A stretch of DNA of 43,188 bases, taken from the NCBI GenBank assembly GCA_038746835.1, contig JBCDKH010000008.1, positions 1 to 43,188 of the forward strand, given 5' to 3'. The number at the start of each line of letters is the position of its first letter. Position 1 is the first letter of the stretch. Position numbers and translations under genes: made by a program. The notes under the pieces were generated by a model, which was given only the letters and a program-made list of their open reading frames with translations, had not been told where the DNA came from and made no database searches. The stretch is from Planctomycetota bacterium. GTDB taxonomy: Bacteria > Planctomycetota > Phycisphaerae > Tepidisphaerales > Tepidisphaeraceae. Below, one piece after another: positions 1 through 43,188 of the stretch.

Positions 1-1
1 C

Positions 2-2569
2 GACCCGGCCGAGGTCCCCGACTACCCCGTCGGCACCCAACCCCAGAACGACTACCAGGGCTTCGCCTTCGACTTCGGCCTCAACGAAAGCCCCAACGGT
101 GCAGTCGAATACGGCCTTTCAGGCAGCGGCTCGTTCAACGGCGACCTTGACGGCAAGCTCATCGTCACTCGCTTCAGCGGCAGCGACGACCTCATCGTCC
201 TCGACGTCGACGAGACCGGCGGCATCCGGCAGGGCGTCACCGACATTCCAGGCTTCGACGGCTTCTCCAATCCGCTCGACCTCGCCGAAGGTCCTGGCGG
301 CGTGCTCTATGTCGCACAGTTCGGCGATCGCGAGGGAGAGGTGCCGATGGTCGACCCCAACACACAGCGGATCACGCTGCTCCGACCCGTCGCCGCCGGC
401 GGCGAGGCGAGTGTCGACAGGCGCCGCATCTTCATCGATGCCGCCGCCAACACGTCCGAAGAGCGACCGCTCACCGTCCGCAACCTCGGCACCGAGCCGC
501 TGGTCGTCTCGCCCTACACGCTCGGCCTGACCGGACCCGACAAGGACCTGTTCGAGTTCGTCAACGCCCCGACCCAGGCGACCGCCGTCCAGCCGGGCGA
601 AGAGATCAGCTTCACCGTCCGCTTCAACGCCCCGGCCGGCGCGAGCGACGGCGACACCTTCGAGGCCCTCGCCTTCGTCCGCACCAGCGACCCCGACGCT
701 CCGGAAGTCGGCAGCAGCGTCACCGGCGTCGTCAAGCGCGGCGACGGCGGGGCGAACGAGCCTTCGCTCCAGCAGATCTTCGACTACTACGACCTCGGCA
801 TCACCACCGGCGACCCCGATCCGACAACCACCGAGATCACCCTCAGCCAGCTCGGCGGCCTGTCGACGCAGCTCTTCCAGCCGGCCAACCCCGACAAGCC
901 CGTCGCCATCGACGTCATCGCCAGCTTCAGCCCCGACGGCAACCCCGTCCTCAGCTACGGCTTCTACCAGCCCGGCCGAGGCGAGGCCCAGACCAAGCTC
1001 GGCGAGGTCTTCACCGACCAGGGCCTCGACCCGCTGGTCACCGGACCCGACAAGTTCTTCCCAGGCGGCACCTTCGGCCTCTACGCCAAGAGCCCGGCCT
1101 TCGGCGATGTGATCGGCCCCGGCATCTCCGACACCCGCGGCCGGACCGCTTACTCCGAGGCCGTCCTCAACATTTGGGAACCCACGCCCGGCGAGCGCGA
1201 CAAGGTCGCCGTCTACGAGATTCCCGGCGTCGAGAACGCGCTGGCCGTCAGCTTCGAAGAGTTCGAGTTCGCCGACGACTACAACGACATCGTCCTCGTC
1301 ATGACCAACGTCGAGCCCGCCGCCCAGGCACCAGGCCGACTCGCCGTCACGAGCAACGGCGCCGACGAAGGCCTCGAACGCCTGATCTTCTCCGAGATCG
1401 ATCCCGCCGGGCAAGATCCGAACGCCGCGACGCAGCTCACCCGACAGTCGCGCACGTTCGAACTCGCCAACGCCGGCAACTCATCGCTGACCGTCACCGG
1501 CGTGACCGCGCCGGACGGCTTCGCCGCGACCAACCTCGTCGGCACCTCCCTCACCCCTGGCCAGACCGCCGCCTTCCAGATCGACTTCACCGCCACCAAC
1601 GAGGGCAGCCGACAGGGCATCTACGAAGGCGACATCGTCATCGAACACACCGGCGGCTCCTTCACGCTCCCCGTCGCCGGCTACTGGATGCCCTACAGCG
1701 AGGACAACTCCTTCAGTGGCATGGGCAGCGTCAACGAAGAGCCCATCCTCGACGACATGATCGAGATCCTCGGCCTGACGACCGACGTCGGCACCGAGGC
1801 CGAGCGTCTCACCGGCACGTCCGACCCCGTTGGCGACGAAGTGATCAGCTTCTACTGGCAGGCCGCCCAGCAAGACCTGCCCGTCGAGGTCTACCAGATG
1901 GCCGCCTTCCACAACACCGGCTTTGCCGACCAGATCTTCTGGTTCCCACGCGACGGCTCCACCAGCGAAGCCACCGCGTCGGCCAACAGCGTCTCGATCT
2001 TCCAGCACGACGCCAACGCCGCCCAGAGCTTCCTCCCCGCCATCCGCAACGGCACCGAACCCGCCGCCGGCACATTCGAGCCTGGCGATGAGGTCTTCGG
2101 CTTCCGCGTCGTCAACGAATACAGCGTCGATGACTTCAACGACGACAACTTCGGCTCCGCCGGCGACGACCTGCACCTTTTCCGCTTCTTCCCCGTCAAG
2201 GACAGCCGCGGCCGCATCGTCGAAGACACCTGGCTGGTGACGATGGACTTCACCGGCTTCAACTTCGACTACAACGACAACGTCTACATCGTCAAGAACA
2301 TCGAACCCGCCGACCAGACCCCGTCCCCCGTCGGCGTGACCGCCCAGCGCAACGGCAGCGACGCCACCGTCTACTTCGCCGTGCCGAGCGAGGCCGAACG
2401 CGTCGCCATCTTCCGCAGCGACAACGGCGGGGCGTTCACCCAGCTCACCACCCTCGGCGGCCAGGGCTTCTTCGAACTTGACGGCGTCGACGACGACACG
2501 GTCCTCCGCATCACCACCCTCGACGCCACCGGCAACCCCGGCACTTTCAGCGAAGTACGCCTGGTGTAA
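2..2569 (+). CDS. Large secreted multidomain protein, 3' part (start lies before the window)
   Basis: The reading frame is open from the first bases to a TAA stop, so 855 residues of a longer protein are visible and the start is missing. The first ~125 residues look like the end of a beta-propeller (repeated Asp/Gly turns, LIVTRFSGSDDLIVLD, GVLYVAQFGD). Two Ig-like 'choice-of-anchor D' type domains follow (about residues 135-245 and 455-560), recognisable by LTVRNLGTEPL and by phrases on averaged values and differences. Each is followed by a region with an Asp-rich DYND motif (DDYNDIVLVMTN and FDYNDNVYIVKN), resembling DUF4114-like modules. The last ~80 residues are fibronectin-III-like. There is no PEP-CTERM or LPXTG tail. 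It probably acts outside the cell, perhaps in adhesion or carbohydrate binding. Domain names are from memory of family style, and no catalytic residue can be assigned. Confidence 0.75.
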   Translation, partial: DPAEVPDYPVGTQPQNDYQGFAFDFGLNESPNGAVEYGLSGSGSFNGDLDGKLIVTRFSGSDDLIVLDVDETGGIRQGVTDIPGFDGFSNPLDLAEGPGGVLYVAQFGDREGEVPMVDPNTQRITLLRPVAAGGEASVDRRRIFIDAAANTSEERPLTVRNLGTEPLVVSPYTLGLTGPDKDLFEFVNAPTQATAVQPGEEISFTVRFNAPAGASDGDTFEALAFVRTSDPDAPEVGSSVTGVVKRGDGGANEPSLQQIFDYYDLGITTGDPDPTTTEITLSQLGGLSTQLFQPANPDKPVAIDVIASFSPDGNPVLSYGFYQPGRGEAQTKLGEVFTDQGLDPLVTGPDKFFPGGTFGLYAKSPAFGDVIGPGISDTRGRTAYSEAVLNIWEPTPGERDKVAVYEIPGVENALAVSFEEFEFADDYNDIVLVMTNVEPAAQAPGRLAVTSNGADEGLERLIFSEIDPAGQDPNAATQLTRQSRTFELANAGNSSLTVTGVTAPDGFAATNLVGTSLTPGQTAAFQIDFTATNEGSRQGIYEGDIVIEHTGGSFTLPVAGYWMPYSEDNSFSGMGSVNEEPILDDMIEILGLTTDVGTEAERLTGTSDPVGDEVISFYWQAAQQDLPVEVYQMAAFHNTGFADQIFWFPRDGSTSEATASANSVSIFQHDANAAQSFLPAIRNGTEPAAGTFEPGDEVFGFRVVNEYSVDDFNDDNFGSAGDDLHLFRFFPVKDSRGRIVEDTWLVTMDFTGFNFDYNDNVYIVKNIEPADQTPSPVGVTAQRNGSDATVYFAVPSEAERVAIFRSDNGGAFTQLTTLGGQGFFELDGVDDDTVLRITTLDATGNPGTFSEVRLV

Positions 2570-2640
2570 TGCGCGACAGAATGGCAGAAAGCAAAAAGAG
2601 GCCTGCGTTACACCGCTTGGGACACGTCGAGCGGCGGTTG

Positions 2641-3333
2641 TCACTCGCCAGGCAGCAGGTCGGGGCGGCGGGCGCGGGTGCGGGTGAGGCGTTGGGCGTG
2701 GCGCCAGGCGTTGATCTTGGCGTGGTCGCCGGACATGAGGATGTCGGGGACGGAGCGGCCGCGCCATTCGCGGGGGCGGGTGTACTGCGGGCCTTCGAGC
2801 AGGCGATCGACGTCGGGGGCGAAGCTGTCCTGGCGTGGGCCGTCGTCGTGGCCGAGGACGCCGGGGATGAGGCGGACGACGGCGTCGATGAGCACGAGGG
2901 CCGGCAGCTCGCCACCGCTGGTGACGAAGTCGCCGAGGCTGACTTCCTCCAGCTCGTACTCCTCGACGAAGCGCTCGTCGTAGCCCTCGTAGTGGGTCGC
3001 GACAATCAGCAGGCGATCTTCCGTCGCGAGCTGGTCGACGAACGGCTGATCGAGGCGTCGGCCGACGGGCGAGAGAATCAGCCGGCGGGCTGGCATCGGA
3101 TCGACGGCCAATGCAGCATCCGTTGCGGCGGCGAGCACCTGCGGCATCATGACCATGCCGGGGCCGCCGCCGAAAGGGCGATCGTCGACTTTCTGGTAGT
3201 TCCCCTCGCCAAAGTCACGAATGTCGGTGACGTGGTACGTTACAAGCCCCTTTTCGGCGGCCCGCTTGGGAATGCTCGTGCCGAGTACGGCCGAGTGCAG
3301 TTCTGGAAACAGACTGACCAGATCGATCCGCAT
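2641..3333 (-). CDS. trmD: tRNA (guanine-37-N1)-methyltransferase TrmD
   Basis: This 230-residue protein has the family's full length (SPOUT, trefoil-knot fold). It methylates N1 of G37 in tRNAs with a G at position 36, using S-adenosylmethionine, and so prevents +1 frameshifting. Visible marks are the N-terminal MRIDLVSLFPE, the GGGPGMVM loop, THYEGYDERF, SLGDFVTSGGELPA (the loop with the proposed catalytic Asp) and the C-terminal GPQYTRPREWRG. It lies 8 bases after rpsP on the same strand, matching the conserved rpsP-(rimM)-trmD operon, but rimM is absent here and no rplS follows. The call is secure. The C-terminal tail is short and Arg-rich. Confidence 0.97.
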   Translation of the reverse strand: MRIDLVSLFPELHSAVLGTSIPKRAAEKGLVTYHVTDIRDFGEGNYQKVDDRPFGGGPGMVMMPQVLAAATDAALAVDPMPARRLILSPVGRRLDQPFVDQLATEDRLLIVATHYEGYDERFVEEYELEEVSLGDFVTSGGELPALVLIDAVVRLIPGVLGHDDGPRQDSFAPDVDRLLEGPQYTRPREWRGRSVPDILMSGDHAKINAWRHAQRLTRTRARRPDLLPGE

Positions 3334-3341
3334 CGCGGCGG

Positions 3342-3701
3342 CTATTCCGCCTTGGCCTCTTCGGCAGCCTCGGCCTTCGCTTCACCACCCTCGGCGGCTT
3401 CCTCACCCTCGGGCTTCTTGGGCTTGCCGGGCTTGGGCAGGCGGAGCATCTTGTGCTCAAGACCGGCCTTCTTGAGGAGGCTGCTGACGGTCTCGCTCGG
3501 GATCGCGCCCGTGTCGAGCCACTTCTTGGTGGCTTCGAGGTCGCAGACGAACTGCTTGCTCTCGTCCGTCGCGACCGGGTCGAAGTGGCCCAGCTGCTCC
3601 AGAGCACGGCCGTCACGCTTGTCGCGATCCGTCATCGCCTGAACCCGGTAGAACGGGCGGTGCGTCCGGCCCATGCGCTTGAGACGAATCTTGACGGCCA
3701 T
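3342..3701 (-). CDS. rpsP: 30S ribosomal protein S16
   Basis: Small-subunit protein S16, needed for 30S assembly. The first ~80 residues are canonical: MAVKIRLKRMGRTHRPFYRV at the start, then ALEQLGHFDP and the helix KKWLDTGAIPSETV. The remaining ~35 residues are a Lys/Pro/Glu/Ala-rich tail (KPGKPKKPEGEE and so on), a common low-complexity extension in this protein and probably disordered. It is the first gene of a two-gene unit with trmD. No clear Shine-Dalgarno sequence is visible upstream of the ATG. The 5' region faces the yraN gene divergently. Confidence 0.97.
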   Translation of the reverse strand: MAVKIRLKRMGRTHRPFYRVQAMTDRDKRDGRALEQLGHFDPVATDESKQFVCDLEATKKWLDTGAIPSETVSSLLKKAGLEHKMLRLPKPGKPKKPEGEEAAEGGEAKAEAAEEAKAE

Positions 3702-3846
3702 CTGGAAAGAGCGTGCGTGTCTGGAGGAAAGCGAGCGTGCAGTCGATGGCCGACGGAGCTTCCGTCAGCCGGGCCGGCAGTCTAGGCGACGTCTGCTGCC
3801 GGGCAACCGGCTTGGCGAGGCGGCCGGCCGACGGTACAAGCGACGC

Positions 3847-4248
3847 GTGCTGTTCGGCCGACTCGTCCGCTGGCTCGACCGTGGGCCGGCCTTCCGCGAC
3901 CCACGCCACGGGCTTGGACGGCAGGGCGAACGGCTTGCCGAGCAACACCTGCGGAAGCAGGGCCTCGCGATCCTCGCCCGCAACTGGCGGTGCCATCTGG
4001 GCGAGATCGACCTCATCGCACGCGACGGCGACGTGCTGGTCTTCGTCGAGGTCAAGACCCGCAGCGATCTTGGGAGCGATCCGGAGGAGCGGGTAAACGA
4101 GGCCAAGCGACGGCAGATCCGCAAGGTCGCCGGTGCGTACGTCGCGAGGCTGCGCGAGGAGCCGCTGATCCGGTTCGACGTCGTGGCCGTCGTGCTGCTT
4201 CCGGGCGAGAAGCCGGTCGTGCGTCACCACGAGGACGACTTCGTGTGA
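3847..4248 (+). CDS. yraN: YraN/UPF0102 family nuclease-fold protein
   Basis: The predicted product of 133 residues fits the UPF0102 family (about 110-130 residues). The core has the family signature GRQGERLAEQHL, then GEIDLIARDGD and FVEVKTR, which is the restriction-endonuclease-like arrangement of acidic residues and Lys. The function is not firmly known; a role in DNA processing or recombination has been proposed for the family. The GTG start at 3847 was chosen because a longer frame reaching 3673 would overlap rpsP and add ~58 residues of Arg-rich sequence unlike the family. A start a few codons later is also possible. The stop abuts the stop of the converging DUF368 gene with no spacer. 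Confidence 0.88.
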   Translation: MLFGRLVRWLDRGPAFRDPRHGLGRQGERLAEQHLRKQGLAILARNWRCHLGEIDLIARDGDVLVFVEVKTRSDLGSDPEERVNEAKRRQIRKVAGAYVARLREEPLIRFDVVAVVLLPGEKPVVRHHEDDFV

Positions 4249-5208
4249 CTACGACGCGGGCGCGTCCTTCGCAGCCTTCTCACGTGGCTCGAGCAGCGTG
4301 AGGGCAAAGACGGCACCGAACCCGATGAGAAAGGCCAGCGTGCCGGTCGCGTAGTCGCTGCCGGTGCTGGCGTTGTTGAAGGGCCAGATCGCCAGGGTGC
4401 TTCCCCAGAGGACGCCCAGCAGTGCACCGCCCATCAGTCGAGGGTGGTTGGCGAGCATCCACTTGAGGGCGTTGGAGAGCACGACGAGCGACACGATCGC
4501 CGCGACGCCGACGGGGACAAGCACCCAGAGGGCGTCGACGACGTCGGCCGATCCGCCGCCGGTCAGGCCGTCTTTGAGCAGGCTGACGGCGCCGGTCACG
4601 TGCTCGTACCGGCCCAGCACGAGCAGCATGTGTGCGCCGCTAATGCCCGGCAGGACCATCGCGCTCATCGCCAGCGTCCCGCCGGCGAGGTCGCGCGGGA
4701 TGCTCGGTTGCGGCCGGAACTCCTCGGTCTCGCGCAGCGCGCTGGCGGCTTCCTTGGCCTCCGAGTCCTGCGTGGCGGCGATGACGATCATCACCGCCAG
4801 GCCGGCGAGGAATGCGACGACGATCGCGGGCTTGATCGGCCTCTTCAGCGGACCGGCCATCTTCCACAGCGGGCCTGTGCCGGCGAGCGTCATGCCGATG
4901 AAGAGGCTGTACATCAATGTCCGCCGCTCGCGCACCAGGTCGCTCATCACGCCCGCCAGCCCGACGACCAGCACGGCCGCCGACGCGACGAGGATCGCGA
5001 GGAAGACGACGCGGCTCCTGGTGAACTTGCCCCGGCTCACGCCCGCGGCCGCGTCGACGAAGCGGTCGTAAACGCCCATCACCAGCACCATCGTCCCGCC
5101 GCTGACGCCCGGCACGAGGTTCGCCAGGCCCATCAACCCGCCGGCGATGCCGGTGCGGACGACGGGCGGCATGTCGGACGGTTCGGCAGCGTCGGCCGGT
5201 GTGCTCAT
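4249..5208 (-). CDS. DUF368 (PopT-type) polyprenyl-phosphate transporter family membrane protein
   Basis: A 319-residue integral membrane protein with about eight to nine hydrophobic segments. It carries the two inverted family motifs, ANLVPGVSGGTM near residue 30 and MVLPGISGAHMLLVLGRYE near residue 205. DUF368 proteins have been linked to recycling of undecaprenyl phosphate across the cytoplasmic membrane (the PopT group), which would support peptidoglycan and other envelope synthesis; assigning that substrate here is inference from the family. It is the second gene of a unit with the small membrane protein at 5217-5447, 8 bases downstream of it. Its 3' end abuts yraN tail to tail. Confidence 0.88.
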   Translation of the reverse strand: MSTPADAAEPSDMPPVVRTGIAGGLMGLANLVPGVSGGTMVLVMGVYDRFVDAAAGVSRGKFTRSRVVFLAILVASAAVLVVGLAGVMSDLVRERRTLMYSLFIGMTLAGTGPLWKMAGPLKRPIKPAIVVAFLAGLAVMIVIAATQDSEAKEAASALRETEEFRPQPSIPRDLAGGTLAMSAMVLPGISGAHMLLVLGRYEHVTGAVSLLKDGLTGGGSADVVDALWVLVPVGVAAIVSLVVLSNALKWMLANHPRLMGGALLGVLWGSTLAIWPFNNASTGSDYATGTLAFLIGFGAVFALTLLEPREKAAKDAPAS

Positions 5209-5216
5209 GTTGCAGG

Positions 5217-5447
5217 TTATCGACGGGCCGTCAGCTTCAGCAAAAGCAGCAGGAAGACGACCGTCAGCGAAATCTGCATGCCCACGCCCGCCAGCTTCAG
5301 GATCGCCGGCACGTCGCTGAACGCTCCGAAGGTGTTGGCAATGACCAGCAGCACCTTGGCGATGATGATCGCCCAGAACAGCCGCATCATCTTCCGCCGC
5401 TGCTCCCGCTCGGCAGCGTGTGCGTCGTAAGGCAGGGGATCAGGCAC
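5217..5447 (-). CDS. Small two-helix membrane protein, unknown function
   Basis: A 76-residue protein with a GTG start. The N-terminus is charged and Arg-rich (AEREQRRKMMR). Two hydrophobic stretches follow, about residues 23-40 and 52-72, and the protein ends in KLTARR. It sits directly upstream of the DUF368 transporter with an 8-base spacer, so the two are probably co-transcribed and it may assist the transporter. I do not recognise the family. It is judged real because it fits between neighbours, has good membrane-protein composition and leaves no overlap. Confidence 0.65.
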   Translation of the reverse strand: MPDPLPYDAHAAEREQRRKMMRLFWAIIIAKVLLVIANTFGAFSDVPAILKLAGVGMQISLTVVFLLLLLKLTARR

Positions 5448-5519
5448 GCTTCAACTTAGGTCGTCCAACCTCCGTTGCGAACGACGTGCATCGAGCGGCG
5501 CATCTGTTAGCTTGACGTG

Positions 5520-6299
5520 ATGGGCGTGGAAGAAACACCCGGCGGCGACCCGATCCATCGCTACAGCGGCGTCCCAATCGAAAGCGAGCCAGAGCTCTCG
5601 ACAGGTGATGGAGGGCTGATGGATGCGTTGGACAGCCATTTGGACACCTGCTTTCCCGGTGTGCCGAGGCAGGTCTTTCACGAGCTGATCTCTCCGACGA
5701 TTCACCTTGACATCCACATCGTCCCACCAAACGAGAAGATTGACGCGTTTACGTGTGTGACAACAGGCATGGCTGAGCGTCCGATGAGTTTTCCGCCGGG
5801 TGCTCGTGGTTTGTACGGCGGTGGTCGCTATGCGGAGCTAGTCACTCTGCTTCCGTCGGATTGGCCGCTCTTTGACGACTTTGACCCAGAGAAGTCAATG
5901 GCGTTCGACGAGGCGAAAGAGTCTTTCTTCTGGCCTTTGCATGGCCTCAAATGGTTGCCACGCTTTGCCCACGAACACGGCGCATGGTTCTGGGACGGCC
6001 ACACCATTCCAAACGGCGATCCAGCCGAGCCGATTGAGGACACGAACTTCATCGGGCTGATGCTCGTCGATGCCAGCATTGCGGCAAACCTTCCGGAACA
6101 GTTCTCACGCTTCACCGCAGGCGATCGCGACGTCCAGCTACTTCTGGTCATGCCGCTCACAGAAGGCGAGATGGACTTCAAGCTTCAGAAAGGTGCTAAC
6201 GAGCTACTCGATCGGCTCATCGAAGCTGACGTCGGCGTGGTGATCGATGCAAAGCGCAAGTCGGCGATCCAGAAGCGGTCGCGCTGGTGGCCCTTTTGA
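5520..6299 (+). CDS. Suppressor-of-fused (SUFU) domain protein
   Basis: A 259-residue cytoplasmic protein. HLDIHIVPP followed by VTTGMAERPM, then YAELVTLLPSDWPL and the C-terminal LLLVMPLTEGEMDFKLQKG, form the recognisable bacterial SUFU-domain pattern. In bacteria this domain is often an immunity protein of polymorphic toxin systems or a stand-alone protein of unknown role; no toxin gene lies beside it here. ATG at 5520 was chosen over the GTG three bases earlier; both are in frame. The codon choice looks less G+C-extreme than in flanking housekeeping genes, which may hint at later acquisition. It is divergent from the small membrane protein at 5217-5447 and convergent with the gene at 6462-7913. 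Confidence 0.85.
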   Translation: MGVEETPGGDPIHRYSGVPIESEPELSTGDGGLMDALDSHLDTCFPGVPRQVFHELISPTIHLDIHIVPPNEKIDAFTCVTTGMAERPMSFPPGARGLYGGGRYAELVTLLPSDWPLFDDFDPEKSMAFDEAKESFFWPLHGLKWLPRFAHEHGAWFWDGHTIPNGDPAEPIEDTNFIGLMLVDASIAANLPEQFSRFTAGDRDVQLLLVMPLTEGEMDFKLQKGANELLDRLIEADVGVVIDAKRKSAIQKRSRWWPF

Positions 6300-6461
6300 G
6301 GGGTTAATCGGTCGCACCGGTGCGTGCCGACGAGCCGTTCTCGGGTTCGTAACCGCGCCCGACAATCGCCGCAAGATGCACGCCGACTCCTTTCGGCAGC
6401 TTGGGCGTCGTAAGCCGGGCAGTTGGGCATCCCTGACGTGAGCTCGAATTGGTGCGTCTGC

Positions 6462-7913
6462 TCAGTTCGGGACTGCGACGGCGACAACTTCATCCCAACC
6501 CATCGCTTCGAGTTCCTCGCGTGTTGCGGATGGCAACAAACGCAATCGGTCGGTTTTGCTGAAGCCATCATGATCGACCCCATCGCCGCCGACGGTCCAG
6601 ACGAGGCCGCGCTGTTGGTCGTAGCGGACGGTTGCATCGACGGTCATCACATCCGGCGGGACGAAGGGCAGGTACTCGGGGACAAGCGCTTCGAGCGTGG
6701 GTGGCACGGCGTCGTGATCCGCTCGATACAACGCGATCGCCAGTGCGACCGCAGTCCGGTGCCGGTCGTTCTGCGCTTCGAAGTGCGACTTGGCAATGGG
6801 CCGGAATCGTGGAAGCAGTTTCGACGCGAGATCAAATTTCATGCGGTTGTCACTGATCCTTGTTGCGACAGCCTCGTGTTGCTCGACCAGCTCGCGCGCA
6901 GCGGGCCAACGCTTCTGCTTCCCGATGTCCAACAGCGGGAGCATCGCGTCGACGAGCACTTCACCCGAACCGCCCGCGGTGGCAATCAGCCGCAGCTGGT
7001 TGCCGAGGTCCCAGTAATCTGGAGGAGCTTGGCCCGCGAGCAACTGGTCGACGGTGTGCTGCTGGAACAGGATCCCAGCCTCCATGATGCCGTTCCACTG
7101 ACGTTCCCCGGCACTTCGATCGAGCAGTGCATCAACAAACGCCCGAGCCTCCTTTGGTTCGATCCCGTCAGGGCCGAACTCGAGATGGGGAAGAGCGCGT
7201 CCCAACGTCTCCGCTGCCGTGCCTGCCATGCCCAGCCCGGTCAAGTGTGAGGGTGTTGACGGATGAGAAGTCGACAGCGACTCGGCAACTGCAAACAGCC
7301 GTCGTGCGGATACAAACGCTTCGACACTCTTGCCGTTCTCGGTGTGGATCAGCGTCTGCCACGCGAGCGGTTGCTCAAGCGATCGCACGTCACTGAGATG
7401 CACTAGAAGAACGTCGATCAGGAACGTGATCTCTGGATCGTCCCAGCGAACTCCGAAGTCGGCGATCATTCGGTCGACGGCGGGGCGTGCGACACCGTCG
7501 AGAGCATCGAGCTCACTCAGCGCGGCCAAGTAGGGCGCGTGCGCTTCGGCAACCTGGTCCCAAGTGAAGCGGAAGTCGCTTTCGATAATCGAAGGCAATG
7601 GCCGTTCGCCGGGGAGCAGCGGATAGAAGAAGGCGTCGAAAGCTTGAAGTCCTTTCCAGCGGTCGACAGCCTCTTGATCGATCTGCTTCATCGCCTCAAC
7701 CGCCGCCATGATCGGCACAGCCGCGTTCAGGCGATCGTCGACAGCTGTGTACTTGGCGTCGAACGCCGCCGGCGTCAATGGCAGCCCACGATCGCGGAGC
7801 GGCTGTCTCGCCTCAACGAGTTGCTCCCTCGCCTCCACGATGAACGGAGCATCTTGAAGTGCTGCCGAGGTGGGCAACGCCAACGCCAACATTAGGAGAC
7901 CGGATCGCCACAT
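6462..7913 (-). CDS. Secreted hypothetical protein with planctomycete-style C-terminal segment
   Basis: A predicted 483-residue protein starting with a short signal peptide (MWRSGLLMLALALPTSAA, cleavage near residue 18-20). The open frame continues ~220 residues further upstream, but that part is antisense to icd and lacks protein-like character, so the ATG at 7913 just before the signal peptide is preferred. The middle is mostly helical and Leu/Ala-rich, without a motif I know. The last ~110 residues contain ALAIALYRADHDAVPPTLE, LVPEYLPFVPPD and GLVWTVGGDGVDHDG, a segment I associate with many planctomycete secreted or pseudopilin-like proteins. Function unknown. It is divergent from icd, with 57 bases between the starts. 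Confidence 0.75.
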   Translation of the reverse strand: MWRSGLLMLALALPTSAALQDAPFIVEAREQLVEARQPLRDRGLPLTPAAFDAKYTAVDDRLNAAVPIMAAVEAMKQIDQEAVDRWKGLQAFDAFFYPLLPGERPLPSIIESDFRFTWDQVAEAHAPYLAALSELDALDGVARPAVDRMIADFGVRWDDPEITFLIDVLLVHLSDVRSLEQPLAWQTLIHTENGKSVEAFVSARRLFAVAESLSTSHPSTPSHLTGLGMAGTAAETLGRALPHLEFGPDGIEPKEARAFVDALLDRSAGERQWNGIMEAGILFQQHTVDQLLAGQAPPDYWDLGNQLRLIATAGGSGEVLVDAMLPLLDIGKQKRWPAARELVEQHEAVATRISDNRMKFDLASKLLPRFRPIAKSHFEAQNDRHRTAVALAIALYRADHDAVPPTLEALVPEYLPFVPPDVMTVDATVRYDQQRGLVWTVGGDGVDHDGFSKTDRLRLLPSATREELEAMGWDEVVAVAVPN

Positions 7914-7970
7914 GCAGACATCGTCTCCAAGACGTTCCACGATTCCAACCCTCTGTCCTACATTCGCCGC

Positions 7971-9437
7971 ATGACGCAAGCTGCTTCCATCACGGTTGCT
8001 CGTGGCGACGGCATTGGTCCGGAGATCATGGACGCCACGCTCCGCGTCCTGGATGCGGCCGGGGCGAAGTTGGACGTGGAGGAGGTCAAGATTGGCAAGG
8101 CCGTCTATGAGAGCGGCGTCACCAGCGGCATCGGGCCGGAGGTCTGGGACTCGCTGCGTCGCACCGGCTGCTTCCTGAAGGCACCGATCACCACGCCCCA
8201 GGGCGGCGGGTACAAGTCGCTCAACGTCACCACCCGCAAAACCCTCGGCCTGTTTGCCAACGTCCGGCCGTGTGCCAGCTACGCGCCGTTCGTCCGCAGC
8301 AAGCACCCCGGCATGGACCTGGTCATCGTTCGCGAGAACGAGGAAGACACTTACGCCGGCATCGAGCACCAGCAGACGGACGAGGTCGCCCAGTGCCTCA
8401 AGCTCATCACGCGTCCAGGGTGTGAGCGGATCGTGCGCTACGCCTTCGACTACGCCGTCGCCAACGGCCGTCGCAAGGTGACATGCATGACCAAGGACAA
8501 CATCATGAAGATCACCGACGGCATGTTCCGTCGTGTCTTCGAGGAGATTGCTGGCGAGTACCCGCAGATCGAGACGGACCACCTCATCATCGACATCGGC
8601 ACCGCCCGCATGGCCGACTCACCGGAGATGTTCGACGTCGTCGTGACGCCCAACCTTTATGGCGACATCCTCAGCGACGTCGCGGCCCAGGTCGCCGGTA
8701 GCGTCGGCCTCGCGCCGTCGTCCAACATCGGCAAGAGCTGCTCGATGTTCGAGGCCATTCATGGCAGCGCGCCGGACATCGCCGGGCAGAACAAGGCCAA
8801 TCCGTCGGGCCTGTTGCTCGCGGGCGTGATGATGCTTCGCCACCTTGGGCAGGGCGAGGTTGCGGCGACGGTTCACAACGCGTGGCTGACCGCCGTCGAA
8901 GAAGGCGTCCGGACGGGCGACATGAGGCCCGAGCACGACAGCGCCGGCTCGCCGCCGCTCGGCACGGACGCGTTCACCGATGCCGTCATCGCACGCCTCG
9001 GCAAGACGCCCAACCGGCTTCCCACGGTCGAAGCCACGGGCACCGCTGCAATCACGATCCCCGAGCTCAAGCAACACACGCCCGTCACCAAAGCCTTGGT
9101 CGGCGTCGATGTCTTCCTGCATTGGGACCGAGAAGGTCGCAGCCCTGACGCGCTCGCCAAGCACCTGAACGTCGCGGCACAAGCCGCGGATGTCGGGCTT
9201 TCACTCACCATGATCTCGAACCGTGGCGTCAAAGTCTGGCCCGAAGGCCTGCCCGAGACGTTTTGCACCGACCACTGGCGCTGCCGCTTCAAGGCTGCCA
9301 GCGACTCAGCCGCGTCGCCGGAGGGCGTGATTCGCCTGCTCCAGTCGATCCACAACGCTGGCCTGTCGTTCATTAAAACTGAGCACCTCTACACCTTCGA
9401 CGGCAAGCCGGCCTACGCACTCGGCCAGGGTGAGTGA
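7971..9437 (+). CDS. icd: Isocitrate dehydrogenase, long (Thermus-like) form
   Basis: A 488-residue enzyme of the beta-decarboxylating dehydrogenase family, converting isocitrate to 2-oxoglutarate in the TCA cycle. Visible marks are ARGDGIGPEIMDA at the N-terminus, the substrate phosphorylation/binding region SLNVTTRKTLGL with Ser83, VIVRENEEDTYAGIE around residue 120, NLYGDILSD and GSAPDIAGQNKANPSG. The ~130-residue C-terminal extension beyond the usual core matches the type known from Thermus thermophilus and Rickettsia. Those are NADP-dependent, but cofactor preference is not proven here. Its TGA overlaps the GTG of the next gene (GTGA), suggesting translational coupling. Confidence 0.93.
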   Translation: MTQAASITVARGDGIGPEIMDATLRVLDAAGAKLDVEEVKIGKAVYESGVTSGIGPEVWDSLRRTGCFLKAPITTPQGGGYKSLNVTTRKTLGLFANVRPCASYAPFVRSKHPGMDLVIVRENEEDTYAGIEHQQTDEVAQCLKLITRPGCERIVRYAFDYAVANGRRKVTCMTKDNIMKITDGMFRRVFEEIAGEYPQIETDHLIIDIGTARMADSPEMFDVVVTPNLYGDILSDVAAQVAGSVGLAPSSNIGKSCSMFEAIHGSAPDIAGQNKANPSGLLLAGVMMLRHLGQGEVAATVHNAWLTAVEEGVRTGDMRPEHDSAGSPPLGTDAFTDAVIARLGKTPNRLPTVEATGTAAITIPELKQHTPVTKALVGVDVFLHWDREGRSPDALAKHLNVAAQAADVGLSLTMISNRGVKVWPEGLPETFCTDHWRCRFKAASDSAASPEGVIRLLQSIHNAGLSFIKTEHLYTFDGKPAYALGQGE

Positions 9438-9835
9438 CCGCAACGAACTACGCTCCGGTCGCAATGGACCAACCCAGCAACCTCTTCGTGGGCGGCAAGT
9501 CTTCCGTCTGGTGCGTCGACCCTGTCGACGGCAGGATCGTGTGGCAATCGGAGCTTCGGACAGGTGTGTTCTCGCGTGGCAACCGATTCGTGACCGTCGC
9601 CGACGTGAACGGCCAGCTATTCGCCTTCACGGGCGGGTCGTTGTACCGGCTCGACAAAGCCGACGGGCGGATCTTGTGGGAACGCGAGTTGCCGGGAATG
9701 AGGCACACGCTGGCAACGCTGGCTATCGCGGGCTCAACAGCCGCCGCGGCTGCGTCGCTTGCTCAAGCCGCCGCGGTCGCCGCCACAACCGCTGCTGCCG
9801 GTGGCGCTGCCGCTGCCACCACGTCGAGCACATAG
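9434..9835 (+). CDS. Short PQQ-type beta-propeller repeat protein
   Basis: A predicted 133-residue protein with two recognisable PQQ-like blades, VWCVDPVDGRIVWQSEL (residues ~25-41) and LYRLDKADGRILWERELPG (~70-88), where the DGRIxW pattern is the typical blade end. A complete propeller needs six to eight blades, so it must oligomerise or be a remnant. The last 45 residues are almost only Ala, Thr, Gly and Ser. The GTG start overlaps the icd stop; an in-frame ATG at 9464 is an alternative and gives a more usual N-terminus. No signal peptide is apparent. Function unknown. Confidence 0.6.
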   Translation: MTATNYAPVAMDQPSNLFVGGKSSVWCVDPVDGRIVWQSELRTGVFSRGNRFVTVADVNGQLFAFTGGSLYRLDKADGRILWERELPGMRHTLATLAIAGSTAAAAASLAQAAAVAATTAAAGGAAAATTSST

Positions 9836-9901
9836 CTGAAGTGAGCTAGCCGCGGCGATGGCAAGATCCAGTCCCACGGGACCCGAAGCGGACTCGAAGC
9901 G

Positions 9902-9930
9902 TTGCGAAAACCTGTCAATATCTCTATGGT
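9902..9930 (+). promoter_or_regulatory. Possible sigma-70-like promoter for the 10023 gene
   Basis: A small A+T-rich island holds TTGCGA (9902-9907) and TATGGT (9925-9930), 17 bases apart, each matching four of six bases of the sigma-70 consensus. It lies about 90 bases before the ATG at 10023. The match is weak and the element is a candidate only. The rest of the gap between 9836 and 10022 shows nothing else. Confidence 0.3.
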
Positions 9931-10022
9931 CTAGCAGCCACCGGTCGAGAAGCGCTGCAAACGGGCAGTATCGGCAGCATGCTGACGACCGGTTGATCAC
10001 TGCCCCCGGCACGGAGACCTCA

Positions 10023-10223
10023 ATGACACGAGCGAAGCGAAGAACGCGTGGTTTGATCGCACTGGGTGCCTCCGGCGTGGTCGCGGCTCTCATTCATTCC
10101 GGCATCGCCGCGCCGTATCCTGACCTCGCGACGGCCTACCTGATCTGTGCGGCCGTCAGCCTCTGGGGCGTGATTGATCTCGCGTGGTCGCTGGGCACCG
10201 CAGAGCCCGCCGTCGAGGCGTGA
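10023..10223 (+). CDS. Small two-helix membrane protein, unknown function
   Basis: A 66-residue protein with a basic start (MTRAKRRTRG) and two hydrophobic segments, about residues 11-28 and 35-57, ending in a short acidic tail. The start is set at the ATG at 10023, preceded by GGAG about six bases upstream; the open frame runs further upstream but that part is Ser/Arg-rich and not protein-like. It lies 91 bases before the efflux operon on the same strand. I do not recognise the family, and its relation to the efflux genes is unknown. Confidence 0.6.
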   Translation: MTRAKRRTRGLIALGASGVVAALIHSGIAAPYPDLATAYLICAAVSLWGVIDLAWSLGTAEPAVEA

Positions 10224-10314
10224 CGCCCGGCCGAGGGCTTCGGCTTCGAGCCGATTTGAGTCGTCTCGGCACGAACAGTGACAATTGCAAGACAGCGGCG
10301 AAGCATGACTCGCC

Positions 10315-11733
10315 GTGCATCGTCTGTTGTTCATCGCCGTGCCGCTCGTCGCCGGGTGCACGTTGCACGAGGTCACGCCCGACCCGATGCCGCCCGCGAC
10401 GATGCCGGCGGCGTTTCCTTCGGAGTCGGCGCCGGCGGTCGAGGATGCGTGGTGGCTCGAGTTCGGCGACGATCAGCTCGACGGCCTGATCGCGCAGGCG
10501 CTGGAGCAGAACCTCTCGGCCCGAGACTTCGCCGCGCGGCTGGTGGCGGCGCGAGCGCGGACGCGTCAGGCCGGTGCCGTGCGACGTCCGCTGGTGGACG
10601 GCGTCGGGTCGGCCGGCTGGACGTTCGGTGGTGACGGCGGGCTCGACAGCGAGACCTTCGACAACGCCGAGTTCGGTTCGAGTGTCGGTGTCGCGGCGAG
10701 TTGGGAGCTCGACCTGTTCGGCCGGCTTCGATCGGCCCAAGACGCGGCCGTCGCCGACGCGTCTGCCGCTGCCAACGACCTCGAAGCCGTGCGGTTGGCC
10801 GTCGCGGCCGACGTCGCGACGGCGTACTTCCGGTCGACCGAACAGCGGTTGCTGCTCGAGTTGCTCGACGACCAGCTCGAACGAGACCGGACGTTGCTGG
10901 AGCTGATCGAGCTGCGGTTCGCGGTGGGCAATGCAACGAGCGCGGACCTCCTGCGGCAGCGGGCGCAGGTCTCGGATGTCGCGGCCCTCGTTCCGCCAGC
11001 GCAGGCGGAGCTGCGGCGGGCGGAGAACGCGCTCGATGCGCTCCTCGGCCGGGCAGCTGACGGCGGCGATGTCGCGGGCGATCGACTCGCCGACTTCCCG
11101 ACGGTGGCCGCCGTCGGTGTACCGAGCGATTTGCTGACGCGTCGACCCGACTTGCGGGCGGCGCAGGATCGCCTGCTCGCGGCCGATTACCGCATCGGCG
11201 TCGCGGTCGCGGATCGCCTGCCGCGGGTGACACTCGTCGGCACGCTCGGCTACGCGGACAACGCGATGGGCTCGGGCGTGGCCGGCTCGCTGCTGGGCGA
11301 CCTCGTCGCACCGCTCGTCGACTGGGGCCTTCGCGAAGCCGTCGTCGTCGAACGAGAGGCCGAGTACGCGTCGCTCCTGGCGGCCTACGGCGACGCGTTT
11401 GTCACGGCTGTCGCGGAGGTCGATTCGCTGCTCTTTGCCGAGCGTCGCCAGCGCGAGCGTGTCGACGCACTGGCCGACCGTGTCGATGCGTTGGAGTCGG
11501 CCGTTGCCGAGATCCGCGCGCGGTACGCCGGCGGGCAGGGCGACTACCTCGACGTGCTGACGGCCCTCGAAGATCTGCAGGACACGCAGCGCGAACTGCT
11601 GGCCGAGCGACGCAACCTCGTGCAGCTCCGCATCGATCTGCACCGCGCTGCCGGCGGCGGGCTGGGCACGGCCTTGCCGACGGAACCGCTCGACCCGACA
11701 GCAACGACGTCCAACTCAACCAATGCTTCCTGA
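10315..11733 (+). CDS. RND efflux outer-membrane lipoprotein (TolC/NodT family)
   Basis: A 472-residue outer-membrane channel of a tripartite efflux pump. A short lipoprotein signal ends in LVAGC with the acylated Cys15. The body has the duplicated helical TolC-like architecture: WWLEFGDDQLDGLIAQALEQN near residue 45 is the family hallmark, followed by long Ala/Leu/Arg coiled segments and, around residue 275, GVPSDLLTRRPDLRAAQDRL, which is typical of NodT/OprM-type proteins. The start codon is GTG. It is first of three genes (outer-membrane factor, fusion protein, inner-membrane transporter). The substrate cannot be told from sequence. Confidence 0.93.
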   Translation: MHRLLFIAVPLVAGCTLHEVTPDPMPPATMPAAFPSESAPAVEDAWWLEFGDDQLDGLIAQALEQNLSARDFAARLVAARARTRQAGAVRRPLVDGVGSAGWTFGGDGGLDSETFDNAEFGSSVGVAASWELDLFGRLRSAQDAAVADASAAANDLEAVRLAVAADVATAYFRSTEQRLLLELLDDQLERDRTLLELIELRFAVGNATSADLLRQRAQVSDVAALVPPAQAELRRAENALDALLGRAADGGDVAGDRLADFPTVAAVGVPSDLLTRRPDLRAAQDRLLAADYRIGVAVADRLPRVTLVGTLGYADNAMGSGVAGSLLGDLVAPLVDWGLREAVVVEREAEYASLLAAYGDAFVTAVAEVDSLLFAERRQRERVDALADRVDALESAVAEIRARYAGGQGDYLDVLTALEDLQDTQRELLAERRNLVQLRIDLHRAAGGGLGTALPTEPLDPTATTSNSTNAS

Positions 11734-11740
11734 GATCGAC

Positions 11741-13003
11741 ATGGCCGATCAAGACACGCCCCAAGCCGCACCGGCGTCCGACCGCCTGATCGCGAACGGC
11801 CAAGCCGAACCGGAACCTGATCGGCCCGGTGCGCGTGGGCCTAGCGGTGCGTCGGCGGTGGTGCTGAAGGTCGTGCTCGGACTGCTGCCCGTCGTCATCG
11901 TGGTGGCGGCAGGTGGCGTCGCGTGGCTGTTGCTGTCGACGGCGCCGCAGCAAGGCACGAGTCCGCCGGAGCCGCTCGTGCCGACGGTCGAAGTCGTGCC
12001 AGTCAAACCGGCGAGCGTGCCCGTGACCGTGGAAGGCTTCGGCGTCGTGCGTCCGGCACGCGAGGCGGCGCTGGCCGCGGAAGTCACCGGCCCGATCGTC
12101 GAGATCGGCGACGCCGTCGAGCCGGGCGGCGTGATGCGTGAAGGCGACCTACTCGTGCGGATCGACCCGGCGGAGTACGAGCTTGCCGTCACCGCGGCCG
12201 AGGCAGACCTCGCCAGGGCACAGGCAGACCTCGAACTCGAACGCGGCCGGGGCATGATCGCCCAACGCGAGTGGGAGCGATTCCGAAAGTCCCTGTCGAG
12301 TGTCGGCGAGGAAGACCGGTCGGCAGCGCTGGCGAACCGAGAGCCGCAACTGCGTCAGGCCGAGGTCGCCGTCCTGGCGGCCGACAACGCGATCGCCCAG
12401 GCGAAGCTCGACCTGGAACGCACCACGGTCCACGCACCGTTCGATGCGATCGTGGTGACCGAAGAAGTGGAAGTCGGCCGATGGGCGTCCGTGGGTGAGC
12501 GGCTGCTGTCATTGGCCGGCACAAGAACCTTCTGGGTCGAGGCGGCCGTCGCGCCGGCGCGGGCCGCTCGGCTGTCAGCGGGACAGGAGGCGACCGTCTT
12601 CACCGATGCCGGCGAGCGTCCTGGCCGGTTGATCCGCGTGCTGCCGCAGGTCGACGCCGAGGGACGCATGGCCCGCGTGCTCGTCGCCGTCGACGATCCG
12701 ATCGCCCTGCACGACGACGCGCCGCAGCTGCCGATCGGGGCGTACGTCCGCGTGACGTTCGAAGCAGGCGAAGCCGACGGCGTGGTCGAAGTGCCGCGGG
12801 CTGCCGTCCGGGAGAATCAGCAGGTCTGGGTCCGCGACGCCGACGGGCTGTTGCAGTACCGCGACGTCGACGTCCGCTTCGCCGGCGAGGAGACGTCGCT
12901 GCTCGATGTCGGCGTCTTCGAGCCGGGCGACGCCGTCATCGTCAGCTACCTCGACAACCCGCTGCCCGGCACGCCGGTCCGCATCCGGGAGACGCAGCCA
13001 TGA
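11741..13003 (+). CDS. RND efflux periplasmic adaptor (membrane fusion protein, HlyD/AcrA family)
   Basis: A 420-residue adaptor linking the inner-membrane transporter to the outer-membrane channel. A Pro/Ala-rich cytoplasmic start is followed by one membrane helix around residues 38-65. Next come a barrel-sandwich domain (TVEVVPVKPASVPVTVEGFG; GDLLVRIDPAEYE), a coiled-coil hairpin (LARAQADLELERGRG to LRQAEVAVLAADNAIAQAK), the return strand TTVHAPFDAIV, and a beta-barrel with LSLAGTRTFWVEAAV. An in-frame ATG at 11723 overlaps the end of the upstream gene; the ATG at 11741 is preferred because GAGA lies just upstream. The stop overlaps the start of the next gene (ATGA at 13000-13003), consistent with translational coupling. 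Confidence 0.93.
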   Translation: MADQDTPQAAPASDRLIANGQAEPEPDRPGARGPSGASAVVLKVVLGLLPVVIVVAAGGVAWLLLSTAPQQGTSPPEPLVPTVEVVPVKPASVPVTVEGFGVVRPAREAALAAEVTGPIVEIGDAVEPGGVMREGDLLVRIDPAEYELAVTAAEADLARAQADLELERGRGMIAQREWERFRKSLSSVGEEDRSAALANREPQLRQAEVAVLAADNAIAQAKLDLERTTVHAPFDAIVVTEEVEVGRWASVGERLLSLAGTRTFWVEAAVAPARAARLSAGQEATVFTDAGERPGRLIRVLPQVDAEGRMARVLVAVDDPIALHDDAPQLPIGAYVRVTFEAGEADGVVEVPRAAVRENQQVWVRDADGLLQYRDVDVRFAGEETSLLDVGVFEPGDAVIVSYLDNPLPGTPVRIRETQP

Positions 13004-16000
13004 ACGCCCTGATCGCCTGGTTCGCCCGCAATATCACGGCCGCCAACCTCGTGATGGCCGCGCTGCTGATCGGCGGCGGGGCGGCGGCGCTGAACATCAA
13101 GCAAGAGGTCTACCCGTCGTTCGAGCTCGACTTCGTCGACGTCTCGATGGCCTACCCGGGCGCGAGCCCGGAGGAAGTCGCCGACGCGATCCTGCTGCCA
13201 ATCGAAGAGCAGTTGCGGGCGCTCGACATCGCCGAGCGCGTCACGGGCACGGCCGAGCAAGGCCGAGCGCGGGTCGCGGTCGAGCTGGCCGAAGGCGCGG
13301 ACCCGAACCGGTCGGTGCAGGACGTGACCAACGCCATCGGCCGGGTGAACTTCTTCCCCGATGACGCTGAACGGCCCAACATCTCGCTGCGTCAGGAGCA
13401 GCGTCGCATCATGTGGCTCGCGCTCTACGGCGACCTCGACGAGCGGCAGATGTTCCACCTCGCCGAGCGGGTGCGGAGCGACCTGATCGACACGCCGGAG
13501 ATCAGCCGGGCCGACGTGCGGTTCGCCAGGAGCCCGGAGATCAGCGTCGAGATTCCACAGGCGACGTTGCGGGCGCTTGGCCTGACGCCGCGCGAAGTCG
13601 CGGAGGTCGTCGGCCAGAGCGCGCAGGACGTGGCCGGTGGCGGCGTGCGGACACCGGGCGGCGAGGTGCTGCTGCGTGCGGCCGAGCGTCGTCACGCCGC
13701 GAGTGCGTACGCCGACATCCCGCTCGTCAGCACGGCCGAGGGAAGCAAGGTGCTGCTCGGCGACGTTGCGACGATCACGGACGGCTTCGTCGATGTCCCG
13801 CAGGAGAACTACTACAACGACGGTCGGGGCGTCTTCATCTTCGTCTACGCCGTCGGCGAGGAGAAGCCGCTGGAGGTCGCCGCCGCGGTCCGGCGGTACA
13901 TGGACCAAATCAATCCGACGCTGCCCGAAGGCACACGGCTCGACGTGCTCGACGACTCGGCCGCCGAGTACGAGTCGCGGCTTTGGCTGCTGGCCAAGAA
14001 CGGCGCGATGGGCCTGGCGCTGGTCATGCTCGTCAGCGGGCTCTTCCTCGAACCACGGCTGGCGTTGTGGGTGGCGATCGGCGTGCCGGTGACGCTCATC
14101 GGGGCCGTCGCGCTGCTGCCGCTGCTCGGGGCGAGCATCAACATGATCTCGCTGTTCGCGTTCATCGTGACGCTCGGCATTGTCGTCGACGACGCGGTGA
14201 TCGTCGGCGAGAACGTGTTCCACAAGATCCAGGAAGGCCTACCACGCATGCAGGCCGCCGTCGAGGGGGCGAAGGAGATGGCCGTGCCGGTCATGTTTGC
14301 GGTGACGACGAACGTGATCGCGTTCGTGCCGCTGCTTCTCGTGCCGGGCGAGACAGGGCGCTTTTTCGCACCGCTGCCGGCTGTCGTGATCGCGGTCTTC
14401 GCCGTCTCGCTGATCGAGGCGTGCTTCATCCTGCCGGCTCACCTCGGCCACGGGCGCGAGAGCGGAAAAGTCAGGTGGCTCGCGCGTCAGCAGCGGAAGT
14501 TCAGCAACGGCTTTGAACGCTTCGCCGACAAGGTCTTTCTTCCTGTGCTGCACGCTTCTCTGCGGCACCGTTACATGACGCTCGCCGTCGTCACGGCCGG
14601 CGTGACAGTCGTCCTGGCGTACTACCAGAGCGGGCGAATCAACTACAGCTTCACGCCGGTCATCGCGGGACTGCGCGTCGACGCCGAGGTTGAGACGGCG
14701 CCGGGTGCACCGTTCGCCGACACCGTTCGCGTCGCCAAGCACGTCGCCGCCGCCGGGTATCGCGCGGCCGACCAATTGAGCGACGGCGACCCGGAAAGCG
14801 TGCTCCGAGGCCGGATGAACGTCATCGGCCGGCTCGGCGAAAACTGGGCAGACGTGAACTTCATCCTCGTCCCGCCGCAGAACCGCGACTTCGATCAGGC
14901 CACCTTCGCGCAGGTATGGCGCGAAGAGATCGGCGAAGTCACCGGCCTCGACGCGATCTACTTCGAGTGGGAAAGCGGGCCCGGCAGCGGCGCGGGTCTC
15001 ACGGTCGAACTCAGCCATCCCGATCGCGAGCAGCTCGAACTCGCCGCCGCATCGCTCGCCGAGCAGATGGAGACGTACGCCGGCGTCGACGACGTGCGTG
15101 ACGGCTTCGCCGCGGGCAAGCCGCAGATCGACGTCGAACTCAAACCTGCCGGCCGATCGCTCGGTCTGACCAGCGAGGACGTCGCCCGGCAGGTTCGCGC
15201 CGCCTTCTTCGGGGCCGAGGCTCTGCGTCTGCAGCGCGGGCGTCACGAGGTTCAGGTGATGGTCCGCCTGCCAGAAGACGAGCGCCGAAGCCTGGCCGCG
15301 GTTGAGAACCTCATCGTCCGAACGCCCGGCGGTGGCGAGGCGACCCTCAGCCAAGTGGCCGAGCTGATTCCCGGCAGGGCGCCAACGGAAGTCGAACGCA
15401 TCGACGGCCGACGCGTCGTCAGCGTGACCGGCAACATCGACCTGGACGTTGCCAATCCCGGTGCCGTCCGGGCCGCGCTGGAAGACGAAGTGCTGGCCGA
15501 CTTGCGGTCCGAGTTCCCGGGCCTGAGCGTCGGCTTCGGCGGGCGGCAACGCGAGGAGTCGCGGGCGATGGAGCAACTCCGCACCGGCTTGCTTGTCGCG
15601 GGCATCCTCATCTACGCACTGCTCGCCGCGCTGTTCCGCAGCCACGCACAGGCGGTCGTCGTGATGGGCGTCGTGCCGGTCGCGGTCGCGGCGGCCATCT
15701 TCGGTCACGTGTTGCTCGGCTACGACCTGTCGGTCGTCAGCCTGTTCGGCATCATCGCCGTCGGCGGCCTGGCGGTGAACGGCGGGCTCGTCCTGGTCAA
15801 AGAAGCCAATCGCCGTCGCGACGAGGAGGACGCCGACCCCTTCGCCGCCGCCGCGGGTGCCTCGCGCCGTCGCCTGCGGCCGATCCTGCTGACCAGCCTG
15901 ACGACCTTCGCCGGCTTGGCTCCGATGATCCTCGAAACCGACCCACAGGCACTGTTCCTCGTCCCGATGGCCATCGCGCTGGGCGTCGGCACGCTCGTCA

Positions 16001-16125
16001 GCGGCCTGATCCTCCCCCTCGCCGTCCCCGCCGGGCTCCTGGTCGTCAACGACATCGTCCGGCTACGGCACCGCCTCACAGCGCCCCAGGAACCGTCACT
16101 CGCCAGCTCGCCAACGCAGGCCTAG
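13000..16125 (+). CDS. RND efflux inner-membrane transporter (AcrB/MexB-like superfamily)
   Basis: A 1041-residue transporter of standard RND length. It has a membrane helix at the N-terminus (NITAANLVMAALLIGGG), a large periplasmic loop, a TM2-6 block (about residues 335-500), a second periplasmic loop, and a C-terminal TM8-12 block (about residues 865-1025). TM4 holds the proton-relay pair Asp397-Asp398 in GIVVDDAVIVGENV. In TM10 the motif is GLAVNGGLVLVKEA, with Asn where AcrB has Lys940, as in several other RND subfamilies. It uses the proton gradient to expel substrate through the partner adaptor and channel. The substrate is unknown. It is the last gene of the operon. Confidence 0.94.
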   Translation: MNALIAWFARNITAANLVMAALLIGGGAAALNIKQEVYPSFELDFVDVSMAYPGASPEEVADAILLPIEEQLRALDIAERVTGTAEQGRARVAVELAEGADPNRSVQDVTNAIGRVNFFPDDAERPNISLRQEQRRIMWLALYGDLDERQMFHLAERVRSDLIDTPEISRADVRFARSPEISVEIPQATLRALGLTPREVAEVVGQSAQDVAGGGVRTPGGEVLLRAAERRHAASAYADIPLVSTAEGSKVLLGDVATITDGFVDVPQENYYNDGRGVFIFVYAVGEEKPLEVAAAVRRYMDQINPTLPEGTRLDVLDDSAAEYESRLWLLAKNGAMGLALVMLVSGLFLEPRLALWVAIGVPVTLIGAVALLPLLGASINMISLFAFIVTLGIVVDDAVIVGENVFHKIQEGLPRMQAAVEGAKEMAVPVMFAVTTNVIAFVPLLLVPGETGRFFAPLPAVVIAVFAVSLIEACFILPAHLGHGRESGKVRWLARQQRKFSNGFERFADKVFLPVLHASLRHRYMTLAVVTAGVTVVLAYYQSGRINYSFTPVIAGLRVDAEVETAPGAPFADTVRVAKHVAAAGYRAADQLSDGDPESVLRGRMNVIGRLGENWADVNFILVPPQNRDFDQATFAQVWREEIGEVTGLDAIYFEWESGPGSGAGLTVELSHPDREQLELAAASLAEQMETYAGVDDVRDGFAAGKPQIDVELKPAGRSLGLTSEDVARQVRAAFFGAEALRLQRGRHEVQVMVRLPEDERRSLAAVENLIVRTPGGGEATLSQVAELIPGRAPTEVERIDGRRVVSVTGNIDLDVANPGAVRAALEDEVLADLRSEFPGLSVGFGGRQREESRAMEQLRTGLLVAGILIYALLAALFRSHAQAVVVMGVVPVAVAAAIFGHVLLGYDLSVVSLFGIIAVGGLAVNGGLVLVKEANRRRDEEDADPFAAAAGASRRRLRPILLTSLTTFAGLAPMILETDPQALFLVPMAIALGVGTLVSGLILPLAVPAGLLVVNDIVRLRHRLTAPQEPSLASSPTQA

Positions 16126-16133
16126 TGGCCGTC

Positions 16134-16523
16134 TCACCACGCACCGCGTTGGATGACGACGCGGTAGCCGTCGAGGTCTTCGAACGTTCGCCCAGCCCGG
16201 TCCCAATACGGGTTGTACGACGCGACCTGCCGAAACCCAGCCGCCACCATCCGTTCACACCGCTGCTCCCACTCGGCTGAGTCCAAGACGTAGAAGACGA
16301 CGAGATGATCCTGCGTCGGTGCATCCGGCACAACGTGGCCGCGATGGTGCGTGAACTCGAAGTGATACGCCGCCCCCGGACTTCCGAGCATGACGCCGTC
16401 AAAGCCGTCGTGGTCGTCGAACGCGCCGATCACTTCGAGCCCGAGCCCATCGCGATACATCGCCACGATCGCCGCCAACCGATTCGTCGGCCGGGCCACC
16501 CGAAGCTGCGTCGACCCATCCAT
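16134..16523 (-). CDS. VOC (glyoxalase/bleomycin-resistance) superfamily protein
   Basis: A 129-residue protein of one VOC unit. Features are RVARPTNRLAAIVAMYRDGL at the N-terminus, LGLEVIGAFDDHDGFDGVML, HFEFTHHRGH in the middle and the closing strand RTFEDLDGYRVVIQRGAW. Several His and Glu residues (H54, E56, H59, H60; E115 near the end) could form the usual metal site, but substrate and reaction are unknown. The family includes glyoxalase I, dioxygenases and fosfomycin or bleomycin resistance proteins. It ends 8 bases from the end of the RND transporter gene on the opposite strand. Confidence 0.85.
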   Translation of the reverse strand: MDGSTQLRVARPTNRLAAIVAMYRDGLGLEVIGAFDDHDGFDGVMLGSPGAAYHFEFTHHRGHVVPDAPTQDHLVVFYVLDSAEWEQRCERMVAAGFRQVASYNPYWDRAGRTFEDLDGYRVVIQRGAW

Positions 16524-16759
16524 GACGCCGCGACGCTAGCGATCGTCCGTCGAAGGGTGACGACCGACGCGGCTGTATCCAGCGACGCGCTGACCCATAG
16601 CGACAAAACCGCACTGACCATCGCACTCCATGGACAAGCATGAGGCAAAGAGTTGGCGGGACGTAAGCCTGTTCGAACGTGCACCGTCTGCCCCTGTGCC
16701 GCACCCGTTCATCCAGTCCCACTAGCAGCCGGCCGAGGGTTCGGTACGCTGGAGCGGCC

Positions 16760-17185
16760 ATGACGACGCTGCAGATTCACGACCAGACCCTCGACGGCCA
16801 GCGCGATGCTGCTCCGACGGAGCTGACCTTCGATGGGCTGGCCGAGACGGTGACCGTCCGCGAGCTGATCCGGGCCCGCGTCTACCAGGAGGCCGACGAC
16901 CACAACCGCCGCGTCCGCGAGGCCAATGCCGGTGCCCAGCCGTACGGCGGCCTCGTCACGCCCGCCGACGCCGAACGCGAGCTCAACGGCCCGAAGCACG
17001 GCCGGCTACTGGCCAAGGAGGTCGACTGGCGCAAGCAGTTCGACGCCGCAATCGACGCGTTCGAGCGGAACGGCTTTCTGATTCTGGTCGATGACGAACA
17101 GTTAACCGACCTCGACGCCGCGATCACGCTCGGCCCGAGCACCGACGTCGCATTTGTTCGGCTCACCATGTTGGTGGGAGGCTGA
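16760..17185 (+). CDS. Small acidic partner gene of DUF4132, unknown function
   Basis: A 141-residue cytoplasmic protein starting at MTTLQIHDQT. It contains an acidic, Arg-rich helical middle (VRELIRARVYQEADDHNRRV) and ends with VTF-like strand VAFVRLTMLVGG. No signal peptide or membrane segment is present. It is only 4 bases upstream of the DUF4132 gene, and pairing of a small protein with DUF4132 is a pattern I have seen, so the two probably work together. The start was set at the ATG at 16760; an open extension to 16679 is Ser/Pro-rich and unlikely. Function unknown. Confidence 0.7.
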   Translation: MTTLQIHDQTLDGQRDAAPTELTFDGLAETVTVRELIRARVYQEADDHNRRVREANAGAQPYGGLVTPADAERELNGPKHGRLLAKEVDWRKQFDAAIDAFERNGFLILVDDEQLTDLDAAITLGPSTDVAFVRLTMLVGG

Positions 17186-17189
17186 GGCG

Positions 17190-19847
17190 ATGGGGGAACA
17201 AAACCTGCCGCCGTTGACCGTCTACGACGAGCCGCGACCCTGGTCGCCGGAGGCAGCTGACTTGGTTCAGCAGGTTTGGCCCGGCCCGCGGCCATTGCTC
17301 GATGAGGCTTTCGCGAAAGCGGATCAGTTCCACGCACGCGTCGAGCTCTTTCCTTACGCCGAGCTGGCATCAGAATACGAGCGTCTTGCGCATCTCCTGA
17401 GAAAGCTCATCGATGACCGGCTGAGCGCCCATTCGTCATTTGTCGGCGACATGGAATCCTACAAGAGCTTAATCAAGAGCTCGAAGCAATCATTTACCAC
17501 CCGAACGCTTCTAGCCGCAGAGCATCTCGGTAGGTGGTTGTGGCAGACGCCGCTGATCGACAGATCCTGGAAGTCTGATACTCGAACGGTGGCAATTGCG
17601 TGGTCCGAAGTGACACGGGCACTCGATGACCTGCGGCAGCGTCTCTGGTCGCGTCGAAGCGTGCCTCCTTTACGAGAGCTTACTGCATTGATTGCTGTCG
17701 CGAAGCACTTTCATCGAGAGCGAAGTGACTGGCCGTATGCGAGTAAGGAGTCAGTCAGCGTCTCGAGGCTGATCATCGCGTACTGGAGAAGTCACGGCGA
17801 CATAGATTCTCAGACTCGCCAAGAGGCACAACGTCTTCGAGACCTAGTCTCTGACTGCCACTATGCCGGTACGGACGTTCGAAAGCTTCAACACGATTTT
17901 GAGGAGTTGCTGGGTGATGAGACGTTCGAACTAGTCGGCGGCGACGTCTGGTCGGACACACTTAGCGCAGACACAGAACACTCCTCGACCTGGCAGGCAC
18001 TGCTGCGATTCTGCCGAACGGTCAACGTGACAAAGGCGTCCAAGCCGTGGATGAAGCAGGCCCGTCCGCTGGTCGAGGCGGTTGGGCAAACGTCGGTCTC
18101 CGACGCGGTCCGACGCTGGTTTCCGCTCGTGGGCCTGGCCGGATCGGTAGAACGCCAGTGGAACGGCTACCTCGACGACCCATCACGCTCGGTGCCGCTC
18201 TTCGACAACCAGGCTGTCCTGGCCGGACTCGCCTGGGCGGCGTGCTCGGGGTGTGATGATCCGCCGTTGACGGCAGTGGCCGACGCTGCGGCGAAGTGTT
18301 ACCAAAACATTCCGAAGGTCGGCGTTCGTTGCGAGTCGCTGGGCAACAGCTTCGTCCGCGCGATCGCAAACACATCGACCCGCGACGCGGCCGTGCAGCT
18401 GCTGCGTTTGGAGCACCTCGTTCGCCAGCCGAAACACCGCAAGACCATCAACAAGGCAGTCGCCAAGCTGTGCGAGGACCTCGGCGAGGAGCGTGCCACA
18501 CTCGAAGAGGCGGCGGTGCCCGACTACGGCTTGGTCGACGGGAGCGTGCGCGAACGAGTCGCCGATGCAGAAGCCGAGCTGACCGTCGCTCCGCGCGATC
18601 GAGTTGTGGTCGCTTGGAGTTATGTCGACGGCAAGGGTCGGTCCAAGACGTCCCGATCGGCACCGAAGGCTGTCCGCGACTCGGAGCCCGAAGCCGTCGA
18701 AGCTATCAAGCGAAAGGCGAAGGAGATCGAGTCGCTTCTCCCGGCTCAGAGGTCGCGGCTGGAGCTAATGCTCCGCGAGACGCGCACGTGGCGATTCGAT
18801 GCCTGGCGGTCCGCATACCTGGACCATGGCCTCGTCGGGACGGTTGCCCGCCGCCTCATCTGGTCGATCGATGGCATTGAGGTCGTCTGGATCGACGGAA
18901 GGCTTCACGACGTCGCAGGCAAGCCGATCGAGTTCGCGGCAACAGCAAAAGTGCAACTGTGGCACCCGATTACGGCCAAGGCAGACGACGTACTTCGATG
19001 GCGACAGCGGCTCGAAGCAACGGGCGTGACGCAGCCGTTCAAGCAGGCGCATCGGGAGGTTTACGTCCTGACGGATGCCGAGCGTCAGACGAGTGTCTAC
19101 TCGAATCGCTTTGCGGCACACATTCTGAAGACGCCGACACTCGTCGCGGTGGCCCAGAAACGTCGCTGGGTGGTCGGGCTCTTCGGCGGCGAATCGTCAC
19201 CGAAGACAGAGCTGCCCGCGTGGAACATGCGAGCAGAGTTCTGGGTCGACGAAGCCGATGTCGGCGACGGTGATCAGGATGATGGATACAGCTTCGGCCC
19301 GAGTTACCTCGCGACGGATCAGGTTCGGTTCCATGAGCTCGGCGAGCAGGACCCGATGCCGCTGGATCGCGTGCCTCCCGTCGTGCTGAGCGAGGTGATG
19401 CGAGATGTCGACCTCTTCGTCGGCCTCGCAAGCGTCGGCAACGACCCGCAGTGGCGCGACCGTGGCGTTGAGCAACGCTACCGAGACTACTGGCACGACT
19501 TCTCCTTCGGCGACCTTGGCCAGACGGCTCAGACGCGGAAGGCGGTGTTGGAGAAGCTCATCCCGCGGTTGAAGATCGCGGAGCGCTGCTCGTTCTCCGA
19601 CAAGTTCCTCGTCGTTCACGGGGACGTGCGGACGTACAAGATCCACCTCGGCAGCGGCAACATTCTCATGGAGCCGAATGATCAGTACCTCTGCATCGTG
19701 CCCGACAGGCGGGCGGAGGCGGCGACGGAAAAGAGCTACCTGCCGTTCGAGGGCGACCGCACGATGAGCGTCATCGTCAGCAAAGCGCTGCTGCTGGCGG
19801 ATGACACGAAGATTACGGATTCGACGATCATTTCTCAGATTCGCTGA
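17190..19847 (+). CDS. DUF4132 domain protein
   Basis: A predicted 885-residue cytoplasmic protein, with the ATG at 17190 preceded by GGGAGG. The N-terminal half is helical (repeat-like) and has no motif I recognise. The C-terminal ~350 residues are a DUF4132 domain: LVGTVARRLIWSIDG, VYVLTDAERQTSVYSNRFAAHIL, LFVGLASVGNDPQW and the end SKALLLADDTKITDSTI are diagnostic phrases. DUF4132 occurs in MolR-like regulatory proteins, and its activity is unknown. The stretch about 17400-18000 uses more A+T-rich codons than the rest of the gene, suggesting mosaic origin. It follows its small partner by 4 bases. Confidence 0.88.
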   Translation: MGEQNLPPLTVYDEPRPWSPEAADLVQQVWPGPRPLLDEAFAKADQFHARVELFPYAELASEYERLAHLLRKLIDDRLSAHSSFVGDMESYKSLIKSSKQSFTTRTLLAAEHLGRWLWQTPLIDRSWKSDTRTVAIAWSEVTRALDDLRQRLWSRRSVPPLRELTALIAVAKHFHRERSDWPYASKESVSVSRLIIAYWRSHGDIDSQTRQEAQRLRDLVSDCHYAGTDVRKLQHDFEELLGDETFELVGGDVWSDTLSADTEHSSTWQALLRFCRTVNVTKASKPWMKQARPLVEAVGQTSVSDAVRRWFPLVGLAGSVERQWNGYLDDPSRSVPLFDNQAVLAGLAWAACSGCDDPPLTAVADAAAKCYQNIPKVGVRCESLGNSFVRAIANTSTRDAAVQLLRLEHLVRQPKHRKTINKAVAKLCEDLGEERATLEEAAVPDYGLVDGSVRERVADAEAELTVAPRDRVVVAWSYVDGKGRSKTSRSAPKAVRDSEPEAVEAIKRKAKEIESLLPAQRSRLELMLRETRTWRFDAWRSAYLDHGLVGTVARRLIWSIDGIEVVWIDGRLHDVAGKPIEFAATAKVQLWHPITAKADDVLRWRQRLEATGVTQPFKQAHREVYVLTDAERQTSVYSNRFAAHILKTPTLVAVAQKRRWVVGLFGGESSPKTELPAWNMRAEFWVDEADVGDGDQDDGYSFGPSYLATDQVRFHELGEQDPMPLDRVPPVVLSEVMRDVDLFVGLASVGNDPQWRDRGVEQRYRDYWHDFSFGDLGQTAQTRKAVLEKLIPRLKIAERCSFSDKFLVVHGDVRTYKIHLGSGNILMEPNDQYLCIVPDRRAEAATEKSYLPFEGDRTMSVIVSKALLLADDTKITDSTIISQIR

Positions 19848-19910
19848 TCGCCTCGGCGAGTTCGTGGTCGAGGTGTCGCCGCCTCTGCTTGAGGCTTTGA
19901 TCTCGCCCTT

Positions 19911-19935
19911 CAGCTTCTTGTGAAGCTTCGGTTTT
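19911..19935. terminator. Possible hairpin terminator between converging genes
   Basis: The 6-bp stem AGCTTC / GAAGCT (19912-19917 and 19922-19927) has a TTGT loop and is followed by CGGTTTT on the plus strand. It lies 65 bases beyond the DUF4132 stop and before the end of the converging gene at 20004. The stem is short and not very G+C-rich, so it is only a candidate. Confidence 0.35.
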
Positions 19936-20003
19936 GTGTACTGATCTTGTCAATCGGCGGCGGGTTTGCCCATGCCAGGTTTATTGCAAGCGGCGCGCCG
20001 GCC

Positions 20004-20825
20004 TCACCAGAGGTCGTCGGTCGTGCGTTGCATGAAGGCGAAAAAGCACATGCGTTCCTGCTTCTCGACCACGCCGCGAAGGCTGAAGAGCTTGAAGTAC
20101 CAGGCCCGTTCGGATTCCAGCGGACTCTCGTCATCCGGGTCCGGAACGGAGGCCCGGCCGACGACGTCGACGGCGGGCACGCTCATCAGCGTGTCGCACA
20201 GGTGCAGGATGTCCATCTCGTCGACGGCGAGCGTCGAGAGCAGAAACAAGCCGTGCTTCTGGAGCGTGTCGCGGAGATACCACGCGGCCGGGTCGGCCTC
20301 GATCTCGTCGAGCGCTTCGAGGTACTTCTGGTCGGCTTCGTCGCTTCGCCAGCCGAGCTCCTGACGTTCGTCTTCGCGGCGTTGCTCCAGGGCCACCTCG
20401 ACGTGGGCCTTGTAACGTTCGTAGAAGCTGTCGACCTCGTCACCGGCGAGCCAGCGGACGATCATCGCTTCGTTGGGGCGACGCAGGATGTGGTAATCGT
20501 TGGTCGTCAGCCGGGGCTGCGCGACGGGCATCGTCAGCACGCGACGGGCAGCATCAACGCCATCGGCGGGCAGGATCGGACCGGTGTTGGTGTCCTTCTG
20601 CTTCTCCAGTTTGCCGATTGTCTGCTGCAGCTCGCGGGCGACCTCGGCGTCGAGGTTGATGATCGCCGCGTCGAATTTGCGTGGGCCCTCGTAGACGGCG
20701 GCGAGCTCGCCGTGGATGCGGAGCTGCTCGACGACCTCGCGTGCTCGCGTCTCGGGATCGGCGGCGACGTTGTCCTGGGCGTCGAAGCTGTCGAAGCCGT
20801 CCTCGTCTTCAAAATCGGCCGGCAT
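20004..20825 (-). CDS. Conserved hypothetical acidic protein
   Basis: A 273-residue, acidic, mostly helical protein without signal peptide or membrane segment. The N-terminus is very acidic ([19 protein letters not shown]). Later parts include [33 protein letters not shown] and a C-terminal [25 protein letters not shown] split across helices. I do not recognise the family. It is judged real by length, composition and the ATG placed just before the divergent katG upstream region. The overlapping plus-strand frame of 407 codons is a shadow. Confidence 0.7.
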
Positions 20826-20917
20826 GGAACGAGCGTACGGCCGCGAGTTTCGAGGCTGGGCGTATCCTGTTCAGACGGCTATTTTGCCGTTCTCCCCGAA
20901 CCTTTACCAATAACGCC

Positions 20918-23149
20918 ATGTCCACCACTGCCGCCGCTGACGCACGAATCACGACCAATGGACGCTGTCCCGTCATGGGCATTTCAGGCCTCGCCCTCGG
21001 CAAGTCCGGCTACGCCAACAAGGACTGGTGGCCCGATCAGCTCGACGTCGGCATCCTCCACCAGCACGGCGGCAAGGCCAGCCCGATGGCGGACGATTTC
21101 GACTACGCCAAGGCGTTCGAGTCGCTGGATTTGGCGGAGGTGAAGAAGGACATCGAGAAGGTGCTGACGACCAGCGTCGACTGGTGGCCGGCCGACTTCG
21201 GGCACTACGGGCCGTTCATGATCCGCATGGCGTGGCACGCGGCCGGCACGTATCGCACGGCTGACGGTCGCGGCGGCAGCGGGTCGGGCATGTTGCGTTT
21301 CGCGCCGCTCAACTCCTGGCCTGACAACGCGAACCTCGACAAGGCGCGCCGGCTCATCTGGCCGGTGAAGCAGAAGTACGGCAGCAAGCTGTCGTGGGGT
21401 GATCTCATGATCCTGACCGGCAACGTCGCGATCGAGTCGATGGGCCTGCCGACGTTCGGCTTCGGCGGCGGACGCGTCGACCGGTGGGAGCCGGACGATG
21501 GCATCTACTGGGGCCCGGAACAAGAGTGGCTCGCCGACAAGCGGTACGACGGCAAAGAGCCCGGCAAGCGCATGCTCGAAACGCCGCTCGGTGCCGTGCA
21601 GATGGGCCTGATTTACGTCAACCCGCAGGGCAGCAACGGTCGACACGATCCGAAGGAGTCGGCACACGACATCCGCGAGACGTTCGGCCGAATGGCGATG
21701 AACGACTACGAGACCGTCGCGCTCGTCGCCGGTGGGCACACGTTCGGCAAGTCGCACGCGGCGGCCGAGCCGGCAATGCACGTCGGGCCCGAGCCGGAGA
21801 GCGCCGCGATCGCCGATCAGGGCTTCGGCTGGCGCAACTCGTTCGAATCGGGTCGCGGTGCCCACACGATCACGAGCGAGATGGAAGGCGTCTGGACGAG
21901 CAAGCCGACGCAGTGGGACAACGACTACCTCGACAAGCTCTTCAAGTACGACTGGCAACAGACGCGTTCGCCCGCGGGTGCCGTGCAGTGGGAGCCGGTC
22001 GGCGACGTCGATGAGAGCGACCTCGTGCCCGACGCGCACGACCCGAGCAAGAAGCACAAGCCGATGATGTTCACGACGGACCTCTCGCTGAAGGAGGATC
22101 CGTCGTACAAGGAGATTTCGAGGCATTTCCAGCAGAATCCCGAAGAGTTCGGCCAGGCATTCGCCAAGGCGTGGTACAAGCTGACCCACCGCGACATGGG
22201 CCCGCACGAGCGTCTGCTCGGGCCGGAAGTGCCCGAGCCGCAGCTTTGGCAGGATCCGGTACCCGCGGTCGAAGGCGAGCTCGTCAACGACGAGGACGTC
22301 AAGCAGCTCAAGGCGAAGCTGCTCGACAGCGGCCTGACCACGGCCCAGCTCGTCTCGACGGCTTGGGCAGCAGCGTCGAGCTTCCGCGGCACCGACAAGC
22401 GCGGCGGAGCCAACGGCGGTCGCATTCGTCTCGAGCCACAGAAATCCTGGACGATCAATCAACCCGACGAGCTCGCGAAGGTTCTGCCGGTGTTGGAGAA
22501 AGTCGCCGACGACTGGAACGCGTCGAGCGACCGCAAGATCAGCTTCGCCGACACCGTCGTTCTCGGCGGATGTGCCGGCGTCGAATCGGCGGCAAAGCAG
22601 GGCGGCGTTGACGTGACCGTGCCATTCCGTCCGGGTCGGACCGATGCGTCGCAGGAGCACACCGATGTCGACTCGTTCAACGTGCTCGAAATCACGGCCG
22701 ACGGTTTCCGCAACTACATCTCATCCGACCACACGAAGCCGGCCCACGAGCTGCTCATCGATCGGGCCCACCTGCTCAACCTGACCGCGCCGGAAATGAC
22801 GGCGCTTGTCGGCGGACTGCGCGTCCTCGGCACCAACGTCGGTCACCCGACGCTCGGCCTGTTCACCGAACGCCCGGGGACGCTGAGCAACGACTTCTTC
22901 GTCAACCTGCTCGACATGCAGTACGAGTGGGGCGTCAGCACCATGTGCGACCACTTCTACGAGGGCAAGCACCGCGAGACGGGCGAGACCAAGTGGATGG
23001 GCACGAGCGTCGACTTGCTCTTCGGCAGCAACAGCATCTTGCGGGCGCTTGCAGAGGTCTACGCGAGCGACGATGCCGGCGAAATGTTTATCCACGACTT
23101 CATCACAGCGTGGAACAAGGTGATGGAACTCGATCGATTCGACCGTTGA
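20918..23149 (+). CDS. katG: Catalase-peroxidase KatG
   Basis: A 743-residue bifunctional haem enzyme that removes hydrogen peroxide. The ATG at 20918 gives the expected N-terminus; the open extension upstream is Arg-rich and spurious. The N-terminal catalytic half shows distal Arg103, Trp106 and His107 ([13 protein letters not shown]), proximal His274 ([12 protein letters not shown]), and the partners of the Met-Tyr-Trp adduct, Trp106, Tyr233 (LIYVNPQG) and Met259 (GRMAMNDY). The C-terminal half is the usual inactive gene-duplicated domain. It lies 76 bases upstream of the crtY-blh fusion on the same strand, so a shared stress or light response is conceivable, but no shared promoter is proven. 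Confidence 0.97.
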
Positions 23150-23225
23150 GTTCCGATCCGACGAAGCACCGCCATACGGACACAACTCGATGTGAAGAAC
23201 ATGATGTTGCTGGCACGGCAAGTGC

Positions 23226-25463
23226 ATGGTCGGCAACACAGTGCAGGAGTCGTCGTCTTATCCCGGCACGTGTGCCGTCGATGTTTTGATCATCGGCGGC
23301 GGTTGCGCGGGACTGGCGCTGGCACACCGCTTGGAGTCGTCGTCGCTGAGCGTTGCAGTCGTCGAGCCGCGCACTGACTACGGTCGCGATCGCACTTGGT
23401 GTTTCTGGCTCGACGAATCGCCCGACCGGCGTGATCCTGCCGACGCGATTCCGGAAGTCGTTCGCAAGAACATCCGCTGGCGATGGTCCAAGTGGGCCGT
23501 CGACGGCGGGATGGGTGATGCGGTGATTCGGTCAATGCCCGGGCTCTCGTATGCCGGGCTCACGGCGACCGACTACTACGACGCGATCCTTCCGACGCTC
23601 AAGAAGACCACGCTCTATCGCGGCTGGTCTGCAGACCGTGTCGACGCGACCGGTGCTCGGATCCGTCGAGATGGCGAGTCGGTCGAGCTCGCAGCGCGAT
23701 TCGTCGTCGACACTCGTCCGCCCGCGAGCTACAGGCCCAACCCGACGACGCGTGAGTCGGTCGGCGCTTCGGACGGCGACGAAGACCTGATTCAGCAGTT
23801 CGTCGGCCGAACGTTCCGAGGCAAGCTGGATCAGTCGCTCGCGACCGTGATGCAGTTCGACGAGGACTCCGAGACAGAGACCGGGCTCGCGTTCCTCTAC
23901 GTCCTGCCCGTCGGCGACGACGAAGTGCTGGTCGACTGGACTGGCATGCTCCGAGCCCCGCTGGCATGGAGCGAGGCAGAAGCACGGCTCATCGAAGGGG
24001 TCCAAAAGCACTACCCACAGCTCGAGCTCGACGAGGACGGCTACGCCGAGTCGGGCCTGTTGCCGATGTCGTCGGCGAGCGATGTTCGACCCAAAGACGA
24101 CGGCATCGTCCGCCTCGGCATTCGCGGCGGCGCGTGCCGGCCGAGCACCGGTTACGCCTTCCTCCAGATCCAACGCCAAGCGCAAAAGCTGGCGGACGAA
24201 CTGACGCACCGCGACGACCTTGTGGCACCTGCACCAGCTGGCCGGAGTCGCTGGCTTCAGCTCCTCGATCACATTTTCGTTCGCAAGCTGCGCAAGGAGC
24301 CCGAAGCCTTCCCAGGCCTGTTTGCAAGGCTTTTCCGCCAAGTCCGGCCGGACCGGCTAGCTCGCTTCTTATCGGACGTCCCGACCGCGCGCGATGGAGC
24401 CTCGGTCGTCATGGCGATGCCGAAGCTTCCATTTGCCAAAGAAGCGATCGCTGGGCTTGGCGTCGTACGTCGAATCAAGTCGATTGACTGGCAGTCGCAC
24501 CGCCGCCTGGCCGTTCCGGTCACGGCGGTGTTGACGTTGGTTCTCGTCGGCCTGCTGCAGTGGCTGTCGATTCCAGCAACTGTCCAGGTCGGCCTGCTCG
24601 CGATTGCGGCAGCCGTCGGCATGGCGCATGGTGCGACGGACGTCTGGGTCGGACGCCGACTCTTCGGCAACACCGCTCAAGGGCGTGCGCGATTCGGCCA
24701 GCTGTATGTCGCACTCGCAGCGGCAGCGGTGGGGCTGTACCTCCTCGCGCCCGGCGTCTGGCTCGTCGGTTTCCTCGCACTGTCTCTACTGCACTTTGGC
24801 TTCGGCGAGTTGCCTTCGCTGACACCGCGATCGATCGGCGAGGGCGTCGAGTCGCTTGTCCGCGGGCTGATGCCGATCGCCTTGCCGGCTCTGATCTTTG
24901 CCGGCGACGTGCAGTTCGCACTCGCCGCGATCGCGCCGTCGTCCGCCGCGATCGTGACATCGACGCTCGCGTTCCTCGCCGTGCCGACGTTGTTGGCTGT
25001 GGGCGTGCTCCTCGTGGTGGACGTGGCAGCCAGACGCTGGCTGTCCGCCGCAGAACTCGTGGCCGTCGCGGCGTTGTTGGTCTTCGTGCCGCCGCTTTTG
25101 GCGTTCGCTGTCTACTTCGCCCTCTGGCATTCGACGCGGCACCTGCTGAGCGACGTCATCGACGCTCCGGCCGGTGGTGCCGAGCGTCCGATCGCACCTG
25201 TCGTCTTCGCAACGATTGCCCCGGTCGCCGGTGCATTGATCATTTGGCCGTTGCTTTGGGCATCGCCTTTGGCTGGCGGCGCTCTGTCGGCAACGTCTGC
25301 AGCGATTCGCGTCGTGTTCGTCACGCTGGGCTGCCTGACGGTCCCGCACATGCTTCTCGTTTTCGTCGCCGCTCGCCGCCACGTGGTGGCACAGCAGCAG
25401 GCGACGTCATCCGTTCGGCAGGCCCCTTCGGTCGCCGTTTCACCTTCCGCTCTAACGCTCTAA
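23226..25463 (+). CDS. Fusion of lycopene beta-cyclase (CrtY) and beta-carotene 15,15'-dioxygenase (Brp/Blh)
   Basis: One 745-residue polypeptide. Residues ~18-400 are CrtY: a FAD-binding GGGCAG (24-29) in DVLIIGGGCAGLALAH, the family phrase DRTWCFW, FLYVLPVGDDEVLVDWTG, ESGLLPMSS and STGYAFLQIQ. It would cyclise lycopene to beta-carotene. From ~420 the sequence is a polytopic membrane protein of the Brp/Blh family, which cleaves beta-carotene into two retinals. Its four expected iron-binding histidines are His468 (AHGATD), His523 (LHFGFGE), His635 and His639 (WHSTRH). Their spacing (55, 112, 4) is close to that recalled for Blh of marine bacterium 66A03 (57, 110, 4). The stop is 17 bases before the rhodopsin start, so they form an operon. 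Lycopene-making genes are not in the window. Confidence 0.93.
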   Translation: MVGNTVQESSSYPGTCAVDVLIIGGGCAGLALAHRLESSSLSVAVVEPRTDYGRDRTWCFWLDESPDRRDPADAIPEVVRKNIRWRWSKWAVDGGMGDAVIRSMPGLSYAGLTATDYYDAILPTLKKTTLYRGWSADRVDATGARIRRDGESVELAARFVVDTRPPASYRPNPTTRESVGASDGDEDLIQQFVGRTFRGKLDQSLATVMQFDEDSETETGLAFLYVLPVGDDEVLVDWTGMLRAPLAWSEAEARLIEGVQKHYPQLELDEDGYAESGLLPMSSASDVRPKDDGIVRLGIRGGACRPSTGYAFLQIQRQAQKLADELTHRDDLVAPAPAGRSRWLQLLDHIFVRKLRKEPEAFPGLFARLFRQVRPDRLARFLSDVPTARDGASVVMAMPKLPFAKEAIAGLGVVRRIKSIDWQSHRRLAVPVTAVLTLVLVGLLQWLSIPATVQVGLLAIAAAVGMAHGATDVWVGRRLFGNTAQGRARFGQLYVALAAAAVGLYLLAPGVWLVGFLALSLLHFGFGELPSLTPRSIGEGVESLVRGLMPIALPALIFAGDVQFALAAIAPSSAAIVTSTLAFLAVPTLLAVGVLLVVDVAARRWLSAAELVAVAALLVFVPPLLAFAVYFALWHSTRHLLSDVIDAPAGGAERPIAPVVFATIAPVAGALIIWPLLWASPLAGGALSATSAAIRVVFVTLGCLTVPHMLLVFVAARRHVVAQQQATSSVRQAPSVAVSPSALTL

Positions 25464-25466
25464 TTC

Positions 25467-25472
25467 AGGAGA
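25467..25472 (+). promoter_or_regulatory. Strong ribosome binding site of the rhodopsin gene
   Basis: AGGAGA lies 7 bases before the ATG at 25480. A clear Shine-Dalgarno is unusual among genes of this window, most of which lack one, and suggests high translation of the rhodopsin. Confidence 0.75.
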
Positions 25473-25479
25473 CCTGCCG

Positions 25480-26427
25480 ATGGTCATGGAGAACTTCATC
25501 GTGTTCAGCCCTTGGGCGAACTTCATCATCGCCCACGTGCTGAGCCTTGGAGCTGCAGCCATGTTTGCGGGGCTTGTCTACTTCATCGTCACGGCGAAGC
25601 AGATCAGCCCGAAGTACCGCGTTGCCAACTGGCTCGGCGCGGTCGTCATGGTTTCAGCTGCTCTGGAACTGGGCAACCAGTACATCGTCTGGAAAAGCTC
25701 GATCGTGCCGTTCACCGGTGCCGACGGTGCCACGCTCTTCGCTGTCGGCGAAAACAGCTCGCGCTTCAGCAACGGCTACCGCTACGTGAACTGGTCGATC
25801 GATGTGCCCGTGCTGCTCGCGCAGTTCGTGGTCGTCTTCGGACTCATGGGCAAGAAATTCTGGTCGCCCGTGATTCAGTTCACGATCGCCGGCTTGCTCA
25901 TGATCTACTTCGGTTACATCGGCCAGTTCTTCGAGGCCGTTCCAGAAGCTGGCACTCAGATCGCCGCTGGCGCTAGCAGTGTCGGTGGTGACCTTCTGGC
26001 CAGCAACGTCGGTCAGAACGCGACCTACTGGCTCATGTTTGTCGTGTCCTGCGTCTTCTACCTCTGGATTCTGTACCTGGTGCTCGCGGTCGGCCTGAAC
26101 AAGGACAACCTTGCCAAGCTGCCGCCCAAGGCCCAGGCGTGGATGAAGGCTGTCGTCTGGACGCTCTTCGGATCGTGGATGCTCTACCTCGTCGGCTACC
26201 TCATGCCGGCCGTGAGCATCTCCGAAGAATCTGCCGTGATCCGTCAGATGGCATACACCATCGCCGACATCGTCTCGAAGGTGCTCTACGGCATCATGCT
26301 CGGCTACGTTGCGGTCCTTCGCAGCAACGCCGAGGGTTACAACGAAGACCGACTCGACCGCATTGGTTACGACCAGGGCGGCAAGCAGCTGGGTCAGTAC
26401 GACCCGACGACCGAGGCGACCGCCTGA
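25480..26427 (+). CDS. NDQ-type microbial rhodopsin, predicted light-driven sodium pump (KR2-like)
   Basis: A 315-residue seven-helix retinal protein. Helix C reads GYRYVNWSIDVPVLLAQF: Arg101, then Asn104, Asp108 and Gln115 at the bacteriorhodopsin 85/89/96 positions. This is the NDQ motif of the sodium pump KR2 (N112/D116/Q123). Helix G has TIADIVSKVLYG with Asp263 and the retinal Schiff-base Lys267. The phrases FSNGYRYVNW, GYIGQFFE and YTIADIVSK closely match KR2. Leu112 at the proteorhodopsin-105 site predicts green absorption. Predicted reaction: light-driven outward Na+ transport (H+ when Na+ is scarce). Unusual: a D-E loop about 25 residues longer than in KR2. Ion selectivity is inference from motif, though well supported in the family. 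It lies 17 bases downstream of the retinal-forming fusion. Confidence 0.95.
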   Translation: MVMENFIVFSPWANFIIAHVLSLGAAAMFAGLVYFIVTAKQISPKYRVANWLGAVVMVSAALELGNQYIVWKSSIVPFTGADGATLFAVGENSSRFSNGYRYVNWSIDVPVLLAQFVVVFGLMGKKFWSPVIQFTIAGLLMIYFGYIGQFFEAVPEAGTQIAAGASSVGGDLLASNVGQNATYWLMFVVSCVFYLWILYLVLAVGLNKDNLAKLPPKAQAWMKAVVWTLFGSWMLYLVGYLMPAVSISEESAVIRQMAYTIADIVSKVLYGIMLGYVAVLRSNAEGYNEDRLDRIGYDQGGKQLGQYDPTTEATA

Positions 26428-26463
26428 ACGCAGGCAACTGGACGTTCCGGAACGTCTTACCCG

Positions 26464-26497
26464 GAGGCAGGGCCATCAACGTGACCCTGCCTCTTTC
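26464..26497 (+). terminator. Rho-independent terminator after the rhodopsin
   Basis: A perfect 9-bp stem, GAGGCAGGG (26464-26472) with CCCTGCCTC (26485-26493), has a 12-base loop and is followed by TTTC. It starts 37 bases after the rhodopsin stop and would separate the light cassette from lpxI. Confidence 0.75.
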
Positions 26498-26532
26498 ATT
26501 GGCGGCGCCGCCGCAGAAGCTCAAGACGTTGA

Positions 26533-27405
26533 TTGTGCTACGGTCCGCCCGCTTTGGACGCTCGGCCACTAGGACTCATCGCGGGCGAGGGAATCTTCCC
26601 GATCCTCGTCGCACGCGGAGCAAAGGCGGCGGGGCGACGCGTGATCTGCGCCGGCTTCGACGGCATGGCCGACCCGAAGCTGGTCGACGAGGTGGACGCC
26701 TACCGGCCCGTCAGCTTCGTCCGGGTCACGTCCTGGACGCGCTTCCTCCGCAAGCACGACGTGGCCGAGGCGATCATGGTCGGCCGGGTGGCGAAGCAGA
26801 ATCTGCACGTCAAGCACGAGATGCTCTGGGCCTTGCGTCAGGTGCCCGACTGGGCGACCTTCTGGGCCTGGTTCACCGAGTTTCGCCATGACCGCCGATC
26901 CGAAACCGTCTTGCTGCGGACCGCACACGAACTTGAAAAGCGCGGGGTGACCCTCATCGACTCCACCACGTTCAACAAAGACCAACTCGCCGACGAAGGC
27001 GTGATGACGCGTCGCTCGCCGTCCGAAACCGAAGCCCGCGCGATCGAACGCGGCTGGCACCTCGGCGGCATGCTGACGCGCGAAGACGTCGGCCAGAGCA
27101 TGGCCGTTCGCGATCGCGACGTCCTGGCGATTGAGGCGACCGAAGGCACCGACGCGATGATCCGCCGCGCCGGCGACCTCTGCCGCGGCGGCGGATGGGT
27201 GCTGCTCAAGCGCGGCAACACGCGTCGCGACCCACGCATGGACGTGCCGACGATCGGGCTCAAGACGATCGAGACCATCAAGGCCGCCGGTGCGTCCTGC
27301 GTCTGCGTCGAGGCGGGACACGTCATGCTCCTGGAACGTGAGAGAGTCCTCGCCGCCGCGAACGAAGCGGGCTTGTGCATCGTCGGTCGCCGAAGCGACG
27401 ACTGA
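26533..27405 (+). CDS. lpxI: UDP-2,3-diacylglucosamine pyrophosphatase LpxI
   Basis: A 290-residue protein of the DUF1009/LpxI family, which hydrolyses UDP-2,3-diacylglucosamine to lipid X and UMP in lipid A synthesis. LpxI is the functional replacement of LpxH in many bacteria. Marks: LGLIAGEGIFPILVARGAKA at the N-terminus, MVGRVAKQNL, VLAIEATEGTDAMIRRAG (around residue 200), DVPTIGLKTIET and VEAGHVMLLERE, all typical. The start is uncertain: in-frame TTG codons occur at 26533 and 26554, and no ATG lies nearby. It implies an LPS-bearing outer membrane. It is separated from the rhodopsin gene by a terminator. Confidence 0.88.
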   Translation: MCYGPPALDARPLGLIAGEGIFPILVARGAKAAGRRVICAGFDGMADPKLVDEVDAYRPVSFVRVTSWTRFLRKHDVAEAIMVGRVAKQNLHVKHEMLWALRQVPDWATFWAWFTEFRHDRRSETVLLRTAHELEKRGVTLIDSTTFNKDQLADEGVMTRRSPSETEARAIERGWHLGGMLTREDVGQSMAVRDRDVLAIEATEGTDAMIRRAGDLCRGGGWVLLKRGNTRRDPRMDVPTIGLKTIETIKAAGASCVCVEAGHVMLLERERVLAAANEAGLCIVGRRSDD

Positions 27406-27420
27406 GCGCATCAGAGCCAG

Positions 27421-27551
27421 AGATCGCGAAGACGCAAAGTCGCGAAGAGTGACGCGAAGAAGAGAAAAGAAGCCGAGAGACTTGCTCTGACCCTGAGCAA
27501 CGCCTGCTCGACCTTCGCGTCTGTCTTCGCGCCTTTGCGTCTTCGCGATCT
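27421..27551. repeat. Imperfect inverted repeat (cgcgaagacgcaaag family) between genes
   Basis: Two 27-base arms, 27421-27447 and 27525-27551, are inverted copies differing at one base. Inside them a second pair of 9-base arms matches exactly (27451-27459 and 27513-27521). A large hairpin of ~130 bases could form in RNA or DNA. The motif of the type 'gcgaagacgcaaag' is a dispersed intergenic repeat I have seen in planctomycetes and other high-GC genomes. No gene is seen inside it. The element lies between lpxI and the gene starting at 27595. Confidence 0.8.
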
Positions 27552-27594
27552 CCGAGACGACAGCCAGAAGGGCGGCCCAACCTATCTTGCCTGT

Positions 27595-28179
27595 GTGAAT
27601 GCCGACGGACTGACGGTTGTGGCCATCCTCTACTGGCTGGCGTTGGCGGGGTGGTTTGGGGCGGTGTTTTTCGTCGTGATGTCCGCAGCGACAGTGCATC
27701 GAACTGTCGAAGAGGCGGACCCGACGCTGCCGACAGTGCTGAGCGTCAACTTAGAAGGCCGGCACGCGGCGTTGCTCGGCGGGCGCATCGTGGGCGATCT
27801 GCTCGGCCGCCTCTGGACGATCGAGCTGCTGGCCATGGTGATGCTGGGCATCGCGACGATCGCAGAGTGGCTGCTGGTCTTCCGCGACGGGCGAGATGTT
27901 CTGCTTCCTGCCGTGCGGACAGTGTTGCTCGCCGCAGCCGCAGGAGCAGCGTGGTACGGCAATCGCGTCCTGCGGGCCCGGGCGGAGCGGCACCGGGCGA
28001 GGTATGTCGAAGTCGCCGACGATCCCGAGGCATCGGAGGAGGCTGCGGGGCAGTTCAATCGTGACCAGGCGGACGCGTCGTCGTTGCTCATGATCGAGCT
28101 GGCGATGCTGGCGGGCGTCGTGCTGTTCGCTGCGATCGGCCTGGGCGTTCCCGCGGCTTCGGTGGTGACGCTGACCTGA
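27595..28179 (+). CDS. Membrane protein, possibly DUF4149-like
   Basis: A 194-residue protein with a GTG start at 27595, chosen because the longer frame would run into the inverted repeat. Four hydrophobic segments are visible: about residues 5-27 (AILYWLALAGWFGAVFFVV), 63-95, 102-120 and 160-188. The loop with NRVLRARAERHRARY is strongly basic. The first segment and general layout resemble DUF4149/TMEM205-like proteins, of unknown function. It is followed by the LOG-family gene 25 bases later on the same strand. Confidence 0.6.
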   Translation: MNADGLTVVAILYWLALAGWFGAVFFVVMSAATVHRTVEEADPTLPTVLSVNLEGRHAALLGGRIVGDLLGRLWTIELLAMVMLGIATIAEWLLVFRDGRDVLLPAVRTVLLAAAAGAAWYGNRVLRARAERHRARYVEVADDPEASEEAAGQFNRDQADASSLLMIELAMLAGVVLFAAIGLGVPAASVVTLT

Positions 28180-28204
28180 CGTGCCGGATACGCTCCGGGC
28201 AATC

Positions 28205-29395
28205 ATGGAGAACACGAACAAGCCACGACGCGGCAAGCCTCGTCGCCCCGTCGAAGGCGATCACTACAACCGCGGCCAACACGGCTCGGCCCCGCCACGA
28301 GATCTTGAGCAGACCGTTGAGTCGGCCGAGCCCAAAATGAGCGTCCGCCGACGCGACCTGCGCGACGTCGTCCGCACGCTCGATGAGCTCTCTGACGAGC
28401 TGCACGAGCTCCCCAACGGCGACCTCGTCGCTCGCATCGTCCGCACGAGCATCAAGCTGCTTCGCGACGAGACCAATCGCGGCGACGTCAAGCTCATCGA
28501 TAACGCCTTCGCCGAACTGCGCTACGCCCTCAAGGTCTTCGCGCCGTATCGCGATACTCGGAAGATCAGCATCTTCGGCAGCGCCCGCACACCTGAGGCT
28601 GACGCTGACTACAAGGCGGCCGAGGCGTTCGGTCGCGACATGGAGCAGAACGGCTGGATGGTCATCACCGGTGCCGGCGGCGGCATCATGGCGGCAGGCC
28701 ACGGCGGGGCGGGCGCGGAGGGCTCCTTCGGCCTGAACATCTCGCTGCCGTTCGAGCAGTCGGCCAACGAGTTCATTCACGGCGATCCGAAGCTGGTCGA
28801 CTTCAAGTACTTCTTCACGCGCAAGCTGATGTTCGTCCGCTCAAGCCACGCGGTCGCACTCTTCCCCGGCGGCTTCGGGACGATGGACGAGGGCTTCGAA
28901 GTGCTGACGCTCATCCAGACCGGCAAGAGTCCGCCGATGCCGCTGGTCATGGTCGACCACGACGGCAGCGACTACTGGTCCGCGTGGCACGACTACGTCA
29001 AGGACCACCTGCTCCGCGATGGCCTGATCAGCGAGCAAGACCTGTCGCTCTACACGCTCACCCAGGACATCCGCGAGGCCGCGGAGCATTGCCGCAAATT
29101 CTACGAGAACTTCCACTCGCTCCGCTACAGCCGCGACCTGATCATTCTGCGGCTCAAGCACAAGGTGACGGATCAGCAGCTCGGCGACATCAAGGAGCGT
29201 TTCGCCGACATCGCCGACCCTGAGATTGCCGAACGGATTGGCGAGCGGGCATGGCGCAGCTGCGGACCTCTGAAGGTCGAGCGGAACGAGAAGAAGCTCC
29301 GGCATCTGCATCGCCTTGTCTTCCCCTTCAACCGCAAAGATCACGGCCGACTCCGACAGATGATCGATCACCTGAACGATCTGCCGCTGGCGTAG
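28205..29395 (+). CDS. LOG-family nucleotide-binding protein
   Basis: A 396-residue protein. A charged N-terminal extension (~120 residues, Lys/Arg-rich with helices) precedes a Rossmann-like LOG domain. The domain shows ISIFGSARTPEADADY, VITGAGGGIMAAGHGGA and the family motif PGGFGTMDE (221-229). LOG proteins hydrolyse nucleotide monophosphates to bases and include cytokinin-activating enzymes and YgdH-type nucleosidases; the true substrate here is unknown. After the domain, a C-terminal ~90 residues follow. The start was set at the ATG at 28205; an in-frame GTG at 28181 is possible. Some databases label this family 'lysine decarboxylase', which is misleading. Confidence 0.85.
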   Translation: MENTNKPRRGKPRRPVEGDHYNRGQHGSAPPRDLEQTVESAEPKMSVRRRDLRDVVRTLDELSDELHELPNGDLVARIVRTSIKLLRDETNRGDVKLIDNAFAELRYALKVFAPYRDTRKISIFGSARTPEADADYKAAEAFGRDMEQNGWMVITGAGGGIMAAGHGGAGAEGSFGLNISLPFEQSANEFIHGDPKLVDFKYFFTRKLMFVRSSHAVALFPGGFGTMDEGFEVLTLIQTGKSPPMPLVMVDHDGSDYWSAWHDYVKDHLLRDGLISEQDLSLYTLTQDIREAAEHCRKFYENFHSLRYSRDLIILRLKHKVTDQQLGDIKERFADIADPEIAERIGERAWRSCGPLKVERNEKKLRHLHRLVFPFNRKDHGRLRQMIDHLNDLPLA

Positions 29396-29419
29396 GGGCA
29401 AGGTCGTTACGCTGATCGC

Positions 29420-30970
29420 GTGACAGAGCGGCAAAGACTCCTCGCGGGCGCTGCCGCGCTGCTTGTGGTGCCGGCGACCATCGCGTTTGCGCTCGCCACA
29501 CGCCACGGTCTCGCACTCGATGGCGATGCAGCGACGTACCTCGACCTCGCCCGATCCATCCGCCTGGGCGACGGCCCGACGCTGACCGGCTTCGGCGCAT
29601 TCGAGCCGACGCCGTCGACGCACTTCCCGCCGCTGTTTCCGGCGTGGCTGGCGGCTGTCGGGACGGCACGGTGGGGCAACTGGTTGCTCCTGATCACGTC
29701 CTGCGTGCTGATGGTGGCTGCCGTCATGCGGACAACAGTGCTGTGGGACATGCGATCATTCACATCCGCCATTGTGGCCCTGATGGCTGCGATCGGAGTG
29801 ACGTGCGTCGCACTGCACCCGGACGCGCAGGCGACCTTCGCGGCCGTGGGGAGCGAGGCGTTGTTCGTACCGTTGATGCTCGGTGCCGTCCTGGCGACGC
29901 TCGCCCGACGGCCGTGGTGGGTCGCTGGTTTGGTTGCGCTGGCTTTACTGACGCGGCACGTCGGGATCGCGCTGCTCGTTCTGCCGATTTTCGCAGCGGA
30001 ACGACGCTGGTGGAGCGTCGGCCTGCTTGCGAGCGCAGCGGCAGCGTTGCCGTACCTGACGTGGCGCTGGTGGGTCGCCTGGCAGGGCGTTCCGCCCGAT
30101 CGCATCGGCCGCTGGCACGGCCTGACTCGGTGGGACCTGGGCGACTCACTCCAGACGTTTGCCCGCTGGATCTTGCCGACGCCTCACGACGTGCCGATCA
30201 ACGGCTTCTGGCTCGCGATGGGCTTCCTTGTCTTCGCCACGTTCGGCTACCTCTGCTGGAGTCGCCGGGAGCTGATTGCTCTAATCGCCGCGTACCTCGC
30301 AGTTGTGCTCGTCGCGAAGGCGACCGTCGACCAACACATTCCGCTCGGTGGTCGGATCTGGTTCCCGCTGCTGTTCCTTCTGCCGATCGCCGTTTCAGCC
30401 AGAACGTTTCACCGCATCGAGCAGCGACGTCGAAAGCGGCAGCGACTGCTCGATGACGGACAGTACGACGATGTCTACGAGTCGCTCACCGCAGACCATG
30501 CTCGCGGCGATGTTGAGCCGTCGAAGCTGGCCAAGCCGTTCCTCAGCATCGTGCTGATGTCGATGATGGCCGCGCTCCTCGGTGGCATCGTCTTCACGCT
30601 GGACCGCTTCCGGCACGGTGCTGGCTACGCGTCTCCCGACTGGACCACCTCCCCGACGCTGGCATGGGTCGAGCAGCAGCCAACGTCGACGACGATCCGC
30701 TCCGACGCCGCTGATTCGATTCATGTCTTGCTTCGCCGGCCCGCGATGTTTTTGCCCAAGAGCCGGTTCGAGACCGCCGGTCGGCCGAACACGCGGCGGT
30801 TTGATCAGCTGCGCGACCTCCGCGGCAGCGGGGCGACGTTCGTCTTTTTCACTTCGGTCGATCGCGACTACTTCGTCACCGCCGAAGACGTCCGACGCCT
30901 CTTGGATGTTGAAGAGGTGGCCCGCTTCGATGACGGCTTCGTCTTGCGCGAAGTCGCCTTCTCCCGCTGA
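29420..30970 (+). CDS. Polytopic membrane protein resembling GT39/ArnT-type glycosyltransferases
   Basis: A 516-residue protein with a GTG start and about ten hydrophobic segments in the first ~380 residues, then a soluble C-terminal part. The first extracytoplasmic loop has DGDAATYLDLARSIRLGDG, and the acidic DGD followed by YLDLARSI resembles the catalytic loop of GT-C (lipid-linked sugar) transferases. The last ~100 residues have a soluble domain ending in FVLREVAFSR. Donor and acceptor are unknown. Its 3' end overlaps the converging nth gene by 103 bases. The call is by architecture, not by strict motif. Confidence 0.65.
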   Translation: MTERQRLLAGAAALLVVPATIAFALATRHGLALDGDAATYLDLARSIRLGDGPTLTGFGAFEPTPSTHFPPLFPAWLAAVGTARWGNWLLLITSCVLMVAAVMRTTVLWDMRSFTSAIVALMAAIGVTCVALHPDAQATFAAVGSEALFVPLMLGAVLATLARRPWWVAGLVALALLTRHVGIALLVLPIFAAERRWWSVGLLASAAAALPYLTWRWWVAWQGVPPDRIGRWHGLTRWDLGDSLQTFARWILPTPHDVPINGFWLAMGFLVFATFGYLCWSRRELIALIAAYLAVVLVAKATVDQHIPLGGRIWFPLLFLLPIAVSARTFHRIEQRRRKRQRLLDDGQYDDVYESLTADHARGDVEPSKLAKPFLSIVLMSMMAALLGGIVFTLDRFRHGAGYASPDWTTSPTLAWVEQQPTSTTIRSDAADSIHVLLRRPAMFLPKSRFETAGRPNTRRFDQLRDLRGSGATFVFFTSVDRDYFVTAEDVRRLLDVEEVARFDDGFVLREVAFSR

Positions 30971-31629
30971 GCGATCACCTTCGGCCCGCTCGGACAGTGG
31001 TCGAACAGCACGCAGATGTCGCACTTGGGCGAACGGCTGTCGCAGATGCGGCGGCCGTGGTGGATGAGCAGGTGGCTGAACATCGCCCACTCCTCCCGCG
31101 GCACGATCTTCATCAGATCGGCCTCGACCTTCACGGCGTCGTCGTGCTTTGACAACGCCAGCCGACGCGAGAGCCGGCCAACGTGCGTGTCGACGGCGAT
31201 GCCGTAGAAGACGCCGATCGCGTCGCCCAGCACGACGTTGGCCGTCTTCCGACCGACGCCGGCCAGTTTCGTCAGCGCCTCCATCGTGTCAGGCACCTCG
31301 CCGTCATAGTGCTCGACCAGGTCCGCCGCCATCGAGCGGATCGACTTGGCCTTCTGGCGGAAGAACCCGCACCTCTTGACCATCGATTCCAGCTCGGCCG
31401 GGTCGCTCTCGGCAAACGCTCGGGCATCGCGATACCGATCGAACAGTGCCGGCGTCGTCAGGTTGACGCGCGCGTCGGTGCACTGGGCCGACAGGATCGT
31501 CGCTACCAGCAGCTGCAGCGGCGTGTCGAAATCAAGACTGCAGCGGGCGTCCGGGTGCTCGGCCTTGAGCACCGGCAGCATCGCAGCGACCCGCTCGCGT
31601 CGCTTCTTAAAGCTCTCGACCGACGGCAC
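30868..31629 (-). CDS. nth: Endonuclease III (DNA glycosylase/AP lyase)
   Basis: A 253-residue base-excision repair enzyme that removes oxidised pyrimidines and cuts at abasic sites. The helix-hairpin-helix LAGVGRKTANVVLGD carries catalytic Lys128, and AVDTHVGRLSRRL carries catalytic Asp147, matching E. coli Lys120/Asp138. The C-terminal [4Fe-4S] ligands are Cys196, Cys203, Cys206 and Cys212 (Cys-x6-Cys-x2-Cys-x5-Cys). A Lys/Arg/Ser/Thr-rich tail of ~40 residues extends beyond the cluster and is encoded inside the antisense overlap with the membrane protein gene at 29420-30970. The catalytic core is complete and the call is secure. Confidence 0.96.
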   Translation of the reverse strand: MPSVESFKKRRERVAAMLPVLKAEHPDARCSLDFDTPLQLLVATILSAQCTDARVNLTTPALFDRYRDARAFAESDPAELESMVKRCGFFRQKAKSIRSMAADLVEHYDGEVPDTMEALTKLAGVGRKTANVVLGDAIGVFYGIAVDTHVGRLSRRLALSKHDDAVKVEADLMKIVPREEWAMFSHLLIHHGRRICDSRSPKCDICVLFDHCPSGPKVIAQREKATSRKTKPSSKRATSSTSKRRRTSSAVTK

Positions 31630-31644
31630 GACAAAACGTAGCCG

Positions 31645-31855
31645 TCACCGTTGCGGCAGCTTCACCGGATCAGCGGTCGAGCCGGGAATCGTGCCGAACA
31701 GACCGGTGAACAGCAGCGTCGCGCCGCGTTCGCCGTAGTCGTCTTCGTCGTAGCCCATCTTGGCAGGCGGAAACTTGATGGGACGGCTGGGGCGATCGTT
31801 CGTCGCGGGCGTCGTCCATGGCTTCTCGCGCGAGGTCGTCGGCATGCTCCGACAT
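31645..31855 (-). pseudogene. Small gene apparently split by a one-base frameshift
   Basis: Two reading frames on the minus strand look like one protein. The first starts MSEHADDLAREAMDDARDER at 31855 and is protein-like for ~25 residues. The other frame continues RPIKFPPAKMGYDEDDYGE and ends GLFGTIPGSTADPVKLPQR. Removing one G from the GGGG run at 31789-31792 (CCCC in the sense strand) would join them into ~69 residues. This is either a sequencing or assembly error or a true disruption. It ends 15 bases before nth on the same strand. Function unknown; I do not recognise the family. The rest of 31630-31988 holds only the repeat at 31887-31977. Confidence 0.45.
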
Positions 31856-31886
31856 CGCATTCAGCCTGTTCCGCAGCAACTCACTC

Positions 31887-31977
31887 CGTCATCCCGAGCG
31901 CAGCCGAGGGACCTCGCCTCGTTCTACATCGGGGAACAGACGAGGTCCTTCGACTCGCTGCGCTCGCTCAGATGACG
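31887..31977. repeat. Dispersed inverted repeat ('cgtcatcccgagcg' family), copy 1
   Basis: The left arm starts CGTCATCCCGAGCGCAGCCG (31887 onward) and continues to GAGGGACCTCG; the right arm (31941-31977) is its imperfect reverse complement, ending in GATGACG. The arms are separated by ~25 bases and could form a long hairpin. A related copy lies at 34505-34607. It lies just beyond the end of pyrD. Confidence 0.85.
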
Positions 31978-31988
31978 GATTGCACGAG

Positions 31989-32957
31989 CTACACGTACGG
32001 CGTTTTCCGCGGCTCGGCCGGCTGATCGTCGGGAAGCTCCAGGGCTCCGACCAGGTCCGATAGCTTGGCCACCTCTTGCCGCTCGCACCACTCGGCCAGG
32101 CCCTTGGCGATCTGCTCGGGCGTCGACGGGTCGACGAATAAGGCCGTCCCGATTGCGACGGCCGAGGCGCCGGCGAGGACAAACTCGGCCGCGTCCATCC
32201 AGGTCTGCACGCCGCCCATGCCGACGATCGGGACGCCGTTGTGGCGGGTGACGTTGCGGTAGACCCGGCTGACGAGGTGGAGCGCGATCGGCTTGATCGC
32301 CGGCCCGCTGAGTCCGCCGGTGACGTTGGCCAGACGCGGCTTTCGTTTGTTCACGTCGACCGTCATCGCCGTGAACGTGTTGACCAGCGTCAACACGTCG
32401 GCCCCACCTTCACACGCCGCCTCGGCCGTCACGCAGATGTCTGGCACGTTCGGCGAGAGCTTCACCATCAGCGGCTTGTCCGGCAGGGCGTCTTTGCAGG
32501 CGCGGGTCAGCTCGCGAAGCAGGTCGGCATCGGTGCCGAAGGTCAGGCCGTCCTTGACGTTCGGGCACGAGACGTTGAGCTCGACGCCCTTCACCGCTGG
32601 CAGGGCGTTCATTGCGCCCACGACCTCGACGTAATCGTCTGTGGCATGTCCGGCGACGTTGACGACGACCGGGCACGGCATCGACTCGATCTGCGGCAGC
32701 TTCTCGGTCTTGAATCGGTCGAGCCCGACGTTGGCCAGGCCGATGGCGTTCATCATGCCGCCGCGGGTTTCGACGATGCGTGCAGGAGCGTTGCCGGGGC
32801 GTTCCTCGCGCGTGACGGACTTGGTGACGAAGCAGCCCAGCTTCGAGAGGTCGGTGAAGTCGGCGTATTCGGGCCCGTAGCCGCAGGTGCCGCTGCAGGT
32901 CATCGTCGGGTTGTCGAGGCGGAGCCCCGCGAGATCGACGGAAAGGTCGGACGTCAC
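31989..32957 (-). CDS. pyrD: Dihydroorotate dehydrogenase, class 1 catalytic subunit
   Basis: A 322-residue enzyme oxidising dihydroorotate to orotate in pyrimidine synthesis. Visible features are the FMN-barrel start LDNPTMTCSGTCGYG, MNAIGLANVGL, ELNVSCPNVKDG (with the Cys expected to act as base in class 1 enzymes), KLSPNVPDI, NTFTAM, GGLSGPAIKP and the phosphate loop PIVGMGGV and ASAVAIGTALF. No membrane-anchor N-terminus is present, so it is the soluble class 1 type. It most resembles the class 1B form, which needs an electron-transfer partner PyrK; no pyrK is visible in the window, so the subclass is inferred. The end lies 12 bases from the dispersed repeat. Confidence 0.93.
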   Translation of the reverse strand: MTSDLSVDLAGLRLDNPTMTCSGTCGYGPEYADFTDLSKLGCFVTKSVTREERPGNAPARIVETRGGMMNAIGLANVGLDRFKTEKLPQIESMPCPVVVNVAGHATDDYVEVVGAMNALPAVKGVELNVSCPNVKDGLTFGTDADLLRELTRACKDALPDKPLMVKLSPNVPDICVTAEAACEGGADVLTLVNTFTAMTVDVNKRKPRLANVTGGLSGPAIKPIALHLVSRVYRNVTRHNGVPIVGMGGVQTWMDAAEFVLAGASAVAIGTALFVDPSTPEQIAKGLAEWCERQEVAKLSDLVGALELPDDQPAEPRKTPYV

Positions 32958-33052
32958 GCGATCAATCTAGCGCGGCATCAAAAGCACGAGCCGCGACGAT
33001 GGTCGCGGCTCGCAGCAGTTCGGGCATCCGCGACTGGCGTCGCGGCGTGGGC

Positions 33053-33280
33053 TTACTTTTTCTTCTTGGCCTTCTTGTCGTCTTCGGCCTCAGGCTTCTT
33101 GACGGTCTTCTTGCCGACGACCAGCTTGCGGTTGGCCGTCTTGGGCAGGCCCAGGACGTACGGATCATCCTTGTCGACCTTGCCGTTGGCGATCAGCTTG
33201 GCGAGGCGCTCGGCCTTGGTGAGGACGTTGCGGTGCCGAGAGAGGCCTCCGGCGGCTTTCAGGCTGGTGTGCAGGCTCAT
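33053..33280 (-). CDS. PVC-group small basic protein
   Basis: A 75-residue, Lys-rich protein. It starts MSLHTSLKAAGGLSRHRNVL, followed by TKAERLAKLIANG and a central VLGLPKT, then a Lys-rich tail that ends KKAKKKK. This pattern is that of a family of small basic proteins found in Planctomycetes, Verrucomicrobia and Chlamydiae (TIGR04137 as I recall). Its role is unknown, perhaps ribosome- or nucleic-acid-associated. It is the best lineage marker in the window. The next gene upstream on the same strand (33311-33643) ends 30 bases before its start. Confidence 0.85.
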   Translation of the reverse strand: MSLHTSLKAAGGLSRHRNVLTKAERLAKLIANGKVDKDDPYVLGLPKTANRKLVVGKKTVKKPEAEDDKKAKKKK

Positions 33281-33310
33281 GGTTTCGGCTCTTTCCTTCG
33301 GGCCGGCACA

Positions 33311-33643
33311 CTAGCGACGTTTCGGGCCGGCTTCCACCGGCAGTTTCCCGCGCCAGACGAGCGACTGGCGATTCAGCGGCTCCAGAGCCTCTTTCCCGCC
33401 GGTCTCGATTCGGCGGGCGACGGAAACGGCCCTCGCCAGCACCTCGTCCGACGCCACGCGGTACGCCGGACCTTTCTTGCGATCGATGTGGTCGTACCAG
33501 CATCCGCCGACGGCGTGGTCGAGGCACACCCGCATGAAGCAGTGGTCGAACCGGATCGGCCAGTCACCCGCTTCGGCGGCGAGCTTCGGCAGACGGTCGC
33601 GCGTCAGGTCGAGCCAGGCCGCTTCCAGGGCAGGGCGATCCAC
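33311..33643 (-). CDS. Conserved hypothetical protein
   Basis: A 110-residue cytoplasmic protein with phrases that look conserved: RFDHCFMRVCLDHAVGGCW, YDHIDRKKGPAYRVAS and DEVLARAVSVARRIETGG. Several His, Cys and Asp residues (DHC, LDH, YDH) could bind a metal. I do not recognise the family. It is divergent from rsmA with 23 bases between starts, and it precedes the small basic protein gene on the same strand. Confidence 0.7.
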   Translation of the reverse strand: MDRPALEAAWLDLTRDRLPKLAAEAGDWPIRFDHCFMRVCLDHAVGGCWYDHIDRKKGPAYRVASDEVLARAVSVARRIETGGKEALEPLNRQSLVWRGKLPVEAGPKRR

Positions 33644-33666
33644 CGCCGACCGTAGCGTGCCGCCCG

Positions 33667-34497
33667 GTGCCGCAGACGAAGCGTGAGATCGAGGCCGTCC
33701 TCCAGCAGGCCGACATGCGGCCGCGGCATCGGTTCGGGCAGAACTTCATGATCGAGCCCGACCTCGTCCGCCTCATCGCCGACGCAGGCCAGATCGAGCC
33801 GGGCGACCGCGTCATCGAGGTCGGCCCGGGCACCGGCACCCTCACGGACGAGCTGCTCGACCGCGGGGCGAAGGTGCTGGCCGTCGAAATCGACCGCGAC
33901 CTCGCTGCAGCAGCACGCGAGCGATTCGGCGATCGCGTCGAGGTCATCGAAGACGACGCGATGGCAGGCAAGCACGAGCTGCACCCGGCCGTCGCCGACG
34001 CTGCAGCTGGCGATGCGAAGCTGGTCGCAAACCTGCCGTACAACATCGCCTCGCCGCTGGTGATCGAGCTTTTGATCGCCGGGTCGCCGCTGCTGGTCTT
34101 CACAGTGCAGAAGGAAGTCGCCGACCGACTCCGGGCGACGCCCGCCGACGGCAAGGCGTACGGGCCGCTGTCGGTGGTGGCCCAGTCGCTGTCGGACGTC
34201 GAGGTCTTGCGCGTCATCCCGCCGACGGCATTTCACCCGAGGCCGACGATCGACTCAGCCCTGGTTCGCCTCCGCCGCCGCGTCCGGGTCGATGGCGACC
34301 TCGCGGCCTTCAGCCGATTCGTCTCTACCCTCTACGGGCAGCGTCGCAAGTCGATTCGCAATCCGCTCAAGGCGATCGTCGGCGATCGCGTCGACGACGT
34401 GCTGACGTCGGCAGGACTCACCGGCTCCGAACGCGCCGGCGAACTCGGCCCCGAAATCGTCCGCCTCCTGCACAAGGTCGCTCAGCCGCTGCACTAG
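33667..34497 (+). CDS. rsmA: 16S rRNA (adenine1518/1519-N6)-dimethyltransferase
   Basis: A 276-residue KsgA/RsmA enzyme that dimethylates two adjacent adenines in helix 45 of 16S rRNA late in 30S assembly. It starts with GTG. Marks: HRFGQNFMIEPDLV near residue 21, S-adenosylmethionine motif VGPGTG (52-57), acidic VEIDRDL, and the catalytic NLPY (122-125) in ANLPYNIASP. The C-terminal domain has VIPPTAFHPRPTIDS and YGQRRKSIRNPLK. The gene is complete and the call is secure. It is followed by an inverted repeat that could terminate it. Confidence 0.96.
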   Translation: MPQTKREIEAVLQQADMRPRHRFGQNFMIEPDLVRLIADAGQIEPGDRVIEVGPGTGTLTDELLDRGAKVLAVEIDRDLAAAARERFGDRVEVIEDDAMAGKHELHPAVADAAAGDAKLVANLPYNIASPLVIELLIAGSPLLVFTVQKEVADRLRATPADGKAYGPLSVVAQSLSDVEVLRVIPPTAFHPRPTIDSALVRLRRRVRVDGDLAAFSRFVSTLYGQRRKSIRNPLKAIVGDRVDDVLTSAGLTGSERAGELGPEIVRLLHKVAQPLH

Positions 34498-34504
34498 CTG
34501 TGAC

Positions 34505-34607
34505 CTCTTCGTCATCCCGAGCGAGCGAAGCGAATCGAGGGACCTCGCCTCGGCCTTGCACGCCTGACCGGGCGAGGTCCCTCGGCTTCGCTCGGGATGA
34601 CGAAGAG
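34505..34607. repeat. Dispersed inverted repeat ('cgtcatcccgagcg' family), copy 2
   Basis: The left arm begins CTCTTCGTCATCCCGAGCGA at 34505 and contains AATCGAGGGACCTCGCC; the right arm (34571-34607) reads GGCGAGGTCCCTCGG then CTCGGGATGACGAAGAG. The arms pair over most of their length around a short centre. It fills the gap between the converging rsmA and the gene ending at 34614, so it could act as a bidirectional terminator. It shares its core with copy 1 at 31887-31977. Confidence 0.88.
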
Positions 34608-34613
34608 AGTCGC

Positions 34614-35552
34614 TCAGCCTGCGTAGGCCCGTTCGCCCGGCTCGGGGTAGACCATCGCCAGCTCGGCGTTGCCGATGTCGAACTGCGGCTTGGTGTCATC
34701 GATCGACTGCTCCCCCCGCCACAGCTTGCCCGCAGACCGGACGTAGCCGACGGCGTGGGCGAGCGTTCGCGCGTAGCGGCCGTGCTTCGTCTCGGTCGTC
34801 GCGACCGCCTGATCGACCTCCGCCGGCTCGACGGACTCGCCGTTCGCCAATCGCTGGGTGATCTGAATGAGCGGCGATGTCTCGTCGTAGAAGTTTGTCT
34901 CGTCGAGGTACTGCCGAACGCGGTCGGGGTCGGGGTTCGTGAAGATCCGGTCGTACTCCGCCAGCCGCAGGTTGAACTGCTGGGCCCGGCCGATCATCTC
35001 GTCGAGCCACGTGTGGATGTGGTCGTCGTCCGGGTTGAACGTGTGCATGCGGATCAGCTCCCGGCGGATCGTTTCGCGGGCGAGCGACGCCAGGTCGTCG
35101 CTGGCGGTCTGCTTCGCCGGGTCGAGCATGTCACCGTCCATGATCGTGCCGCGGCCGAAGCGTTTGCGCAGCATCATCACGTCGCAGTACATCGTGCACT
35201 CGTTGAAGCCCTTGGCGGCATCGGTCGCCTGCTTGAAGTGCATGAAGACCGGCTTCATGTGCCGGTCGATCGAGCGGTGTGACAGGGCGGAGAGGGTGAA
35301 CGTGAGCTTTTTCCGCCAGTTCGGGTCGGCGTCGGGGCCGCCCTTGTTCGATTCCTGCCGGCAGTACGCGATCATCTCGGCCGAGAAGTTGTCCGCTCGC
35401 CTCGTCACGCCGCCGAACTGGGCGATCAGGTCGTTCGCCGGGTCGTTCCAGACCTCGTTGAACGCGGCCTCGATGCCGAAGTCCGGGCCCAGAGCTCGGC
35501 AAAGGTTGCGGGTGTCGAACGCGCAGGCGACGTGGCAGATGTGCTCGGACAT
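34614..35552 (-). CDS. Conserved hypothetical, possibly zinc-dependent phospholipase C-like
   Basis: A 312-residue protein without signal peptide. It starts MSEHICHVACAFDTRNLCRA and has FGIEAAFNEVWNDPANDL and a central TLSALSHRSIDRHMKPVFMHF followed by ECTMYCDVMML. The closely set His and Asp residues (HRSIDRH) recall the metal site of Zn-dependent phospholipase C/P1 nuclease-like proteins, but I cannot confirm it and a planctomycete-specific family is equally likely. It is divergent from the TPR gene at 35663, with a 110-base gap. Confidence 0.65.
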   Translation of the reverse strand: MSEHICHVACAFDTRNLCRALGPDFGIEAAFNEVWNDPANDLIAQFGGVTRRADNFSAEMIAYCRQESNKGGPDADPNWRKKLTFTLSALSHRSIDRHMKPVFMHFKQATDAAKGFNECTMYCDVMMLRKRFGRGTIMDGDMLDPAKQTASDDLASLARETIRRELIRMHTFNPDDDHIHTWLDEMIGRAQQFNLRLAEYDRIFTNPDPDRVRQYLDETNFYDETSPLIQITQRLANGESVEPAEVDQAVATTETKHGRYARTLAHAVGYVRSAGKLWRGEQSIDDTKPQFDIGNAELAMVYPEPGERAYAG

Positions 35553-35662
35553 GGCACGTCAGCCTATCGCCAGCACGTCCGTTCGCAGGAAGGGCGGTTT
35601 TGGGATAAGCTCTCGCAGGCTCCCGCCGGCGTTCCTGCCGGTCGTCGCGGGCCAAATGACCG

Positions 35663-36730
35663 ATGAGGAGCCCTTCGAAGCATTGTCGTTGGTGTGTGGC
35701 CGTCGCGGCCGGGACGTTGCTGATGGCATCGTCCGCGCTGGCCGACCGCATCTGGATCGGCCGACTTGCGGGGCAGGAGGTCGAGATCCGACAGCTCCGC
35801 GGCGACAGCCTGATCTACCTCGTCGGTAGCCGCGAACGCGAGACGCCTCTGGATGAGCTGTCCCGCATCGAGATCGACGGCGAGGATCGGTTCAACGCGG
35901 CCGAAGAGGCGTACCAGAGCGGCGACTGGGAACGGTCCGCCCGGCAGTACAGCGACTACCTGAGCCGACGCGGCGGCGACGAGTGGGTCCGACGACGTGC
36001 GACGTTCCGGCTGGTCGATGCCGCCGCCAGGGCGAACCTGTTCCGCGAGGCCGTCGACGGCTATGTCGCGCTGGTCGACCTCGACGCCGAAGCCGCCGCG
36101 ACGCGTCAGCCGTCGCCGGACCGAGCGGGCGTCACACCGAACCAGATCGGCGACGCCCGCGAGCGTGTTCGCACGGGTCTATCGGCCGTGTCGGGCGATG
36201 CGACCAAGCGGAAGATGCTCCTGTCGTTCCTGCTCCGACTCGACAACGCCGCCGGCGATGCCGATGCCGCGGCCAACACCGTGCCACAGCGGGGTCCGCT
36301 CGTCGGCGACACGGTGCCAGAGAACCGCCAGGACTGGCCGACGTTCGCACGCGTCACGCTCTCGCGAGCCGACCTGGCGCTTCGCGGCAACAACCCGGCC
36401 GAGGCGAGTCGGCTGATCGAGTCGTCAGGCAGCGTTTTCATCGAGCCCGAGCTCCTGGCCGAAGCCTTGTTCAAGCTCGCCCAGGCGTCCGAGGCCGAGG
36501 CGGGCGACGACGAGTCGAAGCTGCTCGACGCCGCCTTCGCGTACGTGCAGGTTCCCGCGCAGGCACCCGACGCGACGGCCATCGCGGCATCGGCACTCCT
36601 CGCCGCGGGCGACATCCACCGCAACCTCGGCCTCGACGAGGACGCGACCAAGCTCTACAGCCACGTCGCCACCACCTACGCCGAAACGCCCGCCGCCGCC
36701 GAAGCCAGCGAACGCCTCGCCGCCGAATGA
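35663..36730 (+). CDS. Secreted TPR-type protein, first gene of an ExbB/ExbD module
   Basis: A 355-residue protein with a signal peptide (MRSPSKHCRWCVAVAAGTLL, cut near ...SSALA at residue 27). A small beta-rich segment (residues 28-75: IWIGRLAGQEVEI, TPLDELSRIEIDG) resembles the N-terminal part of planctomycete 'TPR with SLA1-like' proteins. It is followed by helical repeats with TPR character (YQSGDWERSARQYSDYL, YSHVATTYAETPAAAEA). It probably acts in the periplasm as a scaffold. The vWA gene starts 22 bases after its stop. Confidence 0.75.
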   Translation: MRSPSKHCRWCVAVAAGTLLMASSALADRIWIGRLAGQEVEIRQLRGDSLIYLVGSRERETPLDELSRIEIDGEDRFNAAEEAYQSGDWERSARQYSDYLSRRGGDEWVRRRATFRLVDAAARANLFREAVDGYVALVDLDAEAAATRQPSPDRAGVTPNQIGDARERVRTGLSAVSGDATKRKMLLSFLLRLDNAAGDADAAANTVPQRGPLVGDTVPENRQDWPTFARVTLSRADLALRGNNPAEASRLIESSGSVFIEPELLAEALFKLAQASEAEAGDDESKLLDAAFAYVQVPAQAPDATAIAASALLAAGDIHRNLGLDEDATKLYSHVATTYAETPAAAEASERLAAE

Positions 36731-36752
36731 TCCACCTCCACGAGGCCGTGCC

Positions 36753-37835
36753 ATGACCGACGACCCGATGACGACCACCAGCCGGGCGATCCCGGAAGCC
36801 CCCGACGCCGAGGGGAACTACACCGGCAACTACCGGCGCAACGTCTGGCGTCGCTCATGGATGCAGACGCTGGTTCCGTGGATGACGAGCCTCGTCGTCC
36901 ATCTCGGCCTGGTCGGCGTGGCGCTGGCACTGCTCGTCACCGTTCGCGAAGTGCTCGACACCGGGCCGGTCCTCGAACAGGCGACCGTCGCCTCGACCAA
37001 GCTCGCCACCGAGAACGTCGGCGCGACGCCCAACGTCGGCAACACCGAAGACGTCACCCGGCAGAACGCCAGCCTCAACCCCGTCGAGCAGAGCCAAGAC
37101 TTCCGCAGCCGAGGCGAAGGTGATTCCGCCGCCGACATGCTCGCCGCAGCCGGTGGGGCGACGTCCAGCAGCATTACCGGCATCACCGGCATGGGCGAAG
37201 TCAGCGACTTCCTCGGCGGCGGTGGGGGCGACGGCTCGCCGCTCTTCGGCGACGCAGGCGGTAGCGGCGGGTTCATGGGCATGGACACCGGCACGCTCGG
37301 CGACGGCGGCGACGTCTTCCGCATCGCCTTCGTCTGCGACTCCTCCGGCTCCATGGCCGGCGAGCGACAGCTCCTCCTCTTCAACGAACTCCGCGCGGCG
37401 ATCGAATCGCTGGAGACACGGCAGTCGTTCAACGTCGTCTTCTTCAGCAACGACGACTACATCACCGCCTTCCCGGGCGAACTCAAGCCCGCGACCAGCC
37501 GCTTCAAGGAGCAGTCGGCCCAGTGGCTGCTCGATTCGGTCGAGATGTCGGGCGAGACCAACCCGATCCCGGCCATCCGCGCCGCGTTCGACTTTCGCCA
37601 GCAACCGCAACTGATCTTCTTCCTCACCGACGGCCGATTCGACGGCCTGGTCAGCTACGGCGACGTCGTCAGCACGATCCAGCGTCTGACCGACAGCTCG
37701 TCCGCTCCACCGATGATCAACACGATCCAGTTCATCAACCGCGACGAGCAGGCGGAAGAGGTGCTCAAGGAGATTGCCGCGATCACCGGCGGCGAGTACC
37801 GCTTCGTCGGCCGAGACTTCTTCGGAGGCCAGTGA
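36753..37835 (+). CDS. Membrane-anchored vWA-domain protein with TonB-like helix
   Basis: A 360-residue protein. A ~38-residue cytoplasmic start is followed by one membrane helix (residues ~42-66, MTSLVVHLGLVGVALALLV). Within it Ser46 and His50 are spaced as the essential Ser16 and His20 of TonB. The periplasmic linker is Gly/Ser/Asn-rich (about residues 70-190). A von Willebrand factor A domain follows, with the metal-ion site Asp196-x-Ser198-x-Ser200 (CDSSGSM) and FFLTDGRFDG near residue 290. The protein probably couples a motor to a ligand through the linker, but this is inference. It precedes the ExbB/ExbD genes on the same strand. Confidence 0.85.
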   Translation: MTDDPMTTTSRAIPEAPDAEGNYTGNYRRNVWRRSWMQTLVPWMTSLVVHLGLVGVALALLVTVREVLDTGPVLEQATVASTKLATENVGATPNVGNTEDVTRQNASLNPVEQSQDFRSRGEGDSAADMLAAAGGATSSSITGITGMGEVSDFLGGGGGDGSPLFGDAGGSGGFMGMDTGTLGDGGDVFRIAFVCDSSGSMAGERQLLLFNELRAAIESLETRQSFNVVFFSNDDYITAFPGELKPATSRFKEQSAQWLLDSVEMSGETNPIPAIRAAFDFRQQPQLIFFLTDGRFDGLVSYGDVVSTIQRLTDSSSAPPMINTIQFINRDEQAEEVLKEIAAITGGEYRFVGRDFFGGQ

Positions 37836-37979
37836 GCCGTCCGCGCCGCCCTTTGACCTGCAGACGCGACCGCGTCACAATCCACCGCCCACCCTCACCG
37901 GCAGCTCCACCCATCGCCGGAACCATCGCGATCGCCCGCCGAGTCGGCCCTGTCGCGAGCCCTTTCAAGAACGAAGCCG

Positions 37980-38900
37980 ATGCGTCCTTCCTCGACCGCG
38001 ATCCAGTCTGCCGCCTCCGTCGCCAAACCGCCCCATGGTCAGCCGCTGTGGCGTCAGCGAGCGTTGCTCCTGTCGGCCTTGCTCGTCAGCATCCTCGTCT
38101 TCGGCAGCCGGGTCATGGCTCAGGACGGTGATGGTGCGGCCGCGGGCGCCGAAGAGCCGAGCGTCGCCGCTTCGGCATGGTTGCTGCCGTTCGAGTCGCT
38201 GGCGTCGCTGGAGCCGGTGACGATCGTCATCCTGCTCTGCAGCGTCGTCGCCGTGACGCTCATCATCCAGGCCTCGCTTCGTGCACGTCGCTCGGTGCTG
38301 CTCCCTGACGAGAGCGACGCCCAGATTGAAGAGCTGATTCAGGGCCGAAACTTCCGCGAACTGATCGAGTTCACCGACGAGGACGACTCCTTCGTCAGCC
38401 GAAGCCTCAACCCGGCGCTCAAGCGGGCTCCGAGCTTCACCGAGATGCGCGAGAGCCTCGAAGCCGGCGTTGCCGATGAGACGGCAGAAGAGTTCCGCAA
38501 GCTCGAGTACATCAACATCCTCGCCAACGTGGGTCCGCTGCTCGGACTGCTCGGCACCGTCGTCGGCATCATGGACGCCTTCCTCGCGATGCAGAAGGCC
38601 GGCGGCTCGGCGGACGTCGGCGCTCTGGCCGGCGGTATCTCGACCGCGCTGGGCACGACGATGCTCGGCCTCGTGCTCGCCATTCCGTCGCTCGTCGCTT
38701 ACGGCGTTCTGCGGAACAAGGTCGATCGCCTCACCAGCGAAGGGGCACTCGCGGCAGAAGAGTTCCTCCTGATGATCCGCCCCGACAAGGACAAGGCCGG
38801 CGGCTCGTCGTCCAGCAGCAAGCCGCGCCCGCGTCCGACGCCCGCCAAGGCCCCGGCCCGGCAGTCCGCACCGGCTCCCGTGAACAACGCCGCCGAGTAA
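37980..38900 (+). CDS. MotA/TolQ/ExbB proton-channel family protein
   Basis: A 306-residue protein. It has an apparent signal-like hydrophobic start (residues ~28-47, LLLSALLVSILVFGSRVMAQ), a second helix at ~80-98 and the paired C-terminal helices of the ExbB fold, with ILANVGPLLGLLGTVVGIMDAF (about residues 180-202) and the conserved TALGTTMLGLVLAIPSL (about 222-240). The tail is Ser/Pro/Lys-rich. ExbB proteins form a pentamer that conducts protons with ExbD partners and powers envelope work. The two ExbD-like genes follow at 22 and 21 base spacings. A 144-base gap without a clear gene separates it from the vWA gene. Confidence 0.92.
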   Translation: MRPSSTAIQSAASVAKPPHGQPLWRQRALLLSALLVSILVFGSRVMAQDGDGAAAGAEEPSVAASAWLLPFESLASLEPVTIVILLCSVVAVTLIIQASLRARRSVLLPDESDAQIEELIQGRNFRELIEFTDEDDSFVSRSLNPALKRAPSFTEMRESLEAGVADETAEEFRKLEYINILANVGPLLGLLGTVVGIMDAFLAMQKAGGSADVGALAGGISTALGTTMLGLVLAIPSLVAYGVLRNKVDRLTSEGALAAEEFLLMIRPDKDKAGGSSSSSKPRPRPTPAKAPARQSAPAPVNNAAE

Positions 38901-38922
38901 GCCGACACGCTCCCTTCGCCTC

Positions 38923-39408
38923 ATGAAGCGTCGCCGACAACCTCCCCGCGGCCAGCCGGTCAACATCACGCCGCTCAGCGACATCATGCTGTCGCTGCTG
39001 ATCTTCTTCATGCTCGTCAGCAAGGCCGGCATCGATACCGGGGCGGACAACGAACTCCAGCTGCCCGTCGCCACGCTCGGCGTCACCGAAGACCAGTTCG
39101 AAGAAGAACGCGCCGCCAGCAGCTTCCTCGTCGTCAACGTCGAGTCGAGCCTCGTCGACGGCAACCCACGCGTCTACGGCAAATACCTCGTCAGCGGCGA
39201 GACGTGGTCGTTCAACGTCGACGACCTCAACACGCAGGCACCGACGCTGCAGCGGTTCATCGAAGACTTCAAGGACGGCCGAGACGACTTTGAGGTCTAC
39301 ATCCACGCAGGCCGGAACACGCCGTACTTCGACACGGAGTCGGTTTTGCGTGCCGTGAGTCGCGCGGGTGTGGCGGGCGTGCAGTACGCGTTTGCCCAAC
39401 CGAACTGA
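38923..39408 (+). CDS. ExbD/TolR family protein with intact proton-carrying Asp
   Basis: A 161-residue single-helix membrane protein with a basic start (MKRRRQPPRG) and the ExbD helix NITPLSDIMLSLLIFFMLVS, in which Asp20 is the residue that shuttles protons in ExbD (E. coli Asp25) and TolR. The periplasmic domain ends in ...VLRAVSRAGVAGVQYAFAQ, typical of the family. It would form the stator with the ExbB-like neighbour. Confidence 0.92.
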   Translation: MKRRRQPPRGQPVNITPLSDIMLSLLIFFMLVSKAGIDTGADNELQLPVATLGVTEDQFEEERAASSFLVVNVESSLVDGNPRVYGKYLVSGETWSFNVDDLNTQAPTLQRFIEDFKDGRDDFEVYIHAGRNTPYFDTESVLRAVSRAGVAGVQYAFAQPN

Positions 39409-39429
39409 GCATTTCACGAAGCCACCGTC

Positions 39430-39885
39430 ATGCCACGCACGCGGACCCAGCGAGCCAACCCCGAACCGCCGAATCTGACGCCCGTCGTCAACGTGGCGAT
39501 GGTGGTGCTGGTGGTCTTCATGCTGACGGCCAGCTTCATCGAGCCCCAGCCGTACATGCAGAGCAAGGTCGCGCTCCTCGAACAGGGCGGCCAGAGCGAG
39601 TACACCGCCGCCGACGAGCCGCTGCGCGTCCTCGTCGACGTCGCCCCCTCCTCGCCCAGCCAGTACCGCGCGACCATCGGCGGTGACACCGGCACCAACG
39701 GCGAAGAGCTGCTCACGATCTTCCAGCAGCGTGCCCAGGCGCTCGGCGGGACCGAAGAGGCGCTTGCTGAGACGCAGGTCGAGATCAGCCCGCAGTCGGC
39801 CGTCATCTGGCAGCACCTGATCACCGTTTACGAGGCGGCCCAGCGTGCCGGCTTCAGCAGCATCACCTTCACGCCCGGCCGGTAG
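39430..39885 (+). CDS. Second ExbD-like protein, critical Asp replaced by Asn
   Basis: A 151-residue paralogue with a basic N-terminus, helix NLTPVVNVAMVVLVVFMLTA and a periplasmic domain ending SSITFTPGR. At the position of ExbD Asp25 (Asp20 of the preceding protein) the codon is AAC, giving Asn21. The protein therefore should not carry protons by itself; it may pair with the first ExbD in a mixed dimer. Its spacing of 21 bases from the first exbD suggests co-transcription. The Asn was checked directly in the nucleotide sequence. Confidence 0.88.
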   Translation: MPRTRTQRANPEPPNLTPVVNVAMVVLVVFMLTASFIEPQPYMQSKVALLEQGGQSEYTAADEPLRVLVDVAPSSPSQYRATIGGDTGTNGEELLTIFQQRAQALGGTEEALAETQVEISPQSAVIWQHLITVYEAAQRAGFSSITFTPGR

Positions 39886-39914
39886 TCTCCGCGGCGTCTT
39901 CCATACGATTCACC

Positions 39915-42761
39915 ATGCCGCGACAGCTCCTGCCGTCGACACGACGTCTCCTCGCCTCAGCCGTCCTCGGACTGGCCGTTCTGCAGCCCGTCTCCGCGCA
40001 GGTGGAGCAGCCGGCCACCGGCCTCGATGCCCTCGACGACGCGGCCACGCTCGGCAAGATCACCGAACTCGGGCTCGAATCGCTTCTGCGCCACACGCTC
40101 GAACGGCAGGGCGTCCCCGAAGACCAGGCCGACCTTTATCTGGCGGACATCGCGCTCTCACGTCTGACAGGCGAGCGGATGATTCCCGCGGACGAGCGTC
40201 AGCCGCTGGTGCTCGACATCGTCGCGGGCGTCGACGAGCAGATCGCCGTCGAGCCGAGCGATCGCGAGCGGGCAGCAGTCGCGGGGCAGATGATCCGGCG
40301 AGCGTCCGTGCTCATCGACCGCGGCATCGGCGAAGAGGTTCGCCTGCTCGAGTACTTCGGCGACAACCCGGAACGCCGTCGCTACGTCGGCACCGTCGCC
40401 ACCGCCGTCGGCAAGCTGCTGGAGCGATCGGCCGAGCTGTACATCGCGGAGCAGCTGGCCCTGGAAGACAAGATCGTCTCTGCCGAGCAGCGTGAAGTAC
40501 AACTCGCAACGCAGGCCCAGCAGGCGGCGCGTCAGGCGCGGTCGCTGATTCCGTTCGCCGACTATTATCGCGTGCTCGGCACCGTGCCCGACACGCCGGA
40601 CCGCATCAACCTCGCCGAAGACGTCGCCGACCAGCTCAAGCCGCTCGACGTACCGCGGAATCCGAACCGGGCGTTCGTCGAGCTTATGCTCGGCAAGATC
40701 TACCTCGCCCGCGGCGGCAAGGAAGGCCGCGAGCAGGCACGCGACTATTACGACCGTGCCATCGCCGGCACGACCAGCCCAGTGCGCCTCTTCGACGCCT
40801 ACTTCGGACGGACCGTCGTTGAAGCGCTCGACGGCAACGCCGATGCCGCCCAGCAGCAGCTCAACGCGTTCAACTCCTGGTTCGACGCACAAAGCCCAGA
40901 GACGGTTCCCGGCCGACGGCCGCTGTTGCTCGTCGCCGGCTACCGCGTCGCCGAGGCCAACGCCGCCAATGCCACGTCGTCTGAAGCCCGCGAGGCCGCC
41001 AAGGCCGAATCGACGCGATTCCTGATGTCGCTCGTCGACCAATTCGAAGGATATCGGCCGGTTGTGACTGGACAGCTCCTGGCACGCATCGACGCCGACA
41101 CAGACCTGTCGGGTCTGTCGCCACTGCTGCTGGATGCGATTGTCGACCGAGGCCGACAGGAAGCCGCCAAGGCCGCCGCCGCAGCGACGTCGGGTGAGGT
41201 TGCCGACGTCGACGAGGACCGAATCCGCCGAGGCGTCGACGCAGCCGTCGAGCTGCAGGATCGCCTCACCTCCGGCGGAGACGTCGACGCACCCACGGCC
41301 GCTCGCGCGGTCTTCCTGGCAGCGCTCATGCAGCAGACGCTGGGCAACTCGATCGAGGCCGTCGACCTCTTCTTTGACTACGGCGAACTTCCCTCGGCCG
41401 ATCCGGACCAGCGGCGCAGCGCGTACCGCCGCGCTCTGGGCCTGATCGAACAGGTGAAGGCAGACGGCGACGAGGATGCGGTCGTCGCCGCCGACGAGCG
41501 GGAGGCAACACTGCTGCCGATCCTGATCGACGAGTTCGGCGACGTCGAGCGTGCGTTCGACCTCGCCGTCCGGCTGCAGCGGCAGGGCGACCTCGACGGG
41601 GCGATCGAGTACTACGGCAAGGTTCCCACAGACGACCCGCGTCTGCCCACGGCCCGGCAGAACCAGTTCCTCGCCGTCGCCGAGCAGGTCTCGCAAACCA
41701 GTGGCGACGACCCGCGTTACGGCGACCTAGTCGCCCGCGCGATCGACGAGGGCCAGCGTGCCCTGACGACGATGGAAGCCGCGGCCGAGTCGGCACCGTC
41801 GAACCTGGCCGAGATCTACCGCACCCGCGCTGCCGACACCCGCATTGCATTGGCCCGGCTGCGTCTGAACGAACGCAACAACGCCCAGGCCGCGATCGAG
41901 CTGCTGTCGGATCTGGAGCGTCGCGTCGAAGGCTTGCCGGAAGCTCAGGCGATCCTCGACGATGCCTTGCCGCTGCGGTTCCAGGCCCAGGCGGCCGCGG
42001 GCGACGTCGACGGCGCGACGGCCGACCTGCTTCGGCTGCTCGACGACTCCGAGCCGCTCCGCGGGTTCCAGTACATCGAGCAGTTCCGCCAGACCCTCGC
42101 CGACGCCTATGACCGGGCCGTCTCGCGCAGCGATGACGAGGCACGACGTCGCCTGACACTCACCCGTGCGGCCGTCACGCCCAGGCTCGTCGACTGGATC
42201 GAAGCGAGCGACGACCCAGAGTACCGCAAGTACGCCTACACGTTCCGCACGCTCGACGCCGAGACGCAGTTCCAGGCGGCGATGGAAGAATCCGACGCCG
42301 CCACCCGCGAGCGTCGCCTGCGAACGGCTCTGGAGCGGTACGAGCAACTCGGCGAGGCGGAGAACGTCAACCGCTTCCGACAACTCATCATCGGCCTGAC
42401 CGACGAACAGCGGCAGCAGGTCGCCTACGACCCGGAAGTCCTGCTGAACCAAGCCCGAATCCTCTTCCAACTCGGTGAATTCAGCGACGCCCGCCAGCGG
42501 CTGGGCCGACTGCTCAACGACCGCACGCTCGGCGAGCCGACGCAGACCGTCGAATCGAACGGCGTCACACGCATCGAGCCCAACGACCTCTACTGGGAAG
42601 CGCAGCTGCGGTACATCCAGACCGGCTTTGAAACCGGCAACGCCGACACGTCCGTCCAACTGCTACGCCGCCTCGTCGCCCTCAACGGTGACGCTGTGGG
42701 CGGAACGAGATGGAAAGACGACTTCGCCCAGCTCCGCACCGAGCACCTCGGCGGGCAGTGA
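39915..42761 (+). CDS. Large secreted TPR-repeat protein, last gene of the module
   Basis: A 948-residue protein with a signal peptide (MPRQLLPSTRRLLASAVLGL, cut near ...PVSAQ at residue 29). The rest is almost wholly alpha-helical with degenerate TPR repeats, e.g. AFVELMLGKIYLARGG, LQRQGDLDGAIEYYGKVP and NQARILFQLGEFSDARQRLG. Ala, Arg, Asp and Leu dominate. It resembles YbgF/BamD-like scaffolds in style but is much longer. It likely works in the periplasm with the ExbB/ExbD and vWA proteins; the link is from gene order. It starts 29 bases after the second exbD. Confidence 0.85.
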   Translation: MPRQLLPSTRRLLASAVLGLAVLQPVSAQVEQPATGLDALDDAATLGKITELGLESLLRHTLERQGVPEDQADLYLADIALSRLTGERMIPADERQPLVLDIVAGVDEQIAVEPSDRERAAVAGQMIRRASVLIDRGIGEEVRLLEYFGDNPERRRYVGTVATAVGKLLERSAELYIAEQLALEDKIVSAEQREVQLATQAQQAARQARSLIPFADYYRVLGTVPDTPDRINLAEDVADQLKPLDVPRNPNRAFVELMLGKIYLARGGKEGREQARDYYDRAIAGTTSPVRLFDAYFGRTVVEALDGNADAAQQQLNAFNSWFDAQSPETVPGRRPLLLVAGYRVAEANAANATSSEAREAAKAESTRFLMSLVDQFEGYRPVVTGQLLARIDADTDLSGLSPLLLDAIVDRGRQEAAKAAAAATSGEVADVDEDRIRRGVDAAVELQDRLTSGGDVDAPTAARAVFLAALMQQTLGNSIEAVDLFFDYGELPSADPDQRRSAYRRALGLIEQVKADGDEDAVVAADEREATLLPILIDEFGDVERAFDLAVRLQRQGDLDGAIEYYGKVPTDDPRLPTARQNQFLAVAEQVSQTSGDDPRYGDLVARAIDEGQRALTTMEAAAESAPSNLAEIYRTRAADTRIALARLRLNERNNAQAAIELLSDLERRVEGLPEAQAILDDALPLRFQAQAAAGDVDGATADLLRLLDDSEPLRGFQYIEQFRQTLADAYDRAVSRSDDEARRRLTLTRAAVTPRLVDWIEASDDPEYRKYAYTFRTLDAETQFQAAMEESDAATRERRLRTALERYEQLGEAENVNRFRQLIIGLTDEQRQQVAYDPEVLLNQARILFQLGEFSDARQRLGRLLNDRTLGEPTQTVESNGVTRIEPNDLYWEAQLRYIQTGFETGNADTSVQLLRRLVALNGDAVGGTRWKDDFAQLRTEHLGGQ

Positions 42762-42786
42762 AACGCTTACGGGTTTGCTTGAAAAC

Positions 42787-42999
42787 TCACGCCTCGACGG
42801 GCTCGCCGGCTTCGGCCTCGATCTTGTCTTGCAGGATCTCTTCGATGACGACTTCCATGTCGGTCATGCCGGGCGTGCGCTCGATGAGCGGGCGGGCGCC
42901 GCGCATCAGCTCGACGCGGCGCTTCTGAATGAGGGCGGTGAGGCGGAATCGGCCGCCGACCTTTTTGACGATCTCGTCACTCTTGAGGGCCTCGATCAT
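42787..42999 (-). CDS. rpoZ: RNA polymerase omega subunit
   Basis: A 70-residue protein: [20 protein letters not shown], then [18 protein letters not shown] and an acidic helical tail ([20 protein letters not shown]). The N-terminal phrase and length match the omega subunit, which helps assemble the polymerase. The ATG at 42999 was chosen; the frame runs further upstream into low-complexity sequence that is not protein-like. It converges with the TPR gene, with 25 bases between stops. No Shine-Dalgarno is visible upstream. Confidence 0.8.
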
Positions 43000-43103
43000 G
43001 GGGACGGGGAGGCTAGGAGCGGCAAACCGAGTTCTCCACTCATACGCATACGGATCCTGAGGTGAGTGTGCGCTTGCGTTGCGCGATGACGCCGAGGGGT
43101 TTT

Positions 43104-43117
43104 GGGGGGGGGGGGGG
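43104..43117. other. G14 homopolymer in a low-quality contig end
   Basis: Fourteen G in a row, followed by G/C-only sequence and other C/G runs to the window end (43104-43188). The sharp change in character from the coding sequence suggests sequencing or assembly noise near a contig end. No gene is seen from 43000 to 43188. Confidence 0.6.
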
Positions 43118-43188
43118 CGGGCGGGCCCAGAATGTCGAACAAAAACAAGCCCCCACCCGGGGGCGGGCAGCAGGCCCCACACCACGAC

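Follow-up and report, generated by a model that had tools for sequence, protein, structure and literature searches.

The crtY-blh locus

The window, meaning the whole 43,188 nt stretch of planctomycete DNA analysed here, carries a crtY-blh fusion gene and, directly downstream, a rhodopsin gene that begins 16 nt past the stop codon of the fusion. The features of this region are:

23226..25463, + strand: crtY-blh fusion gene, 745 aa (ORF with Pfam and NCBIfam matches)
23280..24440, + strand: CrtY domain, FAD-type lycopene beta-cyclase, aa 19-405 (PF05834, E 4.6e-40)
24441..24521, + strand: junction or linker, aa 406-432 (EAIAGLGVVRRIKSIDWQSHRRLAVPV), about 27 aa, positively charged (alignment with the second fusion; AlphaFold)
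24606..25361, + strand: Blh domain, beta-carotene 15,15'-dioxygenase, aa 461-712 (PF15461, E 8.1e-37; TIGR03753)
24627..25142, + strand: span of the four catalytic His codons (compared with PMC9227343), i.e., H468 at 24627-24629, H523 at 24792-24794, H635 at 25128-25130 and H639 at 25140-25142
25467..25471, + strand: AGGAG, ribosome-binding-like, 8 nt 5' of the rhodopsin ATG at 25480 (sequence)
25480..26427, + strand: NDQ sodium-pump-type rhodopsin gene (PF01036; nearest solved relative ErNaR, 8qle)

The fusion gene is one uninterrupted ORF, running from ATG to TAA with zero internal stops, and its GC content at each codon position shows similar values from end to end, with no break at the junction. 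Besides overlapping FAD-fold matches, the only Pfam domains of the encoded protein (P0001) are PF05834 and PF15461. The natural CrtY-Blh fusion claimed by the sequence-only reading is real: a single 745 aa product carries both domains, and its gene adjoins that of a rhodopsin.

The two enzyme domains

The Blh half scores 127.7 bits against PF15461 (curated Pfam cut-off 28) and 144.7 bits against the NCBIfam model TIGR03753 (blh; cut-off 95.25). The four iron-binding histidines with near-canonical spacing noted in the sequence-only reading are H468, H523, H635 and H639, spaced by 55/112/4 residues compared to 57/110/4 (His21, His78, His188 and His192) in the characterised Blh of 66A03, whose activity falls below 5% when these His are mutated (PMC9227343). 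All four are also present in a second fusion protein, encoded by G016, a genome from a different genus of this family (described below).

The CrtY half matches Lycopene_cycl (PF05834) with 138 bits, well above the curated Pfam cut-off of 23.4, and both of the motifs noticed earlier in this half could be located, the FAD motif GGGCAG at aa 24-29 and DRTWCFW at aa 55-61 of the fusion protein. Its matches to TIGR01790 (89.6 bits vs 209.5) and TIGR01789 (53.2 bits vs 215.2) lie below the NCBIfam cut-offs. By these scores it is a divergent member of the broad PF05834 family, and because it falls short of the two narrower models we can only infer its cyclase activity.

Two acidic positions of the cyclase half have changed in the window protein. 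It has Q210 where separate homologues have the Asp of the LMDF motif (D210 to Q), and D237 where they have the Glu of the VEST/VEWT motif (E237 to D); counted over the CrtY columns of the alignment only, Asp and Glu at these two positions are invariant in all 16 aligned separate CrtY proteins. The G016 fusion retains both. The other listed invariant CrtY residues are kept in the window protein, except for the mild changes L208V and L352V. Given Q210 and D237, the cyclase of the window organism could be slower or altered.

Solved structures were searched by sequence, and neither a lycopene cyclase nor a Blh was among the matches. In a first, weaker AlphaFold model, the CrtY part has a fold similar to those of geranylgeranyl reductases and related FAD enzymes. 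Hydropathy shows a polytopic Blh half and a CrtY part devoid of membrane-spanning helices, except for the region of the FAD-binding strand. A basic linker precedes the first Blh helix, and by the positive-inside rule this fits a cytoplasmic location for the CrtY half.

A second fusion in another genus

G016 encodes a 739 aa fusion with the same domain order. Identity between the two fusion proteins is 48% in the cyclase, 58% across the junction (aa 406-432) and 56% in Blh. The junction is as conserved as the catalytic domains, which argues for continuous translation and for constraint across it. In trees reconstructed for each domain separately, the two fusions are sisters with support of 99-100, deeper placement being uncertain due to long branches. 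Since the two fused proteins are sisters in both trees, the data are consistent with one fusion event followed by joint inheritance of the cassette. A chance ORF was also considered and was rejected, the arrangement being far beyond chance and present a second time in G016.

The adjacent rhodopsin and the genomic surroundings

The best solved relative of the rhodopsin is ErNaR (PDB 8qle, E 3.3e-52). Numbered from the ATG at 25486, its residues include N102, D106 and Q113 (the NDQ motif), the retinal-binding lysine K265, and an extra glutamate, E61, that aligns with E64 of ErNaR at the position of L74 in KR2. This additional Glu defines subgroup 2 of the NDQ sodium pumps (PMC11006869), and by these residues the window rhodopsin is of the NDQ sodium-pump type, subgroup 2. 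The rhodopsin of G016 is 74% identical and also lies next to its fusion gene, its start overlapping the last codons of the fusion (ATG at 1041, fusion stop at 996-998, minus strand of L049). Both fusions are directly upstream of a rhodopsin carrying NDQ and the additional glutamate typical of the ErNaR subgroup. Of the 26 genomes sampled from the family, the same two, and no others, carry rhodopsin (PF01036) and the fusion; these 26 are also the entire sample for the order.

A search of the genome with P0001, which on the cyclase side covers PF05834-type enzymes, found no second CrtY or Blh. Other contigs of the genome carry one SQS_PSY gene and two genes of the crtI/phytoene-desaturase family. 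The SQS_PSY gene scores highest to HpnD, below the cut-off of that model, and is a plausible source of phytoene. Prepilin-like and PEP-CTERM-like proteins are encoded beside one of the desaturase genes and point to Planctomycetota as the probable lineage.

Several other genes lie near the fusions. A KatG-type catalase-peroxidase gene (20951-23149) is directly upstream of the window fusion. The G016 contig stops roughly 1 kb from its own fusion, and no KatG figures in the ORF list covering its first 14 kb. About 2 kb downstream of the window rhodopsin is a SLOG/LOG-type 'lysine decarboxylase-like' gene (28181-29395), and a similar gene is found in G016 (L091, 8390-9523, minus strand), about 5 kb from the fusion and on the opposite side from the rhodopsin; this may hint at a common ancestral locus. 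A large protein with DUF4132 and DUF7737 is encoded at 17154-19847 of the window.

Separate crtY and blh genes elsewhere

The expectation that crtY and blh are separate genes in other organisms held throughout: every other crtY-blh pair examined consists of two genes, and only the window genome and G016 have them fused. A scan of genome contigs matched 30 loci and, wherever the two halves adjoin, they are separate ORFs. The same applies wherever both were seen in four wider samples of genomes, drawn from the class (n = 397, with the Blh half as query), the phylum (n = 392), another class (n = 154) and another order (n = 201). Among viral contigs there were four pattern matches and no relative; phages gave no match, and no plasmid record covered 80% of the query, the rows shown being matches to the CrtY half.

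The separate pairs almost always occupy frames differing by one, and 20 of the 31 tabulated overlap by exactly 4 nt, with the crtY stop lying over the blh start. With such an overlap, a net shift of one base close to the stop codon of crtY is enough to fuse the two. Judged from these arrangements, the fusion most likely arose when a frame change of one nucleotide merged an ancestral crtY and blh that overlapped by 4 nt. Pairs from marine Euryarchaeota MAGs (L009-L026, with others) nearly all show the 4 nt overlap, which suggests translational coupling of the two genes in that group. A member of the same class, G295 (L052, 6440-9553), has the order rhodopsin-blh-crtY and a very divergent CrtY.

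Proposed function

CrtY converts lycopene to beta-carotene by cyclisation, Blh cuts beta-carotene into two retinals, and light-driven sodium-pump rhodopsins require retinal. From the known reactions of the two enzymes, the fusion is expected to turn lycopene into retinal for the rhodopsin next to it. The favoured reading, to which we assign a probability of about 0.78, is that the protein acts as a bifunctional, membrane-anchored lycopene-to-retinal synthase feeding the sodium-pump-type rhodopsin beside it. In its N-terminal, FAD-dependent CrtY half lycopene would be cyclised, the resulting beta-carotene would be cleaved to two retinals in the polytopic Blh half at the C-terminus, and the retinal would load the rhodopsin encoded by the next gene. 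Being fused would guarantee equal amounts and co-location of the cyclase and cleavage steps. Both catalytic activities, the delivery of retinal and a benefit from tethering are what we infer from the genes and their arrangement.

An artefact of assembly or sequencing that joined two adjacent genes is extremely improbable. Both fusion genomes are multi-contig assemblies, but the same fusion occurs in two genera, in sequences only about half identical, with a conserved junction and an unbroken frame, making a hidden stop or frameshift between the halves very unlikely. A better case can be made for a neutral tether, where the halves are independent enzymes joined by a fixed accident of overlapping genes, with no channelling or stoichiometric benefit, and where Blh may also arise alone from an internal start. 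The 4 nt overlaps make fusing a one-step mutation, the AlphaFold linker is of low confidence and the interface not firm, and there are ATG codons near the junction at 24411 and 24417, with GGAG 11 nt before the first; G016 has a Met at the equivalent MPK motif too. Those internal ATGs encode CrtY's own MPK motif, however, and so are expected anyway, and the junction is as well conserved between the two genera (58% identity) as are the catalytic domains. A neutral tether is thus a real possibility, at somewhat less than even odds.

An altered or weakened cyclase half in the window organism (e.g., one that is inactive or forms a monocyclic product), with the protein mainly anchoring or feeding Blh, is unlikely. 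D210Q and E237D do affect positions that are otherwise invariant in the 16 separate proteins, and the sequence search of solved structures yielded no CrtY with which to judge their effect. On the other hand, the change from Glu to Asp is conservative, the remaining listed residues are kept (bar L208V and L352V), neither acidic residue is changed in the G016 fusion, and the P0001 search found no other cyclase of the PF05834 type in the genome.

The synthase reading can be taken a step further, with CrtY handing beta-carotene on to Blh within their common membrane and releasing none, so that retinal is made for one sodium-pumping rhodopsin with no free beta-carotene pool; this is rather doubtful. 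Structure prediction, proposed as a check on the fusion, gave confident CrtY and Blh cores, while the relative placement of the domains is not confident (pTM 0.58): aa 412-434 have pLDDT < 50, no rigid interface is predicted, and the model lends no support to a fixed tunnel between the active sites. The substrate channelling put forward earlier is not supported by this model. Overall, the sequence-only reading stands as regards a natural fusion beside a rhodopsin gene, with separate genes elsewhere, and falls short on channelling. The cyclase-Blh precedent in Thecamonas trahens (below), the sodium-pump type of the rhodopsin and the two changed acidic positions go beyond that reading.

Comparison with known systems

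The fusion is a rare, conserved two-domain arrangement of known enzymes that is tightly coupled to a sodium-pump rhodopsin. It unites the two final steps towards retinal in one gene, next to the retinal-using pump, and offers a natural construct for asking whether CrtY and Blh directly hand over a water-insoluble intermediate. As co-occurrence with rhodopsin is confined to two genera and the genes are separate across the phylum sample, any benefit of fusion is testable against two-gene relatives. Strains built for vitamin A or optogenetics might also use the gene as a single-gene route from lycopene to retinal.

Rhodopsins of freshwater planctomycetes have been reported, without detail of this kind (PMC6461901). 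No report of a FAD-type CrtY-Blh fusion was found in the openly accessible literature searched, and the fusion may be present unremarked among UniProt/InterPro architectures.

The Blh of the uncultured marine bacterium 66A03 has the same four catalytic histidines with matching spacing but is a stand-alone enzyme, whereas the window Blh is fused to CrtY. The window rhodopsin shares the NDQ motif and the additional Glu (E64) with the subgroup 2 pump ErNaR (8qle; PMC11006869), and differs in that its gene comes after one for a fused CrtY-Blh. In rhodopsin-bearing bacteria and marine Euryarchaeota, the separate crtY and blh genes represent the same two domain families in the same crtY-then-blh order, adjacent and often with a 4 nt overlap, but they specify two polypeptides in two reading frames. 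A precedent exists in Thecamonas trahens, where a lycopene cyclase is joined to a C-terminal Blh in one natural protein (PMC10016063). That protein is eukaryotic, uses the unrelated CrtYc/d cyclase and has CrtI and CrtB also aboard, whereas the window fusion is bacterial, consists of a FAD-type CrtY (PF05834) and Blh only, and falls outside the CrtI-CrtB-CrtYc/d-Blh type.

Follow-up and report, generated by a model that had tools for sequence, protein, structure and literature searches.

A window of 43,188 nt from a draft genome of the Planctomycetota includes an open reading frame at 25480–26427 (+ strand) for which an original prediction, made from the letters alone, had proposed a light-driven sodium pump of the NDQ type. 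The question raised by this locus is whether the gene does encode such a pump, of which kind, and whether it belongs to a planctomycete. The ORF has an ATG start and encodes 315 aa that match the Pfam profile Bac_rhodopsin (PF01036, E 5.5e-28). In a PDB sequence search the best match was ErNaR (8qle, E 2.5e-52), with KR2 at about 3e-39, and ErNaR was also the top Foldseek match of the AlphaFold2 model, which has seven helices and a pLDDT of 84.1 with low values mainly at the DE loop and the C-terminus. Because a homologue sharing 75 % identity is present in a second genus (genome G016), with a Ka/Ks of about 0.21, the ORF is not a chance one, and the pair is under purifying selection.

The residues used to define the NDQ set were those of Podoliak et al. 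2024 (PMC11006869), namely R109, N112, D116, Q123 and D251 of KR2 together with the retinal lysine K255 (K216 is printed in the text of that paper), and the KR2 reference sequence was confirmed against PDB. The full set aligns with residues of the window protein, which are Arg101 (25780–25782), Asn104 (25789–25791), Asp108 (25801–25803) and Gln115 (25822–25824) in helix C (25780–25824, + strand), and Asp263, the second counterion, and Lys267, the retinal Schiff base lysine, in helix G (26266–26280, + strand). Asn104, Asp108 and Gln115 are where the original prediction had them, and the KR2-like phrases it reported near helices C, D and G (FSNGYRYVNWSIDVPVLL and YTIADIVSK) are present. Equivalents of KR2 S70, H30, Q78, E160, W215, Y218, R243 and S254 are also all found, as are those of N61 and G263, which form the cytoplasmic filter. 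Overall identity to KR2 (from Krokinobacter/Dokdonia, Subgroup 1) is 40 %.

A simply KR2-like rhodopsin is nevertheless ruled out by a glutamate that had been missed and by the loss of KR2 D102. Subgroup 2 of the NDQ rhodopsins was defined by a Glu at the position of KR2 Leu74 and its members have D102 absent or substituted, while R19 of ErNaR was highlighted but is not a criterion (PMC11006869). Because the stretch AALELG on helix B is common to the window rhodopsin and ErNaR, Glu63 (25666–25668, + strand) can be placed at KR2 Leu74 and ErNaR Glu64, where it would serve as an additional Schiff-base counterion, the role reported for ErNaR (PMC11006869). The G016 rhodopsin also has Glu here. 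D102, which belongs to the interprotomer Na+ site of KR2, is replaced by Ser in the window protein and Thr in that from G016, and Ala18 stands in place of the Arg found close to this site in ErNaR (Arg19). The residue criterion as published thus assigns the window rhodopsin to Subgroup 2, an assignment that rests on residues and not on a resolved tree, and of the earlier KR2-like NDQ reading the NDQ part stands and the type becomes that of ErNaR (Erythrobacter sp. HL-111) and SrNaR (Salinarimonas rosea), which share the NDQ motif, the helix B Glu and the lack of D102. The window rhodopsin and ErNaR are 37 % identical over 270 aligned residues, and ErNaR differs in having Ala/Ser rather than Asn/Gly in the filter, Arg19, and a shorter DE loop.

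Trees were built from 49 and then 42 rhodopsin sequences. The window and G016 proteins pair (100/100) on a long branch that lies within the clade of NDQ and NTQ pumps (NaR/ClR, 100/100), apart from planctomycete rhodopsins of proton-pump types. Within this clade, AU tests did not reject a position with KR2 (p 0.287), with the ErNaR type (p 0.436) or at the clade base (p 0.387), and only weakly rejected a grouping with the chloride pumps (p 0.079). A single clade of all Glu-bearing proteins was not recovered but was not rejected either (p-AU 0.337). The comparison with KR2-type, proton and chloride pumps proposed in the original prediction therefore settles the NaR/ClR clade but not the NDQ as opposed to the chloride-pump side of it, and as the AU tests separate the KR2, ErNaR and chloride-pump neighbours poorly, placement inside the NDQ clade rests on the residues. 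Fold comparison with VIA-align does not help here, as the NTQ chloride pumps (NM-R3/ClR) share the fold (VIA Z 35.7) as well as the wider clade, and Na+ and Cl- pumps are not told apart by Z. An NTQ chloride pump was rejected on account of Asp108, found where Thr would be expected (KR2 D116).

When the window and G016 proteins were compared with 40 other NaR/ClR rows of the alignment, three sites stood out, and the residues at all three are common to the pair and differ from those of ErNaR and SrNaR. Gly53 (25636–25638, + strand) replaces KR2 Ser64, which is Ser in all 40 other rows, and the KR2 S64A mutant shows reduced pumping (PMC10608830). Leu237 (26188–26190, + strand) lies at the helix F colour switch, KR2 Pro219, where 36 of the 40 have Pro. 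The P219L mutant of KR2 absorbs at 541 nm compared to 525 nm for the wild type, a shift of 16 nm to the red (PMC8514524), and natural NaRs lacking this proline are known in JsNaR, a Na+ pump with its absorption at 550 nm, and PoNaR, which have Gly and Thr there rather than Leu (PMC6491443). Phe187 (26038–26040, + strand) is at KR2 Gly171, equivalent to xanthorhodopsin Gly156 (Gly in 35 of 39 other rows), a glycine held to ease binding of an antenna (PMC13043013). With this site filled by Phe187, a carotenoid antenna is unlikely and a carotenoid-antenna xanthorhodopsin was ruled out from the alignment. The KR2-type Asn/Gly filter is combined with Glu at KR2 position 74 only in this pair among the aligned sequences, and the extracellular DE-loop region is 31–36 residues long in the pair (31 in the window protein) versus 7 in KR2 and 15 in ErNaR.

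The pairing with a retinal-making fusion, also part of the original prediction, is real. A single ORF of 745 aa (23226–25463, + strand), ending 16 bases upstream of the rhodopsin gene, includes a lycopene cyclase (residues 19–405; Pfam Lycopene_cycl) and a beta-carotene 15,15'-dioxygenase (residues 461–712; Pfam BCD/Blh), and is predicted to supply retinal. The 16-base gap includes an AGGAG ribosome-binding site (25467–25471, + strand) 8 nt before the start, and the two genes form a predicted two-gene operon. A hairpin 3' of the rhodopsin gene (26463–26494, + strand; fold z -2.38, 10-bp outer stem) is a possible terminator with a weak T tail; it misses the loop and T limits of a terminator consensus scan, which does not list it. 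In G016, a single-ORF CrtY-Blh fusion (739 aa) likewise precedes the rhodopsin gene. In two further genomes of the same class that have rhodopsins (G571 and G623), crtY and blh were found as adjoining separate matches, and the fusion probably arose from neighbouring separate genes of this kind. A phytoene synthase gene lies elsewhere in the window genome. The CrtI-CrtB-CrtYcd-Blh protein of Thecamonas trahens (PMC10016063) also joins a lycopene cyclase and Blh, but is a eukaryotic four-domain protein with a heterodimer-type cyclase, whereas the window fusion has two domains and lies beside a rhodopsin gene. Further upstream are a catalase-peroxidase gene (KatG, 20897–23149, + strand), which is 76 bases from the fusion gene in the window but does not adjoin the operon in G016, and a gene for a DUF4132 and DUF7737 protein (17154–19847, + strand).

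A light-driven outward Na+ pump is, on this evidence, the most probable main function, at roughly three in four, so the function originally predicted is upheld as the most likely one from the NDQ set. The R-N-D-Q-D-K set, the further KR2 equivalents, the Subgroup 2 Glu with loss of D102, ErNaR as best match and the NaR/ClR clade all support it, as do the CrtY-Blh pairing conserved in a second genus, the low Ka/Ks and the phytoene synthase gene. It is weakened by Gly at KR2 Ser64, Ala18 at ErNaR Arg19, the AU placement and the uninformative VIA Z. The presence of Glu63 makes ErNaR, rather than KR2 alone, the mechanistic model. The sequence and its motif, the pairing of the genes and the phylum of the host are observed here; the transport, colour and pH behaviour proposed below are carried over from ErNaR and KR2. 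CrtY-Blh would convert lycopene to beta-carotene and cleave it to retinal, which would bind Lys267 of the rhodopsin encoded in that two-gene unit and be isomerized by light. The Schiff-base proton would then pass to Asp108, the pKa of which would be kept low by protonated Glu63, Asn104 would swing in, and Na+ would move from the cytoplasmic Asn/Gly filter past Gln115, bind transiently near Asn104, Asp108 and Asp263, and exit outward once the proton returns. In ErNaR, it is Glu64 that keeps the pKa of the main counterion Asp105 low and renders Na+ pumping nearly pH-independent (PMC11006869). Pumping sustained at acidic pH with a low H+ leak would be expected, together with red-shifted absorption, at about 540 nm or more, via Leu237, and an acid-tolerant, red-shifted Na+ pump is the form of this reading considered most likely.

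The same unusual sites leave some room for a protein that is mainly an outward proton pump, with Na+ coupling lost or weakened through the Ser64 to Gly replacement and other changes. KR2 itself pumps H+ when Na+ is absent (PMC11006869), the S64A mutant pumps less, and Gly at this site is confined to the pair, but the NDQ set and the KR2-type filter are intact, the Gln115 position lacks a carboxylate, and ErNaR, with the same Glu, has negligible H+ current (PMC11006869), making this reading unlikely. A photosensor, or a pump that mainly moves some other ion (K+ or Cl-, for example), is less likely again. The long divergent branch and extended DE-loop region would suit it, as would the fact that this is the single rhodopsin in the genome, but Asp108 in place of the NTQ Thr speaks against Cl- and the KR2-like Asn/Gly filter against K+, and the neighbour is a retinal-making gene, with no adjacent transducer or kinase.

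That the contig is a contaminant from a host outside the planctomycetes is very improbable, as, though the source genome is a MAG of 335 contigs (3.85 Mb, 96.6 % complete) with 2.31 % estimated contamination and only two of 26 genomes in the family (the window genome and G016) carry the rhodopsin, the LpxI gene adjoining the operon is found in all 26 with its sole copy in this genome lying in the window, the sister rhodopsin belongs to a genome from that family, and the flanking genes are similar in third-position GC. The contig looks authentic. Because no 16S gene was found in the bin, rpoB was used to place the host, and it groups with that of G016 (100/99), next with a named Phycisphaerales MAG and genome G392 (100/99), and then with genome G153 (100/100), bearing out the planctomycete host originally proposed. 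The G016 bin has two different rpoB genes (L098 and L103), of which one falls with the family and the other with the lineage of G392, so this bin is partly mixed; the rpoB copy grouping with the window genome agrees with the rhodopsin relationship. Given the presence of the rhodopsin in only these two of the 26 genomes, the gene was probably gained or lost inside the family. Searches of viral contigs revealed no relative, and plasmid matches were restricted to rhodopsins at a distant 27 % identity and to the lycopene cyclases of other bacteria.

The claim that such a gene would widen the known spread of NDQ pumps beyond Bacteroidetes is fair for the phylum Planctomycetota, but only modestly so, because other planctomycete NDQ sequences exist and the type is known well beyond Bacteroidetes. 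ErNaR and SrNaR are from Alphaproteobacteria, many are from Actinomycetota, and Bellilinea (Chloroflexi) carries one (PMC5459899). Proteins of the Subgroup 2 type were found in Actinomycetota, Alphaproteobacteria and a cyanobacterium. Distinct NDQ-type sequences are also present in at least two other genomes of planctomycetes. One, the KR2-like rhodopsin of G153 (L005), lies in the stretch L113:4515-7636 (- strand) directly upstream of ORFs that by eye resemble a response regulator of the OmpR type and a histidine kinase, and no blh gene was recognized among the ORFs read on its 11-kb contig. The other, in a Phycisphaerales MAG (L048:3902-4820, + strand), has Ile at KR2 position 74, and its helix A is broken by an in-frame stop, marking either a pseudogene or an assembly error. 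Two rhodopsins of a single near-closed planctomycete genome (L006, G392:C1:2632033-2632800, and L019, G392:C1:497683-498504) group with L048 (100/99) and have Ala at KR2 Pro219; their motifs at the NDQ positions, N-T-T and N-D-S, are unlike both NTQ and NDQ. No planctomycete NDQ pump turned up in a literature search, and one may already be listed in the supplementary sequence sets of PMC11006869. The window rhodopsin is a deep and unusual branch of a known NDQ kind, and such pumps have hardly been described from its phylum.

The further suggestion of Na+-based phototrophy is weakly supported. Ser or Thr after the carboxylate marks c-rings of the Na+ type, and as the ATP synthase c-subunit of this genome (ALIEGATLFAIV) has neither at that point, the enzyme is probably H+-driven. 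No convincing NQR or RNF membrane subunits were found in the draft genome; an orphan sub-threshold PF03116 match beside a TPR-like protein was not taken as NQR. On the draft genome, light-driven Na+ export more likely serves Na+ balance or Na+-coupled transport than direct ATP synthesis.

It is possible, though this is a tentative reading, that the pair represents a planctomycete-specific NDQ branch that combines the ErNaR Glu and the KR2 filter with the absence of Ser64 and a naturally occurring Pro219 to Leu colour switch. If so, this Na+ pump would tolerate acid, absorb further to the red and have a different gate, and a dedicated CrtY-Blh would pass beta-carotene straight to cleavage. The predicted pump would extend Subgroup 2, from which only ErNaR and SrNaR were reported as studied in 2024 (PMC11006869), to a deep planctomycete branch. 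It would also serve as a natural experiment on the positions (KR2 64, 171 and 219) at which a Na+ pump tolerates substitution, and it offers a concrete prediction of colour and pH behaviour that is relevant to optogenetics, and the one-piece CrtY-Blh would be a compact retinal-making part.
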